From positions 7,661,913-7,725,912 of the forward strand of contig NZ_KK073874.1 in assembly GCF_000585375.1 (NCBI RefSeq): a stretch of DNA of 64,000 nt. Direction: 5' to 3'. Under the pieces are notes generated by a model that was not told the DNA's origin, made no database searches, and saw only the letters and a program-made list of their open reading frames with translations. This DNA comes from Cryptosporangium arvum DSM 44712 (GTDB lineage: Bacteria > Actinomycetota > Actinomycetes > Mycobacteriales > Cryptosporangiaceae). Position 1 is the first letter of the stretch. The number at the start of each line of letters is the position of its first letter. Both the position numbers and the translations under genes were made by a program. Shown here in pieces: positions 1 to 64,000 of this stretch.

Positions 1-1683
1 CTCCGGGGTGCTCTCGGCCGGCGCCGTGGCGGCGCGGCGGCGGGTGCCGCCGATCAGGGAGGCCACCGCGGCGATCACCATCATGACGGCCGCGGTCACG
101 AAGACCACGACCAGCCCGTTGTGGAAGGGCTCGGAGATCAGCGCCGGGAAGAACTCCTTGCCGGTGAGCGTGGCGGCCTGGGCCGGGGTCACCTGGTCCA
201 GCGCGCCGGTGGGCCCGAGCAGTTCGGCGAGCGGGTTGTAGCCGAGGAACGCCGCGAACAACGTCCCGACCGGCGGAAGCTGCGCGACCTGCTCCGCGAC
301 TCCCGACGACACGCCCTGTTCCCGCAGTCCGCCGGAGAGCGTCTGCGGCAGGTGCGCCGAGAGCCCGGCGATCATCAGCGAGAAGAACACGCCGATCGAG
401 AGCGCGGATCCGGCGTTGATGAACATGCCACGCATCCCCGACGCGACGCCCCGCTGGTCGGCCGGGACGGACCCCATAACCGCCGCGGTGTTCGGCGAGC
501 TGAACAGCCCGGAGCCGATGCCGTTGAGCAGCGTCAGCGACGCGAACACCCAGTACGGGAAGTTCACCGGGATGAGCAGCAGCCCGACGAACGAGGCCGC
601 GACGAGCAGCAGCCCGCCCACCGCGAACCGCCTCGTGCCGTACCGGTCGGACAGCCACCCGGACACCGGCCCCGCCACCAGGAAGCCGATCGTCACCGGC
701 AGCAGGTAGATCCCGGCCCAGAGCGGCGTCGACTCGTAGTCGTAGCCGTGCCGCGGCAGCCAGATGCCCTGCAGCCAGATGATCAGCATGAACTGCATGC
801 CGCCGCGGCCGATCGCGGCCAGCAGCCCGGCGAAGTTCCCGGCCGCGAACACCCGGTTGCGGAACAGCCCGACGCGGAACATCGGGAACCTCACCCGGCT
901 CTCGACGACGACGAACGCGACGAGCAGCGCGACACCCCCGGCCAGGCCGCCGACCACCCACGGGTTCGTCCAGCCGGTGGCGTGGTCGCCGTAGGGCTGG
1001 ATGCCGTACGTGATCGCGGCCAGCAGAACGCCGAGCCCGACGCCGAACGTGATGTTGCCCAGCCAGTCCACCGGGTCGGTCTCGCGCGTGGAGAGCTCAC
1101 GCAGCGACCGGTACGACCAGATCGTGCCGAGGACGCCCAGCGGGACGCTCACCCAGAAGACCGCCCGCCAGTGCCACTCGGAGAGCAGGCCGCCGAGCAC
1201 CAGCCCGATGAACGACCCGGCGATCGCCGCGACCTGGTTGATGCCCAGCGCCATCCCCCGCTGATGGCCGGGGAACGCGTCGGTGAGGATCGCGGTCGAG
1301 TTCGCCATGATCATCGCGCCACCGACGCCCTGCACCACGCGCCAGCCGATCAGCCAGAGCGCACCGGCGTCGCCCACCGCCGGATCCAGCGAGAGCGCGA
1401 TCGACGAGACCGTGAAGACGACGAAGCCGAGGTTGTAGAGGCGCACCCGGCCGTACATGTCGCCGAGCCGGCCGAACGTCACGACCAGCACCGCGGACAC
1501 GAGCAGGAAGCCCATGATCATCCACAGCAGGTAGCTGACGTTGTGCTCGTCCAGCGGGTTGAGGTGGATGCCGCGGAAGATCGCGGGCAGCGAGATCAGC
1601 ACGATCGACGAGTTAACCGTCGCCAGCAGCATGCCGACCGTGGTGTTCGAGAGCGCGACCCACTTGTAGCCAGGCTGAGCCAT
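1..1683 (-). CDS. MFS drug exporter, DHA2 (14-TM) family, 3' end cut off
   Basis: Proton-driven multidrug exporter of the EmrB/QacA (DHA2) type in the cytoplasmic membrane. The reading frame starts at the ATG at 1683 (MAQPGYKWVAL...) and runs off the window start, so about 560 residues are visible without a stop. Visible hallmarks are the loop motif GRLGDMYGRVRL near residue 75, GWRVVQGVGGAMI in TM4, GINQVAAIAGSFIGLVLGG in TM5 and repeated hydrophobic segments consistent with 14 helices. The substrate cannot be read from sequence. A perfect inverted repeat lies 9 bases upstream of the start, so control by a TetR- or MarR-type repressor is likely, but no such repressor gene is adjacent. Confidence 0.9.
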   Translation of the reverse strand, partial: MAQPGYKWVALSNTTVGMLLATVNSSIVLISLPAIFRGIHLNPLDEHNVSYLLWMIMGFLLVSAVLVVTFGRLGDMYGRVRLYNLGFVVFTVSSIALSLDPAVGDAGALWLIGWRVVQGVGGAMIMANSTAILTDAFPGHQRGMALGINQVAAIAGSFIGLVLGGLLSEWHWRAVFWVSVPLGVLGTIWSYRSLRELSTRETDPVDWLGNITFGVGLGVLLAAITYGIQPYGDHATGWTNPWVVGGLAGGVALLVAFVVVESRVRFPMFRVGLFRNRVFAAGNFAGLLAAIGRGGMQFMLIIWLQGIWLPRHGYDYESTPLWAGIYLLPVTIGFLVAGPVSGWLSDRYGTRRFAVGGLLLVAASFVGLLLIPVNFPYWVFASLTLLNGIGSGLFSSPNTAAVMGSVPADQRGVASGMRGMFINAGSALSIGVFFSLMIAGLSAHLPQTLSGGLREQGVSSGVAEQVAQLPPVGTLFAAFLGYNPLAELLGPTGALDQVTPAQAATLTGKEFFPALISEPFHNGLVVVFVTAAVMMVIAAVASLIGGTRRRAATAPAESTPE

Positions 1684-1691
1684 GAGCCCCA

Positions 1692-1717
1692 GATTAGTTG
1701 GTTGACGCTAACTAATC
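1692..1717. promoter_or_regulatory. Operator-like palindrome in front of the MFS exporter
   Basis: GATTAGTT (1692-1699) and AACTAATC (1710-1717) are perfect 8-bp inverted arms around a 10-bp centre. The site ends 9 bp before the exporter ATG, where a repressor would cover the promoter or the start. Repeats of this AT-rich kind are typical of TetR/MarR operators in front of drug exporters. The regulator itself is unknown. Confidence 0.6.
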
Positions 1718-1734
1718 ATTTCCCGTGACGCAGT

Positions 1735-2436
1735 TCACCCGGCCAGCACGCCACCGCTCGCTCCGGCCCCGGTGACCACCGAGACCAGCGCTCCCAGCGC
1801 CGCCCGCCCGTCCACCGTCAGCAGCTGTCCGCCCGGCCGGCGCACCGCCCGCACCGGCACCCGGAGCAGGTCGGCCGCGCGCATCAACGTGCTCGCCGAC
1901 CACGGGTCACCGACGCGCACCGCGAGTCCGTCCGGGCCCCCGCGGCCCGGACCGACTGCGAGCAGCGCACCGCGCCACGCCGCCGCCGCGACCACCAGGT
2001 CCCGGCGGCGTCGCCCGGGCGCGGTCGGCGCCGCGCCTCCGGTCCGCAGCGCGGCTGCGCCGGCCGACGCGGACCGGGCGAGCATCTCGTGCACCTGCGG
2101 ACCGAACTCGCGGGGCACGCTCACCCGGTGGATCTCGTAGCGGTGGCGCCCACCCTGGTAGCCGGACTCGACGAGCGCGGACGGCGCCACCCCGGCCAGC
2201 GTCGACACCAGCCGGCTCGCGGCCGCGTCGGTGTCGAACTCGGCGAGCAGACCCGGCTCGTCGGCCCAGCGCTCCGAGCGGGGGTGATGCACGGTCGGAC
2301 GCGTTCCCGGCGATCGGCAGATCCCCGGCCGGGCCGCCGCCCGGACCAGCATCGCGGCTTCGAACGGCGCCCAGGCCGGGTCGAGCGGTGCCCGAACCAT
2401 GGCCGAGCGAAGCGCCTCGACTTCCGAGCGGATCAT
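1735..2436 (-). CDS. Protein of unknown function (233 aa)
   Basis: I do not recognise the family. The protein is soluble, Ala/Arg-rich and without signal peptide or membrane segment. It has a mixed alpha/beta look, with a Gly/Arg/Pro-rich stretch in the middle and a hydrophobic Gly-rich C-terminus. The ATG at 2436 is preferred over upstream starts because GGGAGG lies 5 bases before it. It is divergent from the ABC transporter genes that follow. GC-rich third codon positions support real coding. ESX-accessory (EspG-like) proteins were considered, but no diagnostic motif is visible. Confidence 0.6.
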   Translation of the reverse strand: MIRSEVEALRSAMVRAPLDPAWAPFEAAMLVRAAARPGICRSPGTRPTVHHPRSERWADEPGLLAEFDTDAAASRLVSTLAGVAPSALVESGYQGGRHRYEIHRVSVPREFGPQVHEMLARSASAGAAALRTGGAAPTAPGRRRRDLVVAAAAWRGALLAVGPGRGGPDGLAVRVGDPWSASTLMRAADLLRVPVRAVRRPGGQLLTVDGRAALGALVSVVTGAGASGGVLAG

Positions 2437-2620
2437 GGAGACCTCCCAAAACAGTCGCCAGCCGTTCATCTCGTTGCCGCAGAGCATCCGCGCGCATCGC
2501 CCCGGAGGCCGCATATCTGAGCTAGTTCTGAGGAGTCCGCTTCTCAACGCCTATACGAGGAAATCCGCTGGAAACACCAATCACTTCCGTCCCGGCCCAG
2601 GCGGCACTACTTTGACCGCC

Positions 2621-3535
2621 GTGCAACCCACCCCGCATCCAGGACGGATCGTCGTCGACCGCCTCTCGAAGCAGTTCGGCTCGATCCGTGCGGTGGACGA
2701 CCTGTCGTTCACCGTCGAGCCCGGAACCGTCACCGGATTCCTGGGCCCGAACGGCGCCGGCAAGACGACGACGCTGCGGATGCTGCTCGGCCTGGTCGCG
2801 CCGACGTCGGGCGCCGCCACGATCGGCGGCTACCGCTACGCCGAGCTGCCCCGGCCACTGGCGGCGGTCGGGGCCGCGCTGGAGGCGTCCGGCTTCCACA
2901 AGCGCCGCACCGGCCGCGCCCACCTGCGCGTGCTCTGCGCCGCGGCGGGGCTCCCGGCCCGCCGCGCCGACGAGGTGCTCGAACTCGTCGGGATGACACC
3001 GGCCGCCGGGCGGCGGGTCGGCGGCTACTCGCTCGGCATGCGTCAGCGCCTCGGGCTCGGCCAGGCCCTGCTCGGGGACCCCGGGGTGCTGATACTCGAC
3101 GAACCGGCGAACGGGCTCGACCCGGCCGGGATCAGCTGGCTGCGCGACCTGCTGCGGTCGCTGGCCGCGTCCGGCAAGACCGTGCTCGTCTCCTCCCACC
3201 TGCTCAGCGAGGTCGAACAGACGGTGGACGACGTCGTGATCATCGCGGCCGGGCGGAGCGTGCGGCAGGCCCGGGTCGCCGAGCTGAAGGCCGAGGCGCA
3301 GTCCGGGGTACGGGTGCGGACACCGCACCCCGAACGGTTGGCCGAGGCGCTGCGGGGCGCCCCGATCCGCGCCGGCGCCGAGCCCGGCGTCCTGCTGGTG
3401 GAGCGGGTACCGGCGGCGGAGATCGGCCGGGTGGCGCTGGCCGCCGGGGTCGAGCTGCACGAGCTGACGCCGCTCCAGTCCGATCTGCAGGAACTGTTCC
3501 TCGCGCTCACCGACGGTCAGGCAGGTATCCGGTGA
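2621..3535 (+). CDS. ABC transporter ATP-binding protein
   Basis: Cytoplasmic ATPase subunit of a two-gene ABC exporter (ABC-2 or antibiotic/Na+ type), 304 aa. Residues 10-225 form the nucleotide-binding domain, with Walker A GPNGAGKTT, the signature YSLGMRQRLGLGQ (a variant of LSxGQ), Walker B VLILDEPANGLDP and the H-loop VSSHLLSEV. The C-terminal 80 residues are the accessory domain of drug/bacitracin-type exporters. The GTG at 2621 is the likely start: homologous sequence begins right after it and upstream sequence is not conserved-looking. It overlaps the permease gene by 4 bases (GTGA), so the two are translationally coupled. Confidence 0.9.
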   Translation: MQPTPHPGRIVVDRLSKQFGSIRAVDDLSFTVEPGTVTGFLGPNGAGKTTTLRMLLGLVAPTSGAATIGGYRYAELPRPLAAVGAALEASGFHKRRTGRAHLRVLCAAAGLPARRADEVLELVGMTPAAGRRVGGYSLGMRQRLGLGQALLGDPGVLILDEPANGLDPAGISWLRDLLRSLAASGKTVLVSSHLLSEVEQTVDDVVIIAAGRSVRQARVAELKAEAQSGVRVRTPHPERLAEALRGAPIRAGAEPGVLLVERVPAAEIGRVALAAGVELHELTPLQSDLQELFLALTDGQAGIR

Positions 3536-4323
3536 AGGCCTTCCACAGCGAACTGCTGAAGATCCGGTCGCTCGCCGCCGGCTGGTCGACCGCGGTCGGC
3601 GTCCTGCTGGTGACGGTCGTCGCGCTGCTGTTCTGGTACCTGGTGCTCCAGTCGCAGATCACGCCCCGGACCGATCTGCGGGAAAGCGCGCCGGACTTCA
3701 CCGAAACGCTGTTCACGTCCGGCCAGTACTTCGGCCTGCTGCTCACGATGATCTTCGGCGTCACGATCGTCACCAGTGAGTACACCCATCAGACGATCAC
3801 CGCGACGTTTCTCGCCACACCGAAACGCCGGAGCGTGGTGCTGGCGAAAATCGCCGCCGCGGTTTCCTGCGCGTTCCTGTTCTGGGTGATCAGCACCGTG
3901 CTCGCGGTCGGCGGCGGATCCGCGATCCTCGCCGCGCTCGACGTCCCGATCGGCGATGGCCTGTCGACCGGTCTCGGCGCGGTGGCGTTGAACGGGCTGG
4001 CGTACCTGGTGTGGGTCGTGTTCGGAGTCGGGCTCGGCACCTTGCTCCGCAACCAGGTGCTCGCCGTCGTCGCCTCGATCCTGCTCTACCTCGGCGAACT
4101 CGGCGCGTTCCTGGTGTTCCCGCGCCTGGCGGCGGCCTTCGACCAGAAGTGGATCAGCAGCCTGCAGTACTACCTGCCGGGCGGGGCCTCCCAGGCGATG
4201 ACGTCGCTGGTGCCCGCGGACGGCGTTCCGACGTGGTGGGTCGCCGCGCTCGTACTGCTCGGTTACGGCGTCCTGACGACCGCGTACGGAACGCTGGTCA
4301 CGGCCGCGAGAGACGTCAGCTGA
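3532..4323 (+). CDS. ABC transporter permease (ABC-2 type)
   Basis: Integral membrane partner of the ATPase just upstream, 263 aa with about six transmembrane helices. It opens with the FHSELLKIRSL amphipathic segment typical of ABC-2 permeases, followed by TM1 at about residues 15-40 and a large extracytoplasmic loop. YTHQTITATFLATPKRR matches the cytoplasmic coupling loop that contacts the ATPase. The substrate is unknown; related pairs export peptides, lipids or antibiotics. It starts with GTG inside the stop of the ATPase gene. Confidence 0.88.
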   Translation: MKAFHSELLKIRSLAAGWSTAVGVLLVTVVALLFWYLVLQSQITPRTDLRESAPDFTETLFTSGQYFGLLLTMIFGVTIVTSEYTHQTITATFLATPKRRSVVLAKIAAAVSCAFLFWVISTVLAVGGGSAILAALDVPIGDGLSTGLGAVALNGLAYLVWVVFGVGLGTLLRNQVLAVVASILLYLGELGAFLVFPRLAAAFDQKWISSLQYYLPGGASQAMTSLVPADGVPTWWVAALVLLGYGVLTTAYGTLVTAARDVS

Positions 4324-4335
4324 CGGGCCTCGGCC

Positions 4336-4356
4336 GCTGAACCGATACGGTTCAGC
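4336..4356. terminator. Perfect 21-bp palindrome after the ABC operon
   Basis: GCTGAACCG and CGGTTCAGC are 9-bp arms around the 3-base loop ATA, starting 12 bases after the permease stop. It may be the transcription end of the ABC operon, but no T-run follows, so an operator serving the kgd promoter region is also possible. Confidence 0.5.
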
Positions 4357-4555
4357 GATACGCGCGGAAACCGAGTGTCATTTCGCACTCGGCATCCCTT
4401 CCGCTCAGCGGGCACGCTCGGCAGGGGCCCGTATGCGGGCGTAGCCTGAACAGTTGCGGCTGCGGGGTTACCGTGCCGTGATGGGGTGCCACGAACTCCA
4501 TCGAAAAGAACGAACCGTACGCACGAGTAGCTGAGAAGAAGGCGAACACGCGGCC

Positions 4556-7500
4556 GTGTCGACGCAGAGCAGCACCTCAACGCAGACCGAGGATTCCCTG
4601 GCGGCCTTCGGGGCCAACGAATGGGTGGTCGAGGAGATCTACCAGCAGTACCTCTCCGACCCAGCCAGCGTCGATCCGGCCTGGCACGAGTTCTTCGCCG
4701 ATTACCGGCCCACCGGCGGGGCGAGCGACAACGGTGCCGCGCCCGCCGCCGACCGTGCGGACGGACGAGCCGGCGGCACGACGTCGTCGTCGAACGGCAG
4801 CGTGCCGACCCCGGCGACGCTCGCCCAGAAGGTCGGCCCCAAGCCGACGCCCCCCAAGGCGGCCCAGAAGCCCGGCCCGTCGGCGTCCACCGTGACGACC
4901 ACGGCGTCGAAGCCGGCCGCCCAGGCCGCGCAGGCCGCGAGCACCGCTCCGAAGCCCGCTCCGAAGCCCGCGCCACCGTCCGGCGCGCCGGCGAAGGCAG
5001 CCGAACCGGCGAAGGCCGCTCCGGCCAAGCCCGCCGAGGAGAAGGTCGAGCCCTCCACGAAGCCGATCCGCGGTGCCGCGGCGCGGATCGTCCAGAACAT
5101 GGAGACCTCGCTCGAGGTGCCGACGGCGACGAGCGTGCGCGCCGTCCCGGCCAAGCTGGTCGCCGACAACCGCATCGTCATCAACTCCAACCTGGCCCGC
5201 TCGCGGGGCGGGAAGGTCAGCTTCACCCACCTGATCGGGTACGCCCTGATCAAGGCGGTCGCCACCCACCCGGAGATGAACAACTCGTTCACCGAGGTGG
5301 ACGGCAAGCCCGCGCTGGTCATCCCCGGCCAGGTCAACCTGGGTCTCGCGATCGACCTGCAGCAGAAGGACGGCGGCCGCACGCTCGTCGTGGCCAGCAT
5401 CAAGGGCTGCGAGTCGATGAACTTCCAGCAGTTCTGGCAGGCCTACGAGGACATCGTCCGCAAGGCCCGGAACGGCAAGCTCACCGCCGACGACTTCTCC
5501 GGCACGACGATCAGCCTCACCAACCCCGGTGGCATCGGCACCGTCCACTCGATGCCGCGCCTGACCAAGGGGCAGGGCGCCATCATCGGCGTCGGCGCGA
5601 TGGAGTACCCGGCCGAGTTCTCCGGCCTGTCCGAGGAGCAGCTGGCCGCGTCCGCGATCAGCAAGGTCATCACGCTGACCAGCACCTACGACCACCGCAT
5701 CATCCAGGGCGCGCAGTCCGGCGAGTTCCTCAAGCGCATGCACCAGCTGCTGCTCGGCGCCGACGGCTTCTACGACGAGATCTTCGCGTCGCTGCGCATC
5801 CCGTACGAGCCGGTCCGCTGGGTCCGCGACGTCACGACCGTGCACGAGGGCGAGATCGACAAGACCTCGCGCATCCTCGAGCTGATCCACTCCTACCGCG
5901 TGCGCGGCCACCTGATGGCCGACACCGACCCGCTCGAGTACCGCCAGCGTCGCCACGCCGACCTCGACATCCTCGAGCACGGCCTCACGCTCTGGGACCT
6001 CGACCGCCCGTTCCCGGTCGGCGGCTTCTCCGGCCAGAAGACGATGAAGCTGCGCGAGATCCTCGGCGTGCTGCGTGACTCGTACTGCCGGCGGATCGGC
6101 GTCGAGTACATGCACATCCAGGACCCCGCCGAGCGGGCCTGGATCGCCAAGCGGGTCGAGGTCAAGCACTCCAAGCCCGACACCGACACGCAGAAGCGCA
6201 TCCTGTCGAAGCTGAACGAGGCCGAGGCGTTCGAGACGTTCCTGCAGACGAAGTTCGTCGGGCAGAAGCGCTTCTCGCTCGAGGGCGCCGAGGCCGTCAT
6301 CCCGCTGCTCGACGAGGTGCTCCAGGCCGCCGCCGAGGAGGACCTGGACGAGCTCGTCATCGGCATGGCGCACCGCGGCCGGCTGAACGTGCTGACGAAC
6401 ATCGTCGGCAAGCCGTACGAGAAGGTGTTCAACGAGTTCGAGGGCAACATGGACCCGGAGAGCACCCAGGGCTCCGGTGACGTGAAGTACCACCTCGGCG
6501 CGGAGTCGAAGTACACGACGCCCGACGGGCAGCACACGATCAAGGTGTCGCTGACCAGCAACCCCTCGCACCTGGAGGCGGTGAACCCCGTTCTCGAGGG
6601 CATCGTGCGGGCCAAGCAGGACGTGCTCGACAAGGGCCTCGAGGGCTACACGGTGCTGCCCGTGCTGCTGCACGGCGACGCCGCGTTCGCCGGCCAGGGT
6701 GTGGTCGCCGAGACGCTGAACCTGTCCCAGCTGCGCGGGTACCGCACCGGCGGCACCGTGCACGTGGTCGTCAACAACCAGGTCGGCTTCACCACCGCCC
6801 CGGCGTACTCGCGGTCGAGCTTCTACTCCACCGACGTCGCGCGGATGATCCAGGCGCCGATCTTCCACGTGAACGGCGACGACCCCGAGGCGTGCGTCCG
6901 GGTGGCCCGGCTGGCGTTCGAGTACCGGGAGGCGTTCCACAAGGACGTCGTCATCGACCTGGTCTGCTACCGGCGCCGGGGGCACAACGAGGGCGACGAC
7001 CCCTCGATGAGCAACCCCGAGATGTACGCGATCATCGACAACAAGCGCAGCGTCCGGAAGCTCTACACCGAGGCGCTGATCGGCCGCGGCGACATCACGG
7101 TCGACGAGGCCGAGGAAGCCCTCAAGGACTTCCAGGGCAAGCTCGAGCAGGTCTTCCGCGCCACCAAGGACTCCACCCAGACCTCGCGCCGGGAGCCGAC
7201 GCTGCAGTCGAACCCGTCGTCGCAGGTGGTCGAGACCGCGGTGCCGCTGGAGCTGATCCACCGGGTCGGCGACGTGCACGTCGAGTACCCCGACGGCTTC
7301 CACCCGCACTCGCGGGTCAAGCCGCTGATGGAGAAGCGCCGGAAGATGACCCGCGAGGGCAACATCGACTGGGCGTTCGGCGAGATCCTCGCACTCGGCA
7401 CGCTCGTCGCGCAGGGCAAGACCGTGCGGCTGGCCGGGCAGGACTCGCGCCGCGGCACGTTCGTGCAGCGCCACTCCGTGCTGATCGACAAGGAGAACGG

Positions 7501-8425
7501 CTCGGAGTTCACGCCGCTCGACCTGCTCGGCGCGCGGGCGGGCAACGGCGACGGGCGGTTCTTCGTCCACGACTCGCTGCTGAGCGAGTACGCGGCGATG
7601 GGCTTCGAGTACGGCTACTCGCTGGCCCAGCCCGACGCGCTGGTGCTGTGGGAGGCCCAGTTCGGCGACTTCGTCAACGGCGCCCAGACCGTCATCGACG
7701 AGTTCGTGTCGTCGGGTGAGGCGAAGTGGGGCCAGCGTTCCGGCGTCGGCCTGCTGCTGCCGCACGGCCAGGAGGGCCAGGGCCCCGACCACTCGTCCGG
7801 CCGGATCGAGCGCTTCCTGCAGATGTGCGCGGAAGACAACATGACCGTCGTCGACTGCACCACGCCGGCCAACTGGTTCCACCTGCTGCGTCGGCAGGCG
7901 CTGTCCGGCATCCACCGCCCGCTCGTCGCGTTCACGCCGAAGTCGCTGCTGCGGCACCGGGCCGCGGTGTCGTCGCTGGAGGAGTTCACCGAGGGCAGCC
8001 GGTTCCAGCCGGTGATCGACGACCCGGGCTTCGACGGTGTGAAGCCCGACCCGGCGAAGGTGAAGCGGGTGCTGCTCTGCTCGGGCAAGGTCTACTACGA
8101 CCTGGCCGCGGCGCGGGCGCAGCGCAAGCTCGACGACGTCGCGATCATCCGGCTCGAGCAGCTCTACCCGCTGCCGGTGGCCGAGGCGCGGGCCACGCTG
8201 GACCGCTACCCGAACGCCGAGGACCACGTGTGGGTCCAGGAGGAGGCGGCGAACCAGGGTGCCTGGAGCTTCGTCGCGCTGAACCTGCTGGAGCAGCTCG
8301 AGGGCATCCGCCTGCGCCGGGTGTCGCGCAAGGCCGCGGCGTCGCCGGCGGTCGGGTCGGCGAAGGTGCACGAGCAGGAGCAGAAGGCTCTGATCGAGGC
8401 CGCGCTGCCGGGTGGCCAGGGCTAG
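4556..8425 (+). CDS. kgd: Multifunctional 2-oxoglutarate dehydrogenase/decarboxylase (E1-E2 fusion)
   Basis: Central TCA-cycle enzyme acting on 2-oxoglutarate, 1289 aa, the usual length for actinobacterial Kgd/OdhA. Order: N-terminal E1-type helix ([15 protein letters not shown]), a Pro/Ala/Lys-rich linker (about 45-165), an E2 succinyltransferase-like domain (about 170-405) with the catalytic [11 protein letters not shown], then a thiamine-diphosphate E1 domain (about 425-1289) with ISLxNPGGIGT before it and [10 protein letters not shown] and AHRGRLNVL inside it. As in the family there is no lipoyl domain; succinyl transfer needs a partner E2 and E3 encoded elsewhere. The family is inhibited by an FHA protein (GarA/OdhI), not seen here. 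GTG start; the DUF6104 gene follows after 2 bases. Confidence 0.97.
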
Positions 8426-8427
8426 GC

Positions 8428-8607
8428 GTGTACTTCACCGACAAGGGCATCGAGGAGCTGGCCGAGCGTCGCGGCGAAGAAACCGTGACGCTCGGCTGGC
8501 TCGCCGAGCAGCTGCGTGACTTCGTGGACCTCAATCCGGAGTTCGAGATCCCGATCGAACGCTTCGCGACCTACGTGGCCCGCAGCGACGAGGACGAAGA
8601 CGAGTAA
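8428..8607 (+). CDS. DUF6104 family small protein (59 aa)
   Basis: Short acidic soluble protein starting with GTG just after the kgd stop, so probably in the same transcript. The sequence (VYFTDKGIEELAERRG..., FEIPIERFATYVARS) and the very acidic tail DEDEDE match the conserved actinobacterial family DUF6104, which is often found next to kgd. The function is unknown. Confidence 0.8.
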   Translation: MYFTDKGIEELAERRGEETVTLGWLAEQLRDFVDLNPEFEIPIERFATYVARSDEDEDE

Positions 8608-8661
8608 CTTGTTGCACGATGCTGTGAAGCAGCTGTGCACGGCGTCCACTATGGTGCCCCA

Positions 8662-9378
8662 GTGCTTACACGGGGTCCTTTACTTGCAGTAACCGCTCTC
8701 CTGGTCGGCGTCGCCCTCTCCGGGTGCTCCTCCGACGAACCTGAACCCGCCGCTGACGTCAAAGCGGTCGAATCCTCGGCGGCGGAAGCGCCTGCTGAGA
8801 AGCCGGAAGGCCGCCTCCTCACCGCCGAGCAGGCGAAGGCGGCCCTCCCGGCGATCACGGCCATGCCCGGATCGGGCTGGACGGCGGCGGAGGGCGACGA
8901 CGGCACCCAGGCCAAGGTGACGCCGGCGTCCTGCGCCCCGCTGATGAACGAGTTCGACTCCGATTTCCCCGGCTACCAGCCGAAGATGGCCACCCGGCAG
9001 ACCGTCACGTTCTCGAACGAGGCCACCACCACCGACGTGGAATTCCAGGTCGTCTCGTGGAAAGAGGCGGCCGACAGCGGGCTGCCGCTCGCCGCCGGGA
9101 AACTCGTCGACAGCTGCAAGAAGTTCACCGCCAGCGACGGTGAGACGGCGCTCGACATGACCGCGGAGCGCACGGATCCGCTGCCCGTCGGCGACGAGCA
9201 GATCGGCGTGCACTTCACGGCGAGCTACCAGGGCGCCAGCGTGTACCTGTCGGTGTTCGAGGCCCGGGTCGGTCACAACCTGCTCTCCGTAGCTGTGACC
9301 AGCGGCGATGCCGCCGCCAAGACGGCCGACTACAAGCCCGTCCTGGACTCGATGATCAGCGAGCTCAAGGCGGCCTAG
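8662..9378 (+). CDS. Putative lipoprotein (238 aa)
   Basis: Secreted, membrane-anchored lipoprotein. The short leader (LTRGPLLAVTALLVGVAL) ends in the lipobox LSGC, and mature residues 25-60 are an Ala/Glu/Pro-rich linker. The remainder resembles solute-sensing or PknH-sensor-like beta-rich domains of actinobacterial lipoproteins, with Cys pairs in TPASCAPLM and VDSCKKF, but I cannot assign a family firmly. The GTG at 8662 is preferred over the one at 8635: it gives a normal signal peptide, and a TATGGT -10-like hexamer lies at 8650-8655, suggesting leaderless translation. Confidence 0.75.
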   Translation: MLTRGPLLAVTALLVGVALSGCSSDEPEPAADVKAVESSAAEAPAEKPEGRLLTAEQAKAALPAITAMPGSGWTAAEGDDGTQAKVTPASCAPLMNEFDSDFPGYQPKMATRQTVTFSNEATTTDVEFQVVSWKEAADSGLPLAAGKLVDSCKKFTASDGETALDMTAERTDPLPVGDEQIGVHFTASYQGASVYLSVFEARVGHNLLSVAVTSGDAAAKTADYKPVLDSMISELKAA

Positions 9379-9385
9379 GAACGGC

Positions 9386-9414
9386 GCGGCCCGCCGAACC
9401 GCTCGGCGGGCCGC
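9386..9414. terminator. Bidirectional hairpin terminator
   Basis: GCGGCCCGCCGA and TCGGCGGGCCGC pair perfectly (12 bp) around the loop ACCGC, between the convergent lipoprotein and oxidoreductase genes. No T-run, as is common in high-GC actinobacteria. Confidence 0.7.
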
Positions 9415-9420
9415 CGCCCA

Positions 9421-10368
9421 CTACCTGTCGTTCTCGATGACGACCTTGCCGAAGACGTCACCGGACTGCAGGTGCGCGAACGCGTCCTTCGCCCGCGACA
9501 ACGGGAACGTGGAATCGACGATCGGACGCAGGCCGGTGCGGGCACACAGATCGAGCAGCCCGGCCAGCTCGTCCCGCGAGCCCATCGACGTCCCGAGGAT
9601 CGAGATGTCGAGGAAGAACACCCGCCGCAGGTCGACGCGCGGCAGGTGACCCGACGTCGCTCCCGAGACCACCAGCCGCCCGCCCGGCTTCAGCGACTTG
9701 AGCGAGTGGTCGAAGGTCGCCTCGCCCACGGTCTCGATCACGCAGTCGACGCGCTGCGGCAACCGCGCGCCGCTCTCCAGCGCGACCGCGCCGAGCTTCT
9801 CCGCGCGCTCACGCTTCGTCGCGTCCCGGCTCGTCGCGTACACGGTGGCCCCGAGCGCGGTACCGATCGCCACGGCCGCGGTCGCGACCCCACCGCCGGC
9901 CCCCTGTACCAGCACCGAAGAGCCCTCGCCGACCTGGCCGCAGGACACCAGCATCCGGTAGGCCGTGAGCCACGCCGTCGGCAGGCACGCCGCCTCGGCG
10001 AACGAGAGTTCGGCCGGCTTCGGCACCAGCGACTCGCGCGGCACCGCGACCTTCTCCGCGATCGTCCCGGGGAACTTCTCCGAGAGGATCGAGGTCTTGC
10101 CCGACGCGGGGTCGGCCACCACCGAGTAGACGACGACCTCGTTGCCGTCGGGGTCGCGCCCGGCGGCGTCGCAGCCGAGGATCATCGGCAGCGCGTCGGC
10201 GCCGAGGCCGACGCCTTTCAGCGACCAGAGGTCGTGATGGTTGAGTGCGCTGGCGACGACGTCGACCACGACCCAGCCGTCGGGCGGCGTCGGATCGGGC
10301 ACTTCGCCGGTCTCGAGCGCGGACAGCGGATCGGCGTCATCGATACGTGCGGCGTATGCGGCGAACAT
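9421..10368 (-). CDS. Zinc-binding dehydrogenase / quinone oxidoreductase-like (MDR superfamily)
   Basis: Medium-chain dehydrogenase/reductase, 315 aa, cytoplasmic and NAD(P)H-dependent. The N-terminal GroES-like domain contains ASALNHHDLWSLKGVG and LGCDAAG. The Rossmann domain starts near residue 140 with VLVQGAGGGVATAAVAIG. The structural zinc-binding cysteine cluster of classical alcohol dehydrogenases is missing, so quinone- or enoyl-reductase activity is more likely than alcohol oxidation. The substrate is unknown. It is co-directional with the TetR and alkB genes upstream and only 28 bp from the TetR stop, so a single operon is possible. Confidence 0.88.
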   Translation of the reverse strand: MFAAYAARIDDADPLSALETGEVPDPTPPDGWVVVDVVASALNHHDLWSLKGVGLGADALPMILGCDAAGRDPDGNEVVVYSVVADPASGKTSILSEKFPGTIAEKVAVPRESLVPKPAELSFAEAACLPTAWLTAYRMLVSCGQVGEGSSVLVQGAGGGVATAAVAIGTALGATVYATSRDATKRERAEKLGAVALESGARLPQRVDCVIETVGEATFDHSLKSLKPGGRLVVSGATSGHLPRVDLRRVFFLDISILGTSMGSRDELAGLLDLCARTGLRPIVDSTFPLSRAKDAFAHLQSGDVFGKVVIENDR

Positions 10369-10396
10369 CTCCCGACGCTACCGCCGGGTACTCGAT

Positions 10397-11008
10397 TCAG
10401 CGCTGTGAGGCGGCGAACACTTCGGTGATGAACGGGCGCAGCACTCGGGTGATCTCGCGGACCGCGTCGCCGCTGGCGACCGTGGCGTGGCTGATCGCGA
10501 GCCGGGCGACGGTCTCGGCGAACAGGCGCACGTCGCCGGCGTCGAGCAACGGCCAGTGCACGCCGATCACCCCGATCAGCCGCTCGCGCGCGAGCTCGAT
10601 CACCGGCAGGCCCTGGGTCGTGACCAGCGGCAGCAGGTCGTCGCCGCAGAGGATCGCCTTCACCATCGGGTTGTCGGCGGCGCCGGTGAGGAACGCGTCC
10701 AACGCCGCCTCGACGGCCCGGTACGGGTCGGGCGCGTGCGCGCCGACCGCGTCCTCCACCGTGCCGAGGAACCGGTCGGCCTCGCGCAGCACGTACGCCT
10801 GGGCGAGCTCTTCGCGGGAGCCGAACAGCTGGTAGACGGTCTGCCTGCTGACGCGGGCGACGTCGGCGACGTCGGCCATCCGGGTCTGCTGCCAGCCCCG
10901 GTCACGCACCAGCACCTCGACCGCGTCGAACACGGCCTCGCGCATCCCTTCGCGGACGCGCTCGGCGTGTCGGCGTCGGCCGGTCGACTCAGTGCTCAAC
11001 GAGCGCAC
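10397..11008 (-). CDS. TetR/AcrR family regulator
   Basis: Transcriptional repressor of 203 aa. The N-terminal helix-turn-helix (about 25-70) carries TRMADVADVARVSRQTVYQLFGSREEL, the classic TetR recognition helix. The C-terminal ligand domain is unassigned. The GTG start overlaps the last 20 bases of alkB, so it lies in the alkB transcript. TetR genes directly after alkB in actinomycetes usually encode the alkane-responsive repressor (AlkU/AlkX type); this role here is inferred from position. Confidence 0.9.
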   Translation of the reverse strand: MRSLSTESTGRRRHAERVREGMREAVFDAVEVLVRDRGWQQTRMADVADVARVSRQTVYQLFGSREELAQAYVLREADRFLGTVEDAVGAHAPDPYRAVEAALDAFLTGAADNPMVKAILCGDDLLPLVTTQGLPVIELARERLIGVIGVHWPLLDAGDVRLFAETVARLAISHATVASGDAVREITRVLRPFITEVFAASQR

Positions 11009-12131
11009 GACCGGCCAGCCGGGCCCGCGCCGGCTCGTGGAGGTTGGCCCGGTCGAGGTCGCCGTCGTAGTGGTCGATCACCCGCTGATCCATGATCCGG
11101 TGCCAGAGCGGGGGGAAGAGCGCCACGACGATCATCGTGGCGTAGCCCGCCGGCAGCTGCGGCGACGTGTCGTACGTGCGCAGGATCTGGTAGCGGCGGA
11201 TCGGGTTCGCATGGTGGTCGCTGTGGCGTTGCAGCTGGTAGAGGAACATGTTCGTGACCAGCCGGTTGGAGTTCCAGCTGTGCTGTTCGTCGACCCGCTC
11301 GTACCGGTTGCCGACCCGCTCCCGGCGCAGCCCGTAGTGCTCCAGGTAGTTGACGACCTCGAGGAACGAGAACCCGAGCACGGCCTGCGCGAGCAGGAAC
11401 GGGAGCACACCGGGGCCGAACGCCACGGTCAGCGCCGCGAACAGCACGAGCGTCATCGCCCACGCGTTGAGTACGTCGTTGCGCCACGTCCACGGGGTAC
11501 GTCGGCGCAGCGTGAACCGGCTGAACTCGAGGTGCCAGGCCGACCGGAGGCTTCCCCACACCGTCCGCGGCCAGAACCGCCAGAAGCTCTCCCCCAGCCG
11601 CGAGCTCGCCGGGTCTTCCGGGGTGGCCACCCGGCTGTGGTGCCCGCGGTTGTGCTCGACGTAGAAGTGGCCGTACGCGGTCGGCGCGAGCGCGACCTTC
11701 GACAGCCAGCGCTCCAGACTTTCGCGCTTGTGCCCGAGCTCGTGCGCGGCGTTGATCGCGATGCCGTTCACGGTGCCGACCGACACGAGTACGCCCGCGA
11801 GGCCGACCCAGCCCAGGTCGCCGCGCTGCCACTGCCAGGAGCCGAGCACCAACCCGCCGAGTTGCAGCGGCAGGTAGAGGAACGTGAGCCGGCGGTAGTA
11901 CCGGTCGGCCTGCAGAGCCTTGGCCAGGTCTTCCGGCGGGTTGCCGACGTCGTCGCCGCCGACCAGGTCGACCAGCGGGATCAGCACGAACACCAGCGCC
12001 GGGGTGAGCCACCACCAGCCTTGGACCCCGGTCTGCGACACGATGCCGTAGCTCAGGAACGGCAGGATCGGAACCATGACCGCCGACGGCCACAGGTAGC
12101 GGCGCCCATCGCGCCACGATGCGCTGCTCAT
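10989..12131 (-). CDS. alkB: Alkane 1-monooxygenase (AlkB-type membrane diiron hydroxylase)
   Basis: Integral membrane non-haem diiron enzyme that oxidises the terminal methyl of medium- to long-chain alkanes using electrons from rubredoxin. The 380-aa protein has about six helices and all the His motifs: NAAHELGHK near residue 130, EHNRGHH near 160, NYLEHYGLRR near 275 and LQRHSDHH near 305. The ATG at 12131 is chosen over upstream starts because GAGGAGAGG precedes it and the hydrophobic core starts soon after. No rubredoxin is fused at the C-terminus and none is encoded next to it, so the electron donor must come from elsewhere. Confidence 0.93.
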   Translation of the reverse strand: MSSASWRDGRRYLWPSAVMVPILPFLSYGIVSQTGVQGWWWLTPALVFVLIPLVDLVGGDDVGNPPEDLAKALQADRYYRRLTFLYLPLQLGGLVLGSWQWQRGDLGWVGLAGVLVSVGTVNGIAINAAHELGHKRESLERWLSKVALAPTAYGHFYVEHNRGHHSRVATPEDPASSRLGESFWRFWPRTVWGSLRSAWHLEFSRFTLRRRTPWTWRNDVLNAWAMTLVLFAALTVAFGPGVLPFLLAQAVLGFSFLEVVNYLEHYGLRRERVGNRYERVDEQHSWNSNRLVTNMFLYQLQRHSDHHANPIRRYQILRTYDTSPQLPAGYATMIVVALFPPLWHRIMDQRVIDHYDGDLDRANLHEPARARLAGRALVEH

Positions 12132-12238
12132 GGAACGGTCCTCTCCTCGCCGAAACCTCGACAACGAACGATGGCATCCGAGATACTCCGCTGACAAGAG
12201 CCCGCGAAATGTCAGCGGAACCGTCACGAGGAGGGGCC

Positions 12239-12511
12239 GTGTCAATTGGCGACGAGGTCACAAAGCCAGGCCCGTACGCGCCGAGTGGGCGCCGACCGTC
12301 CGGCCCCTGGCTGGGCGCGCTACTCAGCGGCCTGACGTTCCTCAGCGCGTTCTGGCTGCTCGCGTACACGCTGCTCTCGCTACCGCCCTTGGAGGCGCTC
12401 GGGGCGTGGAACTACGTCGGCGTGATCGCGCTGATCCCGGTCGTCACCGTGCTCGGCAAACTCTGGCGGGGTACCGACTACGAACGCCCCACCCGCACCT
12501 CACGCGTCTGA
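12239..12511 (+). CDS. Small two-TM membrane protein, CrgA-like
   Basis: 90-aa protein with a polar N-terminus of about 25 residues, then TM1 (GALLSGLTFLSAFWLLAYTL) and TM2 (NYVGVIALIPVVTVLGKLW) joined by a short loop. The arrangement, with LGAWNY before TM2 and a Trp-Arg end, resembles the cell-division protein CrgA (PF06781), but the match is partial. The GTG start has a strong GAGGAGGGG Shine-Dalgarno. It is divergent from alkB, so the 107-bp gap holds both promoters. Confidence 0.6.
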   Translation: MSIGDEVTKPGPYAPSGRRPSGPWLGALLSGLTFLSAFWLLAYTLLSLPPLEALGAWNYVGVIALIPVVTVLGKLWRGTDYERPTRTSRV

Positions 12512-13386
12512 ACACGCATATGGCAATGACGGTTGCCCTCGAGTCGACTCTCGCCTCCAGGTGTTCGACTTTGTTGGGATTCCACCTCAATGAAAGGAAC
12601 CATCCACAGGGAGTTACAAATTCGGCCGAATAGCCCCGTCGTGTAGCGCGACCGGACGTCCCTTCGGCGGAACAAGTCGTCCACCGGGAAGCGTCGACGG
12701 AAGCATCCGTTAGCAGGGTTTCCTCGTCGCCCGACCCGGTCGGCCACGCCCTCCGGCACGCGATCGATCAGCGCTCGGAAGCCCTAACGGCCCTCCACTG
12801 ATTGGTGGCGATCCGTGACCGAGTTGGGCTTGCGAATCAACCTAAGTGCAAGATACGGTCTGCAACATGCTCCTGCCGCCGACGCGAGTTAGGCGCCTAT
12901 ACACCGCTAAGTCATCTCAAGTCGCTGGTTCCCGGGACATCATGCGACCTGACGAGAGTGGTGTCGCGCCCGCGACAAGAAACGCGCTCCGAGGCATTGA
13001 GTGAACCTCCTAGTACCCCTGCGCCGACTTCCCCACCAGGGAAGTCGGTTCTTCTCGCGCGCCCGCACCAGCGCCGATCCGGGCCCACCGGTCCGAGGCG
13101 AGACCGGGGCCGATTCGTTCGTTGAACACCGCGGGCACCCCCGACGAACACACCGGCTCGTGAGATCCCGATGGCGTCGTCACCAGTATCGCGTTTTGAC
13201 CGGGTTCCCAATGGCACGTATCGCGTCCGGTTTCGTGTTACCGATCCGTCCGATCGGCACCACAACCGGGCGCCGGGACGGCAATAGGCCGTCCCAGCAT
13301 CATTCGTTCGAACGCTCCTGATGGCACCTCGGTACGACGTGAACATCAGGCACCACTCATGAATTAGCCAAAGGAACCCATTCCCA
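12512..13386. other. Gene-poor stretch, 875 bp
   Basis: No convincing gene: the open frames here lack the codon bias of the neighbours and have no recognisable domain. GC is clearly lower than in flanking genes. The only structured element is the hairpin at 13024-13048. With the next gap and the two DUF397 genes it forms a 1.9-kb zone that looks like an insertion or decay site. Confidence 0.5.
13024..13048. terminator. Orphan hairpin terminator
   Basis: CCGACTTCCC and GGGAAGTCGG form a perfect 10-bp stem with loop CACCA, followed on the + strand by TTCTTCTC. No gene is visible directly upstream on this strand, so it may end a small RNA or mark a lost gene. Confidence 0.5.
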
Positions 13387-13584
13387 ATGCCTAGCAACAA
13401 CCCCATCGACAACACCTGGCGGAAGTCCTCGGCGAGCGGCGTGGGCAACTGCGTCGAGATTCGCGCGAATTCTGGCACCATTGACATCCGCGACAGCAAG
13501 AACCCCGGCGGCAATTTGCTGCACGTCTCGCCTGCGGTGTTTCAACGGTGGATCGATGGCCTCAAATCGGCCGATCTGCACTGA
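13387..13584 (+). CDS. DUF397 domain protein (65 aa)
   Basis: Small protein of the actinomycete DUF397 family: WRKSSASGVGNCVEI at the N-terminus, VRDSKNP-type motif (IRDSKNPGG) in the middle and an F..W(I)..LK end. Members are normally encoded beside an XRE/DUF5753 regulator and are thought to act as its partner, possibly as antitoxin or anti-regulator. Here no regulator is adjacent; the nearest lie at 28.8-30.6 kb. AAAGGA lies about 12 bases before the ATG. Confidence 0.88.
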   Translation: MPSNNPIDNTWRKSSASGVGNCVEIRANSGTIDIRDSKNPGGNLLHVSPAVFQRWIDGLKSADLH

Positions 13585-14210
13585 CCATCTAGCGCCTGCC
13601 GGCTCTGGGTGGGATTCGCACCCCAAGCCCACTCGAAGCCACGCCCTGGGCCGACAGACCTGGTCTGCTGCAGCACATGCCTGAAGGATCCCTAGGGTCC
13701 ACCCGACCGTGAACTCACTGCTCCTGGCACCTCTGGTGCCAGGAGCAGTTGTTTTGCCGATCCCTTCCGCCCGGACAGAGCCTTATGTCCGTATCGAGAA
13801 GGATGGGACAACCCTCGGCAATTATCCGTTGGGCCACGCTCCGAAGCCGCGCGGCATGCATACTGAAGTGTGATCCGCCGATCGGTGGAAAAGTGCCTGG
13901 TTCAGCGATCACCGTCAGGCTAGTTCCATCCTGGCGAAGGAGGGAGCCGCGAATGCGATGCGGGGTGCCGGCACCCATCGAGCAGGTAACTCGATAAGGC
14001 GTCGTTGCGCATGACGAGGATGCACAGTGGCGCCCGCGTGAATCGGATACCCCGGCCAGACGTCAGCCCAGCCGTCGAGTGCCGCCGCCCGCCTACCGGC
14101 GATTGTCGGCCATCCGGCGGGTCGCGCTGAGCCCCACGGTCCGGTCCGTCCCGAACTCGGACACCAAGATCAAAGTCCAGTTCCGGTTGATTCGAAAGGT
14201 GATCCGTCGA
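13585..14210. other. Gap between the two DUF397 genes, 626 bp
   Basis: Holds the strong terminator at 13717-13755 and a 14-codon ORF (13953-13997) behind a very good AAGGAGGGAG Shine-Dalgarno, which could encode a leader peptide. Otherwise I see no gene. Confidence 0.45.
13717..13755 (+). terminator. Strong intrinsic terminator
   Basis: A perfect 15-bp stem (ACTGCTCCTGGCACC with GGTGCCAGGAGCAGT), loop TCT, followed by TGTTTT. It lies 130 bp after the first DUF397 gene and probably ends its transcript. Confidence 0.8.
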
Positions 14211-14411
14211 GTGGATACGAAAGATTCGTGCTCCAACTGGCGAAAGAGCTCCTACAGCGGAATTGGTAACTGCGTCGAGGTAGCTCCCGACCCGGCGAGT
14301 GGCCATGTACTGGTCCGGGACTCCAAGAACCCGAGCACGTCCAGGCTGCGGTTACCCGGCGCCGCCTGGACGTCGTTCATCGCCGGCCTGAAGAGCGGCG
14401 AACTGGGCTGA
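14211..14411 (+). CDS. DUF397 domain protein (66 aa), second copy
   Basis: Second DUF397 protein, only about 45% identical by eye to the one at 13.4 kb but with the same order: NWRKSSYSGIGNCVEV, LVRDSKNPS, then W.SFIAGLKSGEL. GTG start with AAAGGTGATC upstream. No XRE partner next to it. It is convergent with the malic enzyme gene and separated by a perfect terminator hairpin. Confidence 0.87.
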   Translation: MDTKDSCSNWRKSSYSGIGNCVEVAPDPASGHVLVRDSKNPSTSRLRLPGAAWTSFIAGLKSGELG

Positions 14412-14418
14412 GCACTGC

Positions 14419-14449
14419 GCGGACGCTTCGCGTGCGGCGAAGCGTCCGC
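14419..14449. terminator. Bidirectional hairpin terminator
   Basis: GCGGACGCTTCGC and GCGAAGCGTCCGC form a perfect 13-bp stem with loop GTGCG between the convergent DUF397 and malic enzyme genes. Confidence 0.75.
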
Positions 14450-14456
14450 TCACGTG

Positions 14457-15653
14457 TCAGAGCCGGGCGACGCCCTCCGCGCGGGCGGCGGCCGCGACGG
14501 CGGAGGCGACGGCCGGGGCGACCCGGGGGTCGAACGGGCTGGGGATGATGTGGTCGGCGCGCAGCTCGTCGGAGACCACCGCGGCCAGCGCGTCGGCCGC
14601 GGCGAGCTTCATGCCCTCGGTGATCGCGGTCGCCCGGACGTCGAGCGCGCCCCGGAAGATGCCCGGGAACGCGAGCACGTTGTTGATCTGGTTCGGATAG
14701 TCGCTCCGTCCGGTCGCGACGACCGCGGCGTACTTGTGGGCGACGTCCGGGTGCACCTCGGGGTCGGGGTTGGCCATCGCGAAGATGAAGCAGTCCGGCG
14801 CCATCGTGGCCACCGCTTCCTCGGGGACCTGGCCGGCGGACAGCCCGATGAACACGTCGGCGCCCTTGAGCGCGTCCTCCAGCGAGCCGGTGATGCCGGC
14901 CTTGTTGGTGATCGCGGCCAGCTCACCCTTGACCGGAGTGAGGTGGTCGCGGCCGACGTGGATGATGCCCTTCGAGTCCGCGACGGCGATGTCGCCGACG
15001 CCCGCGGCGAGCAGCATCTTCGTCACCGCGACCCCGGCCGCGCCGGCCCCGGAGACCACCGCGCGCAGGTCACCGAGCGCGCGGCCGGTGAACCGGGCGG
15101 CGTTCTCCATCGCGGCGGTGGCCACGACCGCGGTGCCGTGCTGGTCGTCGTGGAAGACCGGGATGTCGAGCCGCTCGGCGAGCATCGCCTCGATGGCGAA
15201 GCAACGTGGCGCGCTGATGTCCTCGAGGTTGATGCCGCCGAACGACGGCGCCAGGCGCACCACCGTCTCGACGATCTCCTCCGGGTCGGTGGTGCCGAGG
15301 CAGATCGGCACCGCGTCGACGCCGCCGAACTGCTTGAACAGGACGGCCTTGCCTTCCATCACCGGCATCGCGGCCTTCGGGCCGATGTTGCCGAGGCCCA
15401 GCACGGCGGTGCCGTCGGTGACGACGGCGATCGTGCGTGACGCCCACGTGTACTCGTCGAACAGCGCGGGCTCCTCCGCGATCGCGGTGCACACCCGGGC
15501 GACGCCGGGCGTGTAGGCGATCGAGAGGTCGTCTCGGTTCTCCAGCGGGATCGTGGCCGCGATCTCCATCTTGCCGCCGCGGTGCGCGGCGAAGACGGGA
15601 TCGGGAACGGCCTCGGTTTCGCGGACGGACGGATTGATCTGCACGGCGCTCAC
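14457..15653 (-). CDS. NAD(P)-dependent malic enzyme (malate to pyruvate + CO2)
   Basis: Decarboxylating malate dehydrogenase of the short bacterial type, 398 aa. The catalytic Tyr lies in IAYTPGVARVC, the metal-binding region in FHDDQHGTAVV, and the dinucleotide fold in VVSGAGAAGVAV, all in the expected order. It feeds pyruvate and reducing power from the TCA cycle and is soluble. The GTG at 15653 (VSAVQINPS...) is preferred over a start at 15809 because GAGGAG precedes it and the extra upstream residues are unlike the family. NAD or NADP preference cannot be decided from the visible motifs. Confidence 0.92.
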   Translation of the reverse strand: MSAVQINPSVRETEAVPDPVFAAHRGGKMEIAATIPLENRDDLSIAYTPGVARVCTAIAEEPALFDEYTWASRTIAVVTDGTAVLGLGNIGPKAAMPVMEGKAVLFKQFGGVDAVPICLGTTDPEEIVETVVRLAPSFGGINLEDISAPRCFAIEAMLAERLDIPVFHDDQHGTAVVATAAMENAARFTGRALGDLRAVVSGAGAAGVAVTKMLLAAGVGDIAVADSKGIIHVGRDHLTPVKGELAAITNKAGITGSLEDALKGADVFIGLSAGQVPEEAVATMAPDCFIFAMANPDPEVHPDVAHKYAAVVATGRSDYPNQINNVLAFPGIFRGALDVRATAITEGMKLAAADALAAVVSDELRADHIIPSPFDPRVAPAVASAVAAAARAEGVARL

Positions 15654-15855
15654 CAGGGGCTCCTCGAATCGACTTTCGGGTGCGGCGACGGCGACGAGCC
15701 AGGGTTCATCGAGAGGGCTCGTCGGCGAGGCGGTGCGGCAAGACCCACGGTCTGTGGGTGCGGTCGCGTCACCCGGGGGTCGCCCGGAGATAACTAAGGA
15801 TTCTCGCACGGTGGATCGATCAGGAGTACCACCGTCGGGGTGCGCGTGGATTATT

Positions 15856-16233
15856 TCACTCGGCCCCGGAGAGATCCGTCCTGCTCACGATACCGATCCG
15901 GCGCGGCGGCCAGCAGCGCACCACGACCCGCCCGTAGACCTTTGCCGGCCCGTACCGGCGCGAGTCGTCGGTGACCGCCTCGTTGTCGGAGACCAGCCAC
16001 CAGCCGCCGGCCTCACGGCGCACCGCACGCTTGACGACGAGCAGGTCGGGGCGGGCCCGGAACGATCCGACGACCACGTCACCAGGGCGGACGCGCCCGG
16101 TGCGGTGCACGAGGACATGGTCGTCGTGCTTGAGCGTCGGCACCATCGACGGCCCGCTGACGAGGATGTGGACGAGCCGGCCGCGCCCGAGAGACCGCTC
16201 GGCGGGTGTTTGCACGCGATCCGCCGGGGTCAC
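15856..16233 (-). CDS. sodX: Nickel-SOD maturation protease (S26 signal-peptidase family)
   Basis: Small (125 aa) S26-type serine protease that removes the N-terminal propeptide of Ni-superoxide dismutase, exposing the His that binds nickel. The catalytic Ser is in SGPSMVPTL and the general-base Lys in LVVKRAV, with the PGDVVVG motif between. No membrane anchor is evident, in line with a cytosolic role. Divergent from sodN across 82 bp, the standard sodN/sodX arrangement. A generic signal peptidase is unlikely given the size and neighbour. Confidence 0.9.
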   Translation of the reverse strand: MTPADRVQTPAERSLGRGRLVHILVSGPSMVPTLKHDDHVLVHRTGRVRPGDVVVGSFRARPDLLVVKRAVRREAGGWWLVSDNEAVTDDSRRYGPAKVYGRVVVRCWPPRRIGIVSRTDLSGAE

Positions 16234-16315
16234 CCTGATTCACCTGCCAAAGACCGGGAGTAGGGTTCCCAACGTAGTCGTTCGTAGGACGCTTCATCCC
16301 ACCGGAGGACTGACC

Positions 16316-16720
16316 ATGCGGTTGCCGCGCTTCCTTGCGCCGCGCACTGTCGCACATGCCCACTGCGACCTGCCCTGCGGCGTCTACGACCCGGCCCAGG
16401 CCCGGATCGAGGCGCAGTCGGTGAAGGCCATCATCGAGAAGTACCACGGGAACGAGGACCCGGTGTTCCGCACCCGGGCCATCCTCATCAAGGAGCAGCG
16501 GTCGGAGCTCGTCAAGCACCACCTGTGGGTGCTGTGGACGGACTACTTCAAGCCGCCGCACTTCGAGAAGTACCCGCAGCTGCACCAGCTGTTCAACGAG
16601 GCCACCAAGCTCGCCGGCGCGTCCGGCGGCAAGGGCACCCTCGACGTCGCGGTCGCCGACCAGCTTCTCGGCAAGATCGACGAGATCGCCGAGATCTTCT
16701 GGGAGACCAAGAAGGCGTGA
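16316..16720 (+). CDS. sodN: Superoxide dismutase [Ni]
   Basis: Nickel-containing superoxide dismutase, 134-aa precursor. The nickel hook HCDLPCGVYDPAQA begins at residue 16; the 15-residue propeptide before it is cut off so that His16 becomes the mature N-terminus, with the two Cys in HCDLPCG as thiolate ligands. The rest is the four-helix bundle. GGAGG precedes the ATG. In actinomycetes sodN is induced by nickel and iron SOD is repressed via Nur; no clear Nur box is visible in the short intergenic region. Its stop overlaps the next gene by 4 bases. Confidence 0.97.
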   Translation: MRLPRFLAPRTVAHAHCDLPCGVYDPAQARIEAQSVKAIIEKYHGNEDPVFRTRAILIKEQRSELVKHHLWVLWTDYFKPPHFEKYPQLHQLFNEATKLAGASGGKGTLDVAVADQLLGKIDEIAEIFWETKKA

Positions 16721-17379
16721 CGTCTCGCGCGGACGACACAGCGCCGGCCACCCCCGCGAACGTGGGGGCGGCCGGCGCTGTTTCTTCGAGCCACCCCTCG
16801 ATCTACCTGGTACGCCACGGCGAGACCGAATGGTCGAAGTCGGGGCAGCACACCAGTCGCACGGACCTGCCGCTGACCGGGAACGGGGAAGCGGTCGCGC
16901 TGGCGCTCAAGCCGGTGCTCAGCGCGGTGCTCGGGGGTCACCCGGCGGCGCTGGCCCTCTCCAGCCCGCTCGAACGGGCCCGACGCACCGCCGAACTCGC
17001 CGACGTCGCGGTCGAGCTCGACGAGGACCTCCGCGAGGTCGACTACGGCGAGTACGAGGGCATCACCACCCCGCAGATCCGCGAGCGCGACCCCGGCTGG
17101 TCGGTCTGGACCCACCCGAACCCGGGCGGCGAGACCGTCGAGCAGGCCGGTCAGCGCGTCGACCGGGTGCTCGACCGGGCCCGCGCGGCGCTGCCGGGGG
17201 GCAACGTCGTCCTGTTCGCCCACGGGCACATCCTGCGGGTGCTGGCGGCCCGCTGGCTGGGTCTGCCGGCCTCGGAGGGGCGTCTGTTCGCGCTCGACAC
17301 GGCCACGCTCGGCGTGCTGGGCACTGAACACGACCTGCCGGTGATCCGCCGCTGGAACGCACCGGCGGCCTGGACGTGA
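16717..17379 (+). CDS. Histidine phosphatase family protein
   Basis: Phosphoglycerate-mutase-like phosphatase, 220 aa. The catalytic LVRHGETEWS lies near residue 31 after a low-complexity N-terminus, with LSSPLERARRTAELA, VDYGEYEG and the second His in FAHGHILRVLAARW. The GTG start overlaps the sodN stop (GTGA), so it is co-translated with sodN. Substrate unknown; similar proteins act on sugar phosphates or cofactor precursors. A start further inside, nearer SIYLVRHG, is possible but lacks a better ribosome site. Confidence 0.88.
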   Translation: MTSRADDTAPATPANVGAAGAVSSSHPSIYLVRHGETEWSKSGQHTSRTDLPLTGNGEAVALALKPVLSAVLGGHPAALALSSPLERARRTAELADVAVELDEDLREVDYGEYEGITTPQIRERDPGWSVWTHPNPGGETVEQAGQRVDRVLDRARAALPGGNVVLFAHGHILRVLAARWLGLPASEGRLFALDTATLGVLGTEHDLPVIRRWNAPAAWT

Positions 17380-17864
17380 GCTGGCACGTCCGCGAGGTGA
17401 CGCCGGACGACGTCGCCGACGTCGTCGCGATGGTGCACGAGCTGGCGGCCTACGAGAAGGCTCCGGACGAGTGCACGCTCACGGAGGCCCAGCTGCACGA
17501 AGCGCTGTTCGGCCCGTCGCCGGCGCTCTTCGGGCACGTGGTGACGCGGGACGGCGAGCCGGCCGTTCTCGGGTTCGCCCTCTGGTTCCTCAACTTCTCC
17601 ACCTGGCGTGGTGTCCACGGCATCTACCTCGAGGACCTCTACGTCCGCCCGGAGGCGCGCCGCGGTGGTGCGGCGCGCGCTCTGCTCTCCCGGCTGGCCG
17701 TGATCTGCCGGGAGCGCGGGTACGCGCGGCTGGAGTGGTGGGTACTGGACTGGAACACGCCGGCGCGCGACGCCTACGCGGCGATGGGCGCCAGCGCGCT
17801 CACCGAGTGGATCCCCCACCGCGTCGACGGAGCAGAGCTGGCCCGGCTGGCCGACGGCAGCTGA
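17376..17864 (+). CDS. GNAT family N-acetyltransferase
   Basis: Acetyl-CoA-dependent N-acetyltransferase of 162 aa, similar to diamine (spermidine-type) acetyltransferases: WHVREVTPDDV start, FALWFLNFSTWRGVHGIYLEDLYVRPEARRGG-type core (acetyl-CoA loop RPEARRGGAARAL) and the WNTPARDAYAAMGA motif. It overlaps the phosphatase gene by 4 bases, making a three-gene chain sodN-phosphatase-acetyltransferase. Substrate not determined. Confidence 0.88.
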   Translation: MSWHVREVTPDDVADVVAMVHELAAYEKAPDECTLTEAQLHEALFGPSPALFGHVVTRDGEPAVLGFALWFLNFSTWRGVHGIYLEDLYVRPEARRGGAARALLSRLAVICRERGYARLEWWVLDWNTPARDAYAAMGASALTEWIPHRVDGAELARLADGS

Positions 17865-18161
17865 CCCACCGGACACGCCGATCACCCCCGCTACTCGCGT
17901 GTGGACTCCCCTCGGACCCCGCCGGGTCGTAAAGTGCGGGCGGGGGAACACCGCATAGCGCGACAAACGGCCAGACGGCGACGGCGCACGGGGAGGGGTG
18001 GCGTGGAGGCGAGGGCGGCTCAGCACAGCGGCAGTGTCGGAGGTTCGGGTGTCCTGACACCCACGTCCGGGGCACTCCTGGCCGGCTACGTTCCGGGCAC
18101 TCGTACGCCGGGCGACCCTACGTCGGGCGACCCCGCGTCGAGCAGTACGAAAGGGGACGGT

Positions 18162-18548
18162 GTGGATCCGGAAGCGGACATCGTCCTGTTGACCCTGCCG
18201 GCGAACAGCGTTTACCTCTCCGTCCTCCGTACCGCCACCGCGGGTCTGGCGGCACGTCTGCACTTCACGCTCGACGAGATCGAAGACCTGCGGATCGCCG
18301 TCGACGAAGCCTGCGCGATGCTGCTCAACGGCGAGGAGCTCCCCGACTCGGAGCTCCACTGCCGCTTCACCCTCACCACCGACGAGATAGCCGTCACCGT
18401 GACGCTCCCCGGCGTCCGCCGCAGCCTGCCTCCGCAGAACACGTTCGCCTGGCAGGTGCTCACCGCCCTGACCGGCGAAGTGGACGCCGAGGTCAGCGAT
18501 GATCAGCTCACCATCGGGCTGGTCAAGCGGCGGAGCCGCACCCCGTGA
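18162..18548 (+). CDS. Anti-sigma factor, RsbW-like ATPase (SigF partner)
   Basis: GHKL-fold anti-sigma factor/serine kinase that holds SigF inactive, 128 aa from the GTG at 18162 (AAGGGGA upstream). Typical segments are VLLTLPANSVYLSVLRTATAGLA and DEIEDLRIAVDEACAMLL (N-box region), with a short degenerate ATP-binding rear half, as in mycobacterial UsfX/RsbW. A start at GTG 18003 behind GGGGAGGGG would add 53 Gly/Ser/Thr/Pro-rich residues and cannot be excluded. The last 4 bases overlap sigF. Confidence 0.88.
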   Translation: MDPEADIVLLTLPANSVYLSVLRTATAGLAARLHFTLDEIEDLRIAVDEACAMLLNGEELPDSELHCRFTLTTDEIAVTVTLPGVRRSLPPQNTFAWQVLTALTGEVDAEVSDDQLTIGLVKRRSRTP

Positions 18549-19558
18549 GCGGCACCCGACGTCCCGCCGCCGCCAACCGAAGTGCCTCCGCCGAACCCGG
18601 GGTCAGACCGGCCGGTCGCCGTTCCCCCCGGATCGAGCCGGCCGCACATGAATCGTCCCGCGTCCCGGTACCGGCCGGGCCGGCCGACGACTGCGCCACC
18701 GACGAGACGCCGACCGACGTCGGGCCGCCGCTGCGCCGGGCCCCGCAGCGACGCCCGGCTCCGCCCGACGGCGCCCCGGGCGAGACGCCCACCGCGGCCG
18801 AGCGCGACCGGCACGCCTCCCACGAGCTGTTCCGGCGGCTGCACGCGTGCGCGCCAGGCAGCGCGGAGTGGCGCACCCACCGGGACGAACTGGTCCGCAG
18901 GCACCTGCCGCTGGCCCACTACCTGGTGCGGCGGTTCGCCGGTCGCGGCGAGCCGATGGACGACCTCGTCCAGGTGGCCACGATCGGTTTGATCAAGGCG
19001 GTGGACCGCTTCGATCTCGAACGTGGGGTCGAATTCTCCACATATGCAACACCTACGGTGGTTGGTGAAGTCAAACGGCACTTCCGCGACCGCGGGTGGG
19101 CCATCCGCGTGCCGCGCCGGATGCAGGAGCACACGCTCGCGGTGTCCAGGGCGACCGGCGACCTGTTCGGCCGCCTCTCCCGGTCCCCCACGATCGCCGA
19201 GCTGGCCGGGTACACCCACCTGACCGAGGAAGAAGTGCTCGAGGCGATCGGTTCGGCGCACGCTTACACAACCGTGTCATTGGACGTCGAGCTGGCGGAC
19301 GATTCGCCCGGCGGCGCCGCTCATCCGGCGGCCGGCGACGCCCAGGCGGCCCTTGAGAACGTCGAGCACCGGGCGTCGCTCCGCCCGTTGCTGAGCCGGC
19401 TCAGCTCCCGGGAACGCCAGATTCTGGCCCTTCGATTCTTCGCGAACATGACGCAATCGGAGATAGCGGCCGAGATCGGCGTGTCCCAAATGCACGTGTC
19501 CCGCTTGCTCAGCCGGACGTTGGCACACTTGCGTGAGGGTCTGGAGCACCGAGAGTAG
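18545..19558 (+). CDS. sigF: RNA polymerase sigma factor, SigF/SigB family
   Basis: General stress and development sigma factor, 337 aa. After an unusual Pro/Ala/Arg-rich N-terminus of about 90 residues come region 2 (HYLVRRFAGRGEPMDDLVQVATIGLIKAVDRFD in part, with the -10 recognition FSTYATP), region 3 (RVPRRMQEH) and region 4 (LSSRERQILALRFFANMTQSEIAAEIGVSQMHVSRLL in part). GTG start within the stop of the anti-sigma gene. Activity is probably set by partner switching; the anti-anti-sigma factor is not in the window. Confidence 0.93.
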   Translation: MSGTRRPAAANRSASAEPGVRPAGRRSPRIEPAAHESSRVPVPAGPADDCATDETPTDVGPPLRRAPQRRPAPPDGAPGETPTAAERDRHASHELFRRLHACAPGSAEWRTHRDELVRRHLPLAHYLVRRFAGRGEPMDDLVQVATIGLIKAVDRFDLERGVEFSTYATPTVVGEVKRHFRDRGWAIRVPRRMQEHTLAVSRATGDLFGRLSRSPTIAELAGYTHLTEEEVLEAIGSAHAYTTVSLDVELADDSPGGAAHPAAGDAQAALENVEHRASLRPLLSRLSSRERQILALRFFANMTQSEIAAEIGVSQMHVSRLLSRTLAHLREGLEHRE

Positions 19559-19572
19559 TCGTCACTTGATGA

Positions 19573-19608
19573 CAGAGGGTGATCGGTCGAACGGTCCATC
19601 ACCCTCTG
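19573..19608. terminator. Bidirectional hairpin terminator
   Basis: CAGAGGGTGAT and ATCACCCTCTG pair perfectly (11 bp) across a 14-base loop, between sigF and the convergent membrane-protein gene. Confidence 0.75.
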
Positions 19609-19613
19609 GTCGT

Positions 19614-20039
19614 TCAGGCCACCAGCGCTCGGCGGGACGCCGGAGCAACGACGAGCGCGACGGCGGCCACCACCGACAGGGCGATCAGGGCGCCGACGAT
19701 CCGCACCCAGGTGTCGTTGTCGCCGGTGATCATGAAGAACGCGACCGGCACCGCGCACAGCTGGATCGTGACGGCGAGCCCGCGCCCGGCGAGCCTGCGG
19801 TTGATGAGCAGCCACCCGGCGAAGAACAGCGCCACCGCCGCCACCAGCGGACCAGCGATGATCCACGCCGCCCACTCGAACTGATCGGTGCCGTTGCGGA
19901 CCAGCTGCACCAGCTCGACGATCGCGAGGAGCGCGACCAGCGCGGCCTGGATCCACAGCACGAGGACGCCGACCCGGAGCGTCAGCGGGCCGTCAGCGGC
20001 CTCGTCCTCCGGCGCGGGGGGATTCGGGCGGTCTGTCAC
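19614..20039 (-). CDS. Integral membrane protein, unknown function (141 aa)
   Basis: Four predicted helices: about residues 23-47 (VGVLVLWIQAALVALLAIVEL), 60-80, 88-105 and 112-133, with a polar acidic N-terminus. Resembles many actinobacterial hypothetical membrane proteins; no functional motif. Convergent with sigF and divergent from the lipid kinase gene. Confidence 0.75.
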   Translation of the reverse strand: MTDRPNPPAPEDEAADGPLTLRVGVLVLWIQAALVALLAIVELVQLVRNGTDQFEWAAWIIAGPLVAAVALFFAGWLLINRRLAGRGLAVTIQLCAVPVAFFMITGDNDTWVRIVGALIALSVVAAVALVVAPASRRALVA

Positions 20040-20072
20040 AGCCCTAGCCTACCGACAAGTAGAGTCGCCCCC

Positions 20073-21014
20073 ATGCGTGCACTTCTGGTGGTCAACCCTA
20101 CCGCCACCACTACCGGGCCGCGCACGCGCGAGGTGCTGGTCTCCGCCCTCTCCGCACAGCTGCGCGACCTCGAGGTCGCGGAGACCACCCATCGGGGTCA
20201 CGCGATCGAGCTGGGCACCAGGGCCACCCGCGAGGAGTTCGACGTCGTGGTGGCCCTCGGCGGCGACGGCACGGTGAACGAGGTCGTCAACGGCATGCTC
20301 GCCGACGGCCCCGGCGAGCGCGTCCCGGCCCTCGGCGTGGTTCCGGGCGGCTCGGCGAACGTCTTCATCCGCGCGCTCGGCGCCCCTCGCGACGCCGTGG
20401 ACGCCACGGGGCTGCTCCTGGAAGCCCTCCGAGAGGGCCGTCGGCGCTCGATCGGGCTCGGTCGGGTCAACGACCGCTGGTTCATCTTCTGTGCGGGCTA
20501 CGGGCTCGACGCTGCCGTCGTCGGACGGGTGGAGAAAGCGCGTGGCCGTGGCCGCACCGCGACTCCCGGCTTGTACGTCCGTTCGGCGGTCACCCAATAC
20601 GCCGGCGGCAGCGAACGTCGCGCGTCGAACGTCGAACTGAAAATCGAAGAACCGGACCCGGGCCGGCCGGAGCCCAGCGGCCGTTTCGGCGCGGTCATCG
20701 TGCAGAACTGTTCGCCGTGGACCTATTTGGGGCCACGACCGGTGAATCCGTGCCCGGACGCCTCGTTCGACGCGGGGTTGGATTTGTTGGCGTTCCGCGC
20801 GCTCGGGGTGACGACGACACTCCGTACGGTCTGGCAGGCCCTTTCGCCGAACCCCGACCCGCACGGCAAGAAGATTCTGCGCCGCCACGACCTGTCCGGG
20901 TTCGTCCTGCGTTCGGACCCTCCGCTCGCTGCCCAAGTGGACGGGGACTACCTCGGGGAACTGAGCGAGATGCGGTTCACTTCTGTGCCCGGAGCGTTGC
21001 GCGTCGTCGTGTGA
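20073..21014 (+). CDS. Diacylglycerol kinase-family lipid kinase
   Basis: Lipid kinase of the YegS/Rv2252/BmrU group (DAGK catalytic domain), 313 aa, membrane-associated. The ATP site GGDGTVNEVVNGML is near residue 65, preceded by LLVVNPTAT at the N-terminus and followed by GVVPGGSANVFIRALG. The C-terminal beta-sandwich includes AQVDGDYLGE. Likely phosphorylates diacylglycerol or a related lipid for phospholipid recycling. The ATG sits 7 bases after a TAGAGT -10 hexamer (20060-20065), so translation is probably leaderless. Confidence 0.92.
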   Translation: MRALLVVNPTATTTGPRTREVLVSALSAQLRDLEVAETTHRGHAIELGTRATREEFDVVVALGGDGTVNEVVNGMLADGPGERVPALGVVPGGSANVFIRALGAPRDAVDATGLLLEALREGRRRSIGLGRVNDRWFIFCAGYGLDAAVVGRVEKARGRGRTATPGLYVRSAVTQYAGGSERRASNVELKIEEPDPGRPEPSGRFGAVIVQNCSPWTYLGPRPVNPCPDASFDAGLDLLAFRALGVTTTLRTVWQALSPNPDPHGKKILRRHDLSGFVLRSDPPLAAQVDGDYLGELSEMRFTSVPGALRVVV

Positions 21015-21558
21015 GTCGGTCATTTCCCGACGCTTCTACGGATGACCACTGTGCGCTTATTCGGATGACCGCACAGTGTTGTGCACGCACACTGGAGCCT
21101 GGACCTTAAAAATTCCTCGTGCCCGAACGTTTTAGGCGTTAAGAAGCGCGGAATCCATCGCCGCATGAGCGTTCATGAACGTGAGGGGCGTTACCGACAG
21201 GACAGTTGAGTCGGCTACTCCTCTGCGGATCAAGGTCGGCTGCCGACATCCGCGACACTCGGAACCGCACACGCCTCGTGTCGGTACTGAGCGGAGCGGA
21301 GGCGGACGGTGGATGCGGAGCGTAACTCTCTCCGCGGCTTGAGCCTCATATGAGGGTGAAGTACACCGTTACTAGCGTATTGTCCGATCTAACCGCAGGT
21401 GAGTCGGCTCACGGCCGGTCTAAATAAGGTTCACAACCCCTTGACATGGCCGCAGTTCGTGAAAGCATTCACAAGCAACACCACACATGAGCTTGAGTAC
21501 GCCGTCCGGCTCGGTGTGGGCAGGGACGGCGACCCAGATCAATACAAGGAGAATTGGC
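21015..21558 (+). promoter_or_regulatory. Long intergenic/leader region of whiB1, 544 bp
   Basis: No gene seen. It holds an inverted repeat CACTGTGCG...CGCACAGTG (21047-21055 and 21070-21078), probably the end of the lipid-kinase transcript, the palindrome CGTTCATGAACG (21170-21181), the palindrome CCTCATATGAGG (21344-21355) and an AT-rich patch after it that could hold the promoter, followed by about 170 bases of leader to the whiB1 AAGGAG site. Mycobacterial whiB1 also has a regulated upstream region. Confidence 0.5.
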
Positions 21559-21807
21559 ATGGACTGGCGCCACCGCGCCCTCTGCCGCGACGAGGACCCG
21601 GAGCTGTTCTTCCCGATCGGGACGACCGGCCCGGCTCTGCTCCAGGTGGATGAGGCGAAGGCTGTCTGCCGCCGCTGTTCGGTCACGGAGTCTTGTCTCC
21701 AGTGGGCGATCGAGTCGGGTCAGGACGCCGGCGTGTGGGGCGGTATGAGCGAGGACGAACGTCGGGCGCTCAAGCGGCGTAACCGGCAGCGGGCCCGCAC
21801 CGCCTGA
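21559..21807 (+). CDS. whiB1: WhiB1, iron-sulfur transcriptional regulator
   Basis: 82-aa [4Fe-4S] WhiB protein that binds SigA region 4; essential and nitric-oxide-responsive in mycobacteria. The four cluster Cys are visible: ALCRDEDPELFFPIG, then CRRCSVTESC, followed by the G(V/I)WGG turn in SGQDAGVWGGMSEDERRALKRRNRQ. The start DWRHRALC and the end are near-identical to WhiB1 orthologues. AAGGAG is 8 bases before the ATG. The neighbour pdtaS is the same as in mycobacteria. Confidence 0.96.
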   Translation: MDWRHRALCRDEDPELFFPIGTTGPALLQVDEAKAVCRRCSVTESCLQWAIESGQDAGVWGGMSEDERRALKRRNRQRARTA

Positions 21808-21827
21808 AACCTTCGCACGAGCCTGAC

Positions 21828-21862
21828 CGGCCCGGCCCCCTCGTCACGAGGGCGCCGGGCCG
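21828..21862. terminator. Bidirectional terminator between whiB1 and pdtaS
   Basis: 16-base arms (CGGCCCGGCCCCCTCG with CGAGGGCGCCGGGCCG) pair with one mismatch around the loop TCA. Confidence 0.75.
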
Positions 21863-21913
21863 TTCACGTTCCGCGTGTCGGAGCGCGAGCGCTCGAACCT
21901 GGGGCCCCCGCTC

Positions 21914-23389
21914 TCACCGCGACGGGATCAGCGGGACGACCAGCACGGCCTCGGTGCCGCCCTCGGAGCGGGGACGCAGCTCGAGGGTGCCGTTGAGCTC
22001 ACCGGTCGCGAGCGTCCGGACGATCTGCAGGCCGAGCCGCTCGGACCCGTCGAGCCGGAAGTTCGGCGGCAGACCCCGGCCGTCGTCGGTGATGCGTACG
22101 TGTAGCCGCCCCCGCCAGCGATGGGCGGCCACGATCACCTCACCGGCCTCGCCCGGCCCGTACGCGTGCTCCACCGCGTTCTGCACGAGTTCGGTCGCCA
22201 CGGTTACCAAAGGTGTGGCGATCTGCGCCGACAGCACGCCGAACGACCCGACCCGCCGGACGAGCACCTGCGACTCCGGCGCCGCGACCTCGGCCACCAT
22301 CGAGATCACCCGGTCGACGATCGAGTCGAAGTCCACGGTCTCGTCCAGCGACGAGGCCAGCGTCTCGTGCACCATCGCGATCGACGCGACCCGGCGCACC
22401 GACTCCTCCAGCGCCGCCCGCGCGTCCGACGTCGCTACCCGGCGGGCCTGCAGACGCAGCAGCGCGGCCACCGTCTGCAGGTTGTTCTTGACCCGGTGGT
22501 GGATCTCGCGGATCGTGGCGTCCTTCGTGACCAGCGCTTTGTCCCGGCGCCGGACGTCGGTGACGTCGCGGACGAGCACCAGCGCACCGATCGGGACGCC
22601 GTCCGGCAGCAGCGGGAGCGCCCGGACGAGGGCCGTGGCGCCCCGGGCTTCCACGTCGGTGCGGCCCTTCACCTCGCCCCGCACCGCGGCCTGGATGCGG
22701 GAGCAGACCTCTCCCCCGTCGAGCGGGTCGGTCGCCAGGCCCCGGGTGAGCGTCGCCAGGTCCTCGCCGACGAGGTCACCGGCCAGCCCCAGCCGTCGGT
22801 ACGCCGACTGGGCGTTCGGGCTCGCGTAGGTCACGACGCCCAGCGAGTTCAGGCGCACCAGCCCGTCCCCCACCCGCGGCGCCGACGCGGTCTTCTCCTC
22901 CACCGGCGGCGGCGGGAACGTGCCGCCGGCGACCATCAGACAGAGGTCGTCGGCGGCCTGCAGGTAGCTGAGCTCCAGCTGGCTGGGTACCCGCGTGGCG
23001 GCCAGGTTCGTCACCCGGCCGACGACACCGATCACCCGATCGCCCCGCCGGACCGGGATCGCCTCCTGCCGGGCCGGGACACCGTCGTGCCAGACCGGGT
23101 CGCCCTCACGCCAGATCCGGCGCTCGATCATCGCGGTGGTCAGCTGGTCGACGACCGAACCGGTGGCCATCTTGCCCACCATGTCGTCGTGGTACGCCGT
23201 CGGCGCGGTCGTGGGGCGGACCTGTGCGGCGCAGAGAAAGCCGCCTTCCGCGACCGGTAGCCACAGCAGGAGGTCGGCGAAGCTGAGGTCGGCCAGTAGT
23301 TGCCAGTCACCGGCCAGGCGGTGCAGATGTTCGAGGTCCTCGCCGGAGAGCGACGTGTGTTCCTCGACGAGATCCCGGAGAGTCGACAC
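21914..23389 (-). CDS. pdtaS: Sensor histidine kinase PdtaS
   Basis: Soluble HWE/HisKA_2 histidine kinase of the PdtaS-PdtaR system, whose partner PdtaR is an ANTAR RNA-binding antiterminator (not in the window). The 491-aa protein has an N-terminal GAF-like domain (about 1-160), a PAS domain (about 175-285, GLVRLNSLGVVTYASPNA), the phospho-acceptor His in REIHHRVKNNLQTVAALLRL near residue 305 and an ATPase domain with TELVQNAVEHAYGP and DDGRGLPPNF. The GTG at 23389 gives STLRDLVEEHTSL, matching the mycobacterial N-terminus; six upstream codons are unneeded. Divergent from bioF. Confidence 0.95.
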   Translation of the reverse strand: MSTLRDLVEEHTSLSGEDLEHLHRLAGDWQLLADLSFADLLLWLPVAEGGFLCAAQVRPTTAPTAYHDDMVGKMATGSVVDQLTTAMIERRIWREGDPVWHDGVPARQEAIPVRRGDRVIGVVGRVTNLAATRVPSQLELSYLQAADDLCLMVAGGTFPPPPVEEKTASAPRVGDGLVRLNSLGVVTYASPNAQSAYRRLGLAGDLVGEDLATLTRGLATDPLDGGEVCSRIQAAVRGEVKGRTDVEARGATALVRALPLLPDGVPIGALVLVRDVTDVRRRDKALVTKDATIREIHHRVKNNLQTVAALLRLQARRVATSDARAALEESVRRVASIAMVHETLASSLDETVDFDSIVDRVISMVAEVAAPESQVLVRRVGSFGVLSAQIATPLVTVATELVQNAVEHAYGPGEAGEVIVAAHRWRGRLHVRITDDGRGLPPNFRLDGSERLGLQIVRTLATGELNGTLELRPRSEGGTEAVLVVPLIPSR

Positions 23390-23510
23390 CCCCCGATTCT
23401 GCACGTCCCGGATCTGATCCTTCGAACGGGTGATTCCGAGTGCTAACTACCTCACGCTGAGTGTCGGCACCCGTACGTTTGTGCCAAGTTTCCGATCGAA
23501 GGAGGGTGCG

Positions 23511-24692
23511 GTGCATGTCCGGAGCACCGTGACGGATCCCCTGCAGCGTCTCCGGGACGCGTATTCGGTACGGACGGTCTCGGGCCACACTCGCCGGCTG
23601 CGCCCCCGGTCGGCCTCCGGCGACGGTCTGGTCGACCTCGCCGGCAGCGACTACCTCGGGCTCAGCGCCGACGAGCGGGTGGTGTCGGCCGCCGCGGCGT
23701 CGGCGCTCACCTGGGGCGCGGGCTCCACCGGCTCGCGGCTGGTCACCGGCACCACCGTTCTGCACGCGGACCTGGAGGCCGCGCTCGCCCGGTTCTGCGG
23801 CGCCCCCGACGCCCTGGTCTTCTCGTCGGACTACCTGGCCGGCCTGGCCGCGGTGGCCACGCTCGGCGGTGCCGACGTCCTGCTGGTGTCCGACGCGGTC
23901 AACCACGCCTCATACGTGGACGCCTGCCGGCTGACGCGCTCGCGGGTGACGGTCACCCCGCACCGGGACGTCGCCGCGGTGGAGCGTGCGCTCGCCGGGC
24001 GTCCGGAGGAGCACGCGGTCGTGCTCACCGACGCGCTGTTCGGCGTGGAAGGCGATCTGGCTCCGCTGCCGGAGCTGCACGGCGTGTGCCGCCGGCACGG
24101 CGCGCTGCTGGTGGTGAACGAGGCCCACGCGCTGGGCGTCGTCGGCGATCGGGGCCGGGGCGCCGCCTACGCGGCCGGCCTGGCCGGCGAGCCGGACGTC
24201 GTGCGCACGCTGACGCTGGCGAAGTCCCTCGGGTCGCAGGGCGGGGCGGTGCTCGGGGCGCCCGAGGTGATCCAGGAGCTGATCGACCGGGGCCGGCCGT
24301 TCGCGTTCGACACCGGCCTCGCTCCGGCGTCCGCGGCGGCGGCGCTGACCGCGCTCCGGATCCTGTCGTCCACTCCGGAACTCGTCGCGGCCGTGCGGGC
24401 CCGCGCGAGCGAACTCGCGTGGGCGGCCCGGTCGGCGGGTCTGCTGGTGACCCGGCCCGACGGAGCCGTGCTCACGGTGCGGGTCGGCGACGCCGGGGAC
24501 GCGCTGCACGCCCAGCAGATCTTCGCCGAGTTCGGGTTCGACGTGGGCTGCCTGCGCCCGCCGACGATTCCCGACGGCCGCGCCTGCCTGCGTCTCACCG
24601 CCAAAGCCACGCTGTCCGACGCCGACGTGGCCCGGGCCGCCCGCGCGTTCACGGCCGTGTCCCGCTCGCTGGGAACACCCAGCCGCCACTAG
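23511..24692 (+). CDS. bioF: 8-amino-7-oxononanoate synthase (biotin synthesis)
   Basis: PLP enzyme joining pimeloyl thioester and L-alanine in biotin synthesis, 393 aa. Family features: LAGSDYLGLSADERV, the GSTGSRLVTGT loop, NHASYVDACR, the Schiff-base Lys in LTLAKSLGSQGGAVLG and the C-terminal CLRPPTIPDG. Unusually, the conserved Asp that holds the PLP ring nitrogen (D in DEAH/DDAH) is Asn here: VVNEAHALGVVG. The GTG at 23511 has GGAGG 5 bases before it; GTG 23529 is an alternative. Divergent from pdtaS; its stop overlaps a convergent gene by 4 bases. bioD lies 6 kb away. Confidence 0.93.
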   Translation: MHVRSTVTDPLQRLRDAYSVRTVSGHTRRLRPRSASGDGLVDLAGSDYLGLSADERVVSAAAASALTWGAGSTGSRLVTGTTVLHADLEAALARFCGAPDALVFSSDYLAGLAAVATLGGADVLLVSDAVNHASYVDACRLTRSRVTVTPHRDVAAVERALAGRPEEHAVVLTDALFGVEGDLAPLPELHGVCRRHGALLVVNEAHALGVVGDRGRGAAYAAGLAGEPDVVRTLTLAKSLGSQGGAVLGAPEVIQELIDRGRPFAFDTGLAPASAAAALTALRILSSTPELVAAVRARASELAWAARSAGLLVTRPDGAVLTVRVGDAGDALHAQQIFAEFGFDVGCLRPPTIPDGRACLRLTAKATLSDADVARAARAFTAVSRSLGTPSRH

Positions 24693-25084
24693 GCCGCGAA
24701 GCCGTACCCGCGCCCCGGCGGGGTCGCGCGCAGACGACGAACCCGGCGCCCGTCGAGCCAACAGAGGTCGATGCCGATACCCGTGACGTGGGGCGCCTCG
24801 ACGACCGTGAACTCCACTTCGGCGTCGACCGCGACGTGGCGCACCGCTCCCGGCGTCACCAGCCGGACGCGTCCGCCCGTCTCCGGGACGAGTTCCACCC
24901 AGAGCCGACGAGTCTGGGTGTCACCGCCGTTGACGGCGGTCAGCACGAGGCCCGCCGGCGTCATCGACCACGTGACCAGGAACGCGGGGGGACCCGTGTT
25001 CCTCCGGTGCCACCGGAACTGGGCGACGAGGCCCACGATGGCGATGAGCAGAGCGACGACGGGAACCAACTCTTGCATCGTCAT
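24689..25084 (-). CDS. Membrane-anchored protein of unknown function (131 aa)
   Basis: One N-terminal helix (LVPVVALLIAIVGLVAQF, about residues 6-23) followed by a basic stop (RWHRRN) and a beta-rich domain with alternating hydrophobic residues, probably cytoplasmic. I do not recognise the family. GGAGGG lies upstream of the ATG at 25084. Convergent with bioF. Confidence 0.65.
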   Translation of the reverse strand: MTMQELVPVVALLIAIVGLVAQFRWHRRNTGPPAFLVTWSMTPAGLVLTAVNGGDTQTRRLWVELVPETGGRVRLVTPGAVRHVAVDAEVEFTVVEAPHVTGIGIDLCWLDGRRVRRLRATPPGRGYGFAA

Positions 25085-25283
25085 CGCGTCCCTCCTGTCG
25101 AGTCAGGACGACACGCCCGGCCGTCCTTCCGTTACCGACATCGCCCGACCCGGCCCCGGACGGCACGCTTTAGCAATACCCAGCCTGCAAGTGACTCAGT
25201 GCACATCTACGAAAGCATCTTGCACGACGATTGGGCAAGCCGTCGTTCGGTCGGGGTCGCGGTTGGACGCTGACCCGCGCCGG

Positions 25284-27689
25284 TCAGACGAGTTGCTTGC
25301 GCGAGAGGAACGTGAAGGCGAGCCAGCCCGGGAGCACCGGGAGCCAGAACGTGAGCAGGCGGAACAGGAGGACGGACGAGACCGCGGTCGCTCCGTCGAG
25401 GCCGCCGGCGGTCAGGCCGGCCGACAAGACCGCTTCCACCGCGCCGAGACCACCGGGCGTCGGGGCCGCCGAGCCGAGCGCGGTTCCCGCGAGCACCACC
25501 ACCGCGACGACCGACCAGGACAGGGACCCGCCGAAGCCCTCGATGCACGCGCTCATCACGAGCACCGTGGCCACCGACTGCAGGATCGTGCCGAAGACCC
25601 CGGCGCCCAGCCGCGCCGGGCGGGTGAACACGCTGGCCAGCCGGGGCGTGATCTGCGCCAGGTAGGGCCGCAGACGCGCCAGCAGGAAGCGGCGCCCCAT
25701 CGGCACCATGAACACCGCGGCGACCACGGCCATGATGACGCCGAGCGTGATCAGCGCGCTGTCGGGCACCTCGAGGGAGCGGGCCTGGTCGTTGCCGGCG
25801 ATCAGACCGACGACGATCAACAGCAGCACGGTGACCGCGACGGTGCCGATCTGCCAGAGTGCGACCGCGGCCACCGCGGCCGCCGCCGGCACCCCGGCCT
25901 GCTGCAGATAGCGGACGTTGAGCGCGGCGCCGCCGACACCAGCCGGCGCGACCAGACCGAGGAACGACGACGCGATCTGTACGAGGAACGTCCGGGCGAA
26001 CCGGAGTTTCTCCGCGACGAAGCCGGTGAGCGCCACCGCCGCCCCGACGAACCGCACGGCACCGAGCAGCACCGCGACCGCCAGCCAGCGCCAGTCCGCG
26101 GTCGTGATGACCGCGACCAGGTCCAGGCCGGCGATCTGGTCGAGCAGGACGTACGCCGCGGCGGTCAGGGCGACGACCGAGATGATCGTGCGCGGACGCA
26201 GCCGCTCCAGCCGGACCGGCTCCGGCGGCACCGTGCCGATGACGTCGAGCACGCGATCGCGCAGCGTGTCCAGCAGCGTCTTGTCGCGGCGGAGCGCCTG
26301 GCGGCTGGTGCGGCCGAGCGCCACCGGCTGCAACGCCGACACCGCCTCGGCCAGACGCCCGGTACCCAACGCGCGCAGCGCGCTGTCGACCGCGCGATCG
26401 ACGCCGACCTTGAGCGCGAGCGTCACCAGCAGCTGCGCCAGGTCGATGCGGAGCGCGGCGACCGGTGCGGCGATCAGGCCGGCGCCGCTGGAGAACCGGA
26501 GCCCGGCGCCGCCGTCGGGAGGGAACACGATGCTCTGCCCGGCCAGACCCCGGTGGGCGATCGCCCGGCGGTGCAGCAGCAGGATCTGCTCCCAGACCGC
26601 GTCCAGCCGCTCGTCGTCCAGCTGCTCGAGCGCGATCTCGTCGAGCGTCGGGCCGGGCACGTCCTCGTACGCGAGCACGACCGCGTCCGGCTCGACCGGC
26701 ACCGCGGCCACCATCGCCTGCGTGCGTGCGCCGGCGGCGGCCATCGCGGCGCTGATCAGCGCTTCGTGTTCGACCGCGCGGCGCAGTGAGACGAGGGCCT
26801 TGCGGGCGGCCGGTTCGCGGAAGCGGACCGTGCGCCAGACCGCCTGCAGCACCCCGGCGCCCTCGTGGTCGCGGTCGAGCACGTGGACGACGAGCGCCCG
26901 GCCGCCGGTGTCGACCGCGTCGAAGTAGACGGGGTCCTCGGTGTCGAGGTGGCGGGGGCGCAGCGACACCAGCTCCACCCCGGCCCGGCGCAGCTCCGCG
27001 ACGACCGCACGCGGGCTCGGACGGGACGGGTTGGTGCCGGCCGCCCAGCGCACGAACATACCGACGACGCGGCCGATCAGCAGCGAGACGACGACCGCCA
27101 CAGCGGTGGCGCCGAGCGTGACCTGAGCCGTGCCGAACAGGATGAAGACGACGCCGGCCAGCACGCGCAGCCGGGGCTGCCGCCCGATCTGGGCCACGGT
27201 GGCGATCGCGGCGACGCCGGCGCTGAACCCGGTGATGCCGGGATCGGCGGCCTGGGCCGCGGTGAGCGAGGCGGCCAGCGCGTCGGCGTTGGCGAGCTGG
27301 CGGAGCACCGACTGGAGCGCGGCGACCCACGCCAGGCAGGCGAGGAACGCGAGCGTGCCGTCGGCGAGGATGCGCAGCCGCCGCCGGATCAGCAGGTCGA
27401 CGACGATCACGGCGGGCAGCGCGAGCATGAGCAGGCCGGAACCGGTCGTGATCAGGACGCCGAGCGCGGTGGGAAGCGGTTCGGTGGCGTTCGTGAAGTC
27501 CTTGTCGATGCCGGCCACGGTGTTCGTGGTGAACGCGCCGACGAGCATCGCGACCGCGAGGCCGACGACCGAGACCAGCAGACGGACGAGGTCGAGGGGG
27601 CGGTGGACACGACGAGGCGGCTCGGGCGCCTCGATGATCGGCGCGGCGGGTTCGGCGACCTCTTCCTCGGTCCGCCCCGACGTCTTCAT
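25284..27689 (-). CDS. Flippase-like membrane protein with a central kinase-like domain
   Basis: 801-aa polytopic membrane protein. Residues 35-215 hold several helices. The middle (about 225-470) is soluble and resembles a degenerate protein-kinase/RIO-like fold: VVHVLDRD, AYEDVPGPTLDEIALEQL, then HRRAIAHRGLAGQSIVF where a catalytic loop HRD would be, but the Asp is replaced. The last 300 residues match the LPG-synthase TM/UPF0104 family (PF03706): APAGVGGAALNVRYL and AAPTPGGLGAVEAVLSAGL are its signature loops. Likely moves or modifies a lipid or lipid-linked sugar. Not an aminoacyl-PG synthase, because the acyltransferase domain is missing. Confidence 0.8.
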   Translation of the reverse strand: MKTSGRTEEEVAEPAAPIIEAPEPPRRVHRPLDLVRLLVSVVGLAVAMLVGAFTTNTVAGIDKDFTNATEPLPTALGVLITTGSGLLMLALPAVIVVDLLIRRRLRILADGTLAFLACLAWVAALQSVLRQLANADALAASLTAAQAADPGITGFSAGVAAIATVAQIGRQPRLRVLAGVVFILFGTAQVTLGATAVAVVVSLLIGRVVGMFVRWAAGTNPSRPSPRAVVAELRRAGVELVSLRPRHLDTEDPVYFDAVDTGGRALVVHVLDRDHEGAGVLQAVWRTVRFREPAARKALVSLRRAVEHEALISAAMAAAGARTQAMVAAVPVEPDAVVLAYEDVPGPTLDEIALEQLDDERLDAVWEQILLLHRRAIAHRGLAGQSIVFPPDGGAGLRFSSGAGLIAAPVAALRIDLAQLLVTLALKVGVDRAVDSALRALGTGRLAEAVSALQPVALGRTSRQALRRDKTLLDTLRDRVLDVIGTVPPEPVRLERLRPRTIISVVALTAAAYVLLDQIAGLDLVAVITTADWRWLAVAVLLGAVRFVGAAVALTGFVAEKLRFARTFLVQIASSFLGLVAPAGVGGAALNVRYLQQAGVPAAAAVAAVALWQIGTVAVTVLLLIVVGLIAGNDQARSLEVPDSALITLGVIMAVVAAVFMVPMGRRFLLARLRPYLAQITPRLASVFTRPARLGAGVFGTILQSVATVLVMSACIEGFGGSLSWSVVAVVVLAGTALGSAAPTPGGLGAVEAVLSAGLTAGGLDGATAVSSVLLFRLLTFWLPVLPGWLAFTFLSRKQLV

Positions 27690-27972
27690 GGCAAGGATGG
27701 TGTCATCTGCCGTCGAGGCTGTGGCTCGGACCCTCAGCCGTCACCACTTTGAACGCCGCAAATCCCGTCTGTCCGGATAGCCTCGCGCGTCCCAGCGATT
27801 CGACGGAAAACGCGGTTTGCGACCGTAGATTTGCTATCCCTCCTTTGCCGCAAGCGATTTGCCGCGCCCCGTTTGCTTCCTGCGAATCGCGTCGTGCATC
27901 TTGCACGGCGGAAATCTCTGCTCCATAATCGAGTGGAACGGGTGCTGGGCAGCCCGTGGAGGGGTGAGTGCG

Positions 27973-28680
27973 ATGAACACTCTCTGGGTACGACAGGGGC
28001 TCCATCGGGCAAAGCGAGTCCTTCGAAAGCGCACCAAACTTCACCCGGCGCTTCGCTTCCGACGCGAAACCGTCTGGGTGGTCAGCGAATTCCCGTCCTG
28101 TTCCGCCGCACGACGCGCTCGGCGGCCAGCCGAGCCCGCCACGCTGTCGGCGGGGTGGGGGGACCTGACCGGCAAGACCGCGGCGCCGTCGTCCCTGGAC
28201 ACCGTCGCCCTACTTCGCCGGGTGGATCCACCCCGGGCTCCGCGCCGCCCCGAGTCCTCCTGGTCGGCACTGGAGGCGCGACTCGGCACGGCGCTCCCCG
28301 CGGACTACCGCCGCCTCATCGACGACCGCGGACCGGGCGTCGTCGCCGACGTCGTCCTGTACGCCCCTGGCGACGGGGGCACGCTGGATCTCGTCGAATG
28401 GCTCGACGGCATCCATCGCCTGGTCGAGTCGCTGCGGAGCATCACCTGCGACCACTTCCCGCCCCCCTTCCACCCGGAAGCAGGCGGAATCCTTCCCTGG
28501 GGCTTGCTCCACGGCCGGCAGATCGTCGGCTGGGCGGTGACGTCCGACGACCCCGACACGTGGCCGGTGGTCGTACTGACCAGTGAGCTCGACGGCCTGA
28601 CGCTCCACCAGGTGACCGCGACGGCCTATCTCCTCGCCCGCTTGCCGGGCCCGGAGGTGCAGGAACTCACGATCGGCTGA
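27973..28680 (+). CDS. SMI1/KNR4 (SUKH) family protein
   Basis: 235-aa soluble protein. The C-terminal 150 residues carry the SUKH pattern: WSALEARLGTALPADYRRLIDDRGPG, then DLVEWLDGIHRLVESL, ILPWGLLHGRQIVGW and a C-terminal LLARL. SUKH proteins serve as immunity proteins against contact-dependent nuclease toxins and also have housekeeping roles; no toxin gene is adjacent. The first 80 residues are Arg-rich and unlike the family, so the true start may be further in; the ATG at 27973 has GGAGGG upstream. Confidence 0.72.
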   Translation: MNTLWVRQGLHRAKRVLRKRTKLHPALRFRRETVWVVSEFPSCSAARRARRPAEPATLSAGWGDLTGKTAAPSSLDTVALLRRVDPPRAPRRPESSWSALEARLGTALPADYRRLIDDRGPGVVADVVLYAPGDGGTLDLVEWLDGIHRLVESLRSITCDHFPPPFHPEAGGILPWGLLHGRQIVGWAVTSDDPDTWPVVVLTSELDGLTLHQVTATAYLLARLPGPEVQELTIG

Positions 28681-28705
28681 CCGGGGCAGTCGCCGCCCCG
28701 GTCAG
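28677..28705. terminator. Terminator of the SUKH gene
   Basis: CTGACCGGGGC and GCCCCGGTCAG (11 bp, perfect, 7-base loop); the stem includes the stop codon of the gene. Confidence 0.75.
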
Positions 28706-28730
28706 CTCCGGCCCAGGGGCCGGGCCGACA

Positions 28731-28779
28731 ACGATTGTTCCCTCTGCGCAACCTCGTCCTGCGCAGAGGGAACAATCGT
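28731..28779. terminator. Very long perfect hairpin (20-bp stem)
   Basis: Two 20-base arms (28731-28750, beginning ACGATTGTTCCC, and 28760-28779, ending GGGAACAATCGT) are exact reverse complements around the loop ACCTCGTCC. It lies 7 bp beyond the stop of the XRE gene on the - strand and presumably ends that transcript. Confidence 0.75.
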
Positions 28780-28786
28780 GTCCGCG

Positions 28787-29650
28787 CTAATACGAATCAC
28801 GAATCTGCCGCAGGAAATCCCGGGACTGGTGCAGCCCAAGCGCCTCACGCTGCACTCCGTCGAAGACGCGCCGATGGAATCGCACGCTCTCCGCATCATT
28901 GAGGAGAACCGCTTCGGTGACCGCTTCGATGTAGACGACGTTCGGGTCGTCCGGATGAGCCAGTTCGAGGACGGTGAAAGCACCGGTCATGCCGGGGTGG
29001 GAGCCGTTCTCAAACGGCACCACCGCGATCGTGATGTTGGAGCGCTCGGACATCTCCAGCAATTTCTCGATCTGTTCCCGCATGACTTTGGACCGTTGGT
29101 CACCGCCGATCGGCCGCCGTAGCGCAGCCTCATCGATGATTGCCACATATTCCACCGGGTCCTCGGCGCGGGTGAGCAGATCCTGGCGCGTCTTCCGAAG
29201 CTTGAGGGACTCGGCCTCGTCGGCGTCTTTGGTGAAGACGGCTTTGAGAATGGCCCGCGCGTAGTCATCGGTCTGCAGCAGACCCGGGATGATCGAGATC
29301 TCGAAATTCAGGATACGACGCGCTTCGGCTTCGAAGCCGACGAAGTCCTTGAAGCTCCGGATCGGAGTGCCGTCCTTGATCCGCATCCACCAGGCAGTTT
29401 CCCGTGACTCACGACCCAACTCGACCATATCGTTACGCCGGTCTTTGTCGAGCACCTGATACACGTCGAGCAGGGCACGGAGATCGACCGTGCTCACCTT
29501 GATACTGGTGGTCTCGATTCGGCTCACCTTGGAGGGCGACCAATCGAGTTCGTTCGCGACCTGCTCCACCGTCATCCCTTGAGCGTCACGAAGCGCTCGA
29601 AGTTCCTGACCCAAGCGTCGGCGACGGACTGTCGGACTAGAACGTGCCAT
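28787..29650 (-). CDS. XRE-type regulator with DUF5753 domain (copy 1)
   Basis: 287-aa DNA-binding protein. Helix-turn-helix at about 10-65 (LGQELRALRDAQGMTVEQVANELDW, KVSRIE), then the DUF5753 domain (about 105-280) with IPGLLQTDDYARAIL, IDEAALRRPIGG, MREQIEKLL and VVPFENGSHPGMTGAF. Members pair with DUF397 proteins and control secondary metabolism or development. GGGAGG precedes the ATG. Tandem with a paralogue upstream (about 50% identical by eye). The nearest DUF397 genes are 15 kb away. Confidence 0.93.
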   Translation of the reverse strand: MARSSPTVRRRRLGQELRALRDAQGMTVEQVANELDWSPSKVSRIETTSIKVSTVDLRALLDVYQVLDKDRRNDMVELGRESRETAWWMRIKDGTPIRSFKDFVGFEAEARRILNFEISIIPGLLQTDDYARAILKAVFTKDADEAESLKLRKTRQDLLTRAEDPVEYVAIIDEAALRRPIGGDQRSKVMREQIEKLLEMSERSNITIAVVPFENGSHPGMTGAFTVLELAHPDDPNVVYIEAVTEAVLLNDAESVRFHRRVFDGVQREALGLHQSRDFLRQIRDSY

Positions 29651-29758
29651 GGCGGGCCTCCCTAGATTCCGACGCTCCCCGCACGACGAATCCTAGCGCC
29701 CAACCCACATTTGTAGGTACCAAAGCCCGACGATCGCGCGGACGCTGCGTCGACGTGG

Positions 29759-30631
29759 TCAACCTTGCTCGACCTCGTCCCGGACATCCACCAGGAAGTC
29801 CCTCGATGCCTGACTTCCGAGGGCACATTGCCGCACTTGGTCGAACACCAGGCGGTAGCGCTCCAGGGACTGCTCATCGCCCAGGAGGACCCCCTGGGTA
29901 AGCCCCTCCACGTAGACCACACCGTGATCTTCCGGATGCGGAAGTTCCAGGATCGTGAAGCCGCCGCTCATTCCTGGATGCGGGCCACTACCGAACGGAA
30001 GGACCAGAATCCGCACATTGGTCTGCTCGGACAACTCAATCAGCCGCTCCACCTGATCGCTCATCACAGACCCGCGACCTTCGCCGCCCATCGGACGCCG
30101 GAGTGCCGCTTCATCGATGATCGCCGTCACATCGACCGGGTCGTCGGACAGTGTCGTCGTGCGCTGCCGCTCCAAGCGCAACTCGAGCGCCTTTTCGACG
30201 TCCGCCCCGTCCGGCCACGTCGCCACCATGATCGCGCGGGCGTATTCCTTCGTCTGCAGGAGGCCGGGGATATTCAGCGGTTCGTACGTCCGAATTCCGA
30301 TCGCCTCGGCCTCGAAGCCCACGAAATCCTTGAACCCGGAAATCGGTGTGCGGTCGTCGATCTGGTTCCACCACGGAGTTTCACGCGATTCACGCGCGAG
30401 TGTGATCAAGCGCTCGCGGTGCTGCGCATTATCGATCCCGTACACCTCGAGCAACGCCTTCAGATCCACCGACGTCACCGTGATCTTCGTGGTCTCGAAA
30501 CGAGATATTTTCGACGACGACCACTCGAGTTGCGCTGCAACCGCCTTGACGGTCATGTCTCTCGACTCGCGAAGCGCACGGAGTTCCTGGCCGAGACGAC
30601 GACGACGGACAGTGGGACTAACTCGAGACAT
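29759..30631 (-). CDS. XRE-type regulator with DUF5753 domain (copy 2)
   Basis: 290 aa with the same plan as the gene after it: HTH (LRESRDMTVKAVAAQLEWS, KISRFE), DWW-type linker ETPWWNQ, then DUF5753 with IPGLLQTKEYARAIMVA, IDEAALRRPMGG, LVLPFGSGPHPGMSGGF. ATG at 30631 with AAGGGG upstream; a TTG 3 bases earlier is possible. The pair looks like a tandem duplication that has diverged, mostly in the sensor half. 110 bp from the divergent bioD. Confidence 0.93.
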   Translation of the reverse strand: MSRVSPTVRRRRLGQELRALRESRDMTVKAVAAQLEWSSSKISRFETTKITVTSVDLKALLEVYGIDNAQHRERLITLARESRETPWWNQIDDRTPISGFKDFVGFEAEAIGIRTYEPLNIPGLLQTKEYARAIMVATWPDGADVEKALELRLERQRTTTLSDDPVDVTAIIDEAALRRPMGGEGRGSVMSDQVERLIELSEQTNVRILVLPFGSGPHPGMSGGFTILELPHPEDHGVVYVEGLTQGVLLGDEQSLERYRLVFDQVRQCALGSQASRDFLVDVRDEVEQG

Positions 30632-30741
30632 CAAGACCCCTTGCTACGGCCACGCGGAGCTACCCAAGAATAGCGATGATGCTTCTCGGGTGAGTGTCGC
30701 GAGCGGCCACCGCGGACTGCGCCGTCGTAGAATGGCGGATC

Positions 30742-31515
30742 ATGGGCATTGTTGCCGTCAGTGGAACGTCGACGGGGGTTGGAAAGACCGTCACCATAGC
30801 CGCAATCGCTGCGCTCGCGGAGAAACGCGGGATGGCGGTCGCGGTGGTGAAGGTCGCGCAGACCGGGCTGCGCGCCGGCGAGCCGGGTGACCTGGCCGAG
30901 GTCGAGCGGCTCGCGCCCGGGGTCGCCACGTACGAGTACGCCCGGTACGCGGACGCACTCTCGCCCGAGGCAGCCGCGCGTCATGCCGCGGATCGCGCGT
31001 TGGGGCTCACCGCGGTCGCCAAGGGTGTCGCGGCGCTGGGTGCCGAGTTCGACCTGGTGCTGGTGGAGGGAACCGGCAGTCTGCTGGAACGCTTCGGCCC
31101 CGACGGGTGGACGATCGCCGAGTTGGCCTGGTCGGTCCAGGCGCCGGTTCTCCTCGTGACGGACAGCGGTCGGGACGCTCCGAGCCACATCGCGCTCGCG
31201 GTCGAACTGCTCACCATCCGGGGAATCCGGTTCGCCGGCCTCGTGATCGGCTCCTGGCCTCGAAATCCTGATCGGGTGGCTCGCTCCAATGTTGCCGACT
31301 TCGAGTGCGTTACCGGCCGCCCGCTCGCCGGTGTCCTTCCGGTCGGCGCTCCCGCGGCATCCCGCTCGCACGACGCCCGGTGCACGTCGGAAGACGACGT
31401 GTTTCTTGCTCTCGCCCACGCGGGCTTGGACGCCGCCTGGGGTGGCGGGTTCGACGCGGCGGCGTTCCGGGACCGTGCCGACCCCACTCCCGCTGGGACG
31501 TCGATCACCGGTTGA
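30742..31515 (+). CDS. bioD: Dethiobiotin synthetase
   Basis: ATP-dependent enzyme closing the ureido ring of dethiobiotin from DAPA and CO2, 257 aa. P-loop GTSTGVGKTVT at residues 8-18, Lys in VKVAQTGL, acidic EGTGSLLERF and the base-recognition area PVGAPAA. A TAGAAT -10 hexamer (30728-30733) ends 8 bases before the ATG, so the mRNA is probably leaderless. bioF is 6 kb upstream; bioA and bioB are not in the window. Confidence 0.93.
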   Translation: MGIVAVSGTSTGVGKTVTIAAIAALAEKRGMAVAVVKVAQTGLRAGEPGDLAEVERLAPGVATYEYARYADALSPEAAARHAADRALGLTAVAKGVAALGAEFDLVLVEGTGSLLERFGPDGWTIAELAWSVQAPVLLVTDSGRDAPSHIALAVELLTIRGIRFAGLVIGSWPRNPDRVARSNVADFECVTGRPLAGVLPVGAPAASRSHDARCTSEDDVFLALAHAGLDAAWGGGFDAAAFRDRADPTPAGTSITG

Positions 31516-31595
31516 GGGCAGTTCTCCCAACTTTGTGGCGGTCAGTACTGCACTGAGCCAGTCAATGGATGCCGTCGCTCTGGTACACAAGCGTT

Positions 31596-32117
31596 GTGAC
31601 AACGTCGTCCCACCCGCCGCCCGTCGGCGTGATCACCATCCGCGCGGCCCTGCCGGCCGAGTACGCGGCGATCGGTGCGCTCACGTACGACGCCTACGCG
31701 ACCGACGGCCTGCTGGCCAACGATTCCGGTTACGCCGACGAGCTCCGCGACGCCGAGCACCGGGCCACCCACTGCGACCTGCTGGTCGCGATCGACGAGC
31801 ACGGTCGGCTGCTCGGCACCGTGACCTTCTGTCTTCCCGGTTCGCCGTTCGCCGAACTCTCTCGGGAAGGCCAGGCCGAGTTCCGCATGCTCGCGGTCGC
31901 CCCCGCCCACCGAGGCCGCGGAGTCGGCAGCCGCCTCGTCCGGGAGTGCCTGGAACTGGCCACCCGCCACGGCGCGCAGAGCGTCGTCCTCTCCACCAAG
32001 CCGCAGATGGTCACCGCGCAGCGGCTCTACGAACGCTTCGGGTTCCGCCGGTTGCCGCAGCTCGACTGGGCGCCGATGCCGGGCATGGAGCTGCTCGCCT
32101 ACCGCAAGTCGCTGTAG
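31596..32117 (+). CDS. GNAT family N-acetyltransferase
   Basis: 173-aa acetyltransferase. Core motifs: LLGTVTFCLPGSPF (beta-4), EFRMLAVAPAHRGRGVGSRLVRECLELA (acetyl-CoA loop, HRGRGVG) and LYERFGFRRLPQLDWAPMPGM. The GTG at 31596 is chosen because the conserved sequence starts soon after it; the ATG at 31569 would add 9 residues. No Shine-Dalgarno is visible. Substrate unknown. Confidence 0.88.
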   Translation: MTTSSHPPPVGVITIRAALPAEYAAIGALTYDAYATDGLLANDSGYADELRDAEHRATHCDLLVAIDEHGRLLGTVTFCLPGSPFAELSREGQAEFRMLAVAPAHRGRGVGSRLVRECLELATRHGAQSVVLSTKPQMVTAQRLYERFGFRRLPQLDWAPMPGMELLAYRKSL

Positions 32118-32167
32118 TCACGGACCCCGTGAAATGCTGGGGGTTCGACTACGGAAGGAGACCCGAG

Positions 32168-32242
32168 ATGGCTCGGCGCGCGCGCAAGAAGAAGGCCCGC
32201 AAGAACAAGAAGGCGAACCACGGTCGCCGTCCGAACAGCTAG
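32168..32242 (+). CDS. 50S ribosomal protein bL37 (24 aa)
   Basis: A 24-codon gene encoding MARRARKKKARKNKKANHGRRPNS, split here as MARRARKKKARK then NKKANHGRRPNS. It is extremely basic and ends in KANHGRRPN, the hallmark of the actinobacterial large-subunit peptide bL37 found in mycobacterial ribosome structures. A strong AAGGAG lies 7 bases before the ATG. Located between a GNAT gene and the convergent rsrA, followed by a perfect 12-bp terminator stem. Easily missed because of its size. Confidence 0.88.
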   Translation: MARRARKKKARKNKKANHGRRPNS

Positions 32243-32250
32243 ACAAAATG

Positions 32251-32299
32251 AACGCCCCCGCCGGCTCGGCCCGTGAAGGCTCGAGCAGGCGGGGGCGTT
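32251..32299. terminator. Bidirectional terminator between bL37 and rsrA
   Basis: AACGCCCCCGCC (32251-32262) and GGCGGGGGCGTT (32288-32299) pair perfectly across a 25-base loop. Confidence 0.7.
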
Positions 32300-32313
32300 G
32301 TCGTGTTCGGGGT

Positions 32314-32628
32314 TCAGGCCTCGCGCCGGACCTCGATCGTCGTCTCCTCGTAGACGGTGCGGGTGCCGTCCTCGGAGACGACCGCTTCGCGGATCGTCGT
32401 GATCAGCCGCTTCCGCAGGCCGTCGGGCGCGACCTCGCCGCCGCAGCAACGCGCGACGAGCGCCTTGACCTCCTGCTCGATCCCGTACTCGCGCAGGCAC
32501 GGCCCGCACTCGTCCAGGTGCTCGGCGATCTTCTCCCGGCTCTGCGAGCCGTCCTCCGCGTCGAGGTAGAGCCAGACCTCGGCCAGCACCTCGGCGCAGT
32601 CGACCTCGTGTGGTCCACCACAGCTCAC
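32314..32628 (-). CDS. rsrA: Redox-sensing anti-sigma factor RsrA/RshA
   Basis: Zinc anti-sigma (ZAS) protein that holds SigR until its thiols are oxidised, 104 aa. The key residues sit at exactly the positions known for RsrA: Cys11, and His37-x3-Cys41-x2-Cys44 in HLDECGPC. The C-terminal half is charged and contacts the sigma factor. Start GTG at 32628 overlaps the sigR stop by 4 bases, giving stoichiometric coupling. Confidence 0.95.
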
Positions 32629-33371
32629 GACGACACCCCCTCGGGTGCGGCGCGGACGATTCCGCGGTCCAGCGCGTACTGCTCCAGCTGCCGACGCAGG
32701 TTGCGACGCCCACGGTGCAGCCGCGACATCACGGTGCCGATCGGCGTCCCCATGATGTCGGCGATCTCCTTGTAGGAGAAGCCCTCGACGTCCGCGAGAT
32801 AAACCGCGAGCCGGAACTCCTCCGGCAGCGCCTGCAGCGCGTCCTTCACGTCGGAGTCCGGCAGCCGGTCCAGCGCTTCGACCTCGGCCGACCGCAGACC
32901 GGACGACGAGTGCGACTCCGCCGCCGCCAACTGCCAGTCTTCGATCTGCTCGGTGGGGCTCTGCTGCGGCTGCCGCTGACGCTTGCGGTAGTTGTTGATG
33001 AAGGTGTTCGTGAGGATGCGGTAGAGCCAGGCCTTGAGGTTCGTGCCCTCTTGGAACTGGTGGAATGCCGCGTAGGCCTTCACGAACGCCTCTTGGACGA
33101 GATCCTCGGCGTCGGCCGGGTTCCGCGTCATCCGCAGGGCGGCCGCGTACAACTGGTCCAGGAACGGCAGAGCGTCCCGCTCGAACCGGGCATTACGCTC
33201 AGCCACCGTCTCTTCGGACCTGGCCGGCGCAGCCTCGACGGCAGCGTCGGTACCAGGCTGAGTGTCGACGCCGGTGGCGTCGTCAGGCTGGGGGGCTGTG
33301 GGCAAGTCTTCTCCCGGATGGATGGGCGTCGGGGCCGAACCCGACCGGAGCACCGATACCGGGCTCGCCAT
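32625..33371 (-). CDS. sigR: Thiol-stress ECF sigma factor SigR/SigH
   Basis: ECF sigma factor for disulfide stress (thioredoxin, mycothiol genes), 248 aa from the ATG at 33371. Region 2 is [22 protein letters not shown] and [12 protein letters not shown]; region 4 is [27 protein letters not shown]. The frame stays open upstream with in-frame starts at ATG 33515 and GTG 33554, so a longer form with 48-61 extra residues is possible. A SigR-type promoter ends just before GTG 33554. Streptomyces SigR has the same kind of extended, unstable form (SigR'). Divergent from ybaK. Confidence 0.94.
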
Positions 33372-33563
33372 CGAGGATAGGCCGATCACGCCCCCCGTGC
33401 CGTAACCCGCATCACCGCTGACGGTAACGAGGCCGTCCAAGTTCGGCGACCCGAAATTCACCGCCTTCGGGTCGGAGACGTCTCCCAGCACCCAGGTCGG
33501 TGCCGAGCGTTCCATCGATGCCAGCCCTGCTGGTCTACTCAGCTCTTCCCACACGCCCCGCAC

Positions 33564-33589
33564 AACACGACACCCGGGCCGAATGTTCC
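33564..33589 (-). promoter_or_regulatory. Likely SigR-dependent autoregulatory promoter
   Basis: On the - strand GGAAC (33589-33585), an 18-base spacer and GTT (33566-33564) fit the GGAAT-N18-GTT consensus of SigR/SigH promoters. The expected start of transcription is at about 33555, next to an in-frame GTG of sigR. Positive autoregulation of sigR is known in Streptomyces and mycobacteria. Confidence 0.65.
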
Positions 33590-33608
33590 ACCGGTCTACG
33601 ATCCCGCC

Positions 33609-34085
33609 ATGGCCGGCCGAGGAACACCCGCGACGCAGGCGCTGAGCCGAGCGCGTGCCGACTTCACCGTGCACGAGTACACGCACGATCCCGCGTCCGG
33701 CTCGTACGGTCTGGAGGCCGCCCAGGCCCTGGGCGTCGCCCCGGAGCGGGTGTTCAAGACGCTGGTCGCGCAGATCGACGGCGCGCTGCACGTCGCGGTC
33801 GTCCCGGTCACCGGGGAGCTGGACCTCAAAGCGCTGGCCGCCGCCGTCGGCAAGAAGAAGGCCGCGATGGCCGACCCGACGCTCGCCGAGCGGACGACCG
33901 GCTACGTCCGCGGCGGGATCAGCCCGCTCGGGCAGCGGAAACGACTGCCCACCGTGATCGACCGGAGCGCGGAGACGTTCGACACGGTGTTCGTCTCGGC
34001 CGGCCGTCGCGGCCTCGAGGTGGAGGTCTCCCCCGCCGACCTGGTCCGGCTGACCGCGGCAACGCTCGCAGAGATCGGCGCCTAG
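33609..34085 (+). CDS. ybaK: Cys-tRNA(Pro)/Cys-tRNA(Cys) deacylase YbaK
   Basis: Editing enzyme hydrolysing Cys-tRNA(Pro), 158 aa, in the YbaK/EbsC family: [33 protein letters not shown] with the catalytic Lys (VFKTL), [20 protein letters not shown] and [20 protein letters not shown] (33598-33603) ends a few bases before the ATG, consistent with a leaderless transcript divergent from sigR. Convergent with the hydrolase gene, overlapping by 4 bases. Confidence 0.93.
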
Positions 34086-34660
34086 GTCGCCCCGCCGTTG
34101 GCGGCCGCCGCCCAATCGTTGGCGCGTAGCCAGTCGAGCACGTGCGCCGCGGCCGGGCCGATGGCTTTTTTCAAGCTGTGGTCGGCTCCGGCCAGCACGT
34201 GCAGCGTCATCCGCCCCACGACCGGCGGTACGCCGAACGGGTCGCGGTCGCCGTTGACCACGAGCGTCGGCCGGTCGAGCGGCAACTCGTCGACCCGGAG
34301 GCGTTCGGGCCTGCCCGGTGGATGGGTGGGGAACGCCAGCGCGACCACCCCGGCGGCGCCGAGCTCGGCCGCCGTCCGGCACGCCACCCGCGCACCGCTG
34401 GAGCGCCCACCGAGCACGAGCGGCCCGGTCGGCGCCAGCGAGCGGACGACGTCCACCCACGCCTCGTCGAGGTGGGTGGCGGGAGCCGGCGCGCGTCGCC
34501 CGGCCACCCGGTAGGGCTGCGTCACCCGGACCACGGTCACACCGAACGGCACGATCGCGGCGGTGACCGCTTCCAGGTCCGGAGCGTCGACGTCGCCGCC
34601 GGCGCCGTGGCCCAGCACGAGCAACGACCGGGACTCACCCGCGGGCGAGTCGATGCGCAC
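34082..34660 (-). CDS. Alpha/beta hydrolase, KANL3/Tex30-like family
   Basis: 192-aa alpha/beta hydrolase: [17 protein letters not shown] (oxyanion loop), [14 protein letters not shown], the nucleophile elbow [22 protein letters not shown] (acid) and GADHSLKK (His). This fits the small dienelactone-hydrolase-like KANL3/Tex30 group of actinobacteria. Start uncertain: GTG 34660 lies just before the conserved fold; ATG 34819 would overlap the WhiB gene by 97 bases on the same strand. Substrate unknown. Confidence 0.85.
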
Positions 34661-34722
34661 CCGAGCCGGACCGCGCCGGGTCGGGACGTCCGGCAGGAGC
34701 CCCCCGGCGGGCTCCTCGGGCG

Positions 34723-35118
34723 TCAGTTCTCCCGGTGGAGGGAGTCGGCCCGTTCCGCCCGGGCGCGTGCGCTCGTGAACGACGTCGGTGCGCCGGCCAC
34801 CCCGGTGCGATTCCGCCATGCCACCAGCATGGCGCGCCGCTCCCGGGGCGTCGTACCGCCCCAGACTCCTTCGCAGTCGCCGGCGTTCAACGCGGCCGCG
34901 AGGCAATCCGCCTGCACGTCACAGGAATGGCAGAAGCTGAGCGCCGGATCCGCCGGTTCGGTGGGAAGTGGGAAGAACGTCTCCGGGTCGACGGTGCGAC
35001 AGCGTCCGCGTGTGCGCCACGTGGGGTCGGCGGGGCGTGCCGCCCTCGCCGCCAGCAACCGGGGATCGCGGCTCGCCGCGAGCACCTCATGTGGCCTCGG
35101 CAGCCTGGCCCGAGTCAC
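34723..35118 (-). CDS. WhiB family regulator (orphan paralogue)
   Basis: 131-aa WhiB protein. The four cluster Cys are in GRCRTVDPETFFPLP and CHSCDVQADC; the turn is EGVWGGTTPRERR. A 45-residue Arg/Ala-rich N-terminal extension and a 25-residue tail distinguish it from WhiB1, WhiB2 and WhiB7 types, and there is no AT-hook. GTG 35118 with AAGGAG upstream is preferred to starts further out. Role unknown. Upstream of and co-directional with the hydrolase. Confidence 0.88.
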   Translation of the reverse strand: MTRARLPRPHEVLAASRDPRLLAARAARPADPTWRTRGRCRTVDPETFFPLPTEPADPALSFCHSCDVQADCLAAALNAGDCEGVWGGTTPRERRAMLVAWRNRTGVAGAPTSFTSARARAERADSLHREN

Positions 35119-35290
35119 GTGTCTGCTCTCCTTCCTGCACGGGGTACGTGCCCTGTACCGGTGTCCCCGTGACATGCGCGCCACCCCCGGAGGAAGCGCC
35201 GGCCTCTCCGCCGATCTGCCACGGGCCGAACTCGCTACGTCACAGACAACGAGGCGGGCCGAGGGGCGTTACGGGGTTTCGCCGACCGGG

Positions 35291-36007
35291 TCAGAACAAG
35301 GTGTCGAGTGACACCGGAGTGACTGATTCGACCCGTTCCCGAAGCTGCGGGCCGGTGTTCTTCACGTTGCCGACCGCCGGGCCGACCGGCCGCAGCTCCA
35401 TGCCGGCCAGCAGTTCGGCCGACGGCGGCGCGAGCAGCGCGGCCGGATCGGCCTCCGACTCGCCCAGCCACTGCGCCCAGCGCTCGCGCGGTAGCTGCAG
35501 CGGCATCCGGTCGTGCACGGACGCCAGTGGACCGAGCGCATCGGTGGTGACGATCGAGCAGGTGGCCACTTTGTCGTCGCCCTTGCCCCAGACCTCCCAG
35601 AGCCCGGCGAAGACGCACAGCCCACCATCGGCACGGGTGAGGTACCAGGCCTGCTTGCCCGGCCCGTCGGGCCGCGGGGACCACTCGTACCAGCCGTCGG
35701 CGGGCACCAGGCACCGACGCCGGGCGAACGCGGACCGGAACGCCGGCTTGGTGGCCACCGACTCGGCCCGCGCGTTCATCATCCGGGCGCCGGCCGAGAG
35801 ATCGGCCGCCCACGACGGCACCAGCCCCCAGCGCAGCGCGTCGACCACCCGGCCGCCCTGCGAGCGCGAGACGCGGACCACCGGCACGGTCGTCGTCGGC
35901 GCCACGTTGTAGTCGGGCCGCAACGGCTCGTCGAACGCACTGCCCACCGCGTCGAACTCGGCCACGAGGTCGTCGGCGCTCCGGCTGGAGGCATACCTAC
36001 CGCACAT
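35291..36007 (-). CDS. SRAP domain protein (HMCES/YedK), abasic-site crosslinking
   Basis: SOS-response-associated peptidase-like protein of 238 aa that covalently shields abasic sites in single-stranded DNA. Catalytic Cys2 in [29 protein letters not shown], the Glu in DGWYEW and His in SVHDRMPL are all present. Divergent from aroA across only 49 bp. The same neighbour pair is found in mycobacteria (Rv3226c-aroA). Confidence 0.95.
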
Positions 36008-36056
36008 GGCCGCCACGTTACTGAGCCCCACCGACACTTCCGGCAGACTGACCACC

Positions 36057-37328
36057 ATGCAGATCGATCCCTGGCCGGCCCCTCGCGCGACCGCTCCGGT
36101 CGTCGGCACCGTCACGATGCCCGGAAGCAAGTCGGTGACCAACCGCGCGCTGATCCTCGCCGCGCTGGCGTCCGGGCCGTCGACGCTGCGCGCGCCGCTA
36201 CGCAGCCGCGACTCGGCGCTGATGGCCGACGCGCTGCGGGCGCTCGGCGTCGAGGTGGTGGACGACGGGGCCTGGCACGTCACCCCGCACGCCTTCCGCG
36301 GCCCGGCCACCGTCGACTGCGGCCTGGCCGGAACGGTCATGCGTTTCCTCCCCCCGGCCGCGGTGCTCGCCGAGGGACCGGTGGTGCTCGACGGCGACCC
36401 GCGGGCGCGGGAACGGCCGATGGGCCGGCTGATCGATGCGCTGCGCGGCCTCGGTGCCGACATCGCCGACGACGGCCGGGCCGCGCTGCCGTTCACGGTG
36501 GCCGGCACCGGCGCGCTTCCCGGTGGCAGCGTGACGATCGACGCGTCCGCGTCCTCGCAGTTCGTCTCCGGGCTGCTGCTCTCGGGCGCGCGCTACGACA
36601 AGGGCGTGGTCGTCCACCATGACGGCAAACCGGTGCCGAGCCTCCCGCACATCGACATGACGGTCGCGATGCTCCGCGACGCCGGGGTCACGGTCGACGA
36701 CAGCGAGGCGAACACCTGGCGGGTCGAGCCGGGCCCGATCGCACCGCTCGACCTCGACGTCGAACCCGATCTGTCCAACGCCGCGCCGTTCCTGGCCGCG
36801 GCGCTCGCCACCGGCGGCCGGGTGACGGTGACCGGCTGGCCGCGGCGCACCACCCAGCCCGGCGACGCGCTGCGCGACCTCTTCGCCCGGATGGGCGCCC
36901 AGGTCACGCTGGACGACGACGGGCTCACGGTCGCCGCCGGTGACCGCCTCACCGGTCTCGACGCCGACCTGCACGACGTCGGTGAGCTGACGCCGGTGCT
37001 CGCCGCGCTGGCCGCGCTGGCCGAGACCCCCTCGCGCCTGCGCGGTGTCGCCCACCTGCGCGGGCACGAGACCGACCGGCTCGCCGCGCTGGCCACCGAG
37101 CTCAACAACCTCGGCGGCGCGGTCACCGAGACCGAGGACGGTCTGGCGATCGAGCCCCGGCCGCTGCGCGGTGGGGTGTTCGGCAGCTACGAGGACCACC
37201 GGATGGCGCAGGCCGGTGTACTGATCGGACTCGCGGTCGACGGGGTGGCGGTGGAGAACGTCGCGACGACCGGCAAGACGATGCCGACGTTCACGACCGT
37301 CTGGACCGAGCTGGTGAGTTCCCGCTGA
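36057..37328 (+). CDS. aroA: 3-phosphoshikimate 1-carboxyvinyltransferase (EPSP synthase)
   Basis: Sixth step of the shikimate pathway, joining PEP to shikimate-3-phosphate; 423 aa. Motifs: [17 protein letters not shown] (S3P/PEP site), [11 protein letters not shown] (the loop usually NAGTAMR, here GLAGTVMR), [23 protein letters not shown] and DHRMAQAG. The ATG at 36057 gives the normal N-terminus. Its TGA overlaps the apparent CTG start of rsgA. Confidence 0.96.
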
Positions 37329-38320
37329 GCCCCCGGCGCGAACTCGACGAGGACGACGTCCGGGTCCGGCCGGGGCGCCGGGGCTCGCGGCCGCGTACCC
37401 GCACCCGGCCGAGCCACTCCGACGCGCAGGAGGCCATGGTCATCGGCGTCGACCGCGGCCGGTACACGTGCTGGATCGACGAGCAGGTCGTCGTGGCCAT
37501 GCGGGCCAGGGAGCTGGGCCGCAAGTCCGTCGTCGTCGGTGACCGCGTCGCGCTCGTCGGAGACCTGTCCGGCGGCCCGGACGCGCTGGCCCGCATCGTC
37601 CGGATCGAGGAGCGCCGCAGCGTGCTGCGCCGCACCGCCGACGACGACGACCCGTACGAGCGGGTGATCGTCGCGAACGCCGACCAGCTGGTCATCGTGA
37701 CCGCGCTGGTGGATCCCCCGCCCCGCACCGGGTTCGTCGACCGCTGCCTGGTCGCGGCGTTCGACGCCGGCGTCGAACCGCTGCTCTGCCTGACCAAAGC
37801 GGACCTGGCCGCCGACGGCGCGGCCGAGGAGTTCCGGCAGCACTGGTCGGCGCTCGACCTGCCGGTGGTCACCACCCGCCGGGACGGCGAGCCGGTCGAC
37901 CTCGAGGAGCGGCTGAACGGTCGCCTGTCGGTGCTGATCGGGCACTCCGGCGTCGGCAAGTCCACGTTGGTCAACCGCCTGGTGCCGGACGCCGCGCGCG
38001 CCACCGGTGGGGTCAGCGCGGTCGGCAAGGGACGGCACACCTCCACCTCCGCGGTGGCGCTGGCGCTGCCGGCCGGCGGCTGGGTGATCGACACCCCCGG
38101 TGTCCGCTCGTTCGGGCTCGCGCACGTCTCGCCGGCGAGCCTGCTGGCCGGCTTCACGGACCTGGCCGAGGGCGCCGAGGAGTGTCCGTCCGGTTGCGAG
38201 CACCGCTCGTCCGAGGAAGGCTGCGCGCTCGACGAGTGGGTGGCCGAGGGACACGCGTCGCCGGAACGCCTCGCGTCGTACCGCCATCTACTCGCGAGTC
38301 GTGGAGATTTTGTCTCCTAA
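37325..38320 (+). CDS. rsgA: Ribosome small-subunit GTPase RsgA
   Basis: Circularly permuted GTPase for 30S maturation, 331 aa if started at 37325. OB-fold at about 45-110, then G4 TKAD, G1 [10 protein letters not shown]3 DTPGVRSFG and the zinc knuckle [14 protein letters not shown]. The conserved actinobacterial N-terminus ([14 protein letters not shown]) is encoded upstream of the first ATG (37436), yet no ATG, GTG or TTG precedes it in frame; a CTG at 37325 inside the aroA stop (CTGA) is the best candidate. If ATG 37436 were used, the protein would lose 37 conserved residues (294 aa). Confidence 0.92.
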
Positions 38321-38536
38321 TAACGTGGCGAAAAGACACTTGTAAGAACCCTGTCGACCACTGTCGGAATCGATTCGCCGCGCTATCCGACGACCGGCCG
38401 ATCTGTCCCCTCCACCCGGTTCCAATGTCGCCGTGCCCCGTGCAACCGAATTCGTGGCGGCGGTACAGTGCGGGCCGCGGGGGATCGTCGCGGTCGGCCC
38501 GTGCGCGCGGAGCCACCCAGAAGTAGGGACACTAAA

Positions 38537-38893
38537 TTGGGATTCTTCTCCCGCAAAAACCCCTTCGCGATGGCGGACGTTTCCGAACACGTCGTGGTCG
38601 CACGGTTCCACCTCGCCGCGGGTCCGAGCGGCACGGCGACGAACCTGCACAACGTCTACGCCTTGGAAGAGCAGTTGGCGTCGGCGATCGAATCCGCGGG
38701 CGCCGGTGAGTTCGAGCAGCCGCAGTTCAGCGAAGACGAGCTGGTGCTCTCCGCCTACGGCCCCGACGCCAACCGCCTGTTCGCCGCGATGGAGCCGGCC
38801 CTGCGCTCGTTCCCGGCCCGGCCGGCGTCGGTGCTGCTGCGCTACGGCGCGTACGACGACCCGAACGCGGCGGAACAGTTGGTCCGGCTCTGA
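38537..38893 (+). CDS. Conserved hypothetical protein (118 aa)
   Basis: Small soluble protein with a ferredoxin-like alternation of strands and helices: [57 protein letters not shown] do not know its function. Similar genes sit before hisN in other actinobacteria. The start is TTG 38537 (AGGGAC upstream) or ATG 38570. 17 bp before hisN, so probably one operon. Confidence 0.75.
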
Positions 38894-38910
38894 GCGGTAG
38901 CCTCCAGTCC

Positions 38911-39711
38911 ATGTCCCGCTACTCCGACGATCTGGCGTTCGCCCACGTCCTGGCCGACACCGCGGACCGGATCACCACCGCCCGCTTCAAGGCGCAGGAC
39001 CTTCGGGTCTCGTCGAAACCGGACATGACTCCGGTCACCGATGCCGACACTGCCGTCGAGCAGGCGCTGCGCTCGACGCTCAGCCGGGCCCGCCCCCGCG
39101 ACGGCATCATCGGTGAGGAGTTCGGCGAAGTTCCCGGCCACGGCGTCCGCCGCTGGGTGATCGACCCGATCGACGGCACCAAGAACTTCGTCCGCGGGGT
39201 ACCGGTCTGGGCGACGCTCATCGCGCTCCTGGAGAACGACGAGCCGGTCGCCGGGATGGTGACGGCCCCCGCGCTGGGCCGCCGCTGGTGGGCCGCGAAG
39301 GGCTGTGGGGCCTACGCCGGGCGGCGCCCCACCGCAGGCACCCCGATCCACGTCTCGGCCGTGAGCAACCTCGCCGACGCGTCGCTCTCCTACTCGTCGC
39401 TCTCGGGCTGGGAAGAGCAGAGCGCGCTGGGGGACTTCGTCGATCTGACGCGATCGGTTTGGCGCACCCGTGCTTACGGGGACTTCTACAGCTATGTGTT
39501 GCTGGCCGAGGGCGCGGTCGACGTGGCGTGCGAACCGGAGGTCTCGCTGTGGGACCTCGCGGCGCTCGCCGCGATCGTCGCCGAGGCCGGGGGCACGTTC
39601 ACCGATCTCTCCGGAAAGCCCGGACCCGCCGGAGGCAGCGCGGTAGCGACGAACGGACTGCTGCACGAATCCGTGTTGAAGATCATCGGCACCGACACGG
39701 GCCGACTTTAG
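38911..39711 (+). CDS. hisN: Histidinol-phosphatase, inositol monophosphatase family
   Basis: Metal-dependent phosphatase of 266 aa matching actinobacterial HisN, which removes phosphate from histidinol phosphate. Metal ligands: Glu in [16 protein letters not shown] and the C-terminal [22 protein letters not shown] and [19 protein letters not shown] fit HisN better than SuhB or CysQ. ATG start. The position after rsgA and the small gene supports the call. Confidence 0.9.
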
Positions 39712-39780
39712 CTATCTGATCAGGGAGTCGACCGCACCCATCGCCCGAAAGGCTGGTGCGGAAGCCTCCGCGAGCGACTC

Positions 39781-40719
39781 GTGAGGTGGGGGCTTATCCT
39801 CGCAGAGGTGTCCTTCGGATGGGTTTTCCTGGGCGCTTCGGTGGCCGCTTACGGCGTGGCGAACTTCTTGCAGTCGGTCGCCGCGGCTCGCGTCAGCGTG
39901 CACTCGAAACTCGATCCGGGCCTGCTGCTGAAACTCGCCGGCCACCGGGTCTACCTCGCCGGGCTGCTGTGCCAGCTGCTCGCGTTCGCTTTCGCCTTCT
40001 TCGCCCGGCGTGACCTGCCGCTCTTCCTCGTCCAGACCGCGGTGGCCGCCGGCCTCGGCGTCACGGTGCTGCTGGGCGTGGCCTTCCTCAAGTGGCGACA
40101 TCCGGTCTCCGAGGTCGTGCTGCTCGGCACGCTCGTGTTCGGCCTCGCGGCGCTGATCATCTCGGCCGAGGTCAGCCAGTCCCGTCCGCTCAACGGCGTC
40201 GAGGTCTGCGCGCTGGCGCTCAGCGTGCCGATCGTCGGGCTGCTGGGCCGGGCCGCGGTGCCGCTGCACGGCGCCCCGGGTTCGGTCGCGCTCGGCGCCC
40301 TGTCCGGGCTGTCGTTCGGCGCGGTGGCCATCGCGTCGCGCCCACTGGCCGGCGCGCATTCGATCGGGGCCTTCGTCACCGACCCGCTGCTCTACATCCT
40401 GCTCGCGCACACCGTCGTCGGACAGCTGCTGCTCGGGCTGGCGATGCAGCGCGGCTCCACCACCGCGGCCGTCGCGTCGATGGACGCCGCCGCCGCCATC
40501 CCGCCCGCCCTGGTCGGCCTTCTGCTGCTCGGCGACCGCATCGCGCCGGGACGGGAATGGCTCGCCGCGGTCGGCTTCGTCGCCGCGCTGGGATCGGTGC
40601 TGCTGCTGACGCGCTACGCCGAGCCGCAGCACCACGTCCGCGAACGGTACGAGGAGAGAAGCCGGAAGCGGTGCGCCAAATCCAAGGCCGCCGCCACGGC
40701 GCGCGCGTCAGCCCGGTAG
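39781..40719 (+). CDS. DMT/EamA-like integral membrane permease
   Basis: 312-aa protein with about nine to ten hydrophobic helices in two halves, like drug/metabolite transporters: GASVAAYGVANFLQSVAA in helix 1, RVYLAGLLCQLLAFAFAF, and the C-terminal half with GQLLLGLAMQRGSTTAAVASMDA and LLLLGDRIAPGREWLAAVGFV (PF00892-like). The tail is Arg/Lys/Ala-rich and cytoplasmic. Substrate unknown. The start is GTG 39781 or GTG 39808. The 3' end overlaps the convergent GntR gene by 12 bases. Confidence 0.82.
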   Translation: MRWGLILAEVSFGWVFLGASVAAYGVANFLQSVAAARVSVHSKLDPGLLLKLAGHRVYLAGLLCQLLAFAFAFFARRDLPLFLVQTAVAAGLGVTVLLGVAFLKWRHPVSEVVLLGTLVFGLAALIISAEVSQSRPLNGVEVCALALSVPIVGLLGRAAVPLHGAPGSVALGALSGLSFGAVAIASRPLAGAHSIGAFVTDPLLYILLAHTVVGQLLLGLAMQRGSTTAAVASMDAAAAIPPALVGLLLLGDRIAPGREWLAAVGFVAALGSVLLLTRYAEPQHHVRERYEERSRKRCAKSKAAATARASAR

Positions 40720-41475
40720 CTCGTACCGGAGCTGGTGGCGGTCGCCGGGCAGTACGGTCCTGGTCAGGCGCACCGGCCTGGCCACGCTCCAGCCGGTGCG
40801 GACGTGCTCGATGACCGGCACGCCGACCCCGATCTCGAGCAGCCGCGACTCCTCCGGATCGGGCATCCGGGTGAGGATCTCGTCGGCGTAGCGCACCTGC
40901 CGGTGCCCCAGCGCCGCCAGCAACGGCACGACGCTCGGCACGATCTCCCGGGGGTCGAGCACCGGCGTGTCCTCCACCAGCGACAGCGGGTAGTACGACT
41001 CGGACAGGTGCGACGGCGCGCCGTCCAGGAAGCGCACCCGGCGACGCACGACCAGCCGCTCGTCGGCCGGCACCTCGAGCCGGGTGGCCCATTCGGGCCC
41101 GGCGGCCACGATCGAGACCTCGATCTCCTGCGTCGGCGTCCGGCCGTTGCGGTGCGCCTGGTCGGCGAAGCTGTCGGGGCCGCGGAACCGGGCCGCGCCG
41201 AGATCCTCCTCGACCCGGTGCGTCAGCACGAACTGCTCACGCCGCCGGACGGTGCGGCCGGCCCGCGCGCGGCCGGCCGAGATCAGGCCCTCGTTGGCGA
41301 GCGCCAGCAACGCCATCCGGACGGTGTTGCGCGAGCAGTCGTAGGCGGCCGCGAGGTCTTTCTCGGTGGGCACCTGGGCGCCCGGCGGCAGCTCCCGCCG
41401 CTGGATGCGGGCGCGCAGATCGTTCGCGATGACCTGGTATTGCGGCTGGTCGTATTGGCTCTGGTCGGCTGCCAT
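40708..41475 (-). CDS. GntR family regulator (HutC/UTRA type)
   Basis: 255-aa repressor. Winged helix at about 10-75 (YQVIANDLRARIQRRELPPGAQVPTE in part, AAAYDCSRNTVRMALLALANEGLI in part), then a UTRA ligand domain (about 95-250) with VRRRVRFLDGAPSHLSESYYPL. ATG at 41475 with GGAGG 5 bases before it. The ligand is unknown. Divergent from a small ORF; the gap contains AGGTACCT and CTATCG-N6-CGATAG palindromes that could be its operators. Confidence 0.9.
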   Translation of the reverse strand: MAADQSQYDQPQYQVIANDLRARIQRRELPPGAQVPTEKDLAAAYDCSRNTVRMALLALANEGLISAGRARAGRTVRRREQFVLTHRVEEDLGAARFRGPDSFADQAHRNGRTPTQEIEVSIVAAGPEWATRLEVPADERLVVRRRVRFLDGAPSHLSESYYPLSLVEDTPVLDPREIVPSVVPLLAALGHRQVRYADEILTRMPDPEESRLLEIGVGVPVIEHVRTGWSVARPVRLTRTVLPGDRHQLRYELPG

Positions 41476-41525
41476 GGCCGCCTCCACCCTTGACCCCGAG
41501 CTCTCAACAAGGCACCATCTTTTGT

Positions 41526-41558
41526 AGGTACCTTAATTGTCTATCGTCGGATCGATAG
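41526..41558. promoter_or_regulatory. Candidate GntR operator region
   Basis: The palindrome AGGTACCT (41526-41533) and the inverted repeat CTATCG-N6-CGATAG (41541-41558) lie in an AT-rich stretch between the GntR gene and the divergent small ORF. Confidence 0.45.
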
Positions 41559-41630
41559 TTAACCGTACCGCGACTCGAGGCGCCAGCACCACTGACTGCT
41601 CATCTCCGACCGCCCCGAACGGGGGACGCC

Positions 41631-41879
41631 ATGATGCACGGCCGCTTCCACCCCGACCAGATCACCGCCGCCGCCCGGCTGCGGGTCATCCCGGCGAACA
41701 TGACCGAACCGGTCCCTACGCGGGGGGTCGCGAAACCGCACCCCGCCGACCACCGACCCGCCGCCGAGGACGATCGCGACGCTGGATCGAACCTGTTCGA
41801 CCGGCTCGAAGCCCGGCTCGCCGCCGGCCTCCGTCGGCGCCGGGGACAGCCTGACGGCTGGTACACCTGGGCGGCCTGA
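41631..41879 (+). CDS. Small hypothetical protein (82 aa)
   Basis: Unknown. Starts at ATG ATG (41631) after GGGGGAC. Polar and Arg/Asp-rich, with LFDRLEARLAAGLRRRRG near the end and a WYTWAA tail. No domain recognised. Divergent from the GntR gene and convergent with the HxlR gene; it could be the target of the GntR regulator. Confidence 0.4.
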   Translation: MMHGRFHPDQITAAARLRVIPANMTEPVPTRGVAKPHPADHRPAAEDDRDAGSNLFDRLEARLAAGLRRRRGQPDGWYTWAA

Positions 41880-41880
41880 C

Positions 41881-42384
41881 TCAGGCCAGCGGGCCGCTCC
41901 GGTCCCAGTCGGGCATCCGCATCTGCAGTTCCAGGTCGAGGTTGCGCACCTCGTCGCCACAGTGGCGGCACACGTAGAGGCCGTCCAACATCTCACCGCA
42001 GCTGTGGGCGATCGCCGCCGGCGGAGAGCCGGCCAGCCACCGGTCACCCCAGCTGCGCAGCGAGTCCATCACGGTCGACAGGTCCCGCCCGGCCGGCGTG
42101 AGGTGGTATTCGAACCGCGGCGGCCGCTCCGAGTAGCGCTGCCGCTCGACCACCCCGGCCGCTTCGAGACTCCGCAGCCGCGCGGCCAACCGGTCGCGCG
42201 GCGCACCGGTGTTGCGGGCGATCTCGTCGAAGCGGTGGTTGCCCCAGAAGATCTCGCGGATCGCCAGCAGGGCCCACTTCTCGCCGACGAGCGACAGAGC
42301 GGCCGCCATCGAACAGGGCCGGCCCGGAAGCGTCGTGGCGTCGAACTCCAACACGTCGTCACTCACGTCACCCAAGGTTGCCAT
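41881..42384 (-). CDS. HxlR-type winged-helix regulator
   Basis: 167-aa MarR-like regulator. PCSMAAALSLVGEKWALLAIREIFWG, FDEIARNTGAPRDRLAARLRSLE, GVVERQRYSERPPRFEYHLTPAGRDL are the canonical HxlR helices and wing (each cited in part). The C-terminal 30 residues add HSCGEMLDGLYVCRHCGDEV, a Cys-rich patch (C, CxxC) that may bind a metal; such a tail is seen in a subset of the family. HxlR proteins typically sense quinones, aldehydes or thiol stress. Divergent from the SCO6745-like gene. Confidence 0.9.
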   Translation of the reverse strand: MATLGDVSDDVLEFDATTLPGRPCSMAAALSLVGEKWALLAIREIFWGNHRFDEIARNTGAPRDRLAARLRSLEAAGVVERQRYSERPPRFEYHLTPAGRDLSTVMDSLRSWGDRWLAGSPPAAIAHSCGEMLDGLYVCRHCGDEVRNLDLELQMRMPDWDRSGPLA

Positions 42385-42523
42385 GTCAAACCGAGGTCGG
42401 CCACCGCCACCAATCCCACCAACCCGGTCCGGACGACGGGAACCACGGTGGAGTCGGGCGATCACACGCTGTCCTGTGGCAGGCTGGCTCTCGCCCATCC
42501 ACCTCCGCCGCTCGGGAGGATCC

Positions 42524-43420
42524 GTGCCCGAACTCCGTGACCCGTACCCCGCCCTGGCCCGCCGCGCCTGGCAGGTTCTCGAGGTCGTCCACGTGCTCAG
42601 CTATTTCGCCCCGGAGACCCGGCAGGCGACCGACGCGCTGGGACTCAAGGGTTACTGGATGGGCTACTTCGGCTGCCGAGCGGCTCCGCTCGGCGCGGTC
42701 TCGGCCGCGGCGGTGACCGCCACGTTCCACAACTTCCACCCCGGCATGGTGGAGCGCGCGGTGCCGGACGTGTGGAAGTACGCCACCCCCGAGCAGCTGA
42801 TCGAGGCCAGGCTCGCCGGTGTCGACGCGTCGCTGCGCCGCCTCTTCGGCGACGAGATCGCCGCCGACCCGAACGTCGGCCGCGCCACCGACCTGGCCGT
42901 GGAGGCCGCCGCCGCGGTCCGGGGGGCCGAGGTCTCCGGTCGGCCGCTGGCCGCCGCCAACGCGGCGCTCACCGTGCCCGACGCGCCCCACCTCGCGCTC
43001 TGGCACGCGCTGACCGTGCTGCGCGAGCACCGCGGCGACGGGCACGTCTCGCTGCTGGTCACCGGCGAGATCGGGCCGGTCGAGGCACACATCCTGGCGA
43101 TCGCCTCCGGCCGGTCGTCGGCCGAGTTGCTGCGCACCGCACGCAAATGGTCGGACGAGGACTGGGACGCCGGGGTGGAGAGCCTGGTCGGGCGCGGCTG
43201 GCTGCGCGAGGACTGGACGCTCACGCCGCAAGGTGTCGCGGCCCGCGAGACCCTCGAGGACGACACCGACCAGCTGGCCTCCGGGCCGTACCGCGTGCTC
43301 GGCACCGAGGCGACCGCCGAACTCACGGAGTTGCTCACACCGCTCGCCACGACGATCGTGGCAGCAGGGGTGCTTCCGTTCCCCAACCCGGTCGGCCTCC
43401 CGGCCCCCGGGACCGACTGA
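42524..43420 (+). CDS. SCO6745 family protein
   Basis: 298-aa soluble, helix-rich protein common in actinomycetes (SCO6745 family). Starts PYPALARRAWQVLEVVH, followed by GLKGYWMGYFGCRAAPLG and FHNFHPGMVERAVPDVW; the C-terminal part (ESLVGRGWLREDWTLTPQGVAARE in part) looks like a winged helix. The biochemical role is unknown. GGGAGGA precedes the GTG. 13 bp before the MT0933-like gene, probably one operon. Confidence 0.85.
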   Translation: MPELRDPYPALARRAWQVLEVVHVLSYFAPETRQATDALGLKGYWMGYFGCRAAPLGAVSAAAVTATFHNFHPGMVERAVPDVWKYATPEQLIEARLAGVDASLRRLFGDEIAADPNVGRATDLAVEAAAAVRGAEVSGRPLAAANAALTVPDAPHLALWHALTVLREHRGDGHVSLLVTGEIGPVEAHILAIASGRSSAELLRTARKWSDEDWDAGVESLVGRGWLREDWTLTPQGVAARETLEDDTDQLASGPYRVLGTEATAELTELLTPLATTIVAAGVLPFPNPVGLPAPGTD

Positions 43421-43433
43421 CCGAGGAGGGGCC

Positions 43434-43619
43434 ATGGGTCTGTTCGACAAGGCGAAGGCATTCGTCGACAAGCACGACGCGCAGGTCGACAAGGGCCTGG
43501 ACAAGCTCGGCGACATCGTCGACGAGCGCACCGGCCGTAAGCACAGCGCCAACATCGACAAAGCCGTCGACGCCGCGCAGAAGCACACCGGCGAGGGCGA
43601 CACCACCAGGAACCGATAG
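43434..43619 (+). CDS. Antitoxin-family protein, MT0933-like (61 aa)
   Basis: Small Lys/Asp-rich helical protein: GLFDKAKAFVDKHDAQVDKG, DERTGRKHSANIDKAVDAAQ, matching family PF14013 (MT0933 antitoxin). The toxin role of neighbours in this family is not established, and no toxin is visible here. GGAGG precedes the ATG. Confidence 0.85.
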   Translation: MGLFDKAKAFVDKHDAQVDKGLDKLGDIVDERTGRKHSANIDKAVDAAQKHTGEGDTTRNR

Positions 43620-43743
43620 CCGCCTGATCAGCGCTTTCGAGCCGTCGACAACGGCTCGAAACGCGCTCGAGCAGGAGCGTCAGAGGTAACACGGTGCGTT
43701 TGTCGGCTTGTGGACCGGCCGATAATGGCGAACACTCGATGAG

Positions 43744-44073
43744 GTGATCGAGGAGACGATCGAGCTCCGGCTCGACGAGTCCGGCCTGGCAGTCGACCTT
43801 CCTGCTCCGGCGCACCCGAACGACCGTGTTGAGGGGGTGCCGTACCGTCCGGTCCAGTTCCGCGACGACGACCTCCCCACCGCGCTCGAGCGCGCAGCCG
43901 CCTGGCTCCGGGAGACCGAGACCTGGTTGGCGGAACCGGTGGACGTCATCGCCATCCATTTGGACTACGACGATGCGGAGGGCGCTCCCTACTACGAAGT
44001 CAAGTTGCTCTGCAACGAAGAGGACCTGGCCGGAGCCCCATTGGCGGTGCGTAAACGCGCCGACAAACCCTAG
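43744..44073 (+). CDS. Hypothetical protein (109 aa)
   Basis: Acidic soluble protein (IEETIELRLDESGLAVDLPA, ALERAAAWLRETETWLAEP, VDVIAIHLDYDDAEGAPYY). No family recognised. GTG start with GAGG just before. Followed by an intrinsic terminator at 44140. Confidence 0.65.
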   Translation: MIEETIELRLDESGLAVDLPAPAHPNDRVEGVPYRPVQFRDDDLPTALERAAAWLRETETWLAEPVDVIAIHLDYDDAEGAPYYEVKLLCNEEDLAGAPLAVRKRADKP

Positions 44074-44139
44074 CCTGCTTCAGGCGCTAGACGCCGCAGT
44101 GCGTGCTACCGTTACCGCCGTTGCAGTCTTTGGTTCGCA

Positions 44140-44176
44140 TGAAAAGAGCGCCTGGGGTTGTAATCCAGGCGCTCTT
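44140..44176. terminator. Intrinsic terminator
   Basis: AAAAGAGCGCCTGG and CCAGGCGCTCTTTT pair perfectly (14 bp, loop GGTTGTAAT). The right arm ends in TTTT and GTTGTT follows. Confidence 0.8.
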
Positions 44177-44273
44177 TTGTTGTTCTGGCCTCCTCTGGAA
44201 CAGGGCGAGCACGACCGCGACACGGGACCCACGAAGTGTGGGTTCGACAAGGCCCGCCAGAGGGAGAACGTGC

Positions 44274-44477
44274 ATGGCTACCGGCACCGTCAAGTGGTTC
44301 AACGCCGAAAAGGGTTACGGCTTCATCGCGCCGGACGGTGGAGGCCCCGACGTCTTCGCCCACTACTCAGCGATCCAGGTGCAGGGTTACAAGGAACTGT
44401 CTGACGGCCAGCAGGTCGAGTTCGACGTGACCCAGGGCCAGAAGGGCCCGCAGGCGGCCAACATCCGCCCGATCTGA
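44274..44477 (+). CDS. cspA: Cold-shock domain protein (CspA family)
   Basis: 67-aa OB-fold RNA chaperone: [15 protein letters not shown] (RNP1 KGYGFI) and DVFAHYSAI (RNP2), ending [18 protein letters not shown] lies upstream of the ATG, and about 95 bases of leader follow the preceding terminator; a short hairpin there (ACCCAC-GAAGT-GTGGGT) may take part in cold regulation. Confidence 0.95.
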
Positions 44478-44500
44478 CCCTTCAGCACCCGCTGATCAGG

Positions 44501-44543
44501 GCGGAGGCCAGCGCTTCGGTGCCGGCCTCCGCTTTCTAGTTTT
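44501..44543 (+). terminator. Terminator of cspA
   Basis: GCGGAGGCC (44501-44509) and GGCCTCCGC (44524-44532), followed by TTTCTAGTTTT. Confidence 0.75.
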
Positions 44544-44564
44544 CGCGCCGTGCCGGAGGCGAAA

Positions 44565-44597
44565 AAATGGCCCGGACGAATGTCGTCCGGGCCATTT
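44565..44597 (-). terminator. Terminator of tRNA-fMet
   Basis: A perfect 15-bp stem (AAATGGCCCGGACGA with TCGTCCGGGCCATTT, loop ATG). Read on the - strand it is followed by T residues (TTTTTTCGCC including the stem end), directly after the tRNA 3' end. Confidence 0.85.
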
Positions 44598-44601
44598 CCC
44601 G

Positions 44602-44678
44602 TGGTAGCGGGGGCAGGATTTGAACCTGCGACCTCTGGGTTATGAGCCCAGCGAGCTACCGAGCTGCTCCACCCCGCG
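44602..44678 (-). tRNA. Initiator tRNA-fMet (anticodon CAT)
   Basis: 77 nt with encoded CCA. On the - strand it begins CGCGGGGTGGAGCAG and has the anticodon loop CTCATAA closed by GGG/CCC pairs, the T-loop GGTTCAAATCC and the end CCCCGCTACCA. The acceptor stem starts with an unpaired C1:U72, and the three G:C pairs in the anticodon stem mark it as the initiator. A 15-bp terminator follows. Confidence 0.96.
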
Positions 44679-44783
44679 CCGTTGCTGTCGTGCTCCTCAA
44701 CCATAGCGCGGCGTTCGACGGATCTGCAAAACGGCCCACCACGCTGGCTGTTTGTCCCTGATCGTCACGGGAATCCGCACTCC

Positions 44784-44999
44784 ATGACGAACTCTTTCCG
44801 CAAGGGTGATCGGGTGAGCTGGAAGAGCCACGGCGGCGAAGCCGTCGGCACGGTGCAGAAGAAGCTCACGAGCGACACCGAAGAAGCCGGCCGCACCGTG
44901 AGAGCCAGCAGCGACGACCCGCAGTACCTCGTCAAGAGCGACCAGAGCGGCGGCACCGCGGTCCACAAGCCCTCCGCGCTCACCCGCGTCGACAGCTGA
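44784..44999 (+). CDS. DUF2945 (Tudor-like) small protein (71 aa)
   Basis: SFRKGDRVSWKSHGGEAVGTV opens the domain, followed by KLTSD, ASSDDPQYLVKSDQSGGTAVHK and a C-terminal L. This matches the DUF2945 hypervirulence-associated Tudor-domain family. Function unproven. Its stop and the next start share bases (TGATG), so the two genes are coupled. Confidence 0.88.
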   Translation: MTNSFRKGDRVSWKSHGGEAVGTVQKKLTSDTEEAGRTVRASSDDPQYLVKSDQSGGTAVHKPSALTRVDS

Positions 45000-45427
45000 T
45001 GGGCGAACGACCCGATCAGGCCCACCAGCGCCCTCCGGGGGCGGACGACGACACCGTCGCCGCCGTCGGCAAGCTCAGCGAGGCCTTGGAGACGATCGAA
45101 CAGGCACGGGGCCACCTCTACGCCCTGCACCAGTTGACCGGTCACGCCGATCTCATGCTCGACGAGGCCGCGGAGCTATTGCACGAGGGCGGGCACGGAG
45201 GACTCGCGGATCGCGTCCGGACGGAATTGATCGGACGCAACGTCATTGAGGGGCGCTGGACGTTCCAGATCGTCGAGGAGTTCGACGACGGCTATTACGC
45301 GGCGTTCCGTGGACTTGAAAGAGACGCGCGTAACGAATTGCTCGCCGGACGACGGCACGTCTTCGAATCAGAGATGAAAGAGAAACGCCGGACGCACGGG
45401 CGACGGCACCACGAAGCCCGGCCCTGA
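44999..45427 (+). CDS. Conserved hypothetical protein (142 aa)
   Basis: Helical soluble protein: VGKLSEALETIEQARGHLYAL, HQLTGHADLMLDEAAELL, GGLADRVRTELIGRNVIEGRW, then ELLAGRRHVFESEMKEKRR and a basic His-rich tail. I recognise the pattern as a conserved actinobacterial hypothetical but know no function. Translationally coupled to the DUF2945 gene. Confidence 0.8.
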   Translation: MGERPDQAHQRPPGADDDTVAAVGKLSEALETIEQARGHLYALHQLTGHADLMLDEAAELLHEGGHGGLADRVRTELIGRNVIEGRWTFQIVEEFDDGYYAAFRGLERDARNELLAGRRHVFESEMKEKRRTHGRRHHEARP

Positions 45428-45432
45428 ACGGC

Positions 45433-45461
45433 GAAGGCCCCGCCCGATGGGCGGGGCCTTC
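45433..45461. terminator. Bidirectional terminator
   Basis: GAAGGCCCCGCCC and GGGCGGGGCCTTC form a perfect 13-bp stem with loop GAT between convergent genes. Confidence 0.75.
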
Positions 45462-45466
45462 TCGAT

Positions 45467-48400
45467 TCAGCCGGTTGGTCGTGGCGTTGGACTGGCGCTG
45501 GCCCTGGCCCTCGCCGCCTGCCAGGAATTGACCGCGTTCTGCAGATCCTGGGTGGCCTTACCGATGGCGGCCAGGTCACCGGTGCGTTGAGCGGCCTTCA
45601 GGTCGGCGTTGGCCTTTTCGACCGCGGCCGCGGCCGTGTCGACGCTGCCGCCCGGTGCCGGAGCCGTGCTCGGCGTCGGGCTCGTCGGCGCGCTGGGGCT
45701 GGCCGACGTCGACGGTGACGGTGTGGCCCCGGGTGATTGGGTGGCGCCCGGCGACGGGGTGGTACTCGGCCGATCGCCCGGCTGCTGACCCTCGGGCGCG
45801 TCCTGGGACGCCCCCTCACCGAACAGGCTGTCCAGCGCACCGCCCAACGTGGACTGGTACGCGACCTTTTCCCCGTAGAGCATCAGCACGTTCTGGAACA
45901 GCGGGATCGAATCCTGCCCGCTGGCTCTCTGGTAGATCGGTTCGACGTAGAGCAATCCTCCAGCGACCGGCAACGTCAGCAGGTTGCCGTACACCACTTC
46001 GGAGTCGCCCAGATCCAGCACGTTCAGGTTGTTCCGGACCGTGTCCTCGCTACGCATCTTGTTCTGCGCTTGCGTTGGACCGGAGATCTGCGAATCACCC
46101 GGTAGCTCCAGCATCTGGATCACCGGTTTGTAGTTGTCGTCGTAGTGCGCGCTGATCAACGCGGTCAGGTTGTTCCGCCGGTTGGCGACCATCGGCGTGG
46201 TGATCTGGAACGTGGGCTTCGCCTGATCCGGCCACTGCGCGACGACGTAGAACGGCGGCTGCTTGCCACCGCGGCCCGGCGTCGGGTCGTCCGGCACCTG
46301 CCAGAAGTCCTGGCCGTTGAAGTAGTCACCCGCGGTGCTGACGTGGTACTTCGCCAGCAGCGACCGCTGGACCTTGAACTGGTCCTCCGGGTACCGGAAG
46401 TGCTCGGCGAGCTCCGGCGGGATGTCCTTCTTCGGCTTCACGATGCCGTCGAAGGCCTTGTTCCAGGCCTTCAGCACCGGGTCGGTGTCGTCGAACTGGT
46501 AGAGCGTGACCGTGCCGTCGTACGCGTCGACGGTGGCCTTCACCGAGTTCCGGATGTAGTTGATCTGGTCGTTCTGCTGCGCGACCGTGCCCGCGCCCGT
46601 CCGCGAGTCGACGGCGGTGGCGCCGAGCGTCTCGCGCTGCGAGTACGGGTAGAAGTTGCTGGTCGTGTAGCCGTCGATGATCCACTGGATGCGACCGTCG
46701 ACAACGGCCGGGTACGGGTCGCCGTCCAGCGTCAGGAAGGGGGCGACCTTCTCCACCCGCTCGCGCGGGTTGCGGACGTACATGACCTTCGAGTTGTCGT
46801 TGAGCGCGCTGGAGAGCAGGAAGTTGCGCTCGCGGAAGTACAGCGCGAACAGCGCCTTGCGGGTCAACGAGTCGACCGCCACGCCACCCTTGCCGTCGTA
46901 GGTGGAGCTGACCTGCTCGCTCTCGTCGCCACCGGACGTGGTGGGACGGTCGAACTCGCGGTCCTCGCCACCGGGTGCCTTGCCCACGACCGCGTAGTCG
47001 CTGGCCAGTTCGCCGTAGTAGATCCGCGGCTGGCGCACCGGGTTGTCGCGGTTGAACGCGGTCCGCAGCTTCGCGCCCTGCTGGTCGGACTGCTCCGCGT
47101 CGGCGGTGGGCGCCTCGCCGAGCGAACCCGAGACGAAGTACGGCTGCCCGGCGTCGGTGACCTGGTTCGCCGGCGCGGCGACGAAGCCGTTGCCGTGCGT
47201 GTAGTTCAGATGCAGGTTGATCCAGTTCTGCTGCTGTTCGTCCAGCCGGCTCGTGTCCATCTCGCGCAGCGCGACGATGTAGTCCTGCAGCTGACCGTCG
47301 ACGGTGTACTGGTCGATGTCGAGGCTGGAGTTGAACCGGTAGAACGACCGGACCTGCTGGAGCTGCGTGAACGTGTCCGACAGCACGTTCGGGTCGAGCA
47401 ACCGCGCGTTGGGCACGGTGCCCGATTCCTGGGCGACCTGTTGCGCCGACGCCGTGGTGTTCGGGGTGTAGTTCTGCCGGTCGATGTCGTCGATGTTGTA
47501 GGCATCCCGGGTGGCCGCGATGCTGCGCTCGATGTAGTCGGCCTCACGCTCGGCCGCGTTCGGCTTGATCGTGAACTGCTCGGCCAGCGCCGGCACCGCA
47601 CCACCGATGACGATGGCCGAGATGCCGAGCAGGATCAGCGCCATCGCCGGTGGCAGCACCCGCCGGAAGCCGAGGTTGGCGAAGAACACCAACGCGCACA
47701 ACGCGGCGATCCACAACAGGATGTTCTTCGCCGGTAGCAAGAACTCGATGTCGGCGGCCGAGGCTCCGTGTGTCTTCGTCGCGTCGTTGTAGCCGAACAG
47801 CATCCCGAAGCGGTCGAAGTAGTACGCGACCGCCTTCAGCGCGACGAACAGGCCGAGCAGGACGGACAGGTGCCCGATGACCGCGGTGCCCAGGCGACCG
47901 CCCGAGCCGGCCTGCAGGCGGATGCCGCCGAACAGGTAGTGGACGACGAGCGCGCCGATCACCGAGAGCACGATCGCGGTGAACGCGACGCTCAGCACGT
48001 ACCGCCAGAACGGGTACTCGAACACGTAGAACGAGATGTCCCGGCCGAACTGCTCGTCGTTCTGGCCGAACGGCGTGGAGTTGACGAACAGCAGCCAGGT
48101 GTCCCACTGGCCCTGGGCCGACAAGCCGGTGATCACGCCGACGACCGCACCGGCGGCCAGCGTGAGCAGGCCGAAGCGCGGCGCGATGGCCATCCGGTAC
48201 CGCTCGAGGTTCTGCTGCTCGAGCGACATCGGCGCGAAGATCGGACGCAACCGGTACGCGACGTAGAGGTTGACGGCGACGATCGCGCCGGTGATGACGC
48301 CGAACAGGACGAACAACAACAGCTTGGTTTGCAGCTGCGTCGTCAGAACGCGGGTGAGGCCGATCTCGTCGTACCAGAGCCAGTCGGCGTAGAGGCTGCT

Positions 48401-48508
48401 CCCTGCGGTGAGCACGAACAGCAGCACGACGGCGGATACGAGAACGATGACGACCCGCCGGGCGCGTCGGCTCACCGACGGCAGCGGCGAACGCATGACC
48501 ACGGGCAT
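45467..48508 (-). CDS. UPF0182 family membrane protein
   Basis: 1013-aa protein with seven N-terminal helices (about 20-330) and a large extracytoplasmic domain (about 330-900) with GLSAQGQWDTWLLF, LLDPNVLSDTFTQLQQVRSFY, PRIYYGELASDYAVV and DPYPAVVDGRIQWIIDGYTT in part. The tail is a Pro/Ser/Thr low-complexity segment followed by an Ala-rich helix (EKANADLKAAQRTGDLAAIG), expected outside the cell. Function unknown; the mycobacterial member is Rv3193c. ATG 48508 (MPVVMRSPLPS) is preferred; GGGAG lies directly before it. Confidence 0.9.
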   Translation of the reverse strand: MPVVMRSPLPSVSRRARRVVIVLVSAVVLLFVLTAGSSLYADWLWYDEIGLTRVLTTQLQTKLLLFVLFGVITGAIVAVNLYVAYRLRPIFAPMSLEQQNLERYRMAIAPRFGLLTLAAGAVVGVITGLSAQGQWDTWLLFVNSTPFGQNDEQFGRDISFYVFEYPFWRYVLSVAFTAIVLSVIGALVVHYLFGGIRLQAGSGGRLGTAVIGHLSVLLGLFVALKAVAYYFDRFGMLFGYNDATKTHGASAADIEFLLPAKNILLWIAALCALVFFANLGFRRVLPPAMALILLGISAIVIGGAVPALAEQFTIKPNAAEREADYIERSIAATRDAYNIDDIDRQNYTPNTTASAQQVAQESGTVPNARLLDPNVLSDTFTQLQQVRSFYRFNSSLDIDQYTVDGQLQDYIVALREMDTSRLDEQQQNWINLHLNYTHGNGFVAAPANQVTDAGQPYFVSGSLGEAPTADAEQSDQQGAKLRTAFNRDNPVRQPRIYYGELASDYAVVGKAPGGEDREFDRPTTSGGDESEQVSSTYDGKGGVAVDSLTRKALFALYFRERNFLLSSALNDNSKVMYVRNPRERVEKVAPFLTLDGDPYPAVVDGRIQWIIDGYTTSNFYPYSQRETLGATAVDSRTGAGTVAQQNDQINYIRNSVKATVDAYDGTVTLYQFDDTDPVLKAWNKAFDGIVKPKKDIPPELAEHFRYPEDQFKVQRSLLAKYHVSTAGDYFNGQDFWQVPDDPTPGRGGKQPPFYVVAQWPDQAKPTFQITTPMVANRRNNLTALISAHYDDNYKPVIQMLELPGDSQISGPTQAQNKMRSEDTVRNNLNVLDLGDSEVVYGNLLTLPVAGGLLYVEPIYQRASGQDSIPLFQNVLMLYGEKVAYQSTLGGALDSLFGEGASQDAPEGQQPGDRPSTTPSPGATQSPGATPSPSTSASPSAPTSPTPSTAPAPGGSVDTAAAAVEKANADLKAAQRTGDLAAIGKATQDLQNAVNSWQAARARASASPTPRPTG

Positions 48509-48614
48509 CTCCCGGTGTGGATTGCGGCAAAGCGTGGAGGTAAACCTACCTTGCATCTACCAGGCCGCAGGCTGCGCACCACGCCTGTCACAGCTCCGTG
48601 CCAGCATTGGGCCC

Positions 48615-49169
48615 ATGACCGACGTCCACTCCGGCGTGAACGGGGTATCACTCCCCGACCCCCTGCACGCCGTCGTCCTCGAGCTCGAACGACACGCTGA
48701 CGCGGGTGGCTGGGACCAGCCACCCGCGCTCTACGCCCTCGTCGACACCGCCGAGTTGCTCGCCGCCGAACCCGGCCTGGCCGACCAGGTCGGGATCTCC
48801 GCGGAGGATCTCGAACCCGGGTCGATCACGCCGGTCGAACAGGAGTCGATCGGCGACGCGCCGCTCGACGAGACGCTGGCCCGGATCGCCTGGCCCGACT
48901 CGGTGCTGGGCTGCGCGCTGGTGCAGGAGGTGCTGGTGCTCCCACCGGACGCCGAGGACTCCCGGCCGGACGACGCCGACCCGGTGGAGTGGGCGGCCGG
49001 CCACGCCGACCGGCGCGAGGTGCGCATGGTCGCCGGTGTACTGCGCGACGGCACGAGCGCGTGCGCGTTGCGGATGCGCCCGCAGGACGCCACCGAGGCC
49101 ACCGAGGTCGTCTACGGGGCCGACCTGGCCCCGAACCTGGTGGTTGCGCTCCGAGCGACCCTCGACTAA
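48615..49169 (+). CDS. PPA1309 family protein (184 aa)
   Basis: Conserved actinobacterial protein of unknown function. DPLHAVVLELERHADAGGWDQPPALYALVDT, ITPVEQESIG, LARIAWPDSVLGCALVQEVL and REVRMVAGVLRDGTSACALR are the family blocks (each in part). Soluble and acidic. Divergent from the UPF0182 gene, a pairing seen in other genomes. Its stop overlaps the PDZ protease stop by 4 bases. Confidence 0.88.
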   Translation: MTDVHSGVNGVSLPDPLHAVVLELERHADAGGWDQPPALYALVDTAELLAAEPGLADQVGISAEDLEPGSITPVEQESIGDAPLDETLARIAWPDSVLGCALVQEVLVLPPDAEDSRPDDADPVEWAAGHADRREVRMVAGVLRDGTSACALRMRPQDATEATEVVYGADLAPNLVVALRATLD

Positions 49170-50188
49170 CAGCCGCGCGGCGGGCGGCCGGCGCGGATCT
49201 CGGTGAGCGCGGTGAGGGCCTCGTCCAGCGTCTGCACGCGCGCGAGCTCCAGGCCGTCGGGAGTCGCGCCGGCCGCCTCCAGACAGTTGTCCGCAGGCAC
49301 CAGGAAGGTGGTCGCACCGGCGCGCCGGGCGGCCACCATCTTCTGCGCGATGCCGCCGATCGCGCCGACGTTGCCGTCGTCGTCGATCTCACCGGTGCCG
49401 GCGATGAACTTGCCGCCGGTGAGGTCCTCCGGCTTGACCTTGTCGATGACGGCCAGCGCGAACATCAGCCCCGCCGACGGGCCGCCGATCTTGTCGAGGT
49501 CGAACGAGACCTGGAACGGGTGCGGCTGCTCGTCCTTGGTCTCGATCTTCAGCAGCGGACGCGCGTCGTCGTCACTGCGCGCCAACGTGACCGACGCCGT
49601 GCCGGTGGTCGTCCCCCGCCGGTAGCCGATCTTGACCGTCTGCGCCGGCTGCTTGGTGGCCAGCAGCGCGCGCAGCTTCGCGCCGCTGGTCACCGCGGTG
49701 TCGTCGACCGAGGTGAGGACGTCGCCGACCGCCAGCTTGCCGGTGGACGGCGAGCCGGGCGCGACCTTGGAGACCGTGACCTTCACCGGATAGCCGAGCT
49801 CACGCAACGCAGCGGTCTCGGCTGAGGTCTGCGAGTCCTTGAACGCCTGGGCGTTCTCCTGGTTGACCTGCTGCCGGGACTCCCCCGGGGGGTACACGAC
49901 CTCGCGCGGCACCACCGCCACCGTGCCGTCGAGCCAGCCCACCAGCGCGTTACCGAGGTTCAGGTCGGGGCTCACCGACACCGTGGTGAGGTTCAGGTGG
50001 CCGGCGGACCTGCTGGTGGGCGTCCCGGTGATCGTCACGATCTCGTGGCCGTCGCGGCTACCGAGCGTGTTGACCGTCGGGCCGGGGCCGAGCGCCACGT
50101 AGGGCACCGGCAGCAGCGCCATGCCGAGCGAGAGCAGCAACGCGAGGATGGCGCCAACGAACACCGTCAAGCCGCGCCGCAACATCAT
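49166..50188 (-). CDS. YlbL-like PDZ/Lon-type (S16) serine protease
   Basis: 340-aa membrane-tethered protease. One N-terminal helix (GLTVFVGAILALLLSLGMAL), a PDZ domain (about 125-205, SPSTGKLAVGDVLTSVDDTAV) and a Lon-like domain with Ser in GGPSAGLMFALAVI and Lys in GGIAQKMVAARRAG. Active site outside the membrane. Target unknown; the Bacillus homologue YlbL degrades the checkpoint inhibitor YneA. Mycobacterial neighbour is Rv3194c. ATG 50188 (ATGATG). Confidence 0.92.
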   Translation of the reverse strand: MMLRRGLTVFVGAILALLLSLGMALLPVPYVALGPGPTVNTLGSRDGHEIVTITGTPTSRSAGHLNLTTVSVSPDLNLGNALVGWLDGTVAVVPREVVYPPGESRQQVNQENAQAFKDSQTSAETAALRELGYPVKVTVSKVAPGSPSTGKLAVGDVLTSVDDTAVTSGAKLRALLATKQPAQTVKIGYRRGTTTGTASVTLARSDDDARPLLKIETKDEQPHPFQVSFDLDKIGGPSAGLMFALAVIDKVKPEDLTGGKFIAGTGEIDDDGNVGAIGGIAQKMVAARRAGATTFLVPADNCLEAAGATPDGLELARVQTLDEALTALTEIRAGRPPRGC

Positions 50189-50213
50189 GGCCGTCAGCGT
50201 ATCCGCCAAGGTC

Positions 50214-51311
50214 TCACCGTCGGGACCGACGGTTACGACGGGCTCTGCGCACCAGAGCGGCGGTGCCGACGAGCGCGACCGAGACGCCGGCCGCGGCGCC
50301 ACCGGCCACCGCGGCACCCTTCACGCTGATCCGCAGCGGCAGCAGCGGCCGCCCCTGCGCCCAGCTGCTCAGCGCCTCCTCGTTGGTGTACGCCGGCTCC
50401 CAGCCGGCGGCGCGCAGCTTCCCGGCGTCGACCGCCCACGGGTGCATCAGGTAGTCCAGCTGCGTCGCCGGGTCGCCGCTGATGCCCTGCGCGTGCAGGC
50501 GGGTCGCGGTGCCGACCGCGGCGTCGGCGGGGAGCTCGACCCGGCGGCGGCCGAGGATCCGCTCGACCTCGGACTGCTCGATCCAGCCCTCGGAGCCGAC
50601 GTTGAGCGGGCCGGTGAGGCGGGCGAGGACGGTGGTGAGCACCGCACCGGCCAGGTCCTCGGTGTGGCAGAACTGCCAGATCGGCTTGGTGCCCCGCACC
50701 ACCAGCAGACGCGGCCCGTCGAGCGCGCCGCCGGCCGGGCGGTCGATGCCCCGTCCGACGATCACCGCCGGGCGCAGCAACGCGGTCTCCACCTGCGGAT
50801 ACATCCGGGCGGCCCGGGCGGCGAACTCTTCGACCGAGAGCAGGTCGTCGAGCGCGCTGCCGTCCGGGCGGGCCCGCACGGGCGAGGAGTCCGGCAGCGG
50901 CACCGGGTTGTCGGCGAACGCGCCGTAGACCCGCGCCGAGGACAGCAGGACGACGTGCCGGACGCCGGTGGCCGCCGCGGCGGTCAGCGCGACCGAGGCG
51001 CCGGTGACCGTGCGCCGACGCTGCTCGGCGCGGTCGAGGGCCGGATCGTCGGCGACCGCGAGATGCACGAGCGTGTCGACCCGGTGCAGGGCGGAGGCGA
51101 GCGTGGGGTCGGTCGGGTCGGCTTTCCGCCACCGGACGTTGGGCACGCCCGGCTTTTTCGCGTCGAGCGCAATCACCTGACGAATTCCCTCAGCGTTGGC
51201 CAAACTACGACAGATTGCCTGGCCGATGGGAGACGCGGCACCCGTGACCGCCACGGTGAGGCCCGCCGAGGGGGCCGCGGCGGCACGCGCGGCACGAAGC
51301 GGGCGGGTCAT
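50214..51311 (-). CDS. NAD-dependent epimerase/dehydratase (extended SDR)
   Basis: 365 aa. Rossmann motif VAVTGAASPIGQAICRSL (a variant of GxxGxxG), LVHLAV in place of the usual HxAA, then VVLLSSARVYGA with the catalytic YxxxK region weakly preserved, and IVGRGIDRPAG. The C-terminus has a helix (AAVAGGAAAGVSVALVGTAALV) and a basic end, so it may sit at the membrane. Substrate not predictable. 25 bp upstream of the PDZ protease gene on the same strand. Confidence 0.85.
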   Translation of the reverse strand: MTRPLRAARAAAAPSAGLTVAVTGAASPIGQAICRSLANAEGIRQVIALDAKKPGVPNVRWRKADPTDPTLASALHRVDTLVHLAVADDPALDRAEQRRRTVTGASVALTAAAATGVRHVVLLSSARVYGAFADNPVPLPDSSPVRARPDGSALDDLLSVEEFAARAARMYPQVETALLRPAVIVGRGIDRPAGGALDGPRLLVVRGTKPIWQFCHTEDLAGAVLTTVLARLTGPLNVGSEGWIEQSEVERILGRRRVELPADAAVGTATRLHAQGISGDPATQLDYLMHPWAVDAGKLRAAGWEPAYTNEEALSSWAQGRPLLPLRISVKGAAVAGGAAAGVSVALVGTAALVRRARRNRRSRR

Positions 51312-51355
51312 CGCGGGCCTACCAGGGATACGGTTGACAGCATGGTGAGCCAGTC

Positions 51356-52573
51356 ATGACCGACACCCCGTTCGGCTTCTCGCTTCCGGGGGGTCAACCT
51401 AACCCCAACGACCCGCAGTGGGCAGCGATGATGGCTCAACTGCAGCAGATCCTCTCGTCGTCGCAGTCTGGCGGAACGGTCAACTGGGACCTCGCCAAAC
51501 AGGTCGCCACCGGGCTGGCGCGGGAGAGCGACCGCTCGCTCACCGCCACCGAACGCACGGAGGCCGTCGACGCTCTCCGACTCGCCGACGTATGGCTCGA
51601 CCTCGTCACCAGTCTGCCTTCTGGTGTCTCGCACGCGGTGGGGTGGAGTCAGCTCGAATGGATCGACGCCACGATTCCCGCCTGGAAGCGGCTGTGCGAT
51701 CCGCTCGCCGAGCGGGTGGTCGGCGCGATGAGCAAGATGTTGCCCGAGCAGGCGGCCGCGCAGCTCGGCCCGATGACCGGGATGCTCGCCGGCATCGGCG
51801 GGATGATGTTCGGCGGCCAGGTGGGCCAGGGCATCGGGCAGCTCTCCGGTGAGGTGCTGACGTCGTCCGACATCGGTCTCCCGCTGGGGCCGGCGGGAAC
51901 GGCGGCGTTGCTGCCGACGAACCTGGCGAAGTTCAGCGAGGGGCTGGAGCAGCCGACCGAGGAGATCCGGCTCTACGTCGCGCTGCGCGAGGCCGCGCAC
52001 GCCCGGCTGTTCGGGCACGTCAACTGGCTGCGTACGCACGTGCTCGACGCCGTCGACGCGTACGCGCGGGGCATTCACGTCGACCCCGACACGATCGAGC
52101 GCGCGATGCACGAGATCGACCCGAACGACCCCGAGTCGATGCAGCAGGCGCTGAGCGGTGGGTTGTTCACCCCCGAGGACACGCCGGCGCAGCAGGCCGC
52201 CCTGGCCCGCCTGGAGACCGCGCTCGCGCTGGTCGAGGGTTGGGTGTCGCACATCGTCGACAAGGTGGCGGCCGAGCGTCTGCCGGGGGCCGCGGCGCTC
52301 ACCGAGACGTTCCGCCGCCGCCGGGCCGAGGGCGGTCCGGCCGAGCAGACGTTCGCGACGCTGGTGGGCCTGGAGTTGCGCCCGCGCCGGCTGCGTGACG
52401 CCGCGACGCTCTGGAACGCGCTGCTCGAACACCGCGGGGCCGAAGGACGCGACGCCGTGTGGGGCCACCCCGACCTGGTGCCGACCTCGTCCGACCTCGA
52501 CGACCCCGAAGCCTTCGCCCGCGCGGACAACGACGGTCCCGACTTCGACATCTCGGACCTCGACAAGATGTGA
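51356..52573 (+). CDS. Zinc-dependent metalloprotease, DUF2342 (zincin-like)
   Basis: 405-aa protein of the actinobacterial zincin/DUF2342 family (PF10103; Rv3195 type). NPNDPQWAAMMAQLQQIL opens it; GMLAGIGGMMFGGQVGQGIGQLSGEV is a Gly-rich helix pair, and EIRLYVALREAAHARLFGHVNWLR carries the His residues of a degenerate HExxH-like motif. Conserved FRRRRAEGGPAEQTFATLVGLELRPRRLRDA in part near the end. Protease activity is inferred from the family name only. Confidence 0.9.
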   Translation: MTDTPFGFSLPGGQPNPNDPQWAAMMAQLQQILSSSQSGGTVNWDLAKQVATGLARESDRSLTATERTEAVDALRLADVWLDLVTSLPSGVSHAVGWSQLEWIDATIPAWKRLCDPLAERVVGAMSKMLPEQAAAQLGPMTGMLAGIGGMMFGGQVGQGIGQLSGEVLTSSDIGLPLGPAGTAALLPTNLAKFSEGLEQPTEEIRLYVALREAAHARLFGHVNWLRTHVLDAVDAYARGIHVDPDTIERAMHEIDPNDPESMQQALSGGLFTPEDTPAQQAALARLETALALVEGWVSHIVDKVAAERLPGAAALTETFRRRRAEGGPAEQTFATLVGLELRPRRLRDAATLWNALLEHRGAEGRDAVWGHPDLVPTSSDLDDPEAFARADNDGPDFDISDLDKM

Positions 52574-52589
52574 GCACGGCGCGGCCCGG

Positions 52590-52745
52590 GAGCTCGGCGC
52601 CCGCACAGCGCGGGCGCTCGGGTGAGCGCGGCACGGGTGAGCTCGGCGCCCGCACAGCGCGGGCTCAGGGCGGGCGGGGCGCTCAGGGGCGGGGCGCTCA
52701 GGGGCGCTCCGCTCAGGGGCGGGGCGCTCACGATTGGGCGCGGCC
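52590..52745. repeat. 49-bp and GC-rich short tandem repeats
   Basis: A 26-base segment beginning GAGCTCGGCGCCCGCACAG occurs exactly twice (52590-52615 and 52639-52664), 49 bp apart; each copy contains the hairpin CGCCCGC-ACAGC-GCGGGC. They are followed by repeats of the type GCGCTCAGGGGCGGGG. Confidence 0.75.
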
Positions 52746-52814
52746 GCTCCGCGTGCTCGGCGGCTCCGTTCCGAGCTGGCCGCCTATGCGGGCCGGCTCC
52801 TTCCACGACCGCTG

Positions 52815-53400
52815 AAGGTCCCCGACCGCCGTTCGGCGGGTCGTTGCGCAACTCCCCTCGCGTACTCGGGTGGACGACACCACGCCGACCACCGGCGATC
52901 CCGGCCCGCCGATCAGCGGGTCGTAGCGCGACCGCCCTCGCACACTTCGCCGGACAAACACCACGCCACCACCGGTGGTCCCGGCGCGCCGATCAGCGGG
53001 TCGTCGCGCGACTGACTTCGGGCACCGAGGTGAGCGACACCACGTCGGCCGCCGGTCGTCCCGGCCCGCCGATCAGCGGGTGGGTGCACGCCCACCCTTC
53101 ACGCTCCGGGGTGGGCAACACCACGTCGACCGCTGGTGGTCCGAGCCCGCCGGTTCGCGGGTCGCTGCACGACTGCCCTCGTCCACCGCGGCGGACACAC
53201 CACCTCGACCGTCAAAGGTCCGGCCCGCCGACCGGCCAGTCGGTACACCCCGCACCGGGCTGGGCGACACCACGTCGACCACTGGTGTCCCGGCCCGCCG
53301 ATGACGGGTAGGTGCATGCCCACCACGGTGGGCACACAACATCGCCCCCGTGCGCCCCACCGGAGCACGGTCGGCCTCGCACGCCGCGGCGGACAACGCC
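52815..53400. repeat. Array of about seven degenerate 80-bp tandem repeats
   Basis: The core CCCGCCGATCAGCGGG (5-bp stem) recurs with its ends at 52920, 53000 and 53080, with variants ending at 52840, 53161, about 53239 and 53308: spacing 80, 80, 80, 81, 78 and 69. Between cores each unit carries GACACCACGTCGACC-like and ACCACCGGTGGTCC-like segments plus a variable part. Outer copies are the most degenerate, as in an ageing minisatellite. Confidence 0.8.
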
Positions 53401-53414
53401 ACCTCGGCCGGGTG

Positions 53415-53966
53415 CTACGCGCCCAGTGCCGGGTCGCTCTCATCGGAGAGGTCGAGGCTGGCGGCGGCGGCCACGCCCTCGAGGTAGCCGCGGGCCCGCT
53501 GGGCTCGGGGGTAGCGCTCCACCAGGTCCCAGAAGTCCTGACCGTGCCCTGGGATCTGCAGGTGCACCAACTCGTGCACGAGCACGTAGTCGATCACCCA
53601 GTCGGGCATCCCGCGCAGCCGTGAGGAGAGCCGGATCGTGCCCTCGGCCGGCGTGCAGGAGCCCCAGCGGCCGCGCTGGTTGCTGACCCACCGGACGCTG
53701 ACCGGGCGGACCTCGTCGCTGAGGTAGGTGGCGGCCAACCGGAGCGCCCGCGCCTCCAGCTCGGCGTCGCCGCGCGGCCGGCGGGAGCGACGGTCACGCG
53801 CGTCGAGGCGAGCGAGCATCTTCTTCACCCACTCGCGCTCTTCCACAGCGCTGAAGCGCGCGGGGATCAGCACGACGACCGTGTCACCATCGCGGTACGC
53901 CGCGACCGTGCGGCGCCGGCGCGCGCTGCGCCGGACCTGCACGGAGATCTGGTGTCCGGGGTCCAT
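53415..53966 (-). CDS. YgjP/DUF45-like M48-type metallopeptidase
   Basis: 183-aa zinc peptidase of the WLM/SprT-like group: RWVSNQRGRWGSCTPAEGTIRLS, VIDYVLVHELVHLQIPGHGQDFW (each in part; HELVH-x5-H metal site) and RYPRAQRARGYLEG. Cytoplasmic. The substrate is unknown; YgjP homologues are linked to restriction systems or ubiquitous housekeeping roles. Confidence 0.9.
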   Translation of the reverse strand: MDPGHQISVQVRRSARRRRTVAAYRDGDTVVVLIPARFSAVEEREWVKKMLARLDARDRRSRRPRGDAELEARALRLAATYLSDEVRPVSVRWVSNQRGRWGSCTPAEGTIRLSSRLRGMPDWVIDYVLVHELVHLQIPGHGQDFWDLVERYPRAQRARGYLEGVAAAASLDLSDESDPALGA

Positions 53967-54347
53967 GAAGGCACGCTAGCCCTCGATCGGCTACTCCGTC
54001 AGCCGTGTCGTCAATCCTGTGGACAAGCCTCCTCCACAGGGTGGATGTCCGTTGCGATCGCTGTCCCGAGCACCGGTTGATCGGTCCCGGCGTTGACGCA
54101 GAGGGGCGTTCCGGCCTAGCGTCACAAGAGCCCCTGTGGCGACCGTTCGCCCCGGCACGTGGGGAAGGTGACGGGACGGGCGCCGTCCAGGGGCCCTTTG
54201 CTGCCCGGCGAACCTCCGGAGCGGATTGCCACCGGTGTAATTTTCCCGGCGAGCCTCCCATTAGTTATGCCCGTTTTGCCGGATAAGGTCGGTCGACCCG
54301 GCGGACCTGTCCTCCGTCGGCCGACCATGTCCAGCCGAGGAGGCACT
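53967..54347. other. Intergenic region before the DUF5679 gene, 381 bp
   Basis: No gene recognised. It holds the hairpin CCTGTGGA-N9-TCCACAGG (54016-54040) and an AT-richer patch near 54235-54290 that may contain the promoter of the DUF5679 gene. Confidence 0.4.
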
Positions 54348-54500
54348 GTGGCCGACACTTACAACGGCTACTGCGTGAAATGCAAGGAGAAGCGTGACTT
54401 CGAAGGTGAGGTCACGACGAGCGAATCCGGGCGCCGGATGGCGAAGGGCTCCTGCCCGGTATGCGGTACCAAGATGAACCGCATCCTCGGCAAGGCCTGA
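54348..54500 (+). CDS. DUF5679 zinc-ribbon protein (50 aa)
   Basis: Tiny protein with two CxxC knuckles: NGYCVKCKEKRDF and KGSCPVCGTKMNRI. It is a standard treble-clef zinc ribbon of family DUF5679, common in actinobacteria. GTG start with GAGGAGG 5 bases before it. Function unknown; followed by a strong terminator and the E1-like/ABC1 pair. Confidence 0.88.
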   Translation: MADTYNGYCVKCKEKRDFEGEVTTSESGRRMAKGSCPVCGTKMNRILGKA

Positions 54501-54519
54501 CTCCTCCGTACCTCTCGCG

Positions 54520-54546
54520 GGCGGCCCGCCGGTTCGGCGGGCCGCC
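54520..54546. terminator. Terminator after the DUF5679 gene
   Basis: GGCGGCCCGCCG and CGGCGGGCCGCC, a perfect 12-bp stem with loop GTT. Confidence 0.75.
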
Positions 54547-54645
54547 GCTAGCACCCCAGCACCAGCGGCCACGGGCCGCGGGCCCCACCCCCAGGCTGTG
54601 GACGACCGAAGCGGCCCCACCGCCCGGAGCGGCACCCTCTCAGGC

Positions 54646-55683
54646 ATGCGCCCGCTCCTCCTGCCCGCTCTGTCCCGGCTCTGGCGGGACGCCACGACGC
54701 TGCAGCTCGGCGTCGATCCCGAGCGCGCGACCGTGCTCACCGCCGTCGATTCCGGCCTGGCCGGCTTCCTCACCGCGCTCGATGGCCGGCGTTCGCTGCC
54801 GGAGGTGCTCGCCACCGCGCCGGCCGGCCTCGCCGGTGAATCCCTGATCCGCCTCCTGGTGGCCCGGGGCGCAGTCGTCGACGCCGATCATCTCGTCCCC
54901 CGCGCCGGCGCCCCGCTCCCGCCGCTCCCGGCAGAGCTGGCCTCCGCGCTGCTCACGCACGGTTCGGGCGCCGTCGGCCGGGTCCGGGCCCGGCGCCACG
55001 CGCACGTGCTGGTGCGGTGCCGCGGGCGCGTGGGGCCGGTGATCGCCGCGTTGCTCGCGGCCGCCGGTGTCGGGCGGGTCGTGGTCTCCGGCTCCGGCGT
55101 GGTCACACCGGACGACGTCACGGTCGGCGGCCTGCGCCCCGACGACGTCGGCCGCCCCTACCTGCTGGCGGCGATCGACGCGGTACGCCGGGCGGCACCC
55201 GCGGTCGACACCCGGCCGCTCGACGCGGCGCCGGACTTCGTGGTGCTCGCCGCCGGGCCGGTGCCACCGCCCGCGGATCAGGTGCGCTGGATGTCCGGCC
55301 GCGTCCCCCATCTGCCGGTGCTCCTCCGGGACGGGGTGGCGATCGTCGGGCCGCTCGTCCTGCCGGGCCGCACCGCCTGCCTCACGTGTGTCGAGGCTCA
55401 CCGAACGGATCGTGACCCGGTCTGGCCCGTGCTCGCCGCCCAGCTCGCGACCGACCCCCGCCCGGAACCCGCCGAGACCGTCGTGATCAGCTCGGCCGCC
55501 GCGCTCGCATCCACCGAGGTCATCGGCCGGTTGGAGGGTGCCGCCACCGCGGCGCTCGGGGTTTCGCTCGAGGTCGGGCCACCCGGCGTCCCGTTGCGGC
55601 ACCGCGTCTGGACACCCCACCCGCGATGTGACTGCCTCCGCGACGGGCAGGTCCGCGAAGAGCGCGCGACAATGGTCAGGTGA
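54646..55683 (+). CDS. E1-like (ThiF/TOMM leader-binding type) protein
   Basis: 345-aa protein. Residues 1-75 look like a small winged-helix/leader-binding domain; residues 115-345 follow the E1/ThiF fold (GVGRVVVSGSGVVTPDDVTVGG, LRPDDVGRPYLLAAIDAVRR, DFVVLAAG), and GRTACLTCVEAHRTDRDP with CDCL near the end give a likely zinc site. The Gly-rich ATP loop of active E1 enzymes is not visible, so it probably does not adenylate. Databases call such proteins TOMM precursor leader peptide-binding. Its stop overlaps the ABC1 kinase start. Confidence 0.78.
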   Translation: MRPLLLPALSRLWRDATTLQLGVDPERATVLTAVDSGLAGFLTALDGRRSLPEVLATAPAGLAGESLIRLLVARGAVVDADHLVPRAGAPLPPLPAELASALLTHGSGAVGRVRARRHAHVLVRCRGRVGPVIAALLAAAGVGRVVVSGSGVVTPDDVTVGGLRPDDVGRPYLLAAIDAVRRAAPAVDTRPLDAAPDFVVLAAGPVPPPADQVRWMSGRVPHLPVLLRDGVAIVGPLVLPGRTACLTCVEAHRTDRDPVWPVLAAQLATDPRPEPAETVVISSAAALASTEVIGRLEGAATAALGVSLEVGPPGVPLRHRVWTPHPRCDCLRDGQVREERATMVR

Positions 55684-56990
55684 CCGACATCCCCCGGCGG
55701 GCGTTCACCCGCACCGCCAAGCTCGCGGCTCTGCCGCTGGGAATGGCGGGCCGCGCCACCCTCGGTATCGGCAAGCGCCTCGGCGGCGCTCCGGCCGAGG
55801 CCGTCGCCCGCGAGGTCCAGCAACGCACCGCCGAACAGTTGTTCAGCGTCCTGGGCCAGCTCAAGGGCGGCGCCATGAAGTTCGGCCAGGCGCTGTCGAT
55901 CTTCGAGGCGGCGTTCCCGGAGGAGGTCGCCAAGCCGTACCGGGCCGCGCTCACCAAGCTCCAGGAAGCGGCGCCGCCGATGCCGGCCGCGACCGTGCAC
56001 GGTGTGCTAGCCGAGGAACTGGGCCCGGAGTGGCGCACCAAGTTCCGCGAGTTCGACGAGAGCCCCGCCGCCGCGGCGAGCATCGGGCAGGTGCACCGCG
56101 CGGTCTGGTCGTCCGGCCGGAACGTCGCGGTGAAGATCCAGTACCCCGGCGCGGGCCCGGCCCTGATCGCCGACCTCAACCAACTCGGACGCCTGGCCCG
56201 GCTGTTCACCGTGCTGCAGCCCGGCCTCGACATCAAGCCGCTGGTGGCCGAGCTGAAGGCCCGGGTGGCCGAGGAACTCGACTACCACCTCGAGGCCAAG
56301 GCCACCCGCGCGTTCGCGAAGGCCTTCCGGGACGATCCGGAGATCGCGGTGCCCCGGGTGCTGGCGGGCACGTCACGGGTGCTGGTCACCGACTGGATCG
56401 ACGGCACACCGCTCTCCGAGGTGATCGCGACCGGCTCGCCGGAGCAGCGCAACCTCGCCGGCGAGCGGATGGCCGTTCTCCACTTCTCCGCACCGGCCCG
56501 CACGAAGCTGCTGCACGCCGACCCGCACCCGGGCAACTTCCGGTTGCTCCCCGACGGGCGGCTCGGGGTGCTCGACTTCGGCGCGGTGGCCCGGCTCCCG
56601 AACGGGCTGCCGGAGCCGGTCGGCCGGCTCGCCCGGCTCGCGCTCGAAGGCGACGCCCAGGGCGTGCTCGAGGGCCTGCGTGACGAGGGCTTCGTGAAAC
56701 GGGACGCCGACGTCGACGCGAAAGAGCTGCTCGAGTACGTGCGCCCGATGCTCGACCCGATGGCCGAGGACGAATTCCAGTTCTCCCGGGCCTGGCTGCG
56801 CAAGGAAGCCGCCCGGCTCGGTGATCCCCGCAGCCCCGCCTACCAGCTGGGGCGCCAGCTCAACCTGCCGCCGAGCTATCTGCTGATCCATCGGGTGACG
56901 CTCGGATCGATCGGGGTGCTCTGCCAGCTCGAAGCCAAGGCGCACTACCGGTCGGTCGTCGAGCGATGGCAGCCGGGTTTCGTCGAATAA
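55680..56990 (+). CDS. ABC1/AarF/UbiB family atypical kinase
   Basis: 436-aa ABC1 kinase: KGGAMKFGQALS (KxGQ motif), PAAAASIGQVHRA (Ala-rich nucleotide loop), VAVKIQYPG (Lys), EELDYHLEA, VLVTDWIDGTPL, LHADPHPGNFRLL and VLDFGAVARLP (DFG). Soluble, no C-terminal helices. UbiB relatives act in quinone or lipid handling; the mycobacterial counterpart next to whiB7 is Rv3197. GTG start overlapping the E1-like gene by 4 bases. Confidence 0.93.
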   Translation: MTDIPRRAFTRTAKLAALPLGMAGRATLGIGKRLGGAPAEAVAREVQQRTAEQLFSVLGQLKGGAMKFGQALSIFEAAFPEEVAKPYRAALTKLQEAAPPMPAATVHGVLAEELGPEWRTKFREFDESPAAAASIGQVHRAVWSSGRNVAVKIQYPGAGPALIADLNQLGRLARLFTVLQPGLDIKPLVAELKARVAEELDYHLEAKATRAFAKAFRDDPEIAVPRVLAGTSRVLVTDWIDGTPLSEVIATGSPEQRNLAGERMAVLHFSAPARTKLLHADPHPGNFRLLPDGRLGVLDFGAVARLPNGLPEPVGRLARLALEGDAQGVLEGLRDEGFVKRDADVDAKELLEYVRPMLDPMAEDEFQFSRAWLRKEAARLGDPRSPAYQLGRQLNLPPSYLLIHRVTLGSIGVLCQLEAKAHYRSVVERWQPGFVE

Positions 56991-56996
56991 TCGAAG

Positions 56997-57024
56997 GGCC
57001 CGCCCCTGAAAACAGGGGCGGGCC
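56997..57024. terminator. Terminator between ABC1 kinase and whiB7 operon
   Basis: GGCCCGCCCCTG and CAGGGGCGGGCC pair perfectly (12 bp, loop AAAA) between convergent genes. Confidence 0.75.
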
Positions 57025-57039
57025 AGGGAAAACGACCGC

Positions 57040-57291
57040 TCAGAGGCGGTCCCGGAGACGGGCAGCAGCCGCGGCTACGACGCGGGCCGGCCGACGGGCA
57101 CCCATGCGGGCGCGTCGCGGCGCGGCCTGTTGCATTCGGGATCGGGCCAGGGCTTCGTTCAGAAGTAACATCTCGAAACTCCAGGTCGGTTCGTGGTTCA
57201 AGGCGGTGCTCATCTCGGGCGCTGCGGGGTAGGGGGCGAGTCCGCGGCCGATCCGTCCGGACCGGTAGTGCGCGGTGTGGGCGCGGCTCAT
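57040..57291 (-). CDS. Small basic protein coupled to whiB7 (83 aa)
   Basis: Unknown. Its ATG shares a base with the whiB7 stop (TGATG), so it is translated with whiB7. Sequence: SRAHTAHYRSGRIGRGLAPY, WSFEMLLLNEALARSRMQQA, then an Arg/Ala-rich tail. The helical LLLNEALARSRM core and basic tail suggest a nucleic-acid or ribosome contact, but this is a guess. Confidence 0.65.
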   Translation of the reverse strand: MSRAHTAHYRSGRIGRGLAPYPAAPEMSTALNHEPTWSFEMLLLNEALARSRMQQAAPRRARMGARRPARVVAAAAARLRDRL

Positions 57292-57575
57292 CAGGCTGCG
57301 ACCGTGTTCTTGCGGGGACGACCACGGGGCCGCTTCCGTGCGATCACGGCACCGCGCTCGAAGATTTCGCCACCCCAGACACCCCAGGGCTCGCGCCGCT
57401 CGAGCGCACCCTGCAGGCACGCCTCACGGAGCGGGCACTCCTGGCAGTGGGCCTTCGCTACTTCGAGGTCAGCGGGGGTCTCCGCGAACCAGAGCTCAGG
57501 GTCTTCCCGCCGGCAGGGCAGCGCTTCATCCGGGTCGATCACCCCGAAGTCCGGGGCGAGATCGATTGCCGTCAT
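57291..57575 (-). CDS. whiB7: WhiB7, antibiotic-response regulator
   Basis: 94-aa WhiB protein that with SigA switches on intrinsic antibiotic resistance genes. Four Cys: LPCRREDPELWFAE, CQECPLREAC; the WhiB7-specific turn EPWGVWGGEIF and the C-terminal AT-hook KRPRGRPRKN are both present. ATG 57575 with GAGGAG upstream. It lies behind a long leader with an intrinsic terminator (attenuator) and an AT-rich WhiB7-type promoter, and beside uvrD2 as in mycobacteria. Confidence 0.96.
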   Translation of the reverse strand: MTAIDLAPDFGVIDPDEALPCRREDPELWFAETPADLEVAKAHCQECPLREACLQGALERREPWGVWGGEIFERGAVIARKRPRGRPRKNTVAA

Positions 57576-57636
57576 GACCGGATCTCCTCTTCCGTCGTGC
57601 ATTCGTTGTCAGTCGGTTGGACGGGGACAAACAAAA

Positions 57637-57669
57637 AGGCCGTGGATCCCGGTATGGGATCCACGGCCT
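57637..57669 (-). terminator. Attenuator terminator in the whiB7 leader
   Basis: AGGCCGTGGATCCC and GGGATCCACGGCCT form a perfect 14-bp stem (loop GGTAT). Read on the - strand it is followed by TTTTTGTTTG, a full intrinsic terminator, 60 bases before the whiB7 start. Termination here in the absence of antibiotic is the known control of whiB7/wblC. Confidence 0.85.
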
Positions 57670-57711
57670 CGAGGAGTGCCGCCGGTCTTTTAGACCGGTT
57701 CACCTCGAGGC
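57670..57711 (-). promoter_or_regulatory. Candidate antiterminator hairpin next to the attenuator
   Basis: CCGGTC-TTTTA-GACCGG (57682-57698) is flanked by two CCTCGAGG-type sequences that can pair with each other, directly upstream (on the - strand) of the terminator. The stop codon of the upstream ORF (57690) falls inside the loop, so ribosome position would decide its folding. Confidence 0.55.
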
Positions 57712-58046
57712 GGAGATCCCGCGCGACCATCGACGCGCGTGGCGCCGATGCTCAGCTGGGTCTGGACCTGAGTGCCGAAGGACTCGACCACTGCGCCGGT
57801 GAGCGCGGAGGCCGGGGCCGCCAAGGGGGCAGAGTTCTCCCCATTGACCAGGGACATGTGCTGCGCAGCGCAGACGACATGCGCATACGCAGGCGCGCCG
57901 GACGGCGCGATCCGCTTCCGCGCTGCCGAGACACCGGTGGTCATCGCTGTGCCTGCGTGCGCAGCCACAGCGGCCAGCGGGCCATCAGCAAGACGCCACG
58001 ACGACATGGCGGTGCCCCGAAGCTTCGGAGTCATGAAGCTGATCAC
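57690..58046 (-). CDS. Putative upstream ORF of whiB7 (118 codons)
   Basis: Open frame from GTG 58046 (AGGGTGGTGG upstream) to TAA at 57690 within the leader. The GC-biased third positions support translation, but the peptide (ISFMTPKLRG..., Ala-rich) has no family. Its stop lies in the hairpin before the terminator, as expected for a ribosome-sensing leader ORF. Shorter starts (ATG 58034, or later internal ATGs) are possible; known whiB7/wblC leader ORFs are much shorter. Confidence 0.4.
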   Translation of the reverse strand: MISFMTPKLRGTAMSSWRLADGPLAAVAAHAGTAMTTGVSAARKRIAPSGAPAYAHVVCAAQHMSLVNGENSAPLAAPASALTGAVVESFGTQVQTQLSIGATRVDGRAGSPPRGEPV

Positions 58047-58131
58047 TGGGACCACCACCCTTCGGTGCGCTAAAAAGCCCTGCCAAAACCAGACTCCTGG
58101 AATCGGCGCGCCGGTTCCCCGGCGCACAGGC

Positions 58132-58170
58132 AGGTTAAGCCCGGGCCGGGTCCCTGGCCAACCTATTTTT
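58132..58170 (-). promoter_or_regulatory. WhiB7-type promoter of whiB7
   Basis: On the - strand: AAAAAT (58170-58165), 3 bases, TTGGCC as -35 (58161-58156), an 18-base spacer and TAACCT as -10 (58137-58132). An AT-rich patch 3-5 bp upstream of the -35 is what the WhiB7 AT-hook recognises, so this promoter is probably autoregulated. It sets a leader of about 550 nt. Confidence 0.65.
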
Positions 58171-58257
58171 CGGCCAGAACTCGGCAGCTGTCTGCCACCC
58201 GACAGTCGGCACGGCGCGTTGCGCCCGACACGCCGCTGAATCCGCCGTAAAACGAAC

Positions 58258-60444
58258 TCAATCCGCTTCGGAAATTGTCACGAGCGACGCCGGATCGGCG
58301 CCACCGACGATCGCCAGCAACGCCGAGCCGTACAGCGTCAGCTTGCGCGGGCCGACCCCGGCGATCTCGGCCAGCTGCGCCTCGCTCGAGGGCTGCAACT
58401 CGGCCACCGCGGTCAGCGTCGCGTCGGTGAACACGACGTAGGGCGGCAGTTTCTGCTCGCGGGCCAGCGCTCCGCGCCACGTCCGCAGCCGCTCGTAGAG
58501 CTCTTCGTCGTAGTTGGCCGGGCAGTCACCGCAGCGGCGCAGCTTGCGGTGCGTCGGGTCGAACAGCGCGACCCCGCAGATCCGGCAGGTGGGCAACGAC
58601 CGCGACGCGGGCCTCGCCGCCGGCTTCACCGACGGAGCGACCGAGGTGCCCGGTACACCGGCCGGGAGCGCTCCGGCGGGCAGGAACCGGCACGGCCGCC
58701 GGCTTCCCCGGCCGCCCGGCGAGCGGGCCGCGGCCCACGACAGCCAGAGATGCTCGCGCGCCCGCGTGACGCCGACGTAGAGCAGCCTGCGCTCCTCCTC
58801 GAGCTGCGCCGGCGTCTTGGCGTGCGTGATCGGCAGCGTGCCCTCGGCCAGGCCGACCAGGAACACCGCGTCCCACTCCAGGCCCTTCGCCGCGTGCAGC
58901 GAGCCGAGCGTCACACCGTCCACGGTGGGGACGTGCTGCGCGGCGGCGCGGGCCGCAAGCTCCTCGACGAACCGCGGAAGCCCCTCGGCGGCGGGAGTGT
59001 CGGCGCCGACCGTCTCGTCCGCGAGCCGCAGCAGCGCGGCGAGCGACTCCCAGCGTTCGCGGGCGGCGCCACCGGCCGGGGGCGCGTCCGCACGCCAGTC
59101 CAACCCCGACAGCGCGCCCTGCACCGCGTCCACCGTGGAGGACGCCTCGTCGCTCTGCGCCGCCCTGGCCGCACCCCGCAGGAGCAGCATGGCCTCCCGG
59201 ACCTCGGGCCGTTCGAAGAAGCGCTCGCCGCCCCGCACGACGTAGGGCACCCCGACGTCGGCCAGCGCCTGCTCGTACGTCTCGGACTGCGCGTTGATGC
59301 GGAAGAGCACGGCGATCTCCGCCGCCGGAACCCCGGAGCGGAGCAGCTCGCGGCAGCGGGCCGCGACCGCACCGGCCTCGGCCGGCTCGTCGGGGTAGTG
59401 CGAGACGCGAGGCTTGGGGCCGGGTGCGCGTTGCCCGATCAGCTGCAGGCGGACGGCGGCCTCGACGCCGCGCCCGGCCGCGATCACCTCGTTGGCGAGG
59501 CCGACCACCTGGGGCGTCGAGCGGTAGTCCCGCTCCAGCCGGATCACGACCGCGCCGCGGTGCCGGCGTGGGAAGTCGATCAGGTAGGACGCGTCGGCGC
59601 CGGTGAACGAATAGATCGTCTGGCTCGCGTCGCCGACGACGGTCAGGTCGTCGCGCCCGCCGCACCACGCCTCGAGCAGCCGCTGCTGCAGCGGGTTGAC
59701 GTCCTGGTACTCGTCGACGACGAAGTGCCGGTACTGCGCCCGGATCTGCTCGGCGACGTCGCGGTGCTCCTCGATCGCCCAGATCGTCGCGCGCAGCAGG
59801 TCCTCGAAGTCGATGACGCCCATCCGGCGCTTGAGCTGTTCGTAACCGGCGTAGACCGCGGCGACCTGATCGGGCGGCAGCGGTGTCTCCCGCGCCGTGT
59901 CGGCCACCGCGGCCACGTAGCCGTCGGGCTCCACCATCGCGGACTTCGCCCACTCGACCTCGGACGTCAGGTCACGGACGCCGGTGCGGTCGAGCTTCAC
60001 GCGCTGATGCGTCGCCGCCTGGCCGACCACGCGTGCCTTCGTCTCGAGCAGTTCCGGCATCGCCCGGCCGTCGAACACCCGGGGCGCGAAGTACCGCAGC
60101 TGACGCAGCGCCGCCGCGTGGAACGTGCGTGCCTGGACGCCGGAGACCCCGAGCGCCCGCAACCGACCCCGCATCTCCCCCGCGGCGCGCGCGGTGAATG
60201 TCACGGCGAGTACATGATTGGGCGCAGTTGCCTGGGTCAACACTCCATGGGCAATGCGATGCGTGATCGCCCGGGTCTTACCGGTGCCCGCTCCGGCGAG
60301 GATGCAGACCGGCCCACGGGGGGCCAGCACCGCCGCCCGCTGCTCGTCGTCCAGACCGGCCAGTACGGCAGCGGGGTCGACGAGACGGGTGTCCACGGAC
60401 GCGGCGGGGGTGACGGTCACCCGTCCGATACTGCCACTGCCCAC
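58258..60444 (-). CDS. uvrD2: ATP-dependent DNA helicase UvrD2
   Basis: Superfamily 1 3'-5' helicase, 728 aa. Q-motif GLDDEQRAAVLAP, Walker A LAGAGTGKTRAITHR, motif II VVDEYQDVNPLQQ, DASQTIYSFTGAD, motif IV ERDYRSTPQVV, GSLHAAKGLEWDAVFLVGL and YVGVTRARE; then a four-Cys zinc knuckle (CRICG, CGDC, about 600-625) and a C-terminal HRDC domain, the layout of mycobacterial UvrD2. The start is GTG 60444 or GTG 60420; both lack a clear ribosome site. Divergent from mrx1 across 66 bp. Confidence 0.95.
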   Translation of the reverse strand: MGSGSIGRVTVTPAASVDTRLVDPAAVLAGLDDEQRAAVLAPRGPVCILAGAGTGKTRAITHRIAHGVLTQATAPNHVLAVTFTARAAGEMRGRLRALGVSGVQARTFHAAALRQLRYFAPRVFDGRAMPELLETKARVVGQAATHQRVKLDRTGVRDLTSEVEWAKSAMVEPDGYVAAVADTARETPLPPDQVAAVYAGYEQLKRRMGVIDFEDLLRATIWAIEEHRDVAEQIRAQYRHFVVDEYQDVNPLQQRLLEAWCGGRDDLTVVGDASQTIYSFTGADASYLIDFPRRHRGAVVIRLERDYRSTPQVVGLANEVIAAGRGVEAAVRLQLIGQRAPGPKPRVSHYPDEPAEAGAVAARCRELLRSGVPAAEIAVLFRINAQSETYEQALADVGVPYVVRGGERFFERPEVREAMLLLRGAARAAQSDEASSTVDAVQGALSGLDWRADAPPAGGAARERWESLAALLRLADETVGADTPAAEGLPRFVEELAARAAAQHVPTVDGVTLGSLHAAKGLEWDAVFLVGLAEGTLPITHAKTPAQLEEERRLLYVGVTRAREHLWLSWAAARSPGGRGSRRPCRFLPAGALPAGVPGTSVAPSVKPAARPASRSLPTCRICGVALFDPTHRKLRRCGDCPANYDEELYERLRTWRGALAREQKLPPYVVFTDATLTAVAELQPSSEAQLAEIAGVGPRKLTLYGSALLAIVGGADPASLVTISEAD

Positions 60445-60510
60445 TGAGCGGGAAGGGGCTGTCCCCAGGCGGTGTTACGTGACCGGTGACTTAGCAGAGA
60501 GGATGTCCGT

Positions 60511-60750
60511 ATGAGCACCCTGACGATGTACTCGACCACGTGGTGTGGCTACTGCCGGCGGCTGAAGAGCCAGTTCGCCCGCGAAGGCATCGAATACAAC
60601 GAGGTCGACATCGAGCTGGACCCGAAGGCCGCGGAGTACGTGATGAGCGTCAACGGCGGTAACCAGACGGTGCCGACGGTCCAGTTCCCGGACGGCTCAG
60701 CGCTGACGAACCCGAGCATCGCCGACGTCCGGGCCAAGCTCGGCCGCTGA
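60511..60750 (+). CDS. mrx1: Mycoredoxin 1 (glutaredoxin-like)
   Basis: 79-aa glutaredoxin-fold protein with active site TTWCGYCRRLK (CGYC) and the TVPTV cis-Pro loop. Located between uvrD2 and nudC-side genes as mycobacterial Rv3198A, which reduces mycothiol-mixed disulfides. GAGAGG upstream of the ATG. The last 54 bases overlap the 3' end of the convergent MFS gene. Confidence 0.93.
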   Translation: MSTLTMYSTTWCGYCRRLKSQFAREGIEYNEVDIELDPKAAEYVMSVNGGNQTVPTVQFPDGSALTNPSIADVRAKLGR

Positions 60751-62073
60751 CTCTCCCGACGCCTTCCCGGTGGCCGGCGGATCGTCCGCCGGCGCCGGGG
60801 CGGGTGGTAACGCCCAGCCCATCGCCCGGCTCGCCGACACCGCGCCGGCCGCGGTCTGCGCGCCTCCCCCGGCGTCCGGCGCCGGAATCGTCATCGTCCG
60901 GCCCCGGCCGGCCACCAGCAGGTACGCGGCCGCCAGCGCGGTACCTCCGGCCATCACCGCGAGCAGGTAGCGGTAGTCGATGATCGCCACCAGCAACGCT
61001 CCCAACGCGACCGAGACGGTCTGCGGGATGCCGATGATCAGATAGGCGGCGGTGGTGACCCGTCCCATCAGCGGCCCGCTGGCGCTGCGCTGCAAGCTGG
61101 TGACGAATCCCACCAGCACGAGCGGTAGCCCGAACCCGGCCAGAACGACGCCCACCGCGAGCAACGGTAACCACGGCGCCACCATCATCACCGCGCCGAC
61201 CGAGAACGTCACCAGGCCCACCACGACCGTGCGCACCTCGGCGGCGCCCCGGATCAGCCACGTCGCCACGAAGCCGCCGGCCACCGCCCCGATGCCCTGG
61301 ATCGCGACCACGACGCCGACGAACTCCGGCGGGCGACCCAGCGACTCGACGATCGCGAACACCACCGACTCCGCGATACCGACGACGAGCAGCGCCATCC
61401 CGAGCGCGACCGTGACGTGCAGCAGCGGCCCGGCGTTCCAGAGGAAGCGCAGCCCGACCAGGAGTTCCTCGCGCATCGACTCCCGCCGCGCGACCGGCTC
61501 GGGCTCGGCGACGGCCAGCGCGCTCAGCGCGATCGCGGCCCCGACGAACGTCACCCCGTCGAGCACCGCCACCCCGCCGCCGCCGACCACCGCGTAGAGC
61601 GCGGCCCCGGTGAGCGGCGCGACCAGCCGCAGCGCCTCCTTGACCGTCTGGAGCACCGCGTTGGCCGAGCCGAGGGCGTTCTCCGGCAGCATCGCCTTCA
61701 GCAACGCGTTCAACGCCGCGATGTGCAGCACGAGAAGCGTGCCGTAGAGCGTCGCGACGGCGTAGATCAGCCAGACGTGCTCGGCCGAGCGCACCGCCAG
61801 CAGCGGCAGCACCGACAGCGCCGAGCAGAGGTTCGTCACGACCAGGAACGGCCGTCGCCGGACCCGGTCGATCAACCAGCCACCGAGCGGCCCGAGCAGC
61901 GACGGCAACGCCACGAAGACGAGCGTCAGGCCGGCCATGCCGTTGCTGCCGGTCAGCTCCTTCACCCAGATCGCCAGGACGAGCAGCATCGCCGAGTCGC
62001 CGAACATCGACAGCGCCTGCCCGAAGAAGAGCAGCCGGAAGTCCGACCTCCGTAACAACGCGGCGAGCCTCAT
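60697..62073 (-). CDS. MFS transporter (12-TM, MFS_3/enterobactin-exporter-like)
   Basis: 458-aa permease with about 12 helices: LLRRSDFRLLFFGQALSMFGD at the N-terminus, GGWLIDRVRRRPFLVV (loop 2-3), ALNALLKAMLPENALGSANAV and GFVTSLQRSASGPLMGRVTTAA. This resembles the EntS/MFS_3 group of exporters. The last 60 residues are a Pro/Ala-rich tail that reads across the end of mrx1; a tail of this kind is unusual. ATG 62073 with GGGGGTG upstream; GTG 62079 is possible. Confidence 0.87.
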   Translation of the reverse strand: MRLAALLRRSDFRLLFFGQALSMFGDSAMLLVLAIWVKELTGSNGMAGLTLVFVALPSLLGPLGGWLIDRVRRRPFLVVTNLCSALSVLPLLAVRSAEHVWLIYAVATLYGTLLVLHIAALNALLKAMLPENALGSANAVLQTVKEALRLVAPLTGAALYAVVGGGGVAVLDGVTFVGAAIALSALAVAEPEPVARRESMREELLVGLRFLWNAGPLLHVTVALGMALLVVGIAESVVFAIVESLGRPPEFVGVVVAIQGIGAVAGGFVATWLIRGAAEVRTVVVGLVTFSVGAVMMVAPWLPLLAVGVVLAGFGLPLVLVGFVTSLQRSASGPLMGRVTTAAYLIIGIPQTVSVALGALLVAIIDYRYLLAVMAGGTALAAAYLLVAGRGRTMTIPAPDAGGGAQTAAGAVSASRAMGWALPPAPAPADDPPATGKASGESAAELGPDVGDARVRQR

Positions 62074-62189
62074 CGTCACCCCCGGTCGTGACGTAATGCC
62101 GGTCAGCCACGACCGTCCACGTGGGGGAACATAGTCGCCCGATATCGCCCGTTCAACGCGATCAGGACTATCGGAGTACGTTTGGGCAG

Positions 62190-62822
62190 GTGAGCGAGCT
62201 GACCGATCAACCGGTTCCGGTGACGCCGGAGGCTCTGGCCGACCTCCTCGCCGAACTCTGCCTGACTGCCGGTAATCACCTGCGCGTCGCGATCGACGGC
62301 GCGGACGCGGCGGAACCGGGGCGCCTCGCCGACCGGATGGTCGAGCCGTTACGAGCCGGTGGTGTCGCCGCGGTGCGAGTGCGCGCGCACGACTTCCTGC
62401 GGCCGGCGTCGCTGCGGTGGGAGTTCGGCAAGACCGACCCCGACTCGTTCTACGACCGTTGGCTCGACGCCGGGGGCCTGACCCGCGAGGTGCTCACCCC
62501 GTGGGCCGCGGGTGAGCGGTACCTGCCCGCGCTCTGGGACGCCGCGGCGGATCGTGCGGCGCGGGCCGGCTACCGGCCGGTGCCACCACGGGCGGTGCTG
62601 CTCGTCGACGGGCCGCTGCTGCTCGGCCGGGGCCTCGCCTTCGACCTGGCCGTGCACGTACGGCTCTCGGACGGCGCGCTCCGGCGGCGCACCCCGGCGC
62701 CGGAGCACTGGACGCTCCCGGCGTTCGAGCGGTACGCGACCGAGGTCGAGCCGGAGGCGATCGCCGACGTGGTGGTCCGCGCCGACGACCCGCGCCGCCC
62801 CGCCGTCGTCGTGCGGGCTTAG
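62190..62822 (+). CDS. Uridine kinase-like protein lacking a P-loop (210 aa)
   Basis: Overall plan of actinobacterial uridine-kinase-like proteins: HLRVAIDGADAAEPGRLADRM, VRVRAHDFLRPASLRWEFGK, DSFYDRWLDAGGLTREVL, PRAVLLVDGPLLLGRGLAFD, LAVHVRLSD. The Walker A GxxxxGK[ST] that should fall at DGADAAEPGRL is not there (no Lys), so the protein may no longer bind ATP normally. A TACGTT hexamer (62177-62182) ends 7 bases before the GTG, suggesting leaderless translation. Its stop overlaps a convergent gene by 4 bases. Confidence 0.8.
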   Translation: MSELTDQPVPVTPEALADLLAELCLTAGNHLRVAIDGADAAEPGRLADRMVEPLRAGGVAAVRVRAHDFLRPASLRWEFGKTDPDSFYDRWLDAGGLTREVLTPWAAGERYLPALWDAAADRAARAGYRPVPPRAVLLVDGPLLLGRGLAFDLAVHVRLSDGALRRRTPAPEHWTLPAFERYATEVEPEAIADVVVRADDPRRPAVVVRA

Positions 62823-63250
62823 CGGCGCCCCAGCATCGAACCGGCGATGAGTCCCGCGGTGGCCACGGTCGCGGCGACCGCCCAGACCACCGCGATCCGG
62901 GTCGCGGTTCCGGCCCGGCGCACCACGCCCTGGTCGGGGTCGGTCGTCCGCACCGCGGTGGACTTCGTCGACGACGGCGACGGCGACGGCCAGCTGTAGA
63001 CCAGCAGCGAGACGTCCTGCACGCGGTCGGGGCTCGCGGACGGCGTGGCCTCGGAAGGCCGCACCACGACCGGCACGGTGTCGGAGTCCTCGATGCTCGC
63101 GGCCAGCGTCGCACCGGCCGTGCTGCCGACCACGACCGCGGTCATCAGCACACCCGCCGCGACCCGGCGGACCGCGGGAGCCTTCCGCCGCGCTTCGGGT
63201 TCCGGTAACCGCAACGCCCGCGGCTTCGGTGGAACAACAGTTCTCGGCAT
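62819..63250 (-). CDS. Membrane-associated protein of unknown function (143 aa)
   Basis: N-terminal basic cytoplasmic part, helix at about 32-51 (VLMTAVVVGSTAGATLAA), an extracytoplasmic Ser/Pro/Thr-rich middle (WPSPSPSSTKST) and a second helix near the end (IAVVWAVAATVATAGLIAG). No family recognised. GGGGAGG precedes the ATG. Co-directional with the upstream nudC. Confidence 0.65.
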   Translation of the reverse strand: MPRTVVPPKPRALRLPEPEARRKAPAVRRVAAGVLMTAVVVGSTAGATLAASIEDSDTVPVVVRPSEATPSASPDRVQDVSLLVYSWPSPSPSSTKSTAVRTTDPDQGVVRRAGTATRIAVVWAVAATVATAGLIAGSMLGRR

Positions 63251-63272
63251 CGCTGACCTCCCCGGTGTAAGG

Positions 63273-63310
63273 GGCCGCCCCGTCGAGAGAGGGGGCTCAC
63301 CGGGGCGGCC
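63273..63310. terminator. Hairpin between nudC and the membrane protein gene
   Basis: GGCCGCCCCG (63273-63282) and CGGGGCGGCC (63301-63310), a perfect 10-bp stem with an 18-base loop. Confidence 0.55.
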
Positions 63311-63355
63311 ACAACTACACAGAGCAGCGGACGCCGGCCGTGATACAGCGAGATC

Positions 63356-64000
63356 TCAGCGACGTTCGTCCCGCCAGGCGGTCAGCAACTCGTGCGCGAT
63401 CGAGAGCGGCGGCGGCACGATCGGGGCCGGCCCGGGCCCACGGCCACGCAGCTCACCACGGGTGAACCAGCGCGCGTCGGCCAGCTCGACCTCCTCGACC
63501 GTGACCGGCTGGCCGGAGTCGGCGAGCGCGTAGAAGCCCAGCATCAGCGACGCCGGCAACGGCCAGGCCTGGCTCGCCAGGTAGGTGCACTCACGGATCC
63601 GCACGCCGGTCTCCTCGGCGACCTCGCGGAACACCGCGGCTTCGGCGGCCTCGCCCGGCTCGACGAAGCCGGCCACGCACGAGTACCGCCCCTCCGGCCA
63701 GGTGAGCCCCCGGGTCAGCAGGCACCGCCCCTCGTCGCCGGGGACGCCGTCGTGCACCAGCACGATGATCGCCGGGTTGGTGCGCGGATAGACGACCTCC
63801 GAGCCGTCGACCGCCTCGGCCTCCCAGCCACCCGCCCGCCACCCCAGGCGGGTGCCGGTGCGCGGGCCGTAGCGGTAGTCGCGGTGCCAGTTCGCCAGGC
63901 CGATCGCCTCGGTGAGCAACGCCGACTCCAGCGGACCGAGCTGCGCGCCGACCTCACGCAGGCTCGCCGGACGCGCTCCGGCCGTCTCCGGCAGCTCGGT
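63356..64000 (-). CDS. nudC: NAD+ diphosphatase NudC, N-terminus beyond window
   Basis: Nudix hydrolase cutting NADH/NAD+ (and NAD caps on RNA). The Nudix box is GFVEPGEAAEAAVFREVAEETGV in part (G-x5-E-x7-REVxEExG), and SQAWPLPAS corresponds to the NudC signature SQPWPFPxS with two changes. AIGLANWHRDYRYGPRTGT matches the zinc-ribbon approach of the family, though no four-Cys cluster is visible. About 214 residues are in the window; the start lies beyond 64000. Mycobacterial nudC (Rv3199c) has the same neighbours. Confidence 0.9.
   Translation of the reverse strand, partial: TELPETAGARPASLREVGAQLGPLESALLTEAIGLANWHRDYRYGPRTGTRLGWRAGGWEAEAVDGSEVVYPRTNPAIIVLVHDGVPGDEGRCLLTRGLTWPEGRYSCVAGFVEPGEAAEAAVFREVAEETGVRIRECTYLASQAWPLPASLMLGFYALADSGQPVTVEEVELADARWFTRGELRGRGPGPAPIVPPPLSIAHELLTAWRDERR

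Follow-up and report, generated by a model that had tools for sequence, protein, structure and literature searches.

In actinobacteria, WhiB7 has a central role in regulating intrinsic antibiotic resistance. Its gene in Cryptosporangium arvum DSM 44712 is preceded by a long leader that carries an upstream open reading frame (uORF) of 118 codons. How would such a leader control whiB7, and does its long frame make it a variant of the switch known for whiB7/wblC? The analysis covers a 64,000-nt stretch of the genome (the window) and whiB7 loci of relatives. The WhiB domain of the gene is matched by PF02467 in Pfam (E 1e-15), and the best matches in three congeners, one from each, are 97-98% identical to the protein. 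The residues RGRPRK and EPWGVWGG are read in the sequence, and we take them to be the AT-hook and the turn. Upstream of it, at 58258-60444, lies the gene of a UvrD-type helicase that has an HRDC domain, and downstream a convergent ABC1-kinase gene (55680-56990), presumably the same gene order as uvrD2-whiB7-ABC1 kinase in mycobacteria. Two more WhiB-family genes lie in the window. The one at 21580-21810 (+) is 51% identical to the WhiB7 core and the one at 34810-35004 (-) is 34% identical. A TGA reported within the WhiB match of the former looks like the end of that gene.

In this leader, transcription of whiB7 is very probably attenuated under the control of the ribosome, in the manner of the known whiB7/wblC uORF attenuators. 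Its parts are collected in Table 1. The preliminary description of this DNA had placed AAAAAT three bases upstream of a TTGGCC/TAACCT promoter, and these elements are found there on the minus strand. The leader length of about 550 nt that it gave also holds, counted to the whiB7 ATG at 57575 and assuming a start around 7 nt after the -10 box. Its ORF of up to 118 codons, with the TAA in the loop of a hairpin, was recovered from GTG 58046 to TAA 57692-57690, as was the perfect 14-bp intrinsic terminator 60 nt before whiB7, in which 57669-57656 pairs with 57650-57637. The uORF stop lies 22 nt before the terminator stem. The stop codon is indeed located inside the antiterminator, as had been proposed, but the antiterminator extends beyond the stop hairpin, pairing 57720-57702 with 57674-57656.

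Table 1. Features of the whiB7 leader and gene, in coordinates of the window.
Feature	Position	Strand	Description
AT-rich element AAAAAT	58165..58170	-	Candidate WhiB7/WblC binding site, 3 nt before the -35
-35 TTGGCC	58156..58161	-	Read in the sequence
-10 TAACCT	58132..58137	-	18-nt spacer from the -35
5'-terminal hairpin GCGCCGG-GGAA-CCGGCGC	58108..58125	-	At the presumed (assumed) transcription start
Degenerate Shine-Dalgarno before the uORF	58052..58063	-	GAAGGGTGGTGG; two congeners have GGGAGGTGG
uORF	57690..58046	-	GTG start 58046, 118 codons, stop TAA 57692-57690
Antiterminator 5' arm	57702..57720	-	GGGATCTCCGCCTCGAGGT; within the last uORF codons
Stop hairpin CCGGTC-TAAAA-GACCGG	57682..57698	-	uORF TAA in its loop
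Antiterminator 3' arm	57656..57674	-	CCTCGAGGCCGTGGATCCC; overlaps the terminator 5' arm
Intrinsic terminator	57632..57670	-	14 perfect pairs plus one G-U, U tract
Shine-Dalgarno of whiB7	57584..57592	-	GAAGAGGAG
whiB7	57291..57575	-	94 aa; ATG 57575; WhiB domain, four Cys, EPWGVWGG turn, AT-hook RGRPRK

The promoter is conserved, TTGGCC and TTAACCT being present in all three congeners. The published WblC motif is GAAAWY, located 3 nt before the -35 (excerpts of PMC7157823). AAAAAT matches it at five of six positions and is, judged by sequence only, a candidate site; the congener L003 carries GAAAAT at the same promoter position. An AT-rich run followed after 2-5 nt by TTG and then by a TANNNT -10, the whole situated 20-180 nt before the uORF, precedes 198 of 206 uORFs; in mononucleotide shuffles, such a pattern precedes 0.5 of 206 on average. 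Among sampled promoters, the commonest six-mers 3 nt before TTG are AAAAAT (45) and GAAAAT (43), and an exact GAAAWY is found in 50 sampled promoter matches. The 5'-terminal hairpin is kept in the three congeners, with loops GGAA or GAGA, and across 198 loci the first 32 nt of the presumed mRNA have a mean energy of -10.60 kcal/mol, compared with -7.95 kcal/mol in shuffles. This hairpin is possibly an mRNA-stability element.

Folding of the leader exceeds chance, with z of -5.15 for the part 58118-57632 and -4.52 for the last 104 nt. When the terminator 3' arm is withheld, the minimum-energy fold is the antiterminator, in which GGGATCTCCGCCTCGAGGT pairs with CCTCGAGGCCGTGGATCCC and the stop hairpin is enclosed (-41.0 kcal/mol for an 80-nt stretch). 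In the finished leader at equilibrium, the terminator is favoured even without a ribosome, and read-through must therefore be kinetic. A scan of 56500-59500 against 4227 Rfam families (E <= 5) gave no match inside the leader, which rules out an Rfam RNA as its explanation. Both matches of that scan fall within 56997-57058, in the interval that separates the convergent whiB7 and ABC1-kinase genes. The one to the KDPG-aldolase RNA family, on the plus strand, is below threshold (22.9 bits for a gathering score of 54.6, E 0.25) and is probably a chance match on terminator-like hairpins.

The relatives support GTG 58046 as the predicted start of the uORF. It aligns with GTG-ATC in the three congeners and with a GTG in L005, a locus of the same family as the window, and the uORF counted from the aligned GTG has 118 codons in the window, 122, 96 and 116 in the congeners and 100 in L005. 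This GTG fails the automatic Shine-Dalgarno test, which lists only starts giving 121 and 44 codons. The survey rule picks GTG 58055, nine bases upstream, with a Shine-Dalgarno score of 4; its choices in the congeners score 7, 7 and 4. The window is thus entered in the survey with 121 codons, because GAAGGGTGGTGG does not pass the test. In the stretch 58046-58063 (-), the Shine-Dalgarno is degenerate, GGGTGGTGG as against GGGAGGTGG in two congeners; weaker initiation from it might raise the basal read-through. The uORF product, scanned as the longer 145-aa frame, has no match in Pfam or NCBIfam.

The same arrangement is found in nearly all whiB7 leaders surveyed. The survey comprised 236 whiB7 loci including the window, giving 232 unique leaders, with the paralogous WhiB loci L031-L035 excluded. 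A strong terminator (below -15 kcal/mol within 330 nt) is present in 212 of the 232. Of the 20 without one by the detector, two are truncated where their contig ends and six belong to the 23 named Mycobacterium loci; the terminators of these six may have escaped the U-tract rule. An ORF behind a Shine-Dalgarno, with its stop within 75 nt before the stem, occurs in 209/212 leaders, and the stop lies 16-35 nt before the stem in 203 of these 209 candidates. With the stop required at 10-40 nt, 207/212 remain. The stop codons of the 209 are TGA (102), TAG (85) and TAA (22).

The lengths of the 207 uORFs range from 23 to 202 codons, with quartiles of 63.5, 78 and 95.5; one start per ORF was picked by its Shine-Dalgarno score, and single lengths may be off. 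Fifteen of the 207 reach at least 118 codons, and the idea of the 118-codon uORF as exceptional was rejected, as it belongs to the long tail of an ordinary distribution. An 11-member Streptomyces-like group (f33, the label being a guess) has uORFs of 90-110 codons. The uORF described here is longer than those of the named Mycobacterium whiB7 loci (42-67 codons in 16 of 17 scored, a length shared by some loci of other groups) and is near the long end of the family. By the automatic rule, uORFs of 138-160 codons are found in L221, L234, L235 and L237 (f32) and in L130 (f43), and one of 202 codons in L178; the other f32 loci are shorter. The stop within a hairpin is likewise not special to this genome, with at least four enclosing pairs in 192/207 loci, a measure that is weak alone because shuffles already give 0.76 (mean energy -9.93 versus -5.59). 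The preliminary description had seen in the long ORF with its built-in stop a variant of the switch, which is not borne out by a median of 78 codons and a usual stop position. Its recognition of a whiB7 attenuator with an AT-hook-type promoter is upheld by the anatomy, the survey of terminators and uORFs, and the promoter pattern.

The antiterminator helix covaries. Its eight-pair core was examined in an alignment of 43 rows, chosen from the 232 for breadth with the named Mycobacterium loci left out; L012, L014, L026 and L239, dropped from an earlier 39-row version as having no obvious arm, were restored for this count. In the core, 36 cells are changed on both sides, versus 17.3 in shuffles, and the covariation score is 0.306, versus 0.207 in shuffles and at most 0.181 in slid controls. 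None of 500 shuffles equalled either value. Two of the five measures are less exceptional, namely the count of doubly changed pairs (6, reached in 104/500 shuffles) and that of further pair types (15, reached in 6/500). The change from CTCGAGG/CCTCGAG to CTGGAG/CTCCAG is visible by eye. In the terminator, seven of 13 pairs are invariant and three are changed on both sides, and the stop hairpin of the congener L003 shows a compensatory replacement of T-A by C-G. Complementarity of the arms was also scored locus by locus, free of any alignment, against 60 shuffles each. It is equalled by at most three shuffles in 116/207 loci (around 13.6 expected) and by at most one in only 85/207 (median z -1.9); in many loci, the complementarity alone is no better than in shuffles.

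From these elements, we infer the following order of events, with the progress of the ribosome as the signal. The WhiB7-type promoter would deliver a leader carrying a long translated uORF. A ribosome abreast of the RNA polymerase would reach the stop codon and mask the antiterminator 5' arm, contained in the last ~10 codons, so that the terminator would form and whiB7 would be off. Under a translation inhibitor or an amino-acid shortage, the ribosome would be held upstream of roughly the last 14 codons, and the free 5' arm would pair with the terminator 5' half, allowing the polymerase to read through. The WhiB7 made in this way would boost its own promoter (autoactivation).

The masking step was modelled on the nascent RNA up to the terminator 5' arm, with a ribosome at varied uORF positions. 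When the ribosome occupies the stop, the terminator 5' arm has a mean pairing of 0.39; the value is 0.79 for a ribosome 14 codons upstream and 0.85 for one 16 to 30 codons upstream. A ribosome 1-12 codons short of the stop already gives 0.61-0.73, so the threshold is soft near the stop. The free energies of the model, -4.4 for a ribosome at the stop and -40.9 for one 16 codons upstream, give no clean contrast because the values rise with the length of the free RNA.

A uORF attenuator of whiB7/wblC has reportedly been described in Streptomyces and Mycobacterium, by Lee in 2022, Burian and Thompson in 2018 and Dinan in 2014. Ribosome-controlled attenuation is published for whiB7/wblC in the available passages of PMC11550727, PMC10727445 and PMC13393426, and an antiterminator sharing sequence with the uORF and the terminator is mentioned in the accessible part of the introduction of PMC10727445. 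The leader described here has in common with that system, as excerpts of PMC10727445, PMC4128351, PMC11550727 and PMC7157823 present it, the WhiB7-type promoter site, the long leader, the uORF ending at an intrinsic terminator and the antiterminator formed from sequence shared by uORF and terminator. In the window, whiB7 lies downstream, the site with predicted binding is placed 3 nt before the -35, the uORF with predicted translation ends before the terminator, and the antiterminator pairs the uORF end with the terminator 5' arm. No difference in kind from the whiB7/wblC attenuator was found.

The frame of the uORF is under selection, its peptide hardly. Whole leaders were aligned as nucleotides, ignoring the ORF of the partner; 970 candidate pairs were reduced to 372 (110 loci) by identity (0.72-0.985) and coverage, and 47 disjoint pairs were taken greedily, the most similar first. 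In the 372 pairs, 691 of 810 gaps inside the uORF (85%) have lengths that are multiples of three, compared with 85/387 in the 5' leader, 49/224 between stop and terminator, 9/196 in the terminator and 297/939 in the spacer between terminator and whiB7. A uORF gap of any other length is absent from 289 of these pairs and present in 83. Of the 78 indels within the uORF in the 47 disjoint pairs, 72 are multiples of three, versus 36 of 141 in the 5' leader and spacer (Fisher p 4.6e-23). This ORF-blind count supersedes a first one (396/416, 95%), set aside as partly circular because both ORFs had been chosen with whole-codon lengths. Only one premature stop is found in 3407 codons with 1354 base differences, whereas random placement of the same changes gives 19.0 on average and 8 at the least in 200 runs. 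Together with the covariation of the helices, these counts establish the conservation of ORF frame and hairpins in relatives on which the preliminary description had made its reading depend.

It is hardly conceivable, then, that the uORF is a chance open frame, with termination governed by the hairpins alone (or by Rho, or by a ligand). GC-rich DNA often contains long open frames, the uORF has no protein-family match, and its pN/pS is near 1. Even so, the frame has withstood indels and stops to a degree far above chance, and of the 47 partners 46 have a start codon where the uORF start aligns and 45 have a stop codon where its stop aligns. The composition of the uORF is also protein-like, with a GC content of 0.681, 0.597 and 0.814 at codon positions 1, 2 and 3.

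The drift of the peptide is seen in the same 47 pairs, in which the changes at codon positions 1, 2 and 3 number 439, 436 and 472. The pN/pS of the uORF is 0.81 in the true frame and 0.87 and 0.97 in the wrong ones; the start of whiB7, as a positive control, gives 0.24 (1.91 and 1.90 in its other frames). Taken one by one, seven clades have a uORF pN/pS of 0.72-0.94 versus 0.08-0.32 for whiB7. Nucleotide identity is 0.858 in the uORF middle versus 0.845 in the spacer. The peptide is not wholly free, and along the uORF pN/pS goes from 1.07 in the first 12 codons through 0.79 in the middle to 0.61 in the last 12, this lowest stretch coinciding with the antiterminator arm. A five-member family alignment showed no conserved codon run outside the last uORF codons. 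Such a selection pattern was not found reported for the whiB7 uORF in the available parts of the open-licence literature, a scope that does not include Lee 2022.

These values bear on an arrest-peptide attenuator, in which a specific nascent uORF peptide would stall the drug-bound ribosome, as erm leader peptides do. The selection on the frame, the better conservation of the last 12 codons and the enrichment in alanine treated below would agree with it. However, the sequence is nearly unconstrained and substitutions are near equal across the three codon positions, the first 12 codons have a pN/pS of 1.07, and the conservation of the end is that of the antiterminator arm. Purifying selection on the peptide, as expected of the erm type, was not found (0.81, with 0.24 for whiB7), and this explanation appears improbable.

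The uORF also has a modest tilt to alanine, which makes up 24 of its 118 codons in the window. In the uORF cores, alanine reaches 18.6% in frame versus 10.9% and 10.4% in the other frames. Compared with the longest open frame of each locus, a mechanical choice that need not be a gene in every case, the uORF has 16.7% versus 13.3% and is higher in 63/105 loci (Wilcoxon p 0.0017). The tilt is compatible with the response of whiB7 to alanine starvation, as cited in the available text of PMC10727445 and PMC11550727. Both the in-frame excess and this published response would suit an amino-acid-specific attenuator tuned to the alanine supply, the drug response being its by-product. This is nonetheless rather unlikely, as the excess over the longest open frame is small, L005 from the same family has 12 alanines in 100 codons, no more than its other frames, and the published inducers span many drug classes.

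A frame that is kept while its peptide drifts suggests that what the cell senses is translation as such rather than any particular peptide, which favours sensing of ribosome progress over an arrest peptide. The chances seem about even that the uORF serves as a sequence-agnostic ribosome odometer, kept open, in frame and long, with its peptide free. Slowing anywhere along the ~100 codons would let the polymerase outrun the ribosome, and the length would set the sensitivity. In an illustrative race model with assumed speeds, a 1.25-fold slowing gives an escape of 0.87 at 118 codons versus 0.22 at 25. Without slowing, the escape is 0.28 versus 0.15, a higher value that would be the cost of a long uORF.

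The leader would share with the attenuators of amino-acid biosynthesis (trp, ilvB leader type) the selection between terminator and antiterminator by the position of the ribosome in the uORF. The uORF of the trp leader is short, with few regulatory codons, as is that of the ilvB1 leader in the available passages of PMC13236596. In contrast to those attenuators, the frame here is long. With the erm, vmlR, toiL and are5sc/tiaA switches it would have in common a uORF that senses ribosome-targeting drugs and frees the downstream gene. The erm leaders are short uORFs in which ribosomes stall at fixed codons. For toiL, are5sc and tiaA, too, short reading frames and stalling at defined codons are described (excerpts of PMC12121999 and PMC12421871). 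Unlike these leader peptides, the whiB7 uORF keeps its frame and hardly its sequence. Antibiotic stalling of ribosomes within the whiB7 uORF was untested as of 2025, according to the accessible text of PMC12121999.

From a frame that is kept around a nearly free peptide, one expects the switch to need no specific stalling motif and the length of the uORF to set the threshold; the loci with uORFs of 138-202 codons offer a place to test length against sensitivity. A general sensing of translation progress fits the breadth of the inducers, and the odometer, if true, would account for the response of a single uORF to many drug classes as well as to starvation.
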